A stretch of 50,368 nt of DNA from the NCBI GenBank assembly GCA_002747515.1, contig PDPP01000016.1, forward strand, positions 1 to 50,368, read 5' to 3'. The notes beneath the pieces were generated by a model. That model searched no databases. It was not told the DNA's origin and worked only from the letters and a program-made list of their open reading frames with translations. The translations under genes and the position numbers were made by a program. Shown piece by piece: positions 1 to 50,368 of the stretch (its first letter is position 1; each line of letters begins with the position of its first letter). Origin of the DNA: Candidatus Moraniibacteriota bacterium. Its GTDB lineage: Bacteria; Patescibacteriota; Minisyncoccia; Moranbacterales; GCA-2747515.

Positions 1-12
1 CAAGGTCGGGTA

Positions 13-41
13 TTGACAAAAACTTAATTATATAGTATAAT
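13..41 (+). promoter_or_regulatory. sigma70-type promoter TTGACA-17-TATAAT for plsC-like gene
   Basis: ttgaca at 13-18, 17-nt spacer, tataat at 36-41. Confidence 0.8.
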
Positions 42-88
42 TTAGTTTGAAACTTAAAAATTGAATAGAAGCCAAGGAGGAATATAAA

Positions 89-790
89 ATGAACAAAATT
101 GCAAATATTTTTCAAGTAGTTGTGTTTTTCCCAATTTTTATCGTACTCAAAACCTTTTATGGTTTTGAAGTGCGAGGTAGGGATAATTTGAAAGGATTAT
201 CTCCTAAAGATGCTGCGATTTATGCAGCAAATCATTGCGGTCCTTTTGACGGAGTAATTACAGCAGTTGCGATTGCAATGCCATGGAATGGATTTCGACT
301 TGGTGCATTTTTACCAATTCGCTATTTGGCCTTTGAGGATTATTTTTCTTGGGTTAAATTTGATGGTCCATTTCCATTTCCGATTTCTTTTTTTGTGGCT
401 AGCTGGTTGCGGTTAAGTGCTTGTATTCCAGTGAAAAGTCGACGTAAAGATCAAATTGGAAAAGTGTTTGTGGAAGATGTATTATCTTTTGCGATACAAG
501 CACTTAAAAATGGAGAAAGAATATTCATTTTCCCAGAAGGAAAGATGAATAAAAATAATAAATTGCAAAAAGCAAAAAGAGGCGTCGCATGCCTTCACAA
601 AGAAAGTGGTGCACCAATTGTTCCGATTCATATCAGTGGGACATTTCGTATGCTGCAAAAACGTCAAAAAGTTGTTGTAACATTTGGCAAGCCAATGAAT
701 TTTACAATTCGTAATGATCAGGCACTTTCTGATATGGCAGTAGTGGCAAATAATGTTATGAAAGAAATTTCTCAACTTGCAAAAAAATAA
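89..790 (+). CDS. 1-acyl-sn-glycerol-3-phosphate acyltransferase (PlsC-like)
   Basis: NHCGPFDG (NHxxxxD-type motif) and FPEGK motif; SD aaggagg upstream. Confidence 0.85.
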   Translation: MNKIANIFQVVVFFPIFIVLKTFYGFEVRGRDNLKGLSPKDAAIYAANHCGPFDGVITAVAIAMPWNGFRLGAFLPIRYLAFEDYFSWVKFDGPFPFPISFFVASWLRLSACIPVKSRRKDQIGKVFVEDVLSFAIQALKNGERIFIFPEGKMNKNNKLQKAKRGVACLHKESGAPIVPIHISGTFRMLQKRQKVVVTFGKPMNFTIRNDQALSDMAVVANNVMKEISQLAKK

Positions 791-801
791 GGAGAAAGAA
801 A

Positions 802-1881
802 ATGAACGCTGTTCAAAAGAAGTCTTATTTTTCTAATATTTCTCATCTGAGACTTATTGAAAATAAATCTAGTCGGGGAAATGTGATGAATGGTGAGGAA
901 TTTCATTCGTTATTTGAACAAGCATTGTCGACGTACGACTACGATAATCAACCAAATAAGTTTGTGCGATTAATGCAAATTATTTCTGCTTGGGCCTGCG
1001 CAACGAATTGTGTGCGCATTCTTTTTCGAAAGATATTTATTTCTCAGAGAAAAAGTTTTATGCAGATTCTTTGGGAAATGGGAAGAGATCCAAAGCATTA
1101 CAGTAGCTTCTTTATTGACAGAATAAGCAAGCTTAATCATCATATTAAAGTGGATGCAGCATCTTCAATGGCACTCGATACCATGTATGATTGGGATGAG
1201 AAAATTCGTCCTGTAATCACAAAAGATTCTTGGGCAAATCGATTTGAGAAGTTTTGGTTCGACAATAGCGAAAACCGTCGTTCTCTCGTCAATCGAAAAA
1301 AGATGGTTAATGCTCTCTTGGTTCGTGCAATTGATCATTTTTTGAATGAGCCTGAAGTTCGAATCATCTCTGTTGCTTGTGGTTCTGCGCGTGCTGTAAT
1401 TGATGCAATATTGCATTGCAAGCATCCAAATGTACGTGTTGTGCTTATTGATAGAGATCAAAAAGCTCTTGATAATGCACGTAAAAATATGGAAGCTCAC
1501 GGTATTCGTAACGTAGAATACGTTAAAGGTACCATGCGAAAAATCAGTAAAGTTGCCACATATTTTTCTCCACATATCGTGGAAATGGTTGGGCTTACTG
1601 ATTATCTAACCGTTGAGAGAGCTGCAGATTTTTCAAGGACAGTAAGTGAAGTTCTTGAAACTGGCGGGTTTTATCTCACTGGAAATATCCATAGTAATCC
1701 TGAGAAAATTTTTCTTGATTGGGGATTGCTGTGGCCCATGGTGTATAAAACGCCAGGAGATCTCTTGCGAATTGGCAGGGGTGAGTTTCCAGATAGGAAA
1801 AGAGCTTTCAAAGATGAATTTGTAAAGGTGTTTTGTGAACCTTTAGGGATTCACGGGCTTGTGTTATCTCATAAAGCCTAA
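802..1881 (+). CDS. class I SAM-dependent methyltransferase, substrate unknown
   Basis: IISVACGSARAVIDAI ... VVLIDRDQKALDNARKNM Rossmann/SAM-binding motifs. Confidence 0.65.
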   Translation: MNAVQKKSYFSNISHLRLIENKSSRGNVMNGEEFHSLFEQALSTYDYDNQPNKFVRLMQIISAWACATNCVRILFRKIFISQRKSFMQILWEMGRDPKHYSSFFIDRISKLNHHIKVDAASSMALDTMYDWDEKIRPVITKDSWANRFEKFWFDNSENRRSLVNRKKMVNALLVRAIDHFLNEPEVRIISVACGSARAVIDAILHCKHPNVRVVLIDRDQKALDNARKNMEAHGIRNVEYVKGTMRKISKVATYFSPHIVEMVGLTDYLTVERAADFSRTVSEVLETGGFYLTGNIHSNPEKIFLDWGLLWPMVYKTPGDLLRIGRGEFPDRKRAFKDEFVKVFCEPLGIHGLVLSHKA

Positions 1882-1886
1882 AAAAA

Positions 1887-1920
1887 GGCGGTATTATAAT
1901 TATATAATACCGCTTTTATT
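1887..1920 (+). terminator. rho-independent terminator
   Basis: GCGGTATTATA/TATAATACCGC hairpin followed by TTTTATTTTTTT. Confidence 0.85.
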
Positions 1921-1967
1921 TTTTTATTGTGTTATAATGAATTTAGAAATAAAAATAATGGTAAATT

Positions 1968-3581
1968 ATGAATTTAGTAAATATTTTTGCTTTACTTGCT
2001 TTTATTAGTGGAATTACAAGTGTTACTCTCAGTGTCATTGTTTTATTAAACGGTAAAAGAGATAAGATAAAATTTATTTTCAGTTTCTTAACATTGTGTC
2101 TTGGATGGTGGAGTATCAGTTATTTTCTCTGGATGAGCTCTAATATTGAAAAATATGCATATTTTTGGGTTGGTATGTTAAATATTGGCTCGACATTTAT
2201 ACCAATTGCTTATTACCATTGGATTACTGTTTTATTAAATAAGAAAAGAACGAAGTTTTTAATATGTGGTTATGCAATTTCTTTTCTTTTTTCTCTCTTC
2301 TCTTTTTCTCATTTTTATTTTGAAGACTTAGTAGAAATAGGAGGGTTTTTATATTGGCCTCAGGCAGGACCGCTTTATATTTATTATATATTTATTATAT
2401 ATTTTGGTTTTTATTTTTTGAGCATATCTGAACTTTATTTGGCAATTAGTAGGGAAAAGTTTACTAAAAATCAGAAATCTATTTTAAAAATTATTTTTGG
2501 AGCATTTTCTATCAGTCTTGCTGCAGGAGCAACTAATTTTCCATTATGGTTTGGCATTGAAATATTGCCGTATGGGAATTTTATTTTGATATTTGTGCAT
2601 GTTTTTCTTATTTCTTATGCAATGGTGAAATATAATTTTATGGAAATGAAATTGTTGTATACACAACTTTTTACTGGATTGATTTTAATAATTTCTTTGA
2701 TTAATATATTTCTTTCAAGTTCAAATTCTGAAATTCTTTTAGAGGTGTTTATATTTATTATTTTATTGGGATTTTCATATATTTTAATAAAAAGTTCAAA
2801 AGATGAAACGCGAAAAAAAGAAGAACTTTTTAAACTTTCAAATGAACTAAAACGTGCAAATATAGAATTAAAACGATTGGATAAAGCAAAGTCGGAATTT
2901 ATTTCAATTGCCTCACATCAATTGCGTACCCCACTTACAGCAATTAAAGGATATATTTCACTAATTCTTGAGGGAGCATATGGAAAAGATGAAGATAGGA
3001 AAGAAGAGGCGTTTAATAAAATCTTTTTAGCAAATGAGAGACTTATTCAGTTGGTGGAAGATCTTCTTAATATTACACGTATTGAGTCGGGACGATTGGA
3101 ATTACATCTTGAGGATAAGGTGCAAGTGGAAGAAATTGTAGAAGAGTTGCGGGATATGTTCATTTTGCGGGCACAGGAAAAGAATTTGGACTTTGTTGTT
3201 GAAACAGCGGATAAGTTACTTTCTCCAATTAAAGCAGATCGTGCAAAGCTTAGGGAGGTAATTTCAAATCTAATCGACAATGCGATTAAATATACAAAAG
3301 AAGGATTTGTGCACGTGTCCATGGAAGAAGATAATGGAATGATTCGTGTAATTGTGGAAGATTCTGGCATGGGTATATCGGAAGAGTCTATGAAAACACT
3401 TTTTACAAAATTTTCTCGAGGTACAGATTCCTCAAAAATTTACACAGAGGGCACAGGTCTTGGGCTTTATGTTGGTAGGAATCTCGTAGAGTCACAGGGA
3501 GGTCGTGTGTATGCAGAATCAGAAGGTGTGGGAAAAGGCTCGCGATTTATCGTGGAGATGCCTATGCAAAGAAACAAGTAA
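1968..3581 (+). CDS. membrane sensor histidine kinase (multi-TM N-terminus, HisKA, HATPase)
   Basis: hydrophobic N-terminal region; H-box SIASHQLRTPLTAIKGY; NLIDNAIKYT; GTGLGLYV. Confidence 0.9.
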   Translation: MNLVNIFALLAFISGITSVTLSVIVLLNGKRDKIKFIFSFLTLCLGWWSISYFLWMSSNIEKYAYFWVGMLNIGSTFIPIAYYHWITVLLNKKRTKFLICGYAISFLFSLFSFSHFYFEDLVEIGGFLYWPQAGPLYIYYIFIIYFGFYFLSISELYLAISREKFTKNQKSILKIIFGAFSISLAAGATNFPLWFGIEILPYGNFILIFVHVFLISYAMVKYNFMEMKLLYTQLFTGLILIISLINIFLSSSNSEILLEVFIFIILLGFSYILIKSSKDETRKKEELFKLSNELKRANIELKRLDKAKSEFISIASHQLRTPLTAIKGYISLILEGAYGKDEDRKEEAFNKIFLANERLIQLVEDLLNITRIESGRLELHLEDKVQVEEIVEELRDMFILRAQEKNLDFVVETADKLLSPIKADRAKLREVISNLIDNAIKYTKEGFVHVSMEEDNGMIRVIVEDSGMGISEESMKTLFTKFSRGTDSSKIYTEGTGLGLYVGRNLVESQGGRVYAESEGVGKGSRFIVEMPMQRNK

Positions 3582-3638
3582 AAAAAGATGTATTTGACAA
3601 AAAAGAGTTTTTCATTTACTATTGAGGAGCTGTTAAAA

Positions 3639-3661
3639 GGAGCCCTTGGGGGCTTTTTTAA
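3639..3661 (+). terminator. rho-independent terminator
   Basis: AGCCCttgGGGGCT followed by TTTTT. Confidence 0.75.
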
Positions 3662-3673
3662 AATCCAATAAAT

Positions 3674-3856
3674 ATGGAAAAAATACGACAATTTTTGCGT
3701 GAGGCATATAACGAGATGAAAAAAGTTTCATGGCCAACGCGAGAACAGACAATTCAATATACGATGTTGGTAGTTGCAATCAGTATTTCTGTTGCAGTGT
3801 TTCTCGGTATTTTAGATTACATGTTTGGAAGTGTAATTAAGAGTATGATTTTATAA
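3674..3856 (+). CDS. secE: preprotein translocase subunit SecE
   Basis: 60 aa; REAYNEMKKVSWPTREQTIQYTMLVV signature; precedes nusG. Confidence 0.9.
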   Translation: MEKIRQFLREAYNEMKKVSWPTREQTIQYTMLVVAISISVAVFLGILDYMFGSVIKSMIL

Positions 3857-3896
3857 TATTAAAGAAGTTTATTTTTATTTAGAAATTTAAATATCT

Positions 3897-4442
3897 ATGG
3901 CAAAACAAACACAACATCATGGCACAGCGTGGTATGTGTTGCACACATACTCAGGATATGAGGACAATGTTGCACGCAATCTCAAGCAACGTATCGAGTC
4001 AATGGATATGCAAGATTACATTTTTGATGTAATTGTGCCAATTGAAAAAAAGATTAAAATCAAAAATGGTAAACGTGTTACCGTTGAAGAAAAGATTTAT
4101 CCAGGTTATGTGCTTGTGCAAATGATTGTAACGGATGCATCGTGGTATGTAGTGCGGAATACGCCAAATGTAACAGGATTTATCGGTCTTGGGACAACAC
4201 CAACACCAGTTGATCCAAATGAAATGCTCTCAATCAAAAAAAAGATGGGGCAAGATGAGCCAAAATATCGCATTGATGTGAAAAAGGGTGAAAATGTAAA
4301 GATTGTTGACGGACCGTTCAAAGATTTTGATGGAGAGGTGCAAGAAGTAGATGAAGCAAAAGGTAAGGTGAAAGTTCTCGTTCTCGTGTTTGGTCGCGAA
4401 ACACCAGTTGAATTGGATTTTCTTCAAATCAAAAAAATCTAA
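3897..4442 (+). CDS. nusG: transcription termination/antitermination protein NusG
   Basis: WYVLHTYSGYEDNVARNLKQRI; KIYPGYVLVQM; C-terminal KOW motif. Confidence 0.95.
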   Translation: MAKQTQHHGTAWYVLHTYSGYEDNVARNLKQRIESMDMQDYIFDVIVPIEKKIKIKNGKRVTVEEKIYPGYVLVQMIVTDASWYVVRNTPNVTGFIGLGTTPTPVDPNEMLSIKKKMGQDEPKYRIDVKKGENVKIVDGPFKDFDGEVQEVDEAKGKVKVLVLVFGRETPVELDFLQIKKI

Positions 4443-4504
4443 TCCACACATCTAATAAAGATTTATTAATATTTAATTTTTATTAACTACTAATTTACTA
4501 GAAT

Positions 4505-4930
4505 ATGGCTGAAAAAAAAGTAATGACAACTTTGAAGTTACAGATTCAAGCAGGTAAAGCAAACCCAGCTCCTCCAGTTGGTCCAGCGCTTGGTCAACAT
4601 GGTATTAACATTCAGGATTTTTGTACGCAATTTAATGAAGCAACAAAGGACAAAATGGGTGATGTGGTGCCTGTAGAGATTACAGTATATGAAGATCGAT
4701 CTTTTAGCTTTATCATGAAGACACCTCCAGCAGCGGAACTTCTTAAAAAAGCAGCTGGTGTGAAAAAAGGTGCTGGTAACCCACTTGCTGACAAGGTAGG
4801 TAAAGTGACAAAAGATCAAATAAAAGAAATTGCTGAGATTAAGATGCAAGATCTCAATGCTTCTGATATAGAATCTGCGATGAAGATTGTAGAGGGTACG
4901 GCACGTTCTATGGGAATTTCTGTTGAATAA
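4505..4930 (+). CDS. rplK: 50S ribosomal protein L11
   Basis: [33 protein letters not shown]. Confidence 0.97.
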
Positions 4931-4986
4931 ATTTATTTATAATTATTTTTTGTGGGAGAGTTGGATGACTCGTTAATACCACGACA

Positions 4987-5664
4987 ATGTATATGAAAAG
5001 AGGAAAAAGGTATAAACTTGCAGCTGAGAAACAATCAATTGAGAAAGTAACACTTGAAGATGCTGTGGCATTTGTAAAAGATAATGCAAGTGCGAAATTT
5101 GATGAATCAGTTGAGGTGCATGTACGTCTTAATATTGACCCCAAAAAAGGTGAACAAGCAGTGCGTGGCAGTGTGACATTGCCACATGGAACAGGAAAAG
5201 AAGTGAATGTTGGTGTAATTACAGAAGATAAATCTGATGAAGCAAAAAAGGCTGGAGCGGATGTGATTGGTGGTCAAGATCTTATTGATAAGATCAAGGC
5301 TGGAAATATTCCTGAGATTGATGTTTTAGTAGCAACACCTGATATGATGCCAAAACTTGCACCAGCAGCTCGTGTACTTGGTCCACGTGGGCTTATGCCA
5401 AGTCCTAAAACTGATACAGTGACACCAAATGTGGAATCTGCTGTAGAATCTTTGAAAAAAGGAAAATCAAATTTTAAAAATGATAATACAGGAAATATTC
5501 ACCAAGTGATTGGAAAAGTATCTTTTGATGCAAAAAAAATTACAGAAAATTATAAAGCATTTATGGATGTTGTAAATGCGTGTAAGACAGAGGCACATAA
5601 GGGACAACTTGTTGCAAGCACAAGCATGTGTTCAACAATGGGATTGTCAGTAAAAATCAAATAG
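4987..5664 (+). CDS. rplA: 50S ribosomal protein L1
   Basis: MKRGKRYK...; LGPRGLMPSPKTDTV; follows rplK. Confidence 0.95.
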   Translation: MYMKRGKRYKLAAEKQSIEKVTLEDAVAFVKDNASAKFDESVEVHVRLNIDPKKGEQAVRGSVTLPHGTGKEVNVGVITEDKSDEAKKAGADVIGGQDLIDKIKAGNIPEIDVLVATPDMMPKLAPAARVLGPRGLMPSPKTDTVTPNVESAVESLKKGKSNFKNDNTGNIHQVIGKVSFDAKKITENYKAFMDVVNACKTEAHKGQLVASTSMCSTMGLSVKIK

Positions 5665-5703
5665 AATCATTAGATTTTTAGATTTCTATACAAAATTCAA
5701 CGT

Positions 5704-5740
5704 CTCGGGATTGTTGAATTTTTGTATTTTTATACTTTTA
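5704..5740 (+). terminator. rho-independent terminator
   Basis: AAATTCAAC/GTTGAATTT hairpin then T-rich tail. Confidence 0.65.
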
Positions 5741-5873
5741 TAGTGTATTTTACAAATATCTAAATTATTTTTTAGTTATTTATTGCTGAGTGTGTATTAA
5801 CAAAACATAGACTTTTTTGATTAATTACTATATAATTCATTAGTAAAAAGTTGTTTATAAAATTTCGAACAAT

Positions 5874-6440
5874 ATGTATAAGGAAAAAATCGTAATCGGT
5901 TTAGTGGGGGAAACTGGTAGTGGAAAAGATACAGTTGCACATTATCTTAAGAGGCGTTATGATGTGGATTTGTTGCGATTTAGTCGTCCGCTAAAGAAAA
6001 CACTTGAATTATTTTTTGATCAGTCATCAAAAGAAGATCAAGCATGGCTATATGATGTGTTTAAGGAGCGATTTGGAGAGGATGTTTTACATAGAGGTGT
6101 GGTACAATATGTAGCACATCATAATGGCATTATGGCAATTAATGGTATGCGGATGATGATGGATTTGGAATTCATTCGTTCATTTGAAAATAGTTATATT
6201 ATGTATATCACTGCACAACAGAAATTACGATGGCAACGTGTAACAAGTCGTGGAGAAAAATCAGATGATGATCAAACATTTGATGAGTTCAAGAAATTTG
6301 AATCAACTGCAGAAACAGAAAAAGCAATTCCAAAAATTGGTGCTGATGCAGATTTTGTTATTAAAAATGAAGGATCTATGGATGATTTGTTATGGCAAGT
6401 GGATGATGCAATGAAGGCAATTCTTAAAAAACATCGTTAA
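5874..6440 (+). CDS. P-loop deoxynucleoside monophosphate kinase-like protein
   Basis: IGLVGETGSGKDTVAHYL Walker A and LRFSRPLKKTLE region, reminiscent of dNMP kinases. Confidence 0.6.
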   Translation: MYKEKIVIGLVGETGSGKDTVAHYLKRRYDVDLLRFSRPLKKTLELFFDQSSKEDQAWLYDVFKERFGEDVLHRGVVQYVAHHNGIMAINGMRMMMDLEFIRSFENSYIMYITAQQKLRWQRVTSRGEKSDDDQTFDEFKKFESTAETEKAIPKIGADADFVIKNEGSMDDLLWQVDDAMKAILKKHR

Positions 6441-6458
6441 ACATAAAATACATTTTTT

Positions 6459-6947
6459 ATGAAGAATGACAAACGAAAAAATTGTCTGGATTGGGATGAA
6501 ACATTTATGCTTATGAGCACACTCATTGCACATCGTTCAAAAGATCCTTCTACACAAGTTGGCGCATGTATCGTCAATGAAAATAATGTTGTTGTAGGAC
6601 TTGGATATAATGGATTTCCACGTGGTTGCCATGATGATGAGTTTCCATGGTGCAGAGATGGTAAAACAGAAGAAACGAAATATGCGTATGTTGTGCATGC
6701 AGAAGCGAATGCAATTATGAATGCAAGCGGATCTGTAGAAGGATGTCGGTTGTATGTCGACCTTTTTCCATGTAATGAATGTGCAAAAGTGATTATTCAA
6801 AGTGGTATTTGTGAGGTTGTATATAATTCTGATAAATATGCAGATGTGGACATTTTTAAAGTTGGACGAAAACTTTTGAAAACAGCAGGTGTAAAATTGC
6901 GACAATATACACCAAAACATAAAATTGTATTGAGGAGAAATACATAG
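6459..6947 (+). CDS. dCMP deaminase family protein
   Basis: VVHAEANAIMNA and FPCNECAKVIIQSGI zinc-binding motifs. Confidence 0.9.
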   Translation: MKNDKRKNCLDWDETFMLMSTLIAHRSKDPSTQVGACIVNENNVVVGLGYNGFPRGCHDDEFPWCRDGKTEETKYAYVVHAEANAIMNASGSVEGCRLYVDLFPCNECAKVIIQSGICEVVYNSDKYADVDIFKVGRKLLKTAGVKLRQYTPKHKIVLRRNT

Positions 6948-6968
6948 TAATTTTTTATAATCATACTT

Positions 6969-7526
6969 ATGCCAAATATGGTACTTGGTCTTGCAGGTGA
7001 AATAGCAAGCGGAAAGGGGACAATTGCAAAATATATTCATAAAAAATGTCACACATCATCATATCGTTTTTCTACAATACTTCGTGATGTGCTTGATCGA
7101 TTGCATTTAGAACAATCGCGTGATAATTTACAAACACTGTCAACTATAATTCGTGAGACATATGGACAAGATACACTTGCACGAGTTATGGCAGAAGATG
7201 TAAAAAAAGATAAAGTGGATATTGTCGTGGTAGATGGTGTGCGACGTTTGGATGACATTACATATCTCAAAAAATTACCAGAATTCAAATTGGTTTATGT
7301 AGATGTGGATTTGAAAATGCGATATGAACGTATTATAAAAAGAAGTGAAAATGTTGATGATCAGGGGAAAACATTTGAAGAATTTGTAGAAGAAAGTAAG
7401 GATGAATCAGAACAACAAATTGCAGGATTAAAAGAATATGCAGATATCGTGATTGATAATAATGGAGATATTGAAGAATTATATAAGCAAATTGATGTAA
7501 TTGTGGGAGAAAATCATATTTGCTAA
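6969..7526 (+). CDS. P-loop nucleotide kinase (dNMP kinase / dephospho-CoA kinase-like)
   Basis: GLAGEIASGKGTIAKYI Walker A; VVVDGVRRLDD; paralogous in layout to 5874..6440. Confidence 0.6.
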   Translation: MPNMVLGLAGEIASGKGTIAKYIHKKCHTSSYRFSTILRDVLDRLHLEQSRDNLQTLSTIIRETYGQDTLARVMAEDVKKDKVDIVVVDGVRRLDDITYLKKLPEFKLVYVDVDLKMRYERIIKRSENVDDQGKTFEEFVEESKDESEQQIAGLKEYADIVIDNNGDIEELYKQIDVIVGENHIC

Positions 7527-7557
7527 ATTTGACACGAGAAAATTGATGTGCAAAAAT

Positions 7558-7586
7558 ACAAAATCAGCGTAATTGCTGATTTTGTA
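7558..7586 (+). terminator. terminator hairpin
   Basis: AAAATCAGCgtaattGCTGATTTTG. Confidence 0.65.
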
Positions 7587-7632
7587 ATTTAATATTCTCA
7601 AAAAGATACTTATACAAAACTCTATATAGGAG

Positions 7633-8655
7633 GTGGAGATGATCAAAGAAAAAGCTGTTGTTATAGAACCATCATTTGTGATTGAAGATTTTAGAAAGAA
7701 GACGCCTGAAGAACAAATTGAGATGTGTGGGCGTTTGTGTTATAAAAGCGAAGAACAAATCACAATAGATTCTGCAATCGGCTTTGTTACAGAAATGATC
7801 GAAAATCGACATAATGCTGTTTTAGAGATGGCAACGAAGACATTTTTTGTTAATGATCCTGATTATTTCACGAGTTTTGAACATTGGGAAATGTCTCTTA
7901 TGAAGTATTTGGTCGTTGATGACTACGATAATGGATTGATTATTACGGGGAGTATTCGCGCTTTTCGTGAGGCATTTGCACAACTCAAAGGTGATAAACT
8001 TTTTGTCTCTATTGCGATATGCATATGGAAGGAGCATCCGACGCTTTTTGCTGATCAAGTTGAGATATTGGAGGCTTTTGATTTAATAGATTTTGTAAGT
8101 GATAGAAATTTTGAAGTGCGGGAATTGTCGAGTTTTGAGTTTGAGGAGTTGCATAGAAAGGATGCGGAACTGTATTTTCGACATAAGCATGTTGCTGTTC
8201 GTTTTATTGTTAGTCGTGCGGTGACATATGAACTGGTGCGTCATCGTCTATGTTCCTTTTTACAGGAGAGTCAACAATATTGTCTGTATTCACAGGATAA
8301 ATTTGATAATCGTGTAACATTTATCAAACCTGTGTTTTATGAGAAGGGTTCAGATGAATATGACTTATGGGAACATTCTGTTTTACAAGCTGAGAAGACA
8401 TACTTAAAGCTTTTGGAAACATCTACGCCACAGGCAGCGCGTACTGTATTGCCAAATTCATGCAAAGCAGAGCTTATAATTTTTTGTTCATTGAAACAGT
8501 GGGGACATTTATTTCATGTGCATACATCAAAACACGCTGAGCTGTCCATACGGGAGGTTATGGTTCCACTTTATGAGGAGTTTATTAAACAATTTTCAGG
8601 TGTAGCGCATATATTTGAAGAAGAGCACATGCCAGAAAAAAACAGATATCTTTAG
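7633..8655 (+). CDS. thyX: FAD-dependent thymidylate synthase (ThyX-like), long N-terminal region
   Basis: RHRLCSFLQES matches RHRx7S; ARTVLPNSCKAELI and HAELSIREVM C-terminal motifs. Confidence 0.8.
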   Translation: MEMIKEKAVVIEPSFVIEDFRKKTPEEQIEMCGRLCYKSEEQITIDSAIGFVTEMIENRHNAVLEMATKTFFVNDPDYFTSFEHWEMSLMKYLVVDDYDNGLIITGSIRAFREAFAQLKGDKLFVSIAICIWKEHPTLFADQVEILEAFDLIDFVSDRNFEVRELSSFEFEELHRKDAELYFRHKHVAVRFIVSRAVTYELVRHRLCSFLQESQQYCLYSQDKFDNRVTFIKPVFYEKGSDEYDLWEHSVLQAEKTYLKLLETSTPQAARTVLPNSCKAELIIFCSLKQWGHLFHVHTSKHAELSIREVMVPLYEEFIKQFSGVAHIFEEEHMPEKNRYL

Positions 8656-8662
8656 AGATAGA

Positions 8663-8705
8663 AAAAATACTGTGGGAATATAATATTTCCACAGTATTTT
8701 CATTT
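8663..8705. terminator. bidirectional-type terminator hairpin
   Basis: AAAATACTGTGGGAATATAATATTTCCACAGTATTTT. Confidence 0.75.
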
Positions 8706-8751
8706 TTAATACAAAATGATAGACTGAGAGAGTTAATGATGAAAAAAACAT

Positions 8752-9081
8752 ATGGATTTTAGTAAATATCAAAAAGAATCACGCAAGACAGCGTTATACC
8801 CTGATGTTGGACATAATTTTGTGTATCCAACCTTAGGTCTTGTAGGCGAAGCTGGAGAAGTTGCTGATAAATTAAAAAAAACAATTCGAGATGATGATGG
8901 TGTCATCACTGAAGAAAAGAAAAAAGAAGTGGAAAAAGAATTGGGAGATGTGCTTTGGTATATTGCACAAGTTTCTTCAGAATTAGATTTGGATTTGAAT
9001 CATGTAGCACAAAAAAATTTAGAAAAACTTTTTTCTCGTAAAGAACGTGGAAAGATTGGTGGAAGTGGAGATAATCGGTAA
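8752..9081 (+). CDS. MazG-like nucleotide pyrophosphohydrolase
   Basis: LGLVGEAGEVADKLKK...EKELGDVLWYIA. Confidence 0.85.
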   Translation: MDFSKYQKESRKTALYPDVGHNFVYPTLGLVGEAGEVADKLKKTIRDDDGVITEEKKKEVEKELGDVLWYIAQVSSELDLDLNHVAQKNLEKLFSRKERGKIGGSGDNR

Positions 9082-9104
9082 TTTCTATAATATAAAATAT
9101 TTTT

Positions 9105-10577
9105 ATGAGTACGTATAAAGCAACAATTGGCATGGAGATTCATGTTGAACTAAAGACACAATCAAAGATGTTTTCGAGTGCGCCAAATAAACTTGGCATG
9201 GAAGAAATGCCAAATGATTCTATTGACCCAGTGACGACAGCACAACCAGGTAGTTTGCCAGTGCCAAATAAAGAGGCAATTACGTTTGTGCAAATGGCAG
9301 GATTGGGGTTGAATTGTGAGATTGCACGTAAAAGTAAATTTGATCGTAAGAATTATTTTTATCCAGATTTGCCAAAAGGGTATCAAATTTCACAGTATGA
9401 TATGCCACTATGTGAAAATGGACATATTATGATCGGTGAGAGAAAAATCGGTATCACTCGTATTCACATGGAAGAAGATACTGGTAAATCAACACATCCG
9501 CAGGGTGGACAATACACACTTGTTGACTTAAATCGTGCAGGTGTACCGCTAATGGAACTAGTCACTGAGCCAGATATTACGTCTGGACCAGAGGCACGAC
9601 TTTTTTGTCAAAAGATTCAGCAAGTTTTTCGATATCTCGGTATTGCTGATGCAGATATGGAAAAGGGACAAATGCGATGTGAAGTAAATATTTCATTGTA
9701 CAAAGATGGCGCAGATCCACTCAGTGGGCAAAAAGTAGAAATTAAAAATCTTAATTCATTTAAAGTGGTAGAAAAAGCCATTGACTACGAAATGAAGAGA
9801 CAGGCAAAAGCACTTGATAATGATGAAAAAATAGTACAAGAAACACGTGGTTGGGATGATAAAAAAGGTAAGACAGTGTCACAAAGAAAAAAAGAAAATG
9901 CAAATGATTATCGGTATTTTCCAGAGCCAGATATTCCACCGATGGTTTTTACAGATGCATATGTAGATGAACTCAAGCGTTCACTACCAGAATTACCACA
10001 TCAAAAAGAGATGCGTTTTATGGAAGAATATAATCTGAGCAATGAAAACTGTGATGTAATTACAGCAGACAAAGATACAGCAGATTTCTTTGAACATGTA
10101 GTAAGTGAAATTGTGGATAAGAAAAAATCTGGTGAAATGAAATCTGATGAAAAGAAAGTGATAAAACTTGCAGCAAATTATCTCGTGAGTGAACTGCAAA
10201 AATATCTCATCAAAGAAGAACAAAGTATTACTGATATGAAAATTTCTGCGGAAAATTTTGCCGAGCTCATGGGCATTATTGCCGACGGTACGATTAATTC
10301 ATCAGCAGCGCAGACAGTACTTTATGAAATGTATTATGGTGACGATGACGATCCAAGCCATATCATAGAAGAAAAAAATCTCGCACAAATGTCAGATAGC
10401 AGTGAACTGGATGGTATCGTAGAAAAAGTACTCGCCGCAAATGAGCAATCTGTTACTGATTACAAAGCAGGTAAAGAAAATGCTATCAAATATCTCATGG
10501 GACAAGTCATGAAAGAAAGCCATGGCAAAGCCAATCCGCAAATGGTTATGGAAATGCTACGTGAAAAATTGGTGTAG
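9105..10577 (+). CDS. gatB: Asp-tRNA(Asn)/Glu-tRNA(Gln) amidotransferase subunit B
   Basis: IGMEIHVELKTQSKMFS; DRKNYFYPDLPKGYQISQYD; DYRYFPEPDIPP. Confidence 0.97.
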   Translation: MSTYKATIGMEIHVELKTQSKMFSSAPNKLGMEEMPNDSIDPVTTAQPGSLPVPNKEAITFVQMAGLGLNCEIARKSKFDRKNYFYPDLPKGYQISQYDMPLCENGHIMIGERKIGITRIHMEEDTGKSTHPQGGQYTLVDLNRAGVPLMELVTEPDITSGPEARLFCQKIQQVFRYLGIADADMEKGQMRCEVNISLYKDGADPLSGQKVEIKNLNSFKVVEKAIDYEMKRQAKALDNDEKIVQETRGWDDKKGKTVSQRKKENANDYRYFPEPDIPPMVFTDAYVDELKRSLPELPHQKEMRFMEEYNLSNENCDVITADKDTADFFEHVVSEIVDKKKSGEMKSDEKKVIKLAANYLVSELQKYLIKEEQSITDMKISAENFAELMGIIADGTINSSAAQTVLYEMYYGDDDDPSHIIEEKNLAQMSDSSELDGIVEKVLAANEQSVTDYKAGKENAIKYLMGQVMKESHGKANPQMVMEMLREKLV

Positions 10578-10666
10578 TGTGTAGTGCTTGTATGCGTTTT
10601 ACGAAAAGCACGTATAAAAATATATCGTGACGTGATAATATAAAAGCATAGTAATAGTGATACTTC

Positions 10667-10692
10667 TGGATTCCCGCCTCCGCGGGAATGAC
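10667..10692 (+). repeat. palindromic dispersed repeat A, copy 1
   Basis: tggattcccgcctccgcgggaatgac; same family at 11265-11290 (inverted) and 24378-24403. Confidence 0.9.
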
Positions 10693-10719
10693 TGTTCTCC
10701 ATTCTTTATGCTATGGTAA

Positions 10720-10743
10720 AGACGCGATGAATCGCGTCTCTAC
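10720..10743 (+). repeat. palindromic dispersed repeat B, copy 1
   Basis: agacgcgatgaatcgcgtctctac; inverted copy at 11150-11173. Confidence 0.9.
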
Positions 10744-10764
10744 GTAGGTAAGGCGGGGGCGGGG

Positions 10765-10793
10765 TTGACAAATTTTTAATTATAGTTTATAAT
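10765..10793 (+). promoter_or_regulatory. consensus sigma70-type promoter TTGACA-17-TATAAT driving the intergenic RNA
   Basis: ttgaca 10765-10770, 17-nt spacer, tataat 10788-10793. Confidence 0.85.
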
Positions 10794-10799
10794 TATACC

Positions 10800-11112
10800 A
10801 TGCAGATAAGAAATGGCAAAAAGATTGGTCGCTTGTGGCGACATGCCACATCTGCAAATAAGGCTGCTGTGGCAAGTTGAGCCAATGGTGAGAGAGAAGA
10901 TTGGACCTCTAAAAAAGTCAAAATGGTCCCCTCGCCAGCAGCAGAAAAACTGCCAAAATACCGGAACCGCCCTACGGCTGGACAAAAAGGAGGTGATGCC
11001 TATGATTGCGGTAAATTAAAGTTTTTATAATGTAAAGTGATGCCGCTGGGGATGAAAGCGTCCCCACCAACCCCATGTGATTGCAGGAATTGCACGCATG
11101 GGGTCTTTTTTA
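10800..11112 (+). ncRNA. unassigned structured RNA candidate (~310 nt)
   Basis: perfect promoter, nested helices (TGCAGAT/ATCTGCA, TGGCA/TGCCA, GTCGC/GCGAC), further hairpins, terminator; no convincing protein-coding frame. Confidence 0.65.
11079..11112 (+). terminator. rho-independent terminator of the intergenic RNA
   Basis: ACCCCATG...CATGGGGT followed by CTTTTTT. Confidence 0.85.
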
Positions 11113-11149
11113 CAACATTTAAGCTGTAATGTGTTTATATGTTAATACT

Positions 11150-11173
11150 GTAGAGATGCGATTCATCGCGTCT
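11150..11173 (-). repeat. palindromic dispersed repeat B, inverted copy
   Basis: gtagagatgcgattcatcgcgtct = reverse complement of 10720-10743 with one mismatch. Confidence 0.9.
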
Positions 11174-11264
11174 TTTTCTGTGCATGTCCTAAAATTTCAG
11201 TGTTATTAGTTAAAAATGTAGAGATGTCAGATTGGATTCCGGTATGACGTAAGTGAAAAACAAT

Positions 11265-11290
11265 GTCATTCCCGCGGAGGCGGGAATCTA
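11265..11290 (-). repeat. palindromic dispersed repeat A, inverted copy
   Basis: gtcattcccgcggaggcgggaatcta = reverse complement of 10667-10692 with one mismatch. Confidence 0.9.
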
Positions 11291-11302
11291 GGGAAAATAG
11301 CA

Positions 11303-12256
11303 CTAATCTTTTTGTAAAAAATGGTGTACTTTTTGTAAGGCATCTTTGTGTGTGGTGACATCATGGATGGTGGTGCCGTGTTTTTTCCAGCGGCGGATCC
11401 ATGTGTTTTGTCTTTTGGCGTAGTGTTTGAGGTCTCTGATGGTATTTTCTCGCATTGTGTTATATGTAATAAAGCCACGTACATACTGTGTGCACCATTT
11501 ATATTCTAGTCCAAAGTTTTCTAGTTTTGTCCACGGCATTTTGTATGTAAAATGTGCTTTGTAAATTTCATCAAGTATTCCACTGTCAAACCACGTATCC
11601 ATTCTTTTTTCTATGCGATTATGTAGTACAACTTTTGGATGTATAATAGCCATGATGAGATTTTTATTTGGATCAATAAGTTTTTTTGTGATCTGGGGTA
11701 CATGGCCATATGCTTTTGCAATTTCAATTGCACGAATTATGCGTACAGGATTTTGTGCGTCAACTTTTTGTGCGTACAGAGGATCATATTTTTTTAGTAT
11801 TGCAAGAAGTTTTTCTGTTGAATATGTAGAGAGTTTTTTGCGTAATTTTTTATCTGGTAAAACAGGGGGAAAATCAGTTTTTTCTAAGAGTGCTTGTGCC
11901 CAAAACATCGTACCACCACAAATAATTGGTAGCATATTTCTTGATGCGATATCATCTTTAATTTTTCGTGCTTTTTTGACAAATTTTGCAACATTGTATT
12001 CTGTTGTTGGATGAATGATATCAATCATATAATGGGGAATGCCATCACATATATAGGCTTTTTTTGTATGCGGTCCACGGTTAATAGATGTGGTTAAAAC
12101 ACCAGGTTCTTTGCCTGTGCCAATATCCAAATGACGATAAATTTGTCGCGAATCTGCAGAAATAATCTCACCAGTAAATTTTTGTGCAATTGTGATTGCA
12201 AGATTAGATTTTCCAGATGCTGTCGGTCCGATAATTGTGATAGTTTTTTGTTGCAT
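11303..12256 (-). CDS. miaA: tRNA dimethylallyltransferase
   Basis: TIIGPTASGKSNLAI; GEIISADSRQIYRHLDIGTGK. Confidence 0.95.
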   Translation of the reverse strand: MQQKTITIIGPTASGKSNLAITIAQKFTGEIISADSRQIYRHLDIGTGKEPGVLTTSINRGPHTKKAYICDGIPHYMIDIIHPTTEYNVAKFVKKARKIKDDIASRNMLPIICGGTMFWAQALLEKTDFPPVLPDKKLRKKLSTYSTEKLLAILKKYDPLYAQKVDAQNPVRIIRAIEIAKAYGHVPQITKKLIDPNKNLIMAIIHPKVVLHNRIEKRMDTWFDSGILDEIYKAHFTYKMPWTKLENFGLEYKWCTQYVRGFITYNTMRENTIRDLKHYAKRQNTWIRRWKKHGTTIHDVTTHKDALQKVHHFLQKD

Positions 12257-12301
12257 AATGCTGGTATTATAAAAGTATTTCCTGAATAATCAAGGGTAAA
12301 A

Positions 12302-12994
12302 CTATATTTTGCAAATTGTTATTAGAGTATTTAAATCATTTACATTTTTATCAAAAAAATGATTACTGTCTATTATATCTGTATGTGTATGTGGCATCTT
12401 TTTTTCTAATATGTGAATGTTTTTTTGCGGTATAAAATCATCACTTGGAAAGATGATGTGACAATCATTTGTGATGTGTGGGAGTTTTTCATTTATAGAG
12501 AAATTTTTGTAAGAGGAAAACCAATTTTTATCTAATAATTTATAATTTTTTTTTGATACTTTACATAATACAGGTTTTTGAGATTTCTGTATTTTTTCTT
12601 TATCGTCTTTACTGATGCGTGGCAATATAATTTCATCAATATAAATTGCTGGAGCAAGAAGTGTAAGAGAAATATTTTTGTCGTGAGTATCTAGTATAGC
12701 ATCAAGTGTTACTGCACATCCTTGAGAGTGTGCAAGTAGTGTGATTTTTTTATTTTGTGCAAGAGGATTATTTTTTAATTCCAAAATTTCTTTTATGAGA
12801 TGTTTTTTCATTTCATCGAGATTCCATAATTTTTTTTCATTTTTTTCATGCCCAAAAAATTTCACACAATACACATTTTTAGCGTGCTTTACAAGATGAT
12901 CAAAAAGTTTTTTTGTAAATCCATCTGTATAATTTCCCAGAAATCCTGGAATGATACAATAAATGTTTTTGTCATTTTGATTAAGAATTTGCAT
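12302..12994 (-). CDS. alpha/beta hydrolase-like protein
   Basis: LLAHSQGCAVTLDAIL (GxSxG-like AHSQG nucleophile elbow). Confidence 0.6.
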   Translation of the reverse strand: MQILNQNDKNIYCIIPGFLGNYTDGFTKKLFDHLVKHAKNVYCVKFFGHEKNEKKLWNLDEMKKHLIKEILELKNNPLAQNKKITLLAHSQGCAVTLDAILDTHDKNISLTLLAPAIYIDEIILPRISKDDKEKIQKSQKPVLCKVSKKNYKLLDKNWFSSYKNFSINEKLPHITNDCHIIFPSDDFIPQKNIHILEKKMPHTHTDIIDSNHFFDKNVNDLNTLITICKI

Positions 12995-13009
12995 GTTTTT
13001 TATAAATAA

Positions 13010-13540
13010 TTATTGTAATAGTTTTAAATAGTCCAGCCCAAGATAAGCAATATCTGTTTCTAATATTTTTCCAGATGAAAGTAAAGTGCGAAATTCGTCT
13101 ACTGTTGGAAACAATACTTCTATATCTTCATTTTTATCAAGTTTCTGTTCTGTAATTTTTTGGCAGTTTTTTGCGACAAATGTATATCTTTTTGATGTAG
13201 AATATCCACAGAGATGTGATTCTGTTACAAATGCAATCGTTCCAGTATGACCTGTTTCTTCGAGTAATTCTCTTTTTGCAGCTTCCTCTGGACTCTCTCC
13301 TGCATCAATTTCTCCGCCAGGTAATCCAAATACAATATCATTTGGACCTGGACGAAATTGTTTTGTGATAATTATATGATTATCTTGTGTAATTGCTAAT
13401 ATAAAAACAGGATTATTTTCTTTTTTGATATAAAATTCATTTTTAGATTTATCTGAAAATTCAAAATATACTTTTTCAATTCCACGTCCATATTTACTAC
13501 AAATATTTTTACGAGAAATTTCTTTCCATTTATAAACCAT
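13010..13540 (-). CDS. NUDIX hydrolase (ADP-ribose pyrophosphatase-like)
   Basis: GGEIDAGESPEEAAKRELLEETGHTG Nudix box. Confidence 0.9.
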   Translation of the reverse strand: MVYKWKEISRKNICSKYGRGIEKVYFEFSDKSKNEFYIKKENNPVFILAITQDNHIIITKQFRPGPNDIVFGLPGGEIDAGESPEEAAKRELLEETGHTGTIAFVTESHLCGYSTSKRYTFVAKNCQKITEQKLDKNEDIEVLFPTVDEFRTLLSSGKILETDIAYLGLDYLKLLQ

Positions 13541-13710
13541 ATTTCTATACTAAACTTTAATATTTTTTAGATTATCATAGAAACTGTAAAAAGAACAATT
13601 AAGTTTATAATTTTGCTGTACAAAGATTTATTGATTATTTTTGTGTTTTATGTTATTATATTTTATCATGTTTTTTTACAATAAAATATTTTTATAAAAA
13701 GGAGGAATTA

Positions 13711-14793
13711 ATGATTACAAGTCCGATAGTTGTTGTTTTAATGGCTGGAGGTTCAGGCGAACGTTTATACCAAGCGCATTTATCTGGGAAGAAAAAACCA
13801 AAACAGTTTCAGAATATAATTTCTGAAAATTTTTCCTTAATTCAAGAAGGGTTTCAGTATGTTCGATCAATTACTAGGCGTGATTTAATGTTTGCATCTA
13901 CAACAGAAGAGTGGGATAATCTTATCCGTGAAGAATTACCAGAAATAAAATCTGAAAATATCATTGTAGAACCATGTAAACGAGATACGATGGCAGCAGT
14001 GGCATTCATAGCAAAGGAAATTCACAAAAAAATTCCTAATGCTATTGTTGTTACTGTGCCAAGTGATCATGTTCTTAAAAATGTATTTGATTTTACGCAA
14101 GCAGTACATGCTGCGTGCGAGACAGTTGAAAAATATCCACAAAAAATTGGTCTTTTGGGCATTAAGCCGGATGAACCAAACACAATGCTGGGATATGTAA
14201 AAATTGGCAAAAAACTTGGCATATTTAATGGTCAAGATGTTTTTACAGCTGATTCTTTTAAAGAAAAGCCAGATAAAGCTACTGCAGTGGAATATCAAAA
14301 TAGTGATCAATATTATTGGAATGGAGGTCATTTTATATTTCGTGCACAAACTATAATTGATTTAGTGCGTAAATATGAGCCACATTTGAATGATGTTCTT
14401 GAAAGGCTTACAAATTGTGATAATAAGGAGGAGCGTGCAGAAATTTTTGGATCTGTAAGAAAAGATTCATTTTCCACAGCAATCATGGAGGTAATCTCTG
14501 CAGATCAGCGTTTTGTTGTTCCTGCAGACCTTGATTGGAGCGATGTTGGCACATGGAATTCGTTGTGGGCACATTGTCCTCAAGATAAAAATGGTAATGT
14601 GTGTCGTGGAAATGTGTCTACCATTGAATCAAACAATAATTTAATCTTTTCCAATAATGGCATAAAAGTCATCACTCTTGGGATAAATGGATTGCGTGTC
14701 TTTGTGAAAAAGGATATGGTTCTGATTGTTGATCACAAGAGTGCGGACGATATAAAAAAAGTCATTCATTTTTGTGAAGAGATTGAAGACTAG
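13711..14793 (+). CDS. mannose-1-phosphate guanylyltransferase family nucleotidyltransferase
   Basis: VLMAGGSGERLY; VTVPSDHVL; FKEKPDKATA; YYWNGGHFIFRA; DLDWSDVGTWNSLW. Confidence 0.9.
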   Translation: MITSPIVVVLMAGGSGERLYQAHLSGKKKPKQFQNIISENFSLIQEGFQYVRSITRRDLMFASTTEEWDNLIREELPEIKSENIIVEPCKRDTMAAVAFIAKEIHKKIPNAIVVTVPSDHVLKNVFDFTQAVHAACETVEKYPQKIGLLGIKPDEPNTMLGYVKIGKKLGIFNGQDVFTADSFKEKPDKATAVEYQNSDQYYWNGGHFIFRAQTIIDLVRKYEPHLNDVLERLTNCDNKEERAEIFGSVRKDSFSTAIMEVISADQRFVVPADLDWSDVGTWNSLWAHCPQDKNGNVCRGNVSTIESNNNLIFSNNGIKVITLGINGLRVFVKKDMVLIVDHKSADDIKKVIHFCEEIED

Positions 14794-14799
14794 TTAAAT

Positions 14800-14833
14800 G
14801 AGAGCTTTGAAAATAGTCAAAGCTCTCTTTTTG
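14800..14833 (+). terminator. rho-independent terminator
   Basis: GAGAGCTTTGAaaatagTCAAAGCTCTC then TTTTTG. Confidence 0.85.
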
Positions 14834-14865
14834 TTTTTTTGTGAACTTTTTGATGTAAAATGCGT

Positions 14866-16638
14866 TTACTGATTTTTTTCAATCAATTTTTTGAGAAGAT
14901 TTTCTACTTTTTCTACACCTTCATCACCGTTTTTTCGTGTGCGGACGGAGACGGTTTTATCTGTCATTTCTTTTTCACCGACGATGAGCATATAGGGGAT
15001 TTTTTCGTTTTGTGCTGCTCGGATGCGTTTGCCGAGAGTTTCTGATTCGTTGGAGAGTTCTGCGCGTATGCCAGATGCAGTACATGTATCTACGACACTT
15101 TGACCGTAGTCATTGAATTTGTCCGACACAGGGATGACGGCGACTTGTACAGGAGAAAGCCAAAAAGGAAATGCACCTGCAAAGTGTTCAATGATAACAG
15201 AGAGAAATCGCTCAAGTGATCCTGCAATTGCACGGTGAATCATAACGGGTGTATGTTTTTCGCCGTTTTCATCTGTGTATTCAAGATTAAATCGCTCAGG
15301 CATGACAAAGTCTAGTTGTGCTGTGGCGAGTTGCCATTCGCGTCCGAGTGCGTCTTTGAACATAAAATCAAGTTTTGGTCCGTAAAATGCTGCTTCACCT
15401 TCTACGCGTTTGTAATCGAGATTTTCTTTTTGTGCAATGTTTTCGAGAATTGTTTCTGCGTCTGTCCATTTCTTTTCATCGCCGAGATATTTTTCTGGTG
15501 TTTTTGGGTCGCGGATAGATACAGATACCCAGTAATCACCCTCAGTAAACATCTCTAGTGATGTATAAAAACGACGAATGACTGTGACAATGTTTCGCAC
15601 TTCTTCTTCAATTTGTTCTGGCGTGCAAAAGACATGACCATCATCTTGTGAGATGGATCGTACACGAGAGAGTCCGAGCAGTTCGCCAGCTTGTTCATCA
15701 CGGTATACCATCGTTGCCTCCATAAATCGTACAGGTAAATCTTTGTATGAGTGTGGTCGTGATGCAAATATCTGTGTATGGTGTGGACAGTTCATTGGCT
15801 TCATGACAAACTCTTGATTTGATTGACCTTTGACTTTAAATAAATCATCACCAAATTTTTCCCAGTGTCCAGATGTTTCGTATAATTCTTTTTTTGTGAT
15901 GTGGGGAATTGTCACTTTACTGTAGCCAAATTCACTTTGAAAATTTTGGATTTTTTCTACAATTAAATCACGTAAAAGCGTGCCTTTTGGTGTAAATAGG
16001 GGAAGTCCAGCACCCACAAGATCAGAAAAAGTGAATAGGTCAAGCTCTTTGCCAAGTTTTCTATGATCACGTTTCTTTGCCTCCTCGATTTTTGTGAGGT
16101 AGGTATCAAGATCTTCTTTGGTGTCAAATAAAACGCCGTATACACGTGTGAGTTGGTCGTGGTTTTCATCGCTTTTCCAGTATGCACCAGAAAGACGTGT
16201 AACTTTAAGTGCCTTTGCGTTGATCTCTTTGGTATTGTCTACGTGTGGACCACGACAGAGGTCGTCAAAATCTTTTGATGTGTAGATGCTGACATGTTCC
16301 TCACCTTCTTTTGCAAGGTCATCAATCATCTCAACTTTGTATTCCTGACCAGCATCAGCAAATTTTTTGCGTGCTTCATCAATAGACAATACGTTTTTTT
16401 CAAAAGTGATATTTTGTGATATGAGTTTTTTCATTTTTTTCTCAATTTTTTTGAGCTCGTCTTCTGTGATTGGTTCATTTGTTTTGACATCATAATAAAA
16501 TCCATTATCAATCGCTGGTCCGACGCCGAGCTTTGCATCTGGGTGCATGTCCAAAATCGTCATCGCGAGAATATGCGCTGCAGAGTGGCGTTTTTTTTCG
16601 ATCATATTTTTATCATTTTCTAATTGTTCACTACACAT
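14866..16638 (-). CDS. thrS: threonyl-tRNA synthetase lacking the N-terminal TGS domain
   Basis: KKRHSAAHILA editing domain at the extreme N-terminus; MKPMNCPHHTQIF; FRYRDE-like VYRDEQAGEL; class II motifs. Confidence 0.95.
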   Translation of the reverse strand: MCSEQLENDKNMIEKKRHSAAHILAMTILDMHPDAKLGVGPAIDNGFYYDVKTNEPITEDELKKIEKKMKKLISQNITFEKNVLSIDEARKKFADAGQEYKVEMIDDLAKEGEEHVSIYTSKDFDDLCRGPHVDNTKEINAKALKVTRLSGAYWKSDENHDQLTRVYGVLFDTKEDLDTYLTKIEEAKKRDHRKLGKELDLFTFSDLVGAGLPLFTPKGTLLRDLIVEKIQNFQSEFGYSKVTIPHITKKELYETSGHWEKFGDDLFKVKGQSNQEFVMKPMNCPHHTQIFASRPHSYKDLPVRFMEATMVYRDEQAGELLGLSRVRSISQDDGHVFCTPEQIEEEVRNIVTVIRRFYTSLEMFTEGDYWVSVSIRDPKTPEKYLGDEKKWTDAETILENIAQKENLDYKRVEGEAAFYGPKLDFMFKDALGREWQLATAQLDFVMPERFNLEYTDENGEKHTPVMIHRAIAGSLERFLSVIIEHFAGAFPFWLSPVQVAVIPVSDKFNDYGQSVVDTCTASGIRAELSNESETLGKRIRAAQNEKIPYMLIVGEKEMTDKTVSVRTRKNGDEGVEKVENLLKKLIEKNQ

Positions 16639-16674
16639 AGTATTGAAATATTAATTGTTTTTGTAGATGATGTT

Positions 16675-16870
16675 TTTCTAAAAAAAGAAAAAACACCGAC
16701 AACAAAACACGACTTAAAACTTACTGAGACCCCTCTATGATAAGAAGGGCGGTTCCACTCAGTTTCCCGTTTATGTTGTGGGCGCTCTTTGATATGTGTA
16801 TGTAACGTCTACACAAAAAATTTCTACGCAAGCTCCATAGGTGGTGAGGCTACATCACAGCTTGTATGTA
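16675..16870 (-). promoter_or_regulatory. T-box-like leader upstream of thrS (short Stem I)
   Basis: minus strand: ACTGAG-TGGAACC-GCCCT...AGGGG-TCTCAGT antiterminator-like element with UGGNACC bulge (16751-16757); short stem CAAGCT/AGCTTG enclosing ACCACC; directly upstream of thrS. Confidence 0.65.
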
Positions 16871-16910
16871 ATTGTGCGTCTATTTTCACACAAAGAAGCA
16901 AAGAATGCAA

Positions 16911-16939
16911 TATTGACAAAAGATGAATAGTGTGCTATG
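16911..16939 (+). promoter_or_regulatory. promoter TTGACA-17-TATGAT for hypothetical gene 16992
   Basis: ttgaca then 17 nt then tatgat. Confidence 0.7.
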
Positions 16940-16991
16940 ATGTTGTGTTGTAAAAATGTTGTTTTAATAAAAAAATAGAAGGAGACAAAAA

Positions 16992-17558
16992 ATGACAACC
17001 TTTAATAATTTTAAAGAATTAGCGAGTTTTTGGGTTAGTACACGTAAACCACATATGAAAAAGTCTGTTGCGTCGTCAAAGAAAAAACCAGTAAAAAAAG
17101 TGGTGCAATCCACAAAACCAAAGGTTGAATCAGAAAAGAAAAAACCTGAATATAAGATTTTGCAAACTATTGAGGGTGTGGTCATGAAAGTGCCAAAAGA
17201 AAGTGGATTAACGTATCATCCCGCTTGTGTCATTAACAGTGCAGAGGTTCATGCACCATTTTGGCACAATGGCAAACCTTTCAAGGGTGGAAAATTTTTG
17301 AATGTGTTTTTTTACAAGATTGCAAATGCTAATTTTGGTAAAAAAATTGTTGGCACAGTTTTTGTAATCAAAAAAACAATGCCAAACGGTGAGGAATACA
17401 AGATGTTGGATGTATTTCATACACCAGATGCCCCCTGTCGGTTTAATTTTTCCATGACGGAAAATCCGTCTGAGGAAAGCATCGTGTTTGGTATCTTTCC
17501 TGATGTCAAACAAAAAATGTGTTTTCAGCCAAGGAAACATGATCGGCTGAGACCATAA
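16992..17558 (+). CDS. hypothetical protein with Lys-rich N-terminal linker
   Basis: own promoter, SD gaaggaga, terminator-like hairpin after it; no family recognised. Confidence 0.7.
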   Translation: MTTFNNFKELASFWVSTRKPHMKKSVASSKKKPVKKVVQSTKPKVESEKKKPEYKILQTIEGVVMKVPKESGLTYHPACVINSAEVHAPFWHNGKPFKGGKFLNVFFYKIANANFGKKIVGTVFVIKKTMPNGEEYKMLDVFHTPDAPCRFNFSMTENPSEESIVFGIFPDVKQKMCFQPRKHDRLRP

Positions 17559-17654
17559 ACATTTTTGCTAAAATTCAACGACACAATCTCCATCATGCAC
17601 AACTGTTGCATGTTGGGGATTTTTATTTATTCACAATGTTTGCAAAAATGATGT

Positions 17655-17683
17655 TTGCAGGAATGATAAAAATGTGACATAAT
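17655..17683 (+). promoter_or_regulatory. promoter TTGCAG-17-CATAAT
   Basis: hexamers with 17-nt spacer upstream of 17738 ORF. Confidence 0.5.
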
Positions 17684-17737
17684 ACCGCATTGAAAAGAAG
17701 TTGTTTAAAAAAATCAAAAAATGGAGGAGGAATAATA

Positions 17738-18154
17738 ATGAAAATCGTCAGATCGTCAACATTTGATCATATCACCAGCGTGGAACAAAAAATTTCTGCA
17801 TTACAATTACATATTATTCGTAATTGTGGCTATACAAGCAGTTTCATGCCCGTTTCTATTTCAGCAGCGATTGATAATAGCAAGTGTATGGTGCATGCAC
17901 GAACGAAACATCGTTCAACTATGGTATTAAGTGGGCCAGCAAAAATCATACACAAGGCTGCACAGAAGATGTTTTCGTGTACAGGACAAGAAGTGACGCA
18001 TATGCGTCAAATTGATTTTGTCTTGGCACCACATGATGTAAAATTCACTGCGTATTACGATGAAGAAAATTTTGCAAAAATAATGCGTTTTTTCCATTGT
18101 GATGAAAAGATCATCACGGAACTACTGACAGGTAAGAAGCCTGTTGCAGATTGA
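17738..18154 (+). CDS. hypothetical protein (start chosen at SD GGAGGAATAATAATG)
   Basis: ORF 17690..18154 has its best SD before the internal ATG at 17738; no family recognised. Confidence 0.65.
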   Translation: MKIVRSSTFDHITSVEQKISALQLHIIRNCGYTSSFMPVSISAAIDNSKCMVHARTKHRSTMVLSGPAKIIHKAAQKMFSCTGQEVTHMRQIDFVLAPHDVKFTAYYDEENFAKIMRFFHCDEKIITELLTGKKPVAD

Positions 18155-18198
18155 TGAGCGAGAATGATATACCAGTTATTAAAACAGTAGCTGGTATT

Positions 18199-21100
18199 TT
18201 ATTTTTCCACAACAATCTGCGTGGCGCCGACGAGTGTTTCGAGGGCGTCTTGGCAGGTGTCTGTGTAGGCAATTTTGTATGATGTGCGCATGGTTTGGTC
18301 GCCGTGGATGAGGTAGATGGCTGTGCCACCAACGTCACAGGTGTCGAGAATTTTTTTGATTTCTATAATCATGTCATAGGTGCCGTTTTCTGGGAGTGTG
18401 ATGGAGAGTTTTTGGTTGGTGTATAATTCTTCTTTTTCTTTTTGTTTTTGCACGCGGTGTTCTTTGGTGTCGCCGTATTTTCTGCGTGTGTTCATTACAC
18501 TTTTTGCATAGGCGTTTTTTTCTTCTGCGATTTCTTCAATTTCGTTGGCGATAAATTTGAGTTCATCATCTTTTGCTGAAAGCGTGCCTTTCATTACAAT
18601 AGGCATCCCTTCTACGAGGAGTTCTTTATGTTCTTCGAGCATGCGGGGAAAGATGATACATTCTGTTGTACTTTTACCATCTTCAAGTGTGACAAATGCC
18701 ATATTTTTACCGCTTTTTGTGAGTATGACTTTTACTGCAATGACGATACCACCGACAGAAATCATTTTTTCTGCTTTGTCTTCTGTGAGTTCGTTGAGTG
18801 GTGTGCACATATGATCGAGAAAATCACGATATGCATTTGATGGGTGGTCGGTGATGTAGAGTCCGATTAACTGTTTTTCCCATGCGAGATGTTGTTTTTT
18901 CCCAGAGCTCTCCACGTTTTTGAGTGTAATCTCTGCGCGAGATAATTGCGCTGCGCCAAAGAGGGAATTCTGATTTGACTGTGCACTGGTGCGTAGGTCT
19001 TTGATAAATTTGATGATAGTGTCCATGCTTGCCAAAACATCATCACGTGGTGCAAATGCGTCAAGAGCACCCACCATTGCAAGCGCGTCAATTGATTTTT
19101 TGTTGAGGTCTTTTGAATTGATGCGTGTGCAGAGATCTGTTAAGTCTGTGTATTTACCATTTCTTTTTCTCTCAGCAACGATTTCTTTTGCAACAGGTTT
19201 GCCAACATTTTTAATGGCATTGAGTCCAAATCGGATGCGAGGGTTTTTGTGTTCTGTGTCGTCTTCGGCATAGATGACAGCAAATTCTTCAAAACTCTCA
19301 TTCACATCAGGTGGTAATACTTCAATGCCCATATCACGACACTCCGCTGCTTCAATGGCGATGCGATCAGTATTGCCTTGGTCAGATGTCATGAGTGCTG
19401 CCATAAATTCTGCGGGGTAGTGTGCTTTGAGATATGCTGTTTGATAGCCGATAAGTCCATAGCATGCTGCATGTGAACGATTAAATCCATATCCAGCAAA
19501 TGGTTCAATAAATGCAAATACTTTTTCCGCAATGTCTTTTTTCACACCATGTGCGACACATCCTTCTACAAATTTAATTTTCTGTTCTTTAATGAGTTTG
19601 ATAATTTTTTTCCCCATTGCTTTGCGGAGGATATCTGCTTCGCCAAGTGTAAATCCAGCAAGATCCTGTGCGATGCGCATGACCTGTTCTTGATATACCG
19701 CAACACCGTAGGTATCAGCAAGTATTGCTTCGAGTTTTGGGTGGAGATAGGTTATTTTCTTTTTGCCATGTTTACCATCGATAAAATCTGGTATCCACTC
19801 CATCGGTCCTGGACGATAAAGTGCAACCATTGCAATGATGTCTTCAAGTACTGTGGGCTTGAGAGATTTCAAATAGCGTTTCATGCCGCTGGACTCCAGT
19901 TGGAATACACCAGTAGTGAGCGCTTCTTGCAATAGTTTGTATGTTTTTTTATCATCAAGTGGGATTTTTTCAATGTCAATATCATCGCCGTGAATTTTTT
20001 TAACGATGCGTAATGTGTTTTGAATAATTGTTAAGTTTTTCAGTCCTAAAAAGTCCATTTTAAGAAGTCCGATTTTTTCTACTGCAGAAAATTTGGTGCT
20101 TGATGCATATTGCGTTACAGTTGCCTCATCATCAGCAGAAACGCGCTGCATCGCAGTGTATTCCACAACAGGTTTGTCTGTGATAACAACGCCGCACGCA
20201 TGCACAGAAGAATGACGACAGAGTCCCTCCAATCTGTGCGCAGTATCGATGAGATCACGCGCATCAGCATTTTCCTTGTGGAGTTTTTTGAAGTCCGGCA
20301 CATCTGACAAGGCTTCGTCCATAGAGGTAAACTCTGGGATGAGTTTTGCCACTTGATCACAAAATCCGTATGGATACCCAAGAGCACGTCCTGCATCACG
20401 AATGGCCGCACGTGCTGCCATCGTACCAAATGTAATAATCTGTGCCACGTGATCTGCGCCGTAAGTTTCACGTACATAGGCTAGTACATCATCTCTGCGA
20501 TCATCGGCAAAGTCCATGTCAACATCAGGCATAGAGACACGTTCTGGATTTAAAAAACGTTCAAAAAGCAATTTGTATTCAATCGGATCCATATTGGTAA
20601 TACCCACAAGATACGATACAAGTGATCCAGCAGCACTGCCACGTCCAGGACCGACAACGATGCCGGCATTTTTTGCCCAGTTAGTAAAATCTTGCACAAT
20701 CAAAAAGTACGATGCATATCCAGTTTTTGTGATAATGTCTAGTTCATAATCCATACGATTTCTGTGCACTTGTGTGATGTTGTCTCCAAAATGTTTTGTG
20801 AGACCTTTCTCACACATATCGCGCAAATGCTCATCAGCAGTTTTTCCTTCTGGGAGTGGATAGTATGGGAGTTTTGTGTTGCCAAGTTCAATTTCAAAAT
20901 TGCAACGATTGGCAATTTTCTCAGTGTTCGCAATTGCGTCTGGCACATGTGCAAAAAGTTTTTGCATTTCGTCTGGCGTACGAAATGATAAATCAAAACT
21001 TTTCATATTGGGTCTGTTGCCCTCATCAACTTTGCGGTTCATCTGAATACACAAAAGCGTATCATGGATTTCCACATCATCTTTGTCGATGTAGTAGACA

Positions 21101-21720
21101 TCGCCACAAACCACAAGAGGAATATTTGTTTCTTTGCTTATTTTAATGAGATTGTCATTGATTTTTTTTTGTGGCGTAAAATCTGGGTGATCTTCGAGTT
21201 CGAGATAAAAATTGTTCTGACCAAAGATATCATTATAAAGTAGTGCTTTTTCTTTTGCTTGTTTATAACCATCATTGACAAGTAATTCACTAATTTCACC
21301 AAAACTATTTCCAGAAAGTGCAATAAGTCCATCAGCATATTTGCATAGCACTTCATAATCAACACGTGGCTTATAATAAAATCCTTCTAATTGTCCGATG
21401 GTAATAATTTTTAGAAGGTTTTTGTAACCAGTTTCATTTTTTACAAGTAGTACGATCTGATTGGTTTTTCGTGATTGTTGTGATGCAGTTTTTTTGTCCA
21501 TACCATTTGGCGCAATGAGAATTTCTGCGCCAATAATCGGTTTGATGTTACGTTCTGCAGCTTTCACAGAAAAATCTACTGCACCGTATACAGCATTTTT
21601 ATCAGTTAAAGCAATTGCTTTCATCCCATGTTTTTCGGCAGCATCTAAAAGATCATCAATTTTTGCAAGTCCATTGAGCAATGAAAAATCAGAATGGACA
21701 TGAAGATGTGTAAATGACAT
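18199..21720 (-). CDS. dnaE: DNA polymerase III subunit alpha
   Basis: PHP domain FTHLHVHSDFSLLNGL; VGPGRGSAAGSLVSYLVGI; PDVDMDFADDRRDDVLAYV; YQEQVMRIAQDLAGFTLGEADILRKAMGKK. Confidence 0.97.
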   Translation of the reverse strand: MSFTHLHVHSDFSLLNGLAKIDDLLDAAEKHGMKAIALTDKNAVYGAVDFSVKAAERNIKPIIGAEILIAPNGMDKKTASQQSRKTNQIVLLVKNETGYKNLLKIITIGQLEGFYYKPRVDYEVLCKYADGLIALSGNSFGEISELLVNDGYKQAKEKALLYNDIFGQNNFYLELEDHPDFTPQKKINDNLIKISKETNIPLVVCGDVYYIDKDDVEIHDTLLCIQMNRKVDEGNRPNMKSFDLSFRTPDEMQKLFAHVPDAIANTEKIANRCNFEIELGNTKLPYYPLPEGKTADEHLRDMCEKGLTKHFGDNITQVHRNRMDYELDIITKTGYASYFLIVQDFTNWAKNAGIVVGPGRGSAAGSLVSYLVGITNMDPIEYKLLFERFLNPERVSMPDVDMDFADDRRDDVLAYVRETYGADHVAQIITFGTMAARAAIRDAGRALGYPYGFCDQVAKLIPEFTSMDEALSDVPDFKKLHKENADARDLIDTAHRLEGLCRHSSVHACGVVITDKPVVEYTAMQRVSADDEATVTQYASSTKFSAVEKIGLLKMDFLGLKNLTIIQNTLRIVKKIHGDDIDIEKIPLDDKKTYKLLQEALTTGVFQLESSGMKRYLKSLKPTVLEDIIAMVALYRPGPMEWIPDFIDGKHGKKKITYLHPKLEAILADTYGVAVYQEQVMRIAQDLAGFTLGEADILRKAMGKKIIKLIKEQKIKFVEGCVAHGVKKDIAEKVFAFIEPFAGYGFNRSHAACYGLIGYQTAYLKAHYPAEFMAALMTSDQGNTDRIAIEAAECRDMGIEVLPPDVNESFEEFAVIYAEDDTEHKNPRIRFGLNAIKNVGKPVAKEIVAERKRNGKYTDLTDLCTRINSKDLNKKSIDALAMVGALDAFAPRDDVLASMDTIIKFIKDLRTSAQSNQNSLFGAAQLSRAEITLKNVESSGKKQHLAWEKQLIGLYITDHPSNAYRDFLDHMCTPLNELTEDKAEKMISVGGIVIAVKVILTKSGKNMAFVTLEDGKSTTECIIFPRMLEEHKELLVEGMPIVMKGTLSAKDDELKFIANEIEEIAEEKNAYAKSVMNTRRKYGDTKEHRVQKQKEKEELYTNQKLSITLPENGTYDMIIEIKKILDTCDVGGTAIYLIHGDQTMRTSYKIAYTDTCQDALETLVGATQIVVEK

Positions 21721-21834
21721 AATGGGATAAAATAGTAAGTAAGTTTTTCTCGTATATTATAGTATATTGTATCACAAAAAAAATGTGTGTCAGCCTTACT
21801 GTTTTGTAAAAAATATTGTGTAGTAAAAAAGATT

Positions 21835-22503
21835 ATGGAAATTGCAACATGGGAAAAAGAAAAACACTTTCATAAAAAGGGATATAATATTATTGTTGGA
21901 GTGGATGAAGTGGGGAGAGGACCACTTGCAGGACCAGTAGTAGTTTCTGCGTGTGTAATTCGTGATATTGCAGATTTTAACGCTAATCCAGAAGATGAGC
22001 AGTGGAAACTTGTGAGAGATTCAAAACTTTTAAGTGAAAAACAACGCAAAACTGCTTTTGCTTTTGTCAAAGAAAAATTTTATGTTGGTGTGGGGCAGAG
22101 TAACCCAAGCACAATTGATAGGATTAATATTCTTCAAGCCACATTTCTCGCGATGAAAAAAGCAATTGCCGATGTAGAACATGTGATGGACAAGGAGCGG
22201 GCGTATCAAGATGCAGAAAAAATGATGATTATGATTGATGGTAATCAGGTTATACCACATTTTACACGAGAACAAGTGTGCGTAGCAAAAGGAGATCAAG
22301 TCGCAAAGTCTATTGCCGCTGCATCAGTAATTGCAAAAGTGCTCAGAGATAATTTGATGGAAAAATACGACAAAAAATATCCAGAATATGGCTTTGCCAA
22401 ACACAAAGGCTACGGTACAGCACAACACATCCAAGCACTAAACCAGTACGGCGCAACACCAATCCACAGAACAAGCTTTGCTCCTGTGCGAAATGTATTG
22501 TAA
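21835..22503 (+). CDS. rnhB: ribonuclease HII
   Basis: GVDEVGRGPLAGPVVVSACV; KGDQVAKSIAAASVIAKV. Confidence 0.95.
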   Translation: MEIATWEKEKHFHKKGYNIIVGVDEVGRGPLAGPVVVSACVIRDIADFNANPEDEQWKLVRDSKLLSEKQRKTAFAFVKEKFYVGVGQSNPSTIDRINILQATFLAMKKAIADVEHVMDKERAYQDAEKMMIMIDGNQVIPHFTREQVCVAKGDQVAKSIAAASVIAKVLRDNLMEKYDKKYPEYGFAKHKGYGTAQHIQALNQYGATPIHRTSFAPVRNVL

Positions 22504-22540
22504 ATTTAAAAAGAAACTCATAGTAATTAGTGGCACACAT

Positions 22541-24256
22541 ATGAATATGTTTGAAAAACAAAATATACCAGAAGCACAAAAAAACAGTTCAAAATCAGAC
22601 ATCCGAAAAACACTAGAAAACATCGCGAAAGAAAAAAGAGAAGAAGTATACAAAAGAGCACAAAGACTTACACAAGAACTTGTGCAAAAAGTATCACGAA
22701 ATACTCATATAGAACTTTCTCCAATTGCACAAGCAAATCTAGAACTCAAACTCTTAAGACATTTTCAAAAAAACGATATGATTGATGAAAATGTTCTTTA
22801 TGATGCAATAATTGAAACACCAAAATTTCTCAACGAAAGCAGAGGATCAATACAAAGATTGTTAGAAATTCATCAAATTAAAACAATAGAAAAAATCGCA
22901 GAAATGCGTAAAAAAAGAGCAGAAGATACAGGAGAAGAAGGGTTGAATCCATACGAAGCGCTTTTTCCAACAGATTCTGGCGACTATTACATGGCACGAT
23001 TACAAAACATGCCACATCTAAGAGAAGAATCGGGATATATGAAACATTGTGTTGGTACATCAAGCTCTTATATCAATAAAATAAAAAGAGGAGAAATAGA
23101 AATCCTTTCTTTTAGAAAGACACCACAGATAAATAAAGAAACGCAAAAATTAGAAGGAGATACACCACTCATCACAGTAGAATATGATGTAAAAAGAAAC
23201 AACATTCTTCAAATGAAAAAAAAGAATGATAAATATATTTCATATAATGATCCCTACTTTTCAGATTTCGTAGAAGCATTGCAAAAACTACAAGACACAG
23301 AAAAAGATAACGGAGAAAAAAGAAAAATTGATAGAATTGATGTCTGTGAATTAAGTGGTATTCCGGTGGAAACGGATTATGTAGCAACAGGAAGAGGTCA
23401 TATCCCAATTGCGGATTTTGATTATGAAAACGACTTCATCTTAAAAAGAGGAGAAATCACAGATGAAACCCCAGATGATAAAATCACAGAAATCATCTAC
23501 AAACAAACAGGAAAAGAATACACCAGAGAACAAATCGCAATCACAAAGGAAGAAATTACTAAGGACACGCGGTATTTCGTGGGTGATTTAAAACCAGAAG
23601 ACTATGATATCTTAAACAATAGAATAAATCCAATTCATGTTGAAGGAAATATTAATTTTACAGGCTGCACATCCCTCACAACCCTCCCAGAAGGCCTTTC
23701 TTTTGGCGGAACACATGCTTTTTTTGATGGTTGTACATCCCTTGAAGTTATATCAAAGGGCATATCTTTTCCTCAAATGACTATTTTTAAAGGCTGTACA
23801 TCTCTTAAAACCATATCAGAAGGCGTTTCTTTTGGCATGCACACTGATTTTAAAGACTGCACATCCCTCAAAACTCTCCCAAAAGGCATATCTTTTGAAT
23901 GGGCTAATTTTGATGGTTGCTCATCTCTTGAAATCATATCAGAAGGCGTTTCTTTTGGCGATAATGCTTTTTTTGCAGATTGCACATCTCTTAAAACCAT
24001 ATCGGAAGGTGTATCTTTTTCTGGTGAATGGATTCGTTTTTATAAGTGCATATCTCTCGAAACCCTCTCAAAAGGCATATCTTTTGGAGGAGATGTTGAT
24101 TTTACAGGCTGCACACTTCTCACTTCTCTCCCAGAAGACATCTCTTTTGGAGGCGATGCTAATTTTACAGGCTGCACATCCCTCACAGAAAAAGACATCG
24201 CAATGCTCAAAGATATGAAAAGCAAGGGAAAAATACCAGGAGAGTTAGTTATTTAA
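22541..24256 (+). CDS. PcfJ-like domain protein with C-terminal Cys-containing leucine-rich repeats
   Basis: middle region MKHCVGTSSSYINKIKRGEIEILSFRKT...TPLITVEYD resembles PcfJ-like domains; about 9 C-terminal repeats of the form FxGCTSLxTxPEGxSFGG. Confidence 0.7.
   Translation: MNMFEKQNIPEAQKNSSKSDIRKTLENIAKEKREEVYKRAQRLTQELVQKVSRNTHIELSPIAQANLELKLLRHFQKNDMIDENVLYDAIIETPKFLNESRGSIQRLLEIHQIKTIEKIAEMRKKRAEDTGEEGLNPYEALFPTDSGDYYMARLQNMPHLREESGYMKHCVGTSSSYINKIKRGEIEILSFRKTPQINKETQKLEGDTPLITVEYDVKRNNILQMKKKNDKYISYNDPYFSDFVEALQKLQDTEKDNGEKRKIDRIDVCELSGIPVETDYVATGRGHIPIADFDYENDFILKRGEITDETPDDKITEIIYKQTGKEYTREQIAITKEEITKDTRYFVGDLKPEDYDILNNRINPIHVEGNINFTGCTSLTTLPEGLSFGGTHAFFDGCTSLEVISKGISFPQMTIFKGCTSLKTISEGVSFGMHTDFKDCTSLKTLPKGISFEWANFDGCSSLEIISEGVSFGDNAFFADCTSLKTISEGVSFSGEWIRFYKCISLETLSKGISFGGDVDFTGCTLLTSLPEDISFGGDANFTGCTSLTEKDIAMLKDMKSKGKIPGELVI
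23637..24200 (+). repeat. coding tandem repeats (~63-66 bp unit, about 9 copies)
   Basis: recurring ggctgcacatcccttaaaacc...tcttttggcg units, encoding the LRRs. Confidence 0.8.
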
Positions 24257-24257
24257 G

Positions 24258-24286
24258 TCTGAGATCCTGAAACAAGTTTAGGATGA
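24258..24286 (+). repeat. imperfect palindromic repeat C
   Basis: tctgagatcctgaaacaagtttaggatgac: ATCCT..AAAC..GTTT..AGGAT. Confidence 0.5.
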
Positions 24287-24377
24287 CAAAGTTTTTAGAT
24301 TTCAAAAAATATTAAAATGTCACTGTGAAATGTGTTGTAGAATTTCTAGTCATAGTGATATTCTTTTTATTTTATAC

Positions 24378-24403
24378 TGGATTCCCGCCTACGCGGGAAT
24401 GAC
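24378..24403 (+). repeat. palindromic dispersed repeat A, copy 3
   Basis: tggattcccgcctacgcgggaatgac. Confidence 0.9.
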
Positions 24404-24433
24404 ATGTTTTTTTAATGCAAAATAAAAGTATAT

Positions 24434-26641
24434 TTATTTTTCCAATTTATCTGGGCGATGGTTTGGACAGGTTTTGTCAGAGCATCTGTCTGGGATTGTC
24501 TTTGTGCCTTCCATCATGAGGGCACCACATTTTGTATTGCCTTTGTCTTCGCGTTTGTAGTTGCAGATTTTTCCTGTGGGTTTTGCCTTGATGGCGTTTT
24601 TGCATTCAGGGTACTCTGTGCAAGAGTAAAACACGCCAAAACGTCCATTGCGTTCGGTCATTGTGCCTTTTTCACACATCGGACATTTTACACCGGTATT
24701 TTTCTTTGCAGCTTCTTTTGGGTCTTCTTTGATGTATTTGCATTTTGGATAATTTGCGCATGAGATAAATTTGCCGTATCTCCCTTCGCGTTCTACGAGT
24801 TTACCGTCTTTACACTTTGGACATTCCTCGCCAGTTTCTTTTGGTCCTTCGAGTTTTTTACCGTCAATTGTGCGTGCACCATCACAGTCTGGAAATTTTT
24901 TGCAACTCATAAATTTCCCATTTTTTCCAAGCTTGATAATCATACGGCTTTTGCATTTTGGACAGGTGAATTTTTTATCAGCATTGCCGAGATTAGTTGC
25001 TTTGGCGAGTTTGTCTTTTGTTTTGACATCTTTTGCAAATGGTTTATAAAAGTCTGCAAGTGTTTTGGTGTATTCGCGTTCACCACGTGCAATGTCATCG
25101 AGCTCATCTTCCATTTCTGCAGTAAATGTATCGCTGATGTATTTTTCAAAATGTTCTGAGAGAAAATCACTGACTACTTCACCAGTGTCTGTTGGCTTGA
25201 GGGAGCGACCTTCTTTTTCTACGTAACCACGATTTTGAATTGTGCGAATGATGGATGCATATGTACTCGGGCGTCCGATGCCACGTTTTTCGAGTTCTTT
25301 GACAAGTCCTGCTTCGGAGTATCGTGGTGGTGGGAGCGTTTCTTTTTCTTCGGTGTGAAGTTTTTTGAGTGTGAGATTTTCATCTTTTTCTACCTTCGGC
25401 ACTTCTGTGTCTTCGCCACGTGCGCCTGTGTCAGCAGCGAGCCATCCGAGTGATAAAATGCGAGAACCTGTTACAGTAAAATCAGGGATAGATTTTTTCT
25501 CTACATTTGCTGTGATTTTGGTTTTTTTGACTTGGGCGTCAATCATTTGTGATGCAATGGTTCGTGCACGGATGAGTTTATAGAGCTTTTTTTGATCTGG
25601 ATTTGCACCTGCTTCTTTGACGGTTGCATCTGATGGGCGGACAGCTTCGTGAGCTTCTTGTGCGTTTTTACTTTTTGTCTTAAATACGCGGAGTTCGTGT
25701 TTATCTCTGCCATACTCTTCTGTAATTGTTTTTTTGATTTGTTTGAGAGCTGTCTGTGAGAGCGTGGTCGAATCAGTACGCATATATGTAATATGACCAG
25801 CTTCGTAGAGTTTTTGTGCGGTACGCATCGTGCGAGATGGTGAAAATCCTAGTCGTGATGATGCGGTTTGCTGGAGTGTTGATGTGGTAAATGGTGCACG
25901 TGGACGACGTTTTTGTGTGGATTCTTTGACATCCGTGACAATCCATGTGCCTTTTTCTGCTTCTTTTTGAATGCGTGTTACTTCTTTTTTGTCACGCGGT
26001 TCTTCTTTGCAGGTGAGGGTGACAGCGTCTTTAGATTTCGTTTTAAAATCTGCACTGAGATTCCAATAAGTTTCTGGCTCAAATGCATGAATCTCTTTTT
26101 CGCGTTCTACGAGTATGCGAAGTGCAGGGGATTGGACACGTCCAGCAGAGAGTCCATAACGCACTTTTTTCCAAATCACACCAGAAAGATCATACCCAAC
26201 AAGTCGATCAAGTACACGACGTGCTTCTTGTGCACGACGAAGATTTTGGTCAATACGTTTTGGGTGCTTCATCGCTTCATTGACGGCTTCTTTGGTAATT
26301 TCATGAAAAACAATACGCTGGAGTTCAGATTTTGGGATACCGTTATCTTTGAGGATTTCCGCAATATGCCATGCAATTGCTTCTCCCTCACGGTCAGGGT
26401 CAGTTGCGAGATAAATTTCATCCGCTTTTTTTGCTTTTTTGACAAGTTCATCAATTACATCTTTTTTGTCAGGAGAGTTTTCATATCGTGGTTTGAAATC
26501 ATTTTCGATATCAATAGCGTCTTTGTTTGATTTTGGCAGGTCGCGGATGTGTCCTACGCTGGAGGTGACACTATAGCCAGTGCCAAGATATTTCTTGATT
26601 GTTTTTGTTTTTGTAGGAGACTCTACAATGAGAAGTTTCAT
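24434..26641 (-). CDS. topA: DNA topoisomerase I with C-terminal zinc fingers
   Basis: KLLIVESPTKTKTIKKYL; ATDPDREGEAIAWH; AGHITYMRTDSTTLS; several C4 zinc-finger repeats. Confidence 0.97.
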   Translation of the reverse strand: MKLLIVESPTKTKTIKKYLGTGYSVTSSVGHIRDLPKSNKDAIDIENDFKPRYENSPDKKDVIDELVKKAKKADEIYLATDPDREGEAIAWHIAEILKDNGIPKSELQRIVFHEITKEAVNEAMKHPKRIDQNLRRAQEARRVLDRLVGYDLSGVIWKKVRYGLSAGRVQSPALRILVEREKEIHAFEPETYWNLSADFKTKSKDAVTLTCKEEPRDKKEVTRIQKEAEKGTWIVTDVKESTQKRRPRAPFTTSTLQQTASSRLGFSPSRTMRTAQKLYEAGHITYMRTDSTTLSQTALKQIKKTITEEYGRDKHELRVFKTKSKNAQEAHEAVRPSDATVKEAGANPDQKKLYKLIRARTIASQMIDAQVKKTKITANVEKKSIPDFTVTGSRILSLGWLAADTGARGEDTEVPKVEKDENLTLKKLHTEEKETLPPPRYSEAGLVKELEKRGIGRPSTYASIIRTIQNRGYVEKEGRSLKPTDTGEVVSDFLSEHFEKYISDTFTAEMEDELDDIARGEREYTKTLADFYKPFAKDVKTKDKLAKATNLGNADKKFTCPKCKSRMIIKLGKNGKFMSCKKFPDCDGARTIDGKKLEGPKETGEECPKCKDGKLVEREGRYGKFISCANYPKCKYIKEDPKEAAKKNTGVKCPMCEKGTMTERNGRFGVFYSCTEYPECKNAIKAKPTGKICNYKREDKGNTKCGALMMEGTKTIPDRCSDKTCPNHRPDKLEK

Positions 26642-26831
26642 AAATAAAATAATAAAATTGCTACTTGATTAACTAAAAAAGTACAATCAATAATATGTTT
26701 TGTCAAATTTTTGATTATTTTTCTATTGATTATTCTTTATTGACTAATTTATGATTTTTTGATATCATTATTCATTAAGTTGTTTAACAAGTAAGCACTC
26801 AATTATATTATCATCTATAGAGGAGCGGAGA

Positions 26832-27416
26832 ATGGGAAGATCTAAAGATGTATTGATTTATATTGATAGGCGTAATTGCGATTTTTTTCAAAATATATCA
26901 GATAAATTTCAAGTTATTTTTGGTTTGAATAATTTTTGGTTAGCAAAATTTTTTATAAAAACTAAATATATTCTTTTTGTGCTTGTGAATATAATCTCTT
27001 TTTATAATAATAATGAAAATGGATTAGTGAATGCTGTAGTTGCAATATTTTTTGCAACTGTTTATTTGGTAAAGTTTTGTCAAAAATGTGAAATAATGGA
27101 GAAAATGTATGAAAAAGGATACAATCTCTTTAATGAGAATTTAATTTTATGTAGATTGAATAGAGGATTATTTTTTGTTCTCTTAGTGCTTTTCTGTGGC
27201 ATGGGTAGTGCATTGATTTGTTTGAATGGCTTAACATTTTTTGTATGTACGCACATGTTGCTTGCATTTTGTATTGTGCTAATTATTTGTGCAGAGTATT
27301 TTTATGCATGTACACCAAGACCAAAAGGAAAAAGTAAAGTGAAATTACTTTTTCAAAAAATACAGAAAAAAATTGAAAAAATAATTTCTCCAGAGCCAGT
27401 TCCAGATTCGTGTTGA
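26832..27416 (+). CDS. hypothetical membrane protein
   Basis: SD gaggagcggaga; hydrophobic segments; basic C-terminus. Confidence 0.6.
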   Translation: MGRSKDVLIYIDRRNCDFFQNISDKFQVIFGLNNFWLAKFFIKTKYILFVLVNIISFYNNNENGLVNAVVAIFFATVYLVKFCQKCEIMEKMYEKGYNLFNENLILCRLNRGLFFVLLVLFCGMGSALICLNGLTFFVCTHMLLAFCIVLIICAEYFYACTPRPKGKSKVKLLFQKIQKKIEKIISPEPVPDSC

Positions 27417-27436
27417 TAATTTTTTCAATAAGATTT

Positions 27437-27474
27437 GTGCTTTTACCTTATATAAGGTAAAAGCACTTTATTTT
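27437..27474. terminator. bidirectional terminator between convergent genes
   Basis: GTGCTTTTACCTTATATAAGGTAAAAGCAC perfect palindrome followed by T-rich tract. Confidence 0.85.
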
Positions 27475-28568
27475 TTCACAATATATATCTGATTGCCGAT
27501 ATTTTTTATGAGGTCATCTATTTCTAATAATGTGAGTGTGCTGGAAATTGTGTTGGTGTCCATGTTGCTTTCTTTTATGATGTGGTTGATGTGGATGCCA
27601 TCAGGGTGTTTTGCAATGATTTCGTATAACATTTTGTGGTTTTTGTTTGTGAATGTGATATTTTTTTGTTTCTTCTTTTCTTTTTTGTCAAATAATTGCA
27701 ATACATCATTGCTACAGAGAATTGGTTTTGCTACATTTTTTTGAATGAGAGTGTTTGGTCCGAGTGCATTATCTGAAAATATTGAGCCAGGAAGTGCAAA
27801 AAGTAGTTTTTTGTAAGTGGATGCATATTTTGCAGTAATGAGTGTGCCAGATTTTTTTGTTGCTTCGATAATAATTACAGCATCAGATAATCCTGCCATG
27901 AGACGATTGCGTGTAGGAAATGTACCGTGATTTGGCATTGTATCATAAGGATATTCTGATATAATTGTGCCATTTTGAGCAAGGATATCTTTTGCGAGAC
28001 TTAGGTTTGTGCGTGGTGTGATAGCTGTGTCATTTATACCGCCACCAAGTATTGCAATGGTTGTGCCTTGTACTTCAAGGGCAGTTCTGTGTGCGGTAGC
28101 GTCTGTACCGAGTGCAAGACCTGATATAATAGTAATTCCTTCTTCTGCAATACCGCCTGCAAGCGCAGTAGTTGCATTTTTACCGTATTCACTGATCTTT
28201 CGTGATCCGACAATTGCAACAGAAGATTTATGTAAAATATCAATGTTACCACGTACATACAAACAAAATGGTGGGTCTGGAATATTTTTTAGATTTTTTG
28301 GATAATTTTTATCTAAAATACTGAGAAGGAAGATGTTTTCTTTTGTGCATTTTTGCCATTCTTTCTCCACATCAATATTGTCGCGATTTTTTAGTATGGA
28401 TTGTATGGTAGATGGAAAGAGATTTGTGGATAAAAATTCTTTTTCACTCGCATTCCATGCATCTTCAAAAGAATTAAAATGATGAGATAATTTATGGAGA
28501 TTTTTTGGTCCAATGCCAGAAATTAAATTAAAAGCATTGATGAATTGTGATTCATGAGTGGTGTGCAT
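27468..28568 (-). CDS. dprA: DNA processing protein DprA
   Basis: SSVAIVGSRKISEYGKNAT; IISGLALGTDATAHRTAL; SGTLITAKYA. Confidence 0.93.
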   Translation of the reverse strand: MHTTHESQFINAFNLISGIGPKNLHKLSHHFNSFEDAWNASEKEFLSTNLFPSTIQSILKNRDNIDVEKEWQKCTKENIFLLSILDKNYPKNLKNIPDPPFCLYVRGNIDILHKSSVAIVGSRKISEYGKNATTALAGGIAEEGITIISGLALGTDATAHRTALEVQGTTIAILGGGINDTAITPRTNLSLAKDILAQNGTIISEYPYDTMPNHGTFPTRNRLMAGLSDAVIIIEATKKSGTLITAKYASTYKKLLFALPGSIFSDNALGPNTLIQKNVAKPILCSNDVLQLFDKKEKKKQKNITFTNKNHKMLYEIIAKHPDGIHINHIIKESNMDTNTISSTLTLLEIDDLIKNIGNQIYIVKK

Positions 28569-28616
28569 ATGTTGAAAGTTTGTATTTTAAAGGTTTCTAT
28601 GTGGCATGAGTGGTGG

Positions 28617-28645
28617 TTGACAAATTATCATATCTTTGCTAGGAT
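28617..28645 (+). promoter_or_regulatory. promoter TTGACA-17-TAGGAT for intergenic sRNA
   Basis: ttgaca 28617-28622, 17 nt, taggat 28640-28645. Confidence 0.7.
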
Positions 28646-28649
28646 TACC

Positions 28650-28840
28650 TACTCTTTACAAAAGAGTAGTATATTAATATGATTCCGTCTATAGAGGTAG
28701 GTGTTTAGGTTCTCTCCTCCTTACCTAAATATCTGCTTATACACGAGCTATAATTATAGTATGTGTTTCTGTGGACGGTGTCATGTTAATCTACAATACA
28801 AGATAAAAACCTCTACATTTTTGTAGAGGTTTTTATTTTT
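28650..28840 (+). ncRNA. intergenic sRNA candidate with anti-SD-like hairpin loop
   Basis: promoter plus terminator bracket ~190 nt; hairpins TACTCTTT/AAAGAGTA and AGGTGTTTAGGT/ACCTAAATATCT with loop TCTCTCCTCCTT. Confidence 0.6.
28805..28840 (+). terminator. rho-independent terminator
   Basis: AAACCTCTACatttttGTAGAGGTTTTTATTTTT. Confidence 0.9.
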
Positions 28841-28939
28841 GAAAAGGAATGTAAGGCTATATAGTTTTTTTGTATCATGCATTTTGATACACCATATTTT
28901 TTTTCAAAAAGAATACCTTTCTTGCTATGCGTTGCTTTC

Positions 28940-29476
28940 TTAGAATAACTCTTGAATGATTTGATCAATGACAGTGTTGATTTCTGCTTGTTCTTTTTTA
29001 TCAAAGTTTTGTAATACAAATTTTTTTCCAGAGATTTCACCACGATTTTTGCGACTGCCTTTTGTTTCTACGCCAATGCGGATACGCATAAAATCTTGTG
29101 TGCCAATATATTCAATAATGTCTTGGATGCCATTATGTCCAGCAGCACGGATATCACGCACTCTCTTGTAGTGACCGATTTCAATATCGAGATCATCATG
29201 TACAACGATTAGATCGTCAGTTTCGATATTATAGTAGTTCATGATTGCGCCAACTGCGCGTCCAGAATTGTTCATAAATGTATCTGGTTTGACGAGAACT
29301 ATTTTTTCATTGTTGAGAAATATTTTTTCCGTGACTTCTGCAAAAAATTTTTTCTTTGGTGAAAATTCTGGAAATTCATGTTGTTGTTGTAATGCATCAA
29401 CAAAAAGAAATCCTACGTTGTGTCTTGTGTTTTCGTATTTTTGTCCAGGGTTACCTAGTCCTACAATAATTTTCAT
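28940..29476 (-). CDS. pth: peptidyl-tRNA hydrolase
   Basis: IVGLGNPGQKYENTRHNVGF; PDTFMNNSG; HDDLDIEIG; GHNGIQDI. Confidence 0.97.
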   Translation of the reverse strand: MKIIVGLGNPGQKYENTRHNVGFLFVDALQQQHEFPEFSPKKKFFAEVTEKIFLNNEKIVLVKPDTFMNNSGRAVGAIMNYYNIETDDLIVVHDDLDIEIGHYKRVRDIRAAGHNGIQDIIEYIGTQDFMRIRIGVETKGSRKNRGEISGKKFVLQNFDKKEQAEINTVIDQIIQELF

Positions 29477-29478
29477 AG

Positions 29479-31038
29479 TTATTTGTCATTATTTTTAGCA
29501 TTTTCTTTTTCAAGTTCTTCTTGTGAAATTTCAGTATATGTATATGTATCTACAATATCATTTCCTAGTATGATTACAAAATCTGTATTATAATCAGTTT
29601 CTTGTGAATGAGATTTTATAGCAGGAAGTTTTTTGAGAATCTCATCTAGCGAGAAGGGTTTATTACCACCAGTTGTATCTATGACAGTTGTATTTTCTGC
29701 AGTGAGGTCTTTTTCATACTTAATGAATATATTATTAAAGCCAATCATATGTAGCATGTTGCGTACATGTCCAGTGATTGCACGATCATCACTTGCATTG
29801 ATTAATGTGATAGTTGTAGGGGATTCATTTTTGATATCTTTTTCTCTTTGTGCGATTTTATTGAGATTAAAGAGGTTTTCTGCGTGTTCACGAATTTCCC
29901 TATAATTACCAATGCGGGGCACGAGTCCAGAGATGCCACCGTGATCTGAATAATAACGTGCACTGATTAAAAGGCTATTAGGTTTCCATGCGTCAACGAC
30001 GACGTTGTTAATATTATGCGTGTCCACTTTTTTCATAAGAGTGATAAAAGGTTCAATTTCGTTTGGCGTAATATCTGTATGTATATGATTACCAAGTGTG
30101 GTGAAAATCTCTGCTATTTTGAGCGGATTAATAATTGTACCAAGTGAAAAAGCTTTGTTTCGTGCTGCTTGCATGACTTGTTGCTGTCTTTTGGCGCGAC
30201 CAAAGTCACCTTCAACATCATGACGCGTGCGTGCATATTTAAGTGCGGTTGTTCCGTCAAATTTCTGTAAACCAGGATACACCTCAAATGTTTCATAACT
30301 GTAACCTGGACCAGGGTACTTGGTGTCAATGATGTGATGTGGCACATCTACATTGATGCCACCAAGTGTGTCAATGACGTTGATAAATCCTTCAAAATCC
30401 ATGACGATATAATAATGGATCTTTTGTGCGGTGATGTCTTCAATAGTATCAATGATATATTGAGCACCTCTTTTTTGACGAAGTCCTGTTTGGTAGCGAG
30501 AATTGATTTTTACATAATAGTTGCCATTGGTCACGAGGAGATCACGTGGTATGGAAAACAGTCCAACGGTATAGTCTTTTGTATTGATACTTGCAACGAT
30601 AATTGTATCAGTGAGATCTTTGCCAGATTTATGTGAATTAGCACGTCCGAGAAGAAGGATATTGATTCGACCATCTGTAAAACCATCTAGTTTTTCATAT
30701 GAATGTGGGTTAGCGATATTTGAAATTGTTTTAAATACAGAGTGTTCTTCAGTTCCGATGGATATTTTTTCAAGTGCATTGTCTGCTTCTTTATAAAAGG
30801 CATAACCTGCTATGCAGATACTAATAATAAAAGAGAGGAGTGCGATCCAAAAGATTTTTCCTCCACGTTTTTTTGGAATGTTGATTGTATGTCCGTGACC
30901 TGGTTTACGTGTGCGATTAACATAATCATTGAGAAGTTCAATTTCAGGTCCATTGTCCATCATGGGTTGTTTACGTTGCTGAAAATAACGTCTTTGCTGA
31001 TGTTTTCGTAGTGCTTTTTTATTTCTGATGATGTCCAT
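29479..31038 (-). CDS. LytR-CpsA-Psr (LCP) family protein
   Basis: INILLLGRANSHKSGKDLTDTIIVASI; SIPRDLLV; ALKYARTRHDVEGDFGRAKRQQQVM. Confidence 0.93.
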   Translation of the reverse strand: MDIIRNKKALRKHQQRRYFQQRKQPMMDNGPEIELLNDYVNRTRKPGHGHTINIPKKRGGKIFWIALLSFIISICIAGYAFYKEADNALEKISIGTEEHSVFKTISNIANPHSYEKLDGFTDGRINILLLGRANSHKSGKDLTDTIIVASINTKDYTVGLFSIPRDLLVTNGNYYVKINSRYQTGLRQKRGAQYIIDTIEDITAQKIHYYIVMDFEGFINVIDTLGGINVDVPHHIIDTKYPGPGYSYETFEVYPGLQKFDGTTALKYARTRHDVEGDFGRAKRQQQVMQAARNKAFSLGTIINPLKIAEIFTTLGNHIHTDITPNEIEPFITLMKKVDTHNINNVVVDAWKPNSLLISARYYSDHGGISGLVPRIGNYREIREHAENLFNLNKIAQREKDIKNESPTTITLINASDDRAITGHVRNMLHMIGFNNIFIKYEKDLTAENTTVIDTTGGNKPFSLDEILKKLPAIKSHSQETDYNTDFVIILGNDIVDTYTYTEISQEELEKENAKNNDK

Positions 31039-31273
31039 TGTAATGACGAAATAAGATTATAAAATGTTCTTATTACGTTTATAGTAACATAAATGAGAGA
31101 GAAATAAGAATTGTCGTGTTTTTATTGAAATTCTTGCTCTGACATATATGTGTGATGTATGATATGATAATGGTTAGACGTGTAGAGGATTTGCAAAATA
31201 TTATTGTTTGTCTGTAGAATCTGTTTTATCTACTTGTCTAAAATATCTACCTGTCTAAATTATACTAGAATAT

Positions 31274-33616
31274 ATGTTTCTCAAAAGAGTTGAAATAAAA
31301 GGATTTAAATCATTTGCAAACGAAACAAAATTTGACTTTGCAAGACAGTGTGAGACATTTGGCACAAAAGATGATCGTGATTGTGGAATCACTGCAATCG
31401 TGGGTCCAAATGGGTCGGGAAAATCAAACATCTCTGATGCAGTGCGTTGGGTGATGGGTGAGCAATCCATGAAAATGCTTCGTGGTAAAAAGAGTGAGGA
31501 TGTGATTTTTTCTGGTTCTGATAAAAAAGGAAAGCTTTCTATGGCGCAAGTGTCTTTGGTTTTTGATAATACGGATAAGTCTATGCCAGTGGAGTTTGAT
31601 GAGGTGATTATTACGCGAAAGGTTTATCGTAATGGTGAAGGGGAATATCTCATCAATGATGCACGTGTGCGACTTCTTGATGTTGTGGATATCATGGCAC
31701 GAACTGGAATTGGTAAAGAAAGTTATTGTGTAGTCGGGCAGGGTATGACAGATGCAATTCTTAATGCAACACCAATTGAACGACGTGGAATCATCGAAGA
31801 TGCTGCTGGTGTGAAACACTTTCAATTGCGCAAAGCACGTGCAATTAAAAAACTTGATAAAACAAAAGATAATCTTGATCAAGTACAAAATCTTATCGTA
31901 GAAGTGACTCCGCATTTGCGTTCATTGAAGCGACAGGCAAATAAGGCACGACAAAGCAAGGATGTTTATGCGCAATTTAAGGATGCACAAAGAAAGTATT
32001 TTGCATTTGTGTGGAATAAATTATATAAAGAAAAAATAGATCTTGAAGATCAGCGACAGAGTATTGGGATTACGCTTAAAAATGCAGAACGTGAAGTGGA
32101 CAAACTCAATGATCAATTACTCATTGAGTCAAAAAAGGTGGAGGATGTTGAAAAAATTGAAGATTACGAAAAAGAGAAACGTACAGCATATATGCAATTG
32201 CAATCACTTGAGAAAAAAGTTGCTGTTGCTGAGGGACATGTTGAAATTCAAAAAGAACGTCGTGATCACGAGGAAAAAGTAAAAAGTGTACCAATTGATT
32301 TAGATTATGTACAAAAGCAACTTGATGGTATTCGTTTACGGCAAAGTGATCTTGTTGTGCAGTTGGAAAAAGTTGAGAAAATTGCAGAGGTAAAAGAAAT
32401 TGTTAAAGAACTTAAAAAAATTCATAAGGAAATTGCACAGCTTTATGATGATGCAGGAAAGCGTCAAATTGATATTGTGCAAGAAGGATATGAAAAAAAA
32501 GTAAAACAATACAATGATAAAATTTCAGAGTTAGAGGAGAAAATTAAAAAACATCGAAAAGAAGTAGGGGCACTTCGCAAGGAAGTAGAAAAAATCGATA
32601 AAAAAATTTCTGACGCAGTTGCTGCTGATAAAAAAGCACGTACACAGTTTTTTGTATTGGAGAAACAATTGCGTGAAAAACAACAGTTACTTGATGTTGT
32701 GCGAGAGCAATTTAATGAAGTAAAAGTAAGTATTGCGCGTGTGGAAGTGCGTGAAGAGGATATTATTTCTGAAGTGCGTAATGAGCTTGGTATTGAAGTA
32801 CAGGATATTGAAGAAGAAGATGAGAAAGAGTGGACGCGAGAAGAATTGGAGCAGAATATGTATAAACTCAAAAACAAATACGAACAAATTGGCGGAATTG
32901 ATCCAATGGTAATTGATGAGTACGAAGAAATGCAAGAACGATTTGATGTACTTACAGTTGAATCAGAAGATCTCTTAGAAGCAATTACACAACTCAAGGA
33001 AGTGATTAAGGAAATGGATGAAAAGATCAACAAAGCTTTTGTATCTGCATATAAAGAGATTAATACAGAATTTACGAAATATTTTCGCATTCTCTTTAAT
33101 GGTGGAAATGCGAAGCTCTCAAAAGTACATATTGACGTTACGCCAAAAAAGAAAAAAGAAGATGAAATTCAGGGTGATGTGGAGATCGAAGTATTGCATG
33201 ATGGTGATGATGACCGTGAGGATGAACAGGTGATTGCACCACAAAAAATAGAAGTAGGGATTGAGATTATGGCATCACCACCAGGAAAAAAAGTGAAGCA
33301 TCTCTCATTACTTTCAGGCGGGGAACGTTCATTGACATCAATTGCAATGCTTCTTGCTATTATTTCATATAATCCACCACCATTTACAATTCTTGATGAG
33401 GTGGAAGCTGCACTTGATGAGGCAAATTCACGTAGGCTTGCAAAGATTTTTGCAGAGCTTTCTCATCGTACACAATTTATTATTATTACTCATAATCGCG
33501 AGACAATGCGTCATTCAAATACGATGTATGGCATAACGATGAATGAGGATGGTATTTCACAATTACTCAGTGTTAAACTTGATCAAATAAAAGAGGATGG
33601 AGAGATTACAGAATAA
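31274..33616 (+). CDS. smc: SMC-family chromosome segregation ATPase, short (780 aa), no evident hinge
   Basis: FLKRVEIKGFKSFANET; IVGPNGSGKSNISDAVRWVMGEQSMKMLRG; LSGGERSLTSIAMLLAI; FTILDEVEAALDEAN. Confidence 0.9.
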   Translation: MFLKRVEIKGFKSFANETKFDFARQCETFGTKDDRDCGITAIVGPNGSGKSNISDAVRWVMGEQSMKMLRGKKSEDVIFSGSDKKGKLSMAQVSLVFDNTDKSMPVEFDEVIITRKVYRNGEGEYLINDARVRLLDVVDIMARTGIGKESYCVVGQGMTDAILNATPIERRGIIEDAAGVKHFQLRKARAIKKLDKTKDNLDQVQNLIVEVTPHLRSLKRQANKARQSKDVYAQFKDAQRKYFAFVWNKLYKEKIDLEDQRQSIGITLKNAEREVDKLNDQLLIESKKVEDVEKIEDYEKEKRTAYMQLQSLEKKVAVAEGHVEIQKERRDHEEKVKSVPIDLDYVQKQLDGIRLRQSDLVVQLEKVEKIAEVKEIVKELKKIHKEIAQLYDDAGKRQIDIVQEGYEKKVKQYNDKISELEEKIKKHRKEVGALRKEVEKIDKKISDAVAADKKARTQFFVLEKQLREKQQLLDVVREQFNEVKVSIARVEVREEDIISEVRNELGIEVQDIEEEDEKEWTREELEQNMYKLKNKYEQIGGIDPMVIDEYEEMQERFDVLTVESEDLLEAITQLKEVIKEMDEKINKAFVSAYKEINTEFTKYFRILFNGGNAKLSKVHIDVTPKKKKEDEIQGDVEIEVLHDGDDDREDEQVIAPQKIEVGIEIMASPPGKKVKHLSLLSGGERSLTSIAMLLAIISYNPPPFTILDEVEAALDEANSRRLAKIFAELSHRTQFIIITHNRETMRHSNTMYGITMNEDGISQLLSVKLDQIKEDGEITE

Positions 33617-33805
33617 TTTTGTAAGTATAAAATATTCCTTTTTTATTATAGTGTGTGTTTATTTCATGACTCTTTGTTATACTAAATTTATGTTCTATAT
33701 AAGATATGAATTTTTGTGATTAGTTGTTATGATAAAAAACACTGTGCGATGGATGAAATAAAAAAAATATACAATATAGGTTATTTATTAATTTAGTACA
33801 ATATA

Positions 33806-34732
33806 ATGATTGACATACGAGAAGAAGTAAAATTAGCATCATTTACAACATTTGATATCGGTGGCAATGCACGGTATTTTGTGGAGATTGGTAATTTAGA
33901 TGAATTGGAAGAGGCAATTGCATTTGCAAAAGAAAAAGAGATACACTATTTTGTGTTAGCAGGGGGTAGCAATGTGCTTTTCTCTGATAGTGGTTTTGAC
34001 GGTTTGGTGATTAAGATTGCTAATGATTCTATGGTGATGCATGGTGGAGAAATTATATGCGGTGCTGGTACGGATTTGATGGGTTTTTTAACGTTTGTTT
34101 CTGATAATGAATTAACAGGTGGAGAGAATCTTGCAGGTATCCCAGGGTCAGTTGGAGGTGCTGTTCGTGGTAATGCGGGTGCATTTGGCACAGAGATGAA
34201 GGATATTGTTAAAGAAGTTCATGTATACAATGCAGAGATTGGAAAAACAACAGTGTTTACAAACGAGCAATGTGAATTTACATATAGAAACAGTTTTTTT
34301 AAAAAAAATCCGCAGTATATTATTATCAGCGTGACATTTCATTTTGAATTAGGGAACAAGGGGGAGATTGATAAGGCGATGTACAATACAATTGCAAAGA
34401 GAAACAGTAAACAGATTCAAAATATAAAAAGTGCAGGATCATGGTTTGTTAATCCAACGGTAGATGATCGTGTACAAAAAATGTTTGAATTGGACACGGG
34501 ACAAAAATCACATGGAGGGCGTGTACCTGCAGGATGGCTCTTGCAGTCGTGTAATGTGTTTCAAAAACGAATTGGGGATATTCAGGCAGGGGTACAGCAT
34601 GCAAATTATTTTATTAACATGGGAAAAGGAACCGCAGAGCAAGCATTGCAATTATCAACGCTTGCTAAAACACGTGTTCGTGATGAATTTGGTGTACAAT
34701 TAAAAGAAGAAGTTGTGCTTGCGGGATTTTGA
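33806..34732 (+). CDS. murB: UDP-N-acetylenolpyruvoylglucosamine reductase
   Basis: TTFDIGGNARYFVEI; LAGGSNVLFSDSGFDGLVI; GIPGSVGGAVRGNAGAFG; AGWLLQ. Confidence 0.95.
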   Translation: MIDIREEVKLASFTTFDIGGNARYFVEIGNLDELEEAIAFAKEKEIHYFVLAGGSNVLFSDSGFDGLVIKIANDSMVMHGGEIICGAGTDLMGFLTFVSDNELTGGENLAGIPGSVGGAVRGNAGAFGTEMKDIVKEVHVYNAEIGKTTVFTNEQCEFTYRNSFFKKNPQYIIISVTFHFELGNKGEIDKAMYNTIAKRNSKQIQNIKSAGSWFVNPTVDDRVQKMFELDTGQKSHGGRVPAGWLLQSCNVFQKRIGDIQAGVQHANYFINMGKGTAEQALQLSTLAKTRVRDEFGVQLKEEVVLAGF

Positions 34733-34796
34733 AATATAAAAGGGATTTAATACATAATAAGTAAGAAGGAGTATTAATAAATTTAAAGACATTGTT

Positions 34797-35150
34797 ATGA
34801 ATATAGAATATTATCATAAAAATATAGAATCGCTTGGGAGTGCATCACGAGCATATGTTGAAGAAAAGTTGAAATCGCTTGAGAAGTTAACGGAAGTGCG
34901 TGATGTTCATGTGGAGATTTCTCAAAGGAAAGATGGAGATTTTTTTATGAATATTACTGTACGTTCAAATAATGGAAATGAATATCGCGCAGAAGAAAAA
35001 AATCTTACAATAAATGCGTGCATTGATATTATTCAAGATGAGCTACGTAATCAAATCAGGAGGGACACAGAAAAGACACGTGTTCTTCAACGTCGTGGCG
35101 GACGTTCAATAAAGAAAAAGATGACGATTGATGAAAACGCAAGATTTTAA
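34797..35150 (+). CDS. hpf: ribosome hibernation-promoting factor / RaiA family
   Basis: 117 aa; VEEKLKSLEKL...DVHVEISQRKDGDFFMNITVRSNNGNEYRAEE. Confidence 0.8.
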   Translation: MNIEYYHKNIESLGSASRAYVEEKLKSLEKLTEVRDVHVEISQRKDGDFFMNITVRSNNGNEYRAEEKNLTINACIDIIQDELRNQIRRDTEKTRVLQRRGGRSIKKKMTIDENARF

Positions 35151-35382
35151 TGAAAAAATAGGAAATGTGTAAAAAATAAAGTGAGGTGTTTTTTATATAA
35201 TCCTATGTAAGTACGAATGAAATATTGTATTTCTGTAAGTAATGTTGTCAATTCTTATAGTTTATGCATTATATAATAATCAAAAAAGACATAGAGGATT
35301 AGGTGTGAATGGGATAATGTCCATGCAAAAACAAGAAGAATGTAAAAGTGTTACATTGATGCTGCAATGTCACAATAATTTG

Positions 35383-35411
35383 ACATTGGATATAGAATTC
35401 ATTATAGTGTA
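35383..35411 (+). promoter_or_regulatory. promoter TTGACA-17-TATAGT upstream of greA
   Basis: ttgacattggatatagaattcattatagt. Confidence 0.65.
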
Positions 35412-35475
35412 ACCATACTTGAGAAGACACATGGATAGAAATCGTGTGTTTTTAATTCGCAAAAAGAGAAAAAAT

Positions 35476-35931
35476 ATGTCACGTTTAGTTACAAAAGAAG
35501 GTTTAGAAAAACTGCAGAATGAATTTGAAGATCGAACGACAAAAATTCGTCAAGAAATAGCAAATGCAATAAAGGAAGCAAAAGAGCAAGGAGATTTATC
35601 TGAAAATGCGGAATATTCTGCTGCAAAAGAGCGTCAGTCAGAAAATGAAGCACGCATTTCTCAACTTGAGATAATGATTAAAGAGTCACAGGTTGTAGAG
35701 CGTGATGCAGATGATGCATCAGCACAGATTGGATCAAAGGTTACTGTAGAGGCAAATGGACAGGAATACGTTTTTGAGATTGTTGGGTCAAATGAGGCAA
35801 ATCCATCTGAGCGCAAAATCTCGAATGAATCACCAATTGGCAAAGCACTTATTGGTGCAAGTGAAGGTGATGCAGTTGATGTGGAAACGCCGGGTGGCAC
35901 AGTCCAGTATAAAGTTGTTTCCATTGGGTAA
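35476..35931 (+). CDS. greA: transcription elongation factor GreA
   Basis: LVTKEGLEKLQNEFEDR; EQGDLSENAEYSAAKERQ; SPIGKALIG. Confidence 0.95.
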   Translation: MSRLVTKEGLEKLQNEFEDRTTKIRQEIANAIKEAKEQGDLSENAEYSAAKERQSENEARISQLEIMIKESQVVERDADDASAQIGSKVTVEANGQEYVFEIVGSNEANPSERKISNESPIGKALIGASEGDAVDVETPGGTVQYKVVSIG

Positions 35932-36046
35932 ACGTATTTTGTTTGGAAAACTTACGAACACCTACTTTTGTATAGTAGGTACTTTTTGATTTTTTTGATA
36001 TTTCACGGTAAAGTAGAAAAGTTAATAAAGATATTTTAAGGAAATT

Positions 36047-37525
36047 ATGAACGAGAATAAATCAGAAAAATTGACAGAATTTGAGGAGCGTATGGAAAAG
36101 TTGGAGCGATTGAAGGAAAAAAATATTGTTGCTTATCCAGCAGAAGCGGAACAGAAAGATTTTATCGGGGATGTATTAGATCATTTTAATGCTATTGAAA
36201 AAGAAGGTCGTCCAGTGACAATTTGTGGACGATTGCGATCAAAGCGTACACATGGAAATTTATCTTTTGCTGATATTGAGGATGCAAGTGGTCGTATACA
36301 ACTTGCTGTGTCAAAAAAAGAAATTGGTGACACATATAAAACATTTGTAAAATTGATTGATGCAAGTGATTTTATACAAGTAACAGGAACTCTTTTTGTA
36401 ACAAAGGCTGGAGAGCGAACAATCATGGTTTCTGAATGGAAACTTCTCACAAAAGCACTTCGTGGCCTACCTGCAGAACATTTTGGCTTTAAGGATGATG
36501 ATGAACGATTTCGTAAGAGGTATATAGATTTGGTACTCAATCCTGAATTACGAGAAATGTTTCATCGTCGTGCACAGTTTTGGCGCGTGATGCGTGATTT
36601 TATGGAAGAGAAAGGATTTTTTGAAGTAGAAACGCCGTCTGTTGAAGTGACAACTGGTGGTGCAGAAGCACGACCATTTGCGACACATCATAATGATTTT
36701 GATTTGGATGTGTATATGCGTATTTCTATTGGGGAGTTATGGCAAAAACGATTGATGGCAGCTGGATTTGAAAAGACATTTGAAATTGGCCGTGCATTTC
36801 GTAATGAAGGCTCGAGTCCAAATCATTTGCAAGAATTTACTAATATGGAGTTCTATTGGGCATATGCAAATTATCGTGATGGGATGGATTTGGCAAAAGA
36901 ATTATATCGGCATATTGCAAAAGAAGTATATGGAAGAACAAAATTTGTAGCGCATGGTTTGGAATTTGATTTTTCTGATGAATGGAAAGAGATTGATTAT
37001 GTGAGTGAAATTTTAGAACAAACAAATGTGAATGTGCTCACTGCATCAGAAGAGGAAATGAAAATAAAACTTAAAGAATTAGATGTGATGTATGAAGGTG
37101 ATAATCGTGAACGTCTCACTGATTCGTTGTGGAAGTATTGTCGTAAAAATATTTCTGGTCCGGCATTTTTAATAAATCATCCTGTATTTATAGCACCATT
37201 ATCAAAACGTAAAGTGGATAATTCAGAGCAAGTAGAAAAATTTCAAATTATTATTGGTGGTGCTGAAGTGGGAAATGGATACAGCGAGCTCAATGATCCA
37301 ATTGATCAGCGGATACGATTTGAAGAACAAAAAAAATTGATAGAAGCAGGTGATGATGAAGCAATGATGCCAGATTGGGAATTTGTAGAAATGCTTGAAT
37401 ATGGTATGCCGCCAACATGTGGTTTTGGTGTAGGAGAACGATTGTTTGCATTTTTGGAAAATAAAACATTACGTGAAGTAACACTATTTCCTCTTATGAA
37501 ACCAAAAGAAAATGATGAAAAATAG
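36047..37525 (+). CDS. lysS: lysyl-tRNA synthetase (class II)
   Basis: ICGRLRSKRTHGNLSFADIEDASGRIQLAV; RRAQFWRVMRDFMEEKGFFEVETPS; FEIGRAFRNEGSSPNHLQEFTNMEFYWAY. Confidence 0.95.
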   Translation: MNENKSEKLTEFEERMEKLERLKEKNIVAYPAEAEQKDFIGDVLDHFNAIEKEGRPVTICGRLRSKRTHGNLSFADIEDASGRIQLAVSKKEIGDTYKTFVKLIDASDFIQVTGTLFVTKAGERTIMVSEWKLLTKALRGLPAEHFGFKDDDERFRKRYIDLVLNPELREMFHRRAQFWRVMRDFMEEKGFFEVETPSVEVTTGGAEARPFATHHNDFDLDVYMRISIGELWQKRLMAAGFEKTFEIGRAFRNEGSSPNHLQEFTNMEFYWAYANYRDGMDLAKELYRHIAKEVYGRTKFVAHGLEFDFSDEWKEIDYVSEILEQTNVNVLTASEEEMKIKLKELDVMYEGDNRERLTDSLWKYCRKNISGPAFLINHPVFIAPLSKRKVDNSEQVEKFQIIIGGAEVGNGYSELNDPIDQRIRFEEQKKLIEAGDDEAMMPDWEFVEMLEYGMPPTCGFGVGERLFAFLENKTLREVTLFPLMKPKENDEK

Positions 37526-37543
37526 ATAGTTAAGTATTTAATT

Positions 37544-38053
37544 ATGAGAAAAGATGTCTATAAAGGAAAGTATATAACATGTTCTATTGAAGATATTGAT
37601 GGACATCTTTATGAGCGTGTCACTTTATGTTCTGGTGTGCGCGTGCTTCCCGTACAAGATGATGGAAAAATATTGTTTATTCAGGAGTATCGTCAGCACG
37701 AGAAAAAATCACGTTTGAAGTTGATTGGTGGGTGGATTGATAAAAATAATATGACAGCGCTTCAGGTTGCACAAGAGGAATTGCGAGAAGAAGTGTCGAT
37801 GAAAGCAAAGACATGGTCATTATTTTATACAAATGATACAAAAAATTGCACAATCGAAGAACATGTGGATTATTTTATTGCACGAGATATTCAAAGAGTG
37901 TCACAACAGAAAAATCCTGATAATGATATTGTTGAGAGTGTAGTTTATTTGGATCAAAGGGATGTGTTGAAAAAATTAGAACAAAAGGAATTATTGTGGG
38001 ATAAAGATATGATGGTTGTTTTGATGTTTTTTAATTTTAAAAAACAAGTATAG
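37544..38053 (+). CDS. NUDIX hydrolase
   Basis: VLPVQDDGKILFIQEYR; GGWIDKNNMTALQVAQEELREEV Nudix-like box. Confidence 0.7.
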   Translation: MRKDVYKGKYITCSIEDIDGHLYERVTLCSGVRVLPVQDDGKILFIQEYRQHEKKSRLKLIGGWIDKNNMTALQVAQEELREEVSMKAKTWSLFYTNDTKNCTIEEHVDYFIARDIQRVSQQKNPDNDIVESVVYLDQRDVLKKLEQKELLWDKDMMVVLMFFNFKKQV

Positions 38054-38075
38054 TAAATAACTAAAATTTTTTATT

Positions 38076-38432
38076 ATGAAAAAAGTGATGATTTTTGGCA
38101 AATTTAATGAGATAGAAAAACGACATCATGATTTATTTCAGGCTGCTTTAGATCATGGTGATAGTGTGATTGTTGTATTATCTCGTGATGATTGTGTTGT
38201 GGATATGAGTGAGGGAAGTTTAACTGAAAATGAATTAAAGCGTTTTACCGCGCTTATGGCTATTGATGTAATTGATGATATTGTTTTAGCACATGGTAAC
38301 CATATTGATATTGTTCGTACACATCGTCCACACACTGTACTTATAGGAGCACATCAAACAGATCTTGCAAATATATTGTATGATGTGACAGATGAATTAC
38401 ATGATTGTAATTGTTTTATTGTGCGCGTGTAA
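38076..38432 (+). CDS. cytidylyltransferase-like small protein
   Basis: VMIFGKFNEIEKRHHDLFQAALDHGDSVIVVLSRD resembles the nucleotidyltransferase fold start, with altered HxGH motif. Confidence 0.5.
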   Translation: MKKVMIFGKFNEIEKRHHDLFQAALDHGDSVIVVLSRDDCVVDMSEGSLTENELKRFTALMAIDVIDDIVLAHGNHIDIVRTHRPHTVLIGAHQTDLANILYDVTDELHDCNCFIVRV

Positions 38433-38465
38433 AAAAAGTAAAAATAATTTGATAGATGATAAAGT

Positions 38466-39428
38466 ATGATTATTGATGATGTGACAATTGAAGTAAAAGC
38501 AGGACATGGCGGAAGTGGTGTGGTACGGTGGGCACGGGCAAAGTTTGATCAAGGGCCAACTGGTGGTAATGGTGGCAAAGGTGGTGACGTAATTTTGGAA
38601 GGTGTTTCTGATTTGGGGGCACTAAGACCTTTTCGCACAAAGAAAAATGTAAAAGCAGGTGCTGGTAAAGATGGAGAGCAAAATATACGTAGCGGTAAAG
38701 ATGGAGAAGATATTGTGGTGCCAGTGCCAGTTGGTACGGTGGCACATGACATCACACATGATAAAACATACGATATTGTTGATATTGGTCAGAGAGTTGT
38801 TGTTGCGCGTGGTGGCAATGGTGGTTTTGGGAATTATCATTTTCGCTCTAGCAGAAATACATCACCAGAACGTGCAAATGAGGGGAAACCTGGTGACAAA
38901 ATTTCTTTGCGATTAGAATTAAAGATGATTGCGGATGTCGGATTTGTAGGATATCCAAATGTGGGTAAATCAAGTCTTTTAAACGAGTTAACCAGTGCGT
39001 CAAGCAAGGTGGCAAATTATCAATTTACCACATTGGAACCGCATCTTGGTGTGTATTATGATTTGATTCTTGCTGATATCCCAGGACTTATTGGCGGTGC
39101 AGCAGAGGGGAAAGGGCTTGGGCATAAATTTCTCCGACATATTGAACGTACAGAAAATCTCTTTCATTTTGTTGCAGCTGACAGTAAAGACCCTGTTGCA
39201 GATTATCGTGCTGTACGTGCAGAATTGGAAGCATTTAATGCAGATTTGATAAAGAAAAATGAGTGGATTGTTGTGAGTAAGATTGATGAAAAAACAGAAG
39301 AAGAGGTTGCACAGATTGTAAAAGATTTACAAAAAGAAAATTCACAAATAGTGACATTATCAATTTTAGATGAAGCTATGATGGAAGATGTAAAAAACGT
39401 ATTACACACTATTCAAAATACAAAGTAA
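38466..39428 (+). CDS. obg: GTPase Obg/CgtA
   Basis: Gly-rich Obg domain GGNGGKGGDVI; GFVGYPNVGKSSLLNELT; DIPGLIGGAAEGKGLGHKFLRHIERT. Confidence 0.97.
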   Translation: MIIDDVTIEVKAGHGGSGVVRWARAKFDQGPTGGNGGKGGDVILEGVSDLGALRPFRTKKNVKAGAGKDGEQNIRSGKDGEDIVVPVPVGTVAHDITHDKTYDIVDIGQRVVVARGGNGGFGNYHFRSSRNTSPERANEGKPGDKISLRLELKMIADVGFVGYPNVGKSSLLNELTSASSKVANYQFTTLEPHLGVYYDLILADIPGLIGGAAEGKGLGHKFLRHIERTENLFHFVAADSKDPVADYRAVRAELEAFNADLIKKNEWIVVSKIDEKTEEEVAQIVKDLQKENSQIVTLSILDEAMMEDVKNVLHTIQNTK

Positions 39429-39457
39429 TGTGCCATTTTTATTAAATCAAAACTATT

Positions 39458-40624
39458 ATGAAAAAAATTATTATTATAAGTATTTTTATTGCAGGTATTA
39501 TTTTTGTGGGTAATTTTATTTTTTTTCATATTTCAATACAAAAGAGCAATAAAAATATTGCAGAAAATTTTGCAGAAGCAAAAAAAATATATGATGCAAT
39601 TCCTGTGTGGCATAAAAAGATTAAAACAGATCAAATACTAAAAATCGGAATCATCACAGACACACATGTGCGACCAAATCGTATTAATAAAAATGATGGA
39701 TTGGAAAAAAAAGAATCACCGCGATATCTGAAAGAAAAATATACTCGACCATTGAGAAATTTTGTTGCACAGATGAATACTTTTCAGCCAGAATATGTGA
39801 TCCATGGTGGTGATATTGTGGAAGGCACAGGGGATCCTGATTGGTTGTGTTTTATGGGTATTGATTTCGTAGATCAAGAATTGCAAAAAATACATGTGCC
39901 AATCTATTATGTTCTTGGTAATCATGAATTGCGGTGTATCACTAAAGCACAATTTCGTGAAAAAATTGGCATAAAAGATCAAAAACAAGTAATCGATACA
40001 GGTGATTATCGTTTTGTAATTATTGATGGAAATTTTCATCCAGAGGGAGATCCTGAGCCAGGGCCAACAGGACATCGATATATACCAGGATTTGTGCAAA
40101 AAGAAGATTTAGAATGGCTCAAGGAACAATTGAGTACAGAAAAACGGACATTTGTATTTATACATCAAGGACCGTTTCTTGACAGCACAGTTGGTGATGA
40201 GGGGAAGAAAAAACAATCAATTGGAAATGCACAAGAATTGCGTGATATTTTAGACGAGTATCGCGTTGATGGTATTTTCAATGGACACATGGAGGCACGT
40301 CGTTATGAAAAAACGCGGTTTACAGAGTATTATTCTTTTACAGGCACAAAAAAAAGTAAAGCATATCCAGAATCATATTATGAACTGACAATTACAGGAG
40401 GTGATCCTGATGTGACGATGTATTATGTGCCACAAGGCACAACTAATATTAAGCGTGTTGATTTTGAAAGCTGTGAAAATGATGTGATATATACAAATGA
40501 TTCAAAAAAGGAAAGTATGAATAGTGTGGGGAAAAATGATTCCAAGGGTTTTAAACAAAATATAATTGTTGAAGTTGTCAAAACTCTGGCAAAAGAAGGT
40601 TCTGGGTTAGCAGAGAAATTCTGA
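39458..40624 (+). CDS. calcineurin-like metallophosphoesterase; 3' end appears frameshifted
   Basis: IGIITDTHV; VIHGGDIVEG; YYVLGNHE; FNGHMEA metallophosphoesterase motifs; ends ...KEGSGLAEKF*. Confidence 0.75.
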   Translation: MKKIIIISIFIAGIIFVGNFIFFHISIQKSNKNIAENFAEAKKIYDAIPVWHKKIKTDQILKIGIITDTHVRPNRINKNDGLEKKESPRYLKEKYTRPLRNFVAQMNTFQPEYVIHGGDIVEGTGDPDWLCFMGIDFVDQELQKIHVPIYYVLGNHELRCITKAQFREKIGIKDQKQVIDTGDYRFVIIDGNFHPEGDPEPGPTGHRYIPGFVQKEDLEWLKEQLSTEKRTFVFIHQGPFLDSTVGDEGKKKQSIGNAQELRDILDEYRVDGIFNGHMEARRYEKTRFTEYYSFTGTKKSKAYPESYYELTITGGDPDVTMYYVPQGTTNIKRVDFESCENDVIYTNDSKKESMNSVGKNDSKGFKQNIIVEVVKTLAKEGSGLAEKF

Positions 40625-41126
40625 ATGGGTCGCTGTTGATGATAGCGGATATATTGTAAAAGGTAATAAAAAAGTTTATGAAAACGGTAAGGATTTAGAA
40701 GGGCTTGCGTGGTGTAATGATAAATATTATGTGGCCATAGAACGTAATGGTTCAATTGCTATTTTAGATGAGAATTTTAAAGATGTAGGAAATATACCAT
40801 TTAAACTTGGTAGAGGAAATACTGGTACAGAGGGTATTGCATGTTCGCCAAATGGCTTATATGTTACGGAGCAAGGCGGTAATACTGTGTATGAAATTAA
40901 TTTTCAAGGTACTTTATTGGATACATTTTCTGTTACACATGAAGATTTGTCTGGTGCAGATTATTCCGAAGGTTTTTTATATGTTCTTTCAGATAAAGAT
41001 GATGTAATTATGAAAATCAGAGATAAAAAAGTGATTGATGAAATAAATATTAATCAGAAAGGTGAATGGGAAGGCATTAAAGTTATGAATGAAAAGATTT
41101 ATATTATTGAGGATGACGAAAGCTAG
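40611..41126 (+). pseudogene. SdiA-regulated-like (beta-propeller type) 3' part, out of frame with 39458..40624
   Basis: frame has no ATG start before 40731; NSEWVAVDDSGYIVK...GKDLEGLAWCNDKYYVAIERNG continues the SGLA motif of the upstream frame. Confidence 0.6.
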
Positions 41127-41161
41127 GAATATATGATATATACAAAAAAATAAGAAATTAT

Positions 41162-41725
41162 ATGAAAAAACGGTGTGAATGGGTGAGTGATGATCCGCTG
41201 TATATACAGTATCATGACCATGAGTGGGGTGTGCCAGTACATGATGATCAAAAATTATTTGAAATGCTTGTGTTGGAGTGCGCGCAAGCGGGTCTTTCAT
41301 GGATTACTATTTTACATAAACGTGAAGGATATAAAAAATGTTTTAAAAATTTTGTTGTGGAGAATGTCGCAATGATGACAGATAAAGAATTGAATCTCAT
41401 TTTAAAAGATGCTGCAATTGTGCGCAATACATTGAAAGTGTATAGCGTACGACAAAATGCACAATCTGTCATAAATATTCAAAAAGAATATGAGAGTTTT
41501 GATGCATATCTCTGGGCGTTTGTAGAAAATACACCAATGCAAAATACATGGAAAAATTTTTCTGATGTACCAAAAAGCACAAAATTATCTGAAACAATTT
41601 CAAAGGATTTGAAAAAACATGGATGTACGTTTGTTGGTCCGACAGTTATCTATGCATATATGCAAGCAATTGGTATGGTTAATGATCATACAACTGATTG
41701 TTTTCGGTGGAAAGAATTGCACTAA
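41162..41725 (+). CDS. tag: DNA-3-methyladenine glycosylase I
   Basis: CEWVSDDPLYIQYHDHEWGVPVHDDQKLFEMLVLECAQAGLSWITIL. Confidence 0.95.
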   Translation: MKKRCEWVSDDPLYIQYHDHEWGVPVHDDQKLFEMLVLECAQAGLSWITILHKREGYKKCFKNFVVENVAMMTDKELNLILKDAAIVRNTLKVYSVRQNAQSVINIQKEYESFDAYLWAFVENTPMQNTWKNFSDVPKSTKLSETISKDLKKHGCTFVGPTVIYAYMQAIGMVNDHTTDCFRWKELH

Positions 41726-41798
41726 TTGGATGTGTGTGGTGGCGTAGAATGATGTTTTGCCATATAATAAAAATAGTTAAATATTAGCAGATACGCTC

Positions 41799-42848
41799 AT
41801 GGGAGAATTTATATGGAATGTGATTTTTTGGGGATTTATATATGTATTTATCGTGCGACCGATTGCACAGAGATATGTACAAATGAATCCAAACGCGTCA
41901 CATTTTGTGTACATACTTGCTGATCCAGTAAAAGAGTTAAAAAAGTACACAAGTGCACAATTTGGCTTACAACCAAAAACAGCATCATATACGCAAACAC
42001 GTAACAACTTATCAAGTAATTTTATGAACAATATGAATGGAAAAATTTTATGGATTGTCGGAGGTGTGTTACTCATCATTTTTTTAATGAATGCCATTGT
42101 AGTGATACCAGCAGGATCGACTGGTGTGCGTACGCTTTTTGGAAAAGTGAAGGACAAAGAAATTTCATCAGGATTGCATATTATCAACCCACTTGAGCAT
42201 ATTGAACGTATGACGATTCGTACAGAAGAGTATACGATGAGTGTGATGCAAGGTGAAGGGCAGCGTGTTGGAGCGGATCAGATTGCAGCGCTGACAAATG
42301 AGGGATTATCGATTGATCTTGATATTACGGTATTTTATCATTTGCAAGAAGATCGAGCATCAGATGTGTATAAAGATTTAGGTGTAAATTTCCAAGAAAA
42401 AATTATCCGTCCAGAAATTCGTAGTGCAATACGTGAAGTGATTGCGCACTATAATGCAAAGGATGTATATAGTGAAAAACGTGCAGAAGTATCATCTGAA
42501 ATTCAAAAACGGATGATAGAAACAATTGAACCACGAGGAATTGGTATTGAGCAGGTGCTTCTCAGAAATGTGACGCTTCCACCAAAGCTTTCAGCAAGTA
42601 TTCAAGAGAAATTACAGGCAGAGCAAGAATCACAACGATATGAATTTGTGTTAGAGAAAGAAAAAAAGGAAGCAGAACGCAAACGTGTAGAAGCAGAAGG
42701 ACAGCGTGATGCACAAGCAATTATTAACGAATCATTGACACCAAAATATCTTGAATATCTTTATATCAAAGAGCTCAAAGATCGTGCAGGTACAATTTAT
42801 GTGCCAGTAGGTAATGATGGACTACCGTTGTTTAAGAGCGTAGAATAG
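41799..42848 (+). CDS. SPFH/prohibitin-family membrane protein
   Basis: VVIPAGSTGVRTLFGKVKDKEISSGLHIINPLEHIERM; long coiled C-terminus rich in EAE(R/G)Q. Confidence 0.88.
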   Translation: MGEFIWNVIFWGFIYVFIVRPIAQRYVQMNPNASHFVYILADPVKELKKYTSAQFGLQPKTASYTQTRNNLSSNFMNNMNGKILWIVGGVLLIIFLMNAIVVIPAGSTGVRTLFGKVKDKEISSGLHIINPLEHIERMTIRTEEYTMSVMQGEGQRVGADQIAALTNEGLSIDLDITVFYHLQEDRASDVYKDLGVNFQEKIIRPEIRSAIREVIAHYNAKDVYSEKRAEVSSEIQKRMIETIEPRGIGIEQVLLRNVTLPPKLSASIQEKLQAEQESQRYEFVLEKEKKEAERKRVEAEGQRDAQAIINESLTPKYLEYLYIKELKDRAGTIYVPVGNDGLPLFKSVE

Positions 42849-42875
42849 TAAAAGTGAAGTTTCACAAAGCTTATA

Positions 42876-42974
42876 AAATTATTGCATGAAAATTGAAACA
42901 GTGTTAAATCTCTTTCGTGAATAATTTTAAAAACTGTCATATTTAATATATATAGTTTTTACATGCAATAATTT
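42876..42974. repeat. MITE-like element with 13-bp perfect inverted ends
   Basis: aaattattgcatg (42876-42888) ... catgcaataattt (42962-42974). Confidence 0.5.
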
Positions 42975-43101
42975 CTTGAATCCAGCGCACGACCTATTGA
43001 CAAAATGATGATAATTAGTTACCATCTTTATCACATGCCTAGGAATCTGTGAGAGTACATGCTCATGTGATTTTTAATATCTATATTGAAATACATAAAT
43101 T

Positions 43102-43455
43102 ATGTTAGTTATACGATTTAGTCGTGTAGGACGGCACAATCATGCACAGTACCGTATCGTGGTACAAGAAAAGTTAAAAGCACCAACAGGAAAGCATGTA
43201 GCGATTGTAGGAAGTTATGATCCACATCTCAAGCAAGTTGTGCTTAAAGAAGATGAAATCAAAAAATACTTAGAAAATGGTGCACAACCATCTGATAGTG
43301 TTTATAATCTTTTGGTAGCAAATGGTGTAATTAAGGGCACAAAACGTGTAGTGAAAATTCCTGCTAAGAAAATTGAAGAAAAAGAAGAAAATGCTGAAGT
43401 AACTAAAGAGGAAAAGACAGAAAAAGTTGCCGAAGAAACAAAAGAAGAAAAATAA
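43102..43455 (+). CDS. rpsP: 30S ribosomal protein S16 with acidic/Lys-rich tail
   Basis: MLVIRFSRVGRHNHAQYRIVVQEKLKAPTGKHVAIVGSYDPH. Confidence 0.95.
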   Translation: MLVIRFSRVGRHNHAQYRIVVQEKLKAPTGKHVAIVGSYDPHLKQVVLKEDEIKKYLENGAQPSDSVYNLLVANGVIKGTKRVVKIPAKKIEEKEENAEVTKEEKTEKVAEETKEEK

Positions 43456-43457
43456 TA

Positions 43458-43486
43458 TTGACAGTTTTTCACATGTGCGGTAGTAT
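43458..43486 (+). promoter_or_regulatory. promoter TTGACA-17-TAGTAT upstream of rplJ leader
   Basis: ttgaca 43458-43463, 17 nt, tagtat 43481-43486. Confidence 0.7.
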
Positions 43487-43492
43487 ATGTGG

Positions 43493-43663
43493 AGTTTACA
43501 AAAGAAAACTAAATCCGCAGAACCAAGGCGTTGAGTAAGTCCTTGTGAGGAAACAGGAGAAAAATCATTGTGATGTGTTAATGATAATGATTTTTATGTT
43601 AAATTCTGCGAATGTGATTTTGTGGGATTTTTTAGTTTATAAAAGATTTAATTTACAAAAACT
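43493..43663 (+). promoter_or_regulatory. structured 5' leader of rplJ-rplL (L10-leader-like)
   Basis: long-range CGCAGAA/TTCTGCG pairing; CAAGG..CCTTG; AAAATCATT/AATGATTTTT hairpin; upstream of rplJ. Confidence 0.55.
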
Positions 43664-44182
43664 ATGCTTACACGACAACAAAAAGAAGAAATTGTTGCAA
43701 AGCTATCTGATGAGGTTAAGAAATCTCCTGCGTGTGTACTTGCGGACTTCAAAGGCCTTAGTGCAAATGATATGGTAGAGCTTAAACGCAAGTTGAGAGA
43801 ATCTGGATCAACATTTCAGGTAATCAAAAAGAAGTTGCTCGCAATTGCTCTCAAAAACAATGATATTGAGATTGATCCAAAAGAATATGAGGGACAAATT
43901 GCAGTGAGTATTTCCAGTGATGAAGTAACAAGTGCAAAGATTATTCACGAAACAGCAAAGGCAAATGAAAATGTAAAAATTGTAGGTGGCGTGTTGGGAG
44001 AGAAGTTGATGAGCGTAGAAGAAGTGCAGGCACTTGCGAAACTTCCATCAACTGATGAACTTCGTGCACGTTTGGTAGGACAGTTACAAGCACCAATCTC
44101 AGGATTTGTGAATACATTGGTTGGTGTGCCACGTACATTTGTACAAGTACTGCATGCGGTAAAGGAGGAAAAAGAAGTGTAA
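43664..44182 (+). CDS. rplJ: 50S ribosomal protein L10
   Basis: VLADFKGLSANDMVELKRKLRESGSTFQVIKKKLL. Confidence 0.95.
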   Translation: MLTRQQKEEIVAKLSDEVKKSPACVLADFKGLSANDMVELKRKLRESGSTFQVIKKKLLAIALKNNDIEIDPKEYEGQIAVSISSDEVTSAKIIHETAKANENVKIVGGVLGEKLMSVEEVQALAKLPSTDELRARLVGQLQAPISGFVNTLVGVPRTFVQVLHAVKEEKEV

Positions 44183-44237
44183 TTTTTTTCATGTAATTTA
44201 TTTTTTAAATTAATTTTAATAAGTGTAATATAATTTT

Positions 44238-44669
44238 ATGGCAGAAGAAAAAAAGACAGAGGAGACTACTGAAGAAACAAAAGCAGTAGAGGTTCCTAAA
44301 AAGTTTGAAAAAATCGTAAAAGAGATTGAAGAAATGAGTGTTCTCGATCTCGCAGAATTAATCACAGTACTTGAGGACAAATTTGGTGTATCAGCTGCTG
44401 CTCCTGTAGCAATGGCAGTGCCAGGCGCTGCTGGTGGTGAAGAAGCTGCAGAAGAAAAATCAGATTTTGATGTTGAGTTAACAACAGCAGGTGATTCAAA
44501 AATTAATGTAATCAAAGCTGTACGTGAAATTACAGGTCAAGGTCTCAAAGAAGCGAAAGACATGGTAGATGGTGCACCTGTTGTAATCAAAGAGGCAGTG
44601 AAAAAAGAAGAAGCTGAAGAAATTAAAGGGAAAATTGAAGAAGCTGGTGGCACAATTACTCTCAAATAA
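44238..44669 (+). CDS. rplL: 50S ribosomal protein L7/L12
   Basis: [47 protein letters not shown]. Confidence 0.97.
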
Positions 44670-44696
44670 ATATTACAAACATTCTGTAATTTGTAA

Positions 44697-44725
44697 AAAA
44701 CCACTCTATCCAGAGTGGTTTTTTG
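44697..44725 (+). terminator. rho-independent terminator after rplL
   Basis: AAAAACCACTCTatccAGAGTGGTTTTTTG. Confidence 0.9.
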
Positions 44726-44862
44726 TTATATCTAAGGACATTTGTCTCAAAATTAATTATTTATATTTGGTTCATTTTTATCTTTCCATTGTTTAGGGTA
44801 GTTATGTGCTTGAGATCGTGTTTACTTGAAATTTGAAATAATTTTTGATACAATTAGTATGT

Positions 44863-44973
44863 ATGTGGTCAAAGAAACGAAAGAAAACAGTATATATATT
44901 TTGGTTTATTTTTGCAATAATCGTGATTTTTTCGATGATCGGCTTTACACTGATGCCACTAATGTACGTATAA
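44863..44973 (+). CDS. small single-TM protein (36 aa), absent from the ORF track
   Basis: translates as MWSKKRKKTVYIFWFIFAIIVIFSMIGFTLMPLMYV*; basic N-terminus plus one hydrophobic helix; immediately precedes the FtsB/DivIC-like gene. Confidence 0.5.
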   Translation: MWSKKRKKTVYIFWFIFAIIVIFSMIGFTLMPLMYV

Positions 44974-44983
44974 TATATTTTTT

Positions 44984-45361
44984 ATGAGCCAAGGGTTCCG
45001 TACATTTCTCACGATCGTTTTATTTGTAGGGAGTATTGCTATCATTGGAGCAACGCTATTTTTGACTGTGAAAGAAAAAAAGCGTGCACGCGTAATTCAG
45101 GATGAGATCCAAATGCTTGAACAAAAGAAGCGACAATATGAACATGAAAATGTCGCTTTGCAGGATCGCATTGCATATTTACAATCAGAACATTCATATG
45201 AAAAAGAGGCAAAAAAGCTCAATTACAAAAAACCTGGTGAGCATGTTGTGATTGTTCGTCGATCGAAAGAAGAAGGAGAATTACAGGAGAGAGGAGAAGA
45301 AAAATTTGATGTTGGAGAAAAAAAAGAACATTATCAAATTTGGTTAGAGTATTTTTTTTAA
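44984..45361 (+). CDS. septum formation initiator (FtsB/DivIC)-like protein
   Basis: single TM then coiled coil; YLQSEHSYEKEAKKLNYKKPGEHVVIV. Confidence 0.7.
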   Translation: MSQGFRTFLTIVLFVGSIAIIGATLFLTVKEKKRARVIQDEIQMLEQKKRQYEHENVALQDRIAYLQSEHSYEKEAKKLNYKKPGEHVVIVRRSKEEGELQERGEEKFDVGEKKEHYQIWLEYFF

Positions 45362-45374
45362 AATAATATAAAAT

Positions 45375-46418
45375 ATGAATGCAACATATAAAAAAATCCT
45401 TATTATTGGGAGCACAATTCTTGTAGTTATCACTCTTTTCATTCTTGCTGCCACATATGTTTTTCGTGTAGAATCTCCAGTGATTGATTCTGTGCGAAAG
45501 ACGTTACATCTTCCAGCTATTATCGTTGATGGAGTATGGATATCTGTTGCAGAACTTGAAGAAAATACCATGTCAATCAAGCAATTTTATGAAAATCAAG
45601 ATTTTTCTACAATGGGTATTCGTATTGACTTTACGACTGAGGATGGTAAAAAACGTCTCTTAATTCGAGAGCGAAAAATGCTCAATAAACTTATTGAGGA
45701 CATTGCTGTGGAAAAAATTGCAGAGGAGTGGGGGATTACATTAAGTGATGAGGCTGTCAAGGCGGCAATGAATCGTCCGATGGAACAAATGGGAACGCGT
45801 GAACATGTTGAGACAAAATTGAAACATCTCTATGGTTGGTCGCTAGATGATTTTGGTGATAAAGTTGTGCGTGGACAATTATTACGCGAAAAAGTTTCTG
45901 CAAAATTTGAGAAAGAAAATGCTGTGACAGATGATATGCGTACAAAGGTTGAGAAAGTGCAAAAAGAATTGAATGATGGTCGTGTATTTGCTGATGTTGC
46001 GATGAAATATTCAGAAGGTCAGACAGCTGTAGATGGAGGAGTTATGGGATGGTTTAGAGAAGAACAATTACAAGACGAGATTGGGAAAAATATTTCGCAG
46101 ATGAACATTGGAGATATTTCTGATGTTCTTGAAACTCCACTTGGTTTACATATTGTACGAGTAAATGATATTTCAGAAGAAGAAAGCGGAAAGCTTGTGC
46201 ATATCTCGCAGATTATTATAAAGAAAAAAACATTTGCAAGTTTTCTTTCTGATCGCATTATTCAGATGAAAGTGAGTGAATTTTTGCCAACATATGAATG
46301 GGAAACACATACTGGTTTATTTGTTTTTTCAGATCAAAATATGAATGATTTTGAAGAGAAAATGCGTCAAGAAGCTATGGATACACAAAAAGAAATGTTA
46401 AAAAATAATAATATTTGA
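45375..46418 (+). CDS. PpiC-type (parvulin) peptidylprolyl isomerase / SurA-PrsA-like foldase
   Basis: FADVAMKYSEGQTAVDGGVMGWF...LETPLGLHIVRVNDI parvulin motif. Confidence 0.88.
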   Translation: MNATYKKILIIGSTILVVITLFILAATYVFRVESPVIDSVRKTLHLPAIIVDGVWISVAELEENTMSIKQFYENQDFSTMGIRIDFTTEDGKKRLLIRERKMLNKLIEDIAVEKIAEEWGITLSDEAVKAAMNRPMEQMGTREHVETKLKHLYGWSLDDFGDKVVRGQLLREKVSAKFEKENAVTDDMRTKVEKVQKELNDGRVFADVAMKYSEGQTAVDGGVMGWFREEQLQDEIGKNISQMNIGDISDVLETPLGLHIVRVNDISEEESGKLVHISQIIIKKKTFASFLSDRIIQMKVSEFLPTYEWETHTGLFVFSDQNMNDFEEKMRQEAMDTQKEMLKNNNI

Positions 46419-46429
46419 TTATTCTTAAT

Positions 46430-47677
46430 ATGAGTGAGGAATTACATGTTGTACAAAAACCAAAGAAAAAGACATCTAATACGAGTTTAATATTGCTAGT
46501 AGCCGCGATTGGTTTGTTGGCTGGAGTTGTGGGAAGTGCATTGGTATATGGATATATGTTTGAAAAATATGTGTTGACATTATCTGAGAAGAGTCCAACA
46601 ATTGTGAAAGAGGTAACACAATTACAAGATGATACGATTATTGATGTTGTGAGTGCGACGACACCATCTGTTGTGAGTATCGTCGTGACAAAGGAAGTGC
46701 CACAATATAATCAGATGTATTCTCCTTTCGATTTGTTTTTTGGTGTACCAAATGGACAGCGAAATGTGCCTGGGGAAAAATTATTCGAAAAACAAAAAAT
46801 AGGTGGAGGGACAGGATTTTTTGTCTCTGAGGATGGAATGATTGTAACAAATCGTCACGTCGTATCTGATTCGAATGCAGAATATACTGTAGTAACATCT
46901 GACGGAGAAGAGTATTCTGCAGAAATATTAGCGCGTGATAATGTTTTGGATTTTGCTGTACTTAAAGTAGAAGGTGATGGATTTACAGCTGCAAATCTTG
47001 GAAATTCTGATGAGATTAAAATTGGTCAAACAGTGATTGCTATTGGAAACTCATTAGGAGAATTTTCGCATTCTGTAAGTAGAGGAATTATTTCTGGCAT
47101 GAGTCGTGATATTGTTGCTGGCGGCGGTCTTACAGGCGCTGAAGAGTTAACAGGTATCATTCAAACAGATGCTGCAATTAATTTTGGAAATTCCGGTGGG
47201 CCATTACTTGATCTTAGTGGAAAAGTGATTGGGATTAATACAGCTGTAGCACAAGATGCAGAGAATATTGGATTTGCAATTCCGATTAATCAAGTGATGC
47301 GTTTAATAGAAGATGTACAGCGAGATGGAAAGATTTCACGACCATTTATCGGTGTGCGATATGTAGCTCTCACAGAAGAGATTAGTAGTGAAATCAATGT
47401 GAAATATGATTATGGTGTATTAGTTGTGCGTGGTGATCGCGTTACAGATTTTGCAGTCTTGCCAGGTTCGCCAGCAGATAAAGCAGGTATTGTGGAAAAT
47501 GATATTATTTTAGAGGTTGATGGGAAAAAAATTACCGATGAGAATCCGCTGGTAAAGATTATTAATGAGTATCAAGTAGGAGATACTGTTCAATTTAAAG
47601 TATGGCATAAGGGTGAAGAAATTATGAAAGATATAGTGCTACAAGATAAAAATGATCTGAACAAAAAAGAAAAATAA
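46430..47677 (+). CDS. HtrA/DegP-like trypsin-type serine protease with PDZ domain
   Basis: GGGTGFFVSEDGMIVTNRHVV; IQTDAAINFGNSGGPLLDLSGKVIGINTA; C-terminal PDZ. Confidence 0.95.
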   Translation: MSEELHVVQKPKKKTSNTSLILLVAAIGLLAGVVGSALVYGYMFEKYVLTLSEKSPTIVKEVTQLQDDTIIDVVSATTPSVVSIVVTKEVPQYNQMYSPFDLFFGVPNGQRNVPGEKLFEKQKIGGGTGFFVSEDGMIVTNRHVVSDSNAEYTVVTSDGEEYSAEILARDNVLDFAVLKVEGDGFTAANLGNSDEIKIGQTVIAIGNSLGEFSHSVSRGIISGMSRDIVAGGGLTGAEELTGIIQTDAAINFGNSGGPLLDLSGKVIGINTAVAQDAENIGFAIPINQVMRLIEDVQRDGKISRPFIGVRYVALTEEISSEINVKYDYGVLVVRGDRVTDFAVLPGSPADKAGIVENDIILEVDGKKITDENPLVKIINEYQVGDTVQFKVWHKGEEIMKDIVLQDKNDLNKKEK

Positions 47678-47707
47678 TCAGGAGTTATTTGTAAGTACAG
47701 CATTTTT

Positions 47708-50308
47708 ATGGATATAAATAAATTTACAACAAAATCACAAGAGGCATTGCAAGCGGCACAGATAGTGGCACAGGAAAATCGAGGTCAATTTGTGATGCCG
47801 GTGCATTTATTATATGCACTTATTGTTCAGGAAGGATCGATTGTGCCGATTACACTTAAAAAGCAAGGTGTGTCATATCAGGAGTTTGTTGCAAATGTTG
47901 AATCGCATGTACAAATGACAACAACTAAAATAACAGAAACAGATCAATCGCAATTATATGTGTCTCAAGAGCTTTCTCGTGTTTTGGAGCAGGCAGAAAA
48001 AGAAATGCAAATAATGGGAGATGATTTTGTGTCGACGGAACATTTGTTTTTAGCTTTAATTGATGGAGAAAAGAAAATAAAAGAAATTGTTGCACGATAT
48101 AATGTGACATATGATGATTTTAAAAGGGCGCTTGTTGATGTTCGCGGTGCGGGAAATGTGGATTCGCCAGATCCAGAAAATGTGATGGACACAATTAGTA
48201 AATTTACACATAATCTTACTGAGAGTGCACGTAATGATAAATTAGATCCGATTATTGGACGTGATGATGAAGTACGTCGCGTGATGCAGATTCTGTCTCG
48301 ACGAACAAAAAACAACCCTGTTTTACTTGGGGAGCCGGGTACAGGAAAAACAGCAGTTATTGAAGGACTTGCGCAGCGTATTGCTGTGGGAGATGTGCCG
48401 GAATCTCTCAAAGATAAAGAAGTGTTGGCACTTGATCTTGGACAACTTATTGCTGGAGCGAAGTTTCGTGGTGAGTTTGAAGATCGATTGAAGGCATTGC
48501 TTAAAGAAATTGATGCTTCTGCTGGAAAGTTTATTTTGTTTATTGATGAATTACATACGCTTGTTGGCGCTGGTGCGACTGAAGGTGCGATGGATGCGTC
48601 AAATATGCTTAAACCGGCACTTGCGCGTGGAGAAATCAAGACGATTGGCGCAACAACACTTAAGGAGTATCAAAAATATATTGAAAAAGATGCTGCACTC
48701 GAAAGACGATTTCAGCCAGTGTTTGTCAATGAGCCAAATTCTGAGGATGCAGTGGCAATTTTGCGAGGTATAAAGGAAAAATATGAAATTCATCATGGTG
48801 TACGGATTGTCGATGATGCAGTGATCGCAGCAGTTGATTTGTCACAACGATATATTTCTGATCGATTTTTGCCAGACAAGGCAGTTGATCTTATAGATGA
48901 AGCTGCTTCAACACTTCGTATGGAGATTGATTCTATGCCGGATGAGATTGATCAAATGGATCGAAATATGCGACGATTGAAGGTTGAAAAGAAAGCACTT
49001 GAGAAGGAGAAGAAAAATGGTAATACACAAAAGATTGAAAAAATTGATAAAGAACTTGCAGAGCTCAAGGAAGCATCAAACAAGCTCATGATGCAATGGA
49101 CAGCAGAAAAAGAAATGATTATTGAGATTCGCAATACTAAAGAGTCTATCGAGAAATTGCGTGCAGAGGCAGATAATTTGGAGAGAACAGGTGATTTTGA
49201 TAAAGTTGCAGAGATTCGTTATGGCAAAATTCCAGAATCTGAAAAGCAGATCAAAAACGCACAGAAAAAATTGAATGATATTCAAAAAGATGGTGCGATT
49301 CTTAAAGAAGAAGTAACAGAAGAAGATGTTGCACGGATTGTATCACGATGGACAGGTGTGCCAATCACAAAATTACTTGAAGGTGAGATGGAGCGTCTTG
49401 TGAAGATGGAAAAAAAGTTGTCACAAAGAGTATTTGGTCAAAAAAAAGCAATTTCTGCAGTATCAAATGCTATACGACGATCTCGTGCGGGAATATCTGA
49501 TGAGAGTAAACCGATTGCATCATTTATCTTTCTTGGACCGACAGGTGTCGGAAAAACGGAATTAGCGAAAGCTTTGGCAGAATTCATGTTTGACGATGAA
49601 CGGTCGTTAGTTCGTATCGATATGAGTGAATATATGGAGTCACATGCAGTGGCAAGACTTATTGGATCACCACCAGGTTATGTTGGTCACGAAGAAGGAG
49701 GGCAGCTTACGGAAATAGTGCGGAGAAAGCCGTACAGTGTAATTCTTTTTGATGAGATTGAGAAAGCGCATCCAGAAGTTTTCAATATATTTCTTCAAAT
49801 TATGGATGATGGACAATTGACTGATAGTAAAGGACGAACAGTGAATTTTAAGAATGCTGTAATCATCATGACATCAAATATTGGTTCGGAGAAAATATTT
49901 GAGATGCAAAATAATGGCAAAAAAAACAACGAAGAAAAAATGCAAGAAGATGTAATGCAAGAAATGCGTGCACATTTTAAACCAGAATTTCTTAATCGTG
50001 TGGATGATATTATCGTATTTCAAGTATTGACAGAAGAGATGATCAAATATATAGTTGATATTCAGCTTAAGCAGGTAAAAGAGCGGTTAAAAAATAAGAA
50101 GATTATTGTAGAGTTTTCTCCAAAGGTGTTAAAATTTCTCTCGAAAAAGGGATTTGATCCATTATATGGAGCGCGTCCACTTAAGCGAGTTATACAAAAT
50201 GATCTTTTGGATGAATTGGCAATGGAGATTGTGGATGGACGCATTGTGTCTGGTAACACTGTTTCAATTGATATAAAAAATGAAAAAATATCTGTATCGG
50301 TGAAGTAA
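47708..50308 (+). CDS. clpB: ATP-dependent chaperone ClpB
   Basis: [34 protein letters not shown]-domain coiled coil; [35 protein letters not shown]. Confidence 0.93.
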
Positions 50309-50368
50309 ATTATTGAGTTTATGATCGCACATTTGCGAAGCATTATTTTCTCTCTCTTATTCTTTTTT

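Follow-up and report, generated by a model that had tools for sequence, protein, structure and literature searches.

The closest described systems to the locus presented here come from three different contexts. In the STAB-SD of the cry3A mRNA, a Shine-Dalgarno (SD)-like sequence binds the 16S rRNA and blocks RNase J1 but does not direct translation (PMC4113751). Strong SDs are also known from minigenes, such as that of axe-txe (PMC8708949), and extended SDs from leader open reading frames (ORFs) of S. aureus (PMC13009471). Lastly, the REP and REPIN palindromes comprise superfamilies with GTAG- and CGTC-tagged ends (PMC3733652, PMC3116915). Knowledge of small RNAs in Patescibacteria appears to be scant, and a literature search returned no study devoted to them.

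A predicted transcription unit between gatB and miaA

The window, i.e., the whole stretch of 50,368 nt that was analysed, covers the opening 50 kb of contig C39, which belongs to a Patescibacteria genome of 1.08 Mb; 757 kb of this genome (about 70%), read as stretches, underlie the genome-wide counts given below. The candidate unit lies in a gap of 725 nt between gatB (plus strand, ending at 10577) and miaA (minus strand, ending at 11303), both names having been assigned by reading the translations. The original prediction described it as a structured RNA gene with a perfect promoter and its own terminator. An exact sigma-70-type promoter, TTGACA-17-TATAAT (12/12 match), is indeed present at 10765-10793 on the plus strand, and there are 2 such exact sites in the window and 11 in the 757 kb. 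The predicted transcript of about 310 nt (10800-11111, plus strand) would start 7 nt past the -10 hexamer and end in the T-run of the terminator, the predicted start (10799-10801) coinciding with the first base of the helix P1 described below. As for the terminator, the hairpin with its T-run exists, but its start had been placed at 11079, which falls within the loop, since the stem ACCCCAUG/CAUGGGGU is at 11070-11077/11097-11104 and is followed by CTTTTTT (intrinsic terminator, 11070-11111, plus strand). The GC content of the unit is 47%, versus 30 ± 5% in the intergenic regions of this genome. Promoter, start at P1, terminator, and raised GC, taken jointly and leaving fold energy aside, make the transcription unit predicted from the sequence convincing. 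On the opposite strand, an 11/12 promoter-like site (10819-10792, TTGCCA-16-TATAAT with a TG before the -10) overlaps the start of the RNA and is a possible divergent antisense start.

Regarding the fold, the three nested perfect helices originally reported for the 5' domain (10801-10856, plus strand) are present as written: P1 (10801-10807/10850-10856), P2 (10814-10818/10844-10848), and P3 (10828-10832/10838-10842), with A-rich asymmetric internal loops. For the 59-nt segment in isolation, they make up both the minimum free energy (MFE) structure and the centroid (-18.3 kcal/mol; z, -2.6; 3 of 200 shuffles equally good). In the full transcript, the pair probabilities of P1 and P2 are about 0.3 versus about 0.66 for a helix of similar energy, 10844-10850/10868-10874 (10844-10874, plus strand), that excludes them, and this competition predicts a bistable 5' domain. 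The second domain (10863-10944, plus strand) was also found, as a three-way junction closed by GCUGCUG/CAGCAGC that contains a UGGC-GCCA hairpin and the helices GGUGAG/CUCGCC (10887-10892/10931-10936) and GGACC/GGUCC (10903-10907/10925-10929); its energy is -27.8 kcal/mol, and none of 200 shuffles was equally good. The two hairpins said to follow can both be drawn, but they fare differently in the full-length ensemble: GGGGA/UCCCC (11048-11065, plus strand) has a pair probability of 1.0, while CCGG-AA-CCG/CGG-CUGG (10961-10981, plus strand), directly upstream of the SD, is weak (about 0.11). The full-length RNA has a z-score of -3.4 (none of 100 shuffles as good). When 831 intergenic 150-nt segments of the genome are ranked, the 5' part of the RNA comes 99th by z and 25th by energy, a modest position since hairpin repeats are common in the intergenic DNA of this genome. 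Fold stability by itself is thus not convincing, being unexceptional for such DNA.

The unit was held to be none of tmRNA, RNase P RNA, SRP RNA, or 5S rRNA, and the covariance models agree. A cmscan search against Rfam 15 gave no gathering-level match in the whole window, and a permissive scan of the region returned only sRNA41 at noise level (E = 8.1; 15.5 bits versus a gathering score of 45). At the locus itself no match was obtained for 6S RNA, SRP RNA, 5S rRNA, riboswitches, or the other Rfam 15 families. We rejected tmRNA (RF00023), which had no match at the locus and no ARAGORN prediction in the window and is encoded elsewhere (C33:52897-53311), as well as RNase P RNA (RF00010), equally without a match here and with a likely genome copy at C12:32780-33107 (E = 1e-28). 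A protein gene was also discarded, as the overlapping ORFs of 68 (plus strand) and 69 (minus strand) amino acids have no Pfam match.

The extended Shine-Dalgarno and its five-codon ORF

Two features were missing from the original prediction, a hyper-SD with a five-codon ORF and nested inverted repeats around the unit, and together they change its likely nature and origin. The first lies at 10986-11000 (plus strand), where AAAGGAGGTGAT(G)CC offers 12 contiguous and 2 further pairs to the 16S 3' tail of the same genome, GGATCACCTCCTTT. The stretch AAAGGAGGTGAT (10986-10997) is exactly complementary to 12 nt of this tail, and the two additional pairs come after one bulged G. The 16S 3' end of the genome, GGATGGATCACCTCCTTTCT, was recognised by its conserved sequence at the edge of contig C3 (L157 1-40). 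Within the 757 kb, the 12-mer has just two occurrences, this one and the complement of the 16S tail, and the predicted duplex of -22.0 kcal/mol is stronger than those of all 657 gene starts examined (the best being -20.6). Directly behind, at 11002-11019 (plus strand), is the mini-ORF ATG ATT GCG GTA AAT TAA (MIAVN). In the predicted ensemble, pairing partly occludes the SD core, with GGTG 0.15 to 0.3 unpaired.

With the STAB-SD this site shares an SD-like character, the potential to pair with the 3' end of the 16S, and a location in a noncoding stretch (PMC4113751). However, STAB-SD is non-translating and lies close to the 5' end of its long mRNA (PMC4113751), whereas here the SD sits about 185 nt from the predicted 5' end, towards the 3' end of the RNA, and is followed by an ATG. 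The resemblance to minigenes and leader mini-ORFs lies in a very short ORF behind its own extended SD, an arrangement that can hold or recycle ribosomes (PMC8708949, PMC13009471). Unlike those, the ORF described here is free-standing, with a structured region of 185 nt before it and no gene behind.

These comparisons bear on the possibility of a small RNA acting purely in trans, by antisense pairing or by protein binding, in which SD and mini-ORF would be incidental or would serve only to stabilise the RNA, in the manner of STAB-SD in cry3A mRNA. A free-standing unit with a strong promoter and a terminator would suit such a role, and STAB-SD is a precedent for 16S binding by an SD-like sequence in which translation plays no part (PMC4113751). 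Nevertheless, STAB-SD protects the RNA lying downstream of a 5'-proximal site, which the SD of this RNA is not, the start codon follows at a workable spacing, and no target was identified for the candidate. We therefore consider a purely trans-acting RNA unlikely.

Elsewhere in the window (28617-28845, plus strand), a second candidate intergenic unit is located between two minus-strand genes. It combines a TTGACA box with strong hairpins (z, about -7.9), an anti-SD-like loop, CUCUCCUCC, and a terminator, AAAAACCUCUAC..GUAGAGGUUUUUA, and could be a C-rich small RNA.

REP-like brackets and the question of insertion

The nested inverted repeats form two pairs around the unit. In the outer one, a REP-like palindrome of 27 nt at 10666-10692 is 96% complementary to its inverted right copy at 11265-11291. 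In the inner one, a palindrome of 26 nt with a GTAG-type end at 10718-10743 is 96% complementary to the inverted copy at 11150-11175, which is followed by a T-run and, given this, is possibly also a backup terminator. Each of these repeats is itself palindromic and resembles the CGTC- and GTAG-tagged REPs (PMC3733652). They share with REP/REPIN elements the size of 20 to 40 bp, the tagged ends, and the arrangement in inverted dimers (PMC3733652, PMC3116915), but differ in that two palindrome families are nested around a complete candidate RNA gene. The two families have about 12 and 15 copies in the 757 kb, and nowhere else in that 70% of the genome were such inverted pairs seen to nest in this way. 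The outer repeat, GTCATTCCCGCGCAGGCGGGAATCCAG, is found with decayed forms in several clustered copies within an apparent glycosyltransferase coding region (L156 16090-16840, G000:C2), so that these repeats appear to spread into genes.

In G010, a genome that belongs to the same family but to another genus, the two genes are likewise convergent but only 148 nt apart. Considering this shorter gap together with the bracketing, the unit probably arose by insertion of a REP-bracketed block of about 625 bp, although it is present in a single copy, and the G010 gap, coming from another genus, is not a clean empty site. In the gatB neighbourhoods inspected in congeners, the RNA is absent after gatB and other genes are found there. 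In G003 (a Ca. Moraniibacteriota metagenome-assembled genome) and G005, these lie between inverted repeats (L033 3241-3846 and L036 3000-3618), and the gene after gatB is, by its appearance, presumably a DUF559-type endonuclease. With genes bracketed in the same manner as the RNA, the position after gatB is a possible insertion hot spot. On the other hand, the bracketing may be partly coincidental, since REPs are repeated terminator-like elements and another convergent gene pair (L192) has an inverted REP pair enclosing no RNA; there, a copy of the inner repeat forms a terminator-like hairpin directly behind a gene (11406-11435).

This abundance of repeats also raises the question of whether the unit could be a product of chance, that is, intergenic DNA rich in REP hairpins in which promoter and SD are fortuitous. 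REP-like repeats are scattered across the genome, the z-score of the fold is 99th of 831, and homologs are absent from the genomes searched, all of which speak for it. Yet an exact promoter with as few genomic copies as given above, a predicted start at P1, a well-spaced terminator, and the strongest SD found together with an ORF, all within one 310-nt stretch of raised GC, make this explanation very improbable.

Relatives, similar units, and the preferred reading

No full-length homolog was retrieved by blastn from 97 to 132 genomes at the order level, 387 at the class level, and 384 at the phylum level (overlapping sets), nor from plasmid or phage records, and a one-sequence covariance model (R1, 10800-10945) gave a single weak match, inside an ORF. 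The collection of homologous regions for a covariation analysis, suggested along with the original prediction, consequently came up empty among several hundred Patescibacteria genomes, plasmids, and phages. Since homologs with covarying helices were not found, a conserved structured noncoding RNA is not supported. From the claim of a structured RNA gene there remain the promoter, the structured body, the terminator, and the position outside Rfam, but not conservation, and the unit has the appearance of a genuine RNA gene confined to its lineage.

Shorter blastn fragments were rejected as relatives, as those inspected were in genes (L111) or chance-like. The best of them were 22/23 nt around the SD in L003 and about 63 nt at 75% identity, covering a hairpin plus the SD, in L110; we do not claim homology for either, given E-values that amount to about 0.1 to 0.3 once scaled to the number of genomes searched. 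The L110 segment (1380-1560, minus strand, G250:C24) is intergenic, between a small membrane-protein gene and ligA, and contains CCTGCGGCTGGGATGAAAAGGAGGTGAT, reminiscent of the last part of 16S helix 45 with the complement of the 16S tail after it; a GC-rich stretch and a terminator come next. The only segment that the window RNA shares with other genomes is the SD/start region, and the 23 genome-contig matches of AAAGGAGGTRAKGCCTATGMT are mostly unrelated mini-ORF and gene starts, so that a common SD wording is weak evidence for shared descent.

Units with a similar SD do exist in other Patescibacteria. An intergenic RNA candidate is found in L003 (1190-1545, minus strand, G003:C15) and in L097 (5237-5550)/L072 (G046/PEVT01000005), the pair being 78% identical over 310 nt and spanning two families of the order. 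Both sequences have a hyper-SD and an 8-codon mini-ORF (MISIKISV and MLHAMITV), and in their two-sequence consensus fold ten base pairs are changed on both sides yet kept. Like the window RNA, this candidate is intergenic, structured, and without a match in Rfam, and carries AAAGGAGGTrAkGCCTATG and a mini-ORF; L003 has a terminator-like end as well. In contrast to the window RNA, its mini-ORF is at the 5' end with about 300 nt of structure after it, and the similarity is limited to the SD segment of ~23 nt. A link by circular permutation was dropped, as nothing but this segment aligns. Extended-SD mini-ORFs are also free-standing in L124 and L117, and in L132 and L139 they stand with a promoter ahead of genes. 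From this set of units we treat SD and mini-ORF as a recurrent functional module but not as proof of common descent, since the same start element is also placed before IS21-type leaders and unrelated genes of other phyla: AAAGGAGGTGATGCCTATG is found ahead of the leader mini-ORFs of IS21 istA-like genes (L094, L105) and of other accessory genes in unrelated bacteria.

The occurrence of AAAGGAGGTGATGCCTATG-type start elements before leader mini-ORFs makes an orphaned leader the main rival explanation. The unit would then be what is left of a lost mobile-element or accessory gene, a still transcribed 5' regulatory remnant made up of structured sensor, leader mini-ORF, and terminator. The succession of sensor, leader mini-ORF, hairpin, and terminator is indeed attenuator-like, the start element recurs before the mini-ORFs of the IS21 leaders, promoter, extended SD, and mini-ORF recur before Patescibacteria genes (L132, L139), and past the terminator there is no gene on the same strand. 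A leader or attenuator has its regulated gene directly downstream, however, and here the next gene is miaA, convergent and on the opposite strand. Moreover, no remnant ORF was found between terminator and miaA, the similarity to leaders is limited to the SD, and promoter, fold, and terminator are intact, unlike those of a decaying relic. An orphaned leader thus seems somewhat unlikely.

The reading that we favour, tentatively and at rather less than even confidence, is that of a small-RNA gene, acquired or enclosed, complete in itself and specific to its lineage, whose product engages ribosomes as a minigene RNA. The unit would have arrived, or been enclosed, between gatB and miaA in the REP-bracketed block, and a strong housekeeping-type promoter would drive the synthesis of the ~310-nt RNA. 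Its first 145 nt would form the two compact domains, the first of them switching between two helices of similar stability. Pairing of the SD with 12 to 14 nt of the 16S 3' tail would load ribosomes onto the five-codon ORF, and transcription would end after it at the terminator. The 30S subunit might be captured and held, or might initiate and then quickly terminate on MIAVN, and this engagement may protect the RNA, couple the 5' domain to translation, or both. In favour of such a minigene RNA are the exact promoter with its predicted start at P1, the terminator, and the raised GC; the near-unique 12-nt 16S complement, with a duplex stronger than at any gene start examined; the repeat pairs nested exactly around the unit and the shorter gap in G010; and the same extended SD in mini-ORF units of other Patescibacteria. 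Against it are the lack of homologs, the unexceptional fold, the partly paired SD core, and bracketing that is perhaps coincidental.

A broader idea, which we regard as highly doubtful, is that Patescibacteria have a class of free-standing, ribosome-capturing RNAs, composed of a structured module, an SD of ~12 nt complementary to the 16S, and a mini-ORF, that spread on REP-bracketed cassettes and hold or count 30S subunits in tiny, slow-growing cells. If real, the unit described here would offer a tangible system in which to study RNAs that regulate or stockpile ribosomes in reduced genomes, as well as RNA genes transported as cargo between REP palindromes. Should it be no more than an orphaned leader, it would neatly illustrate how such relics can mimic RNA genes.
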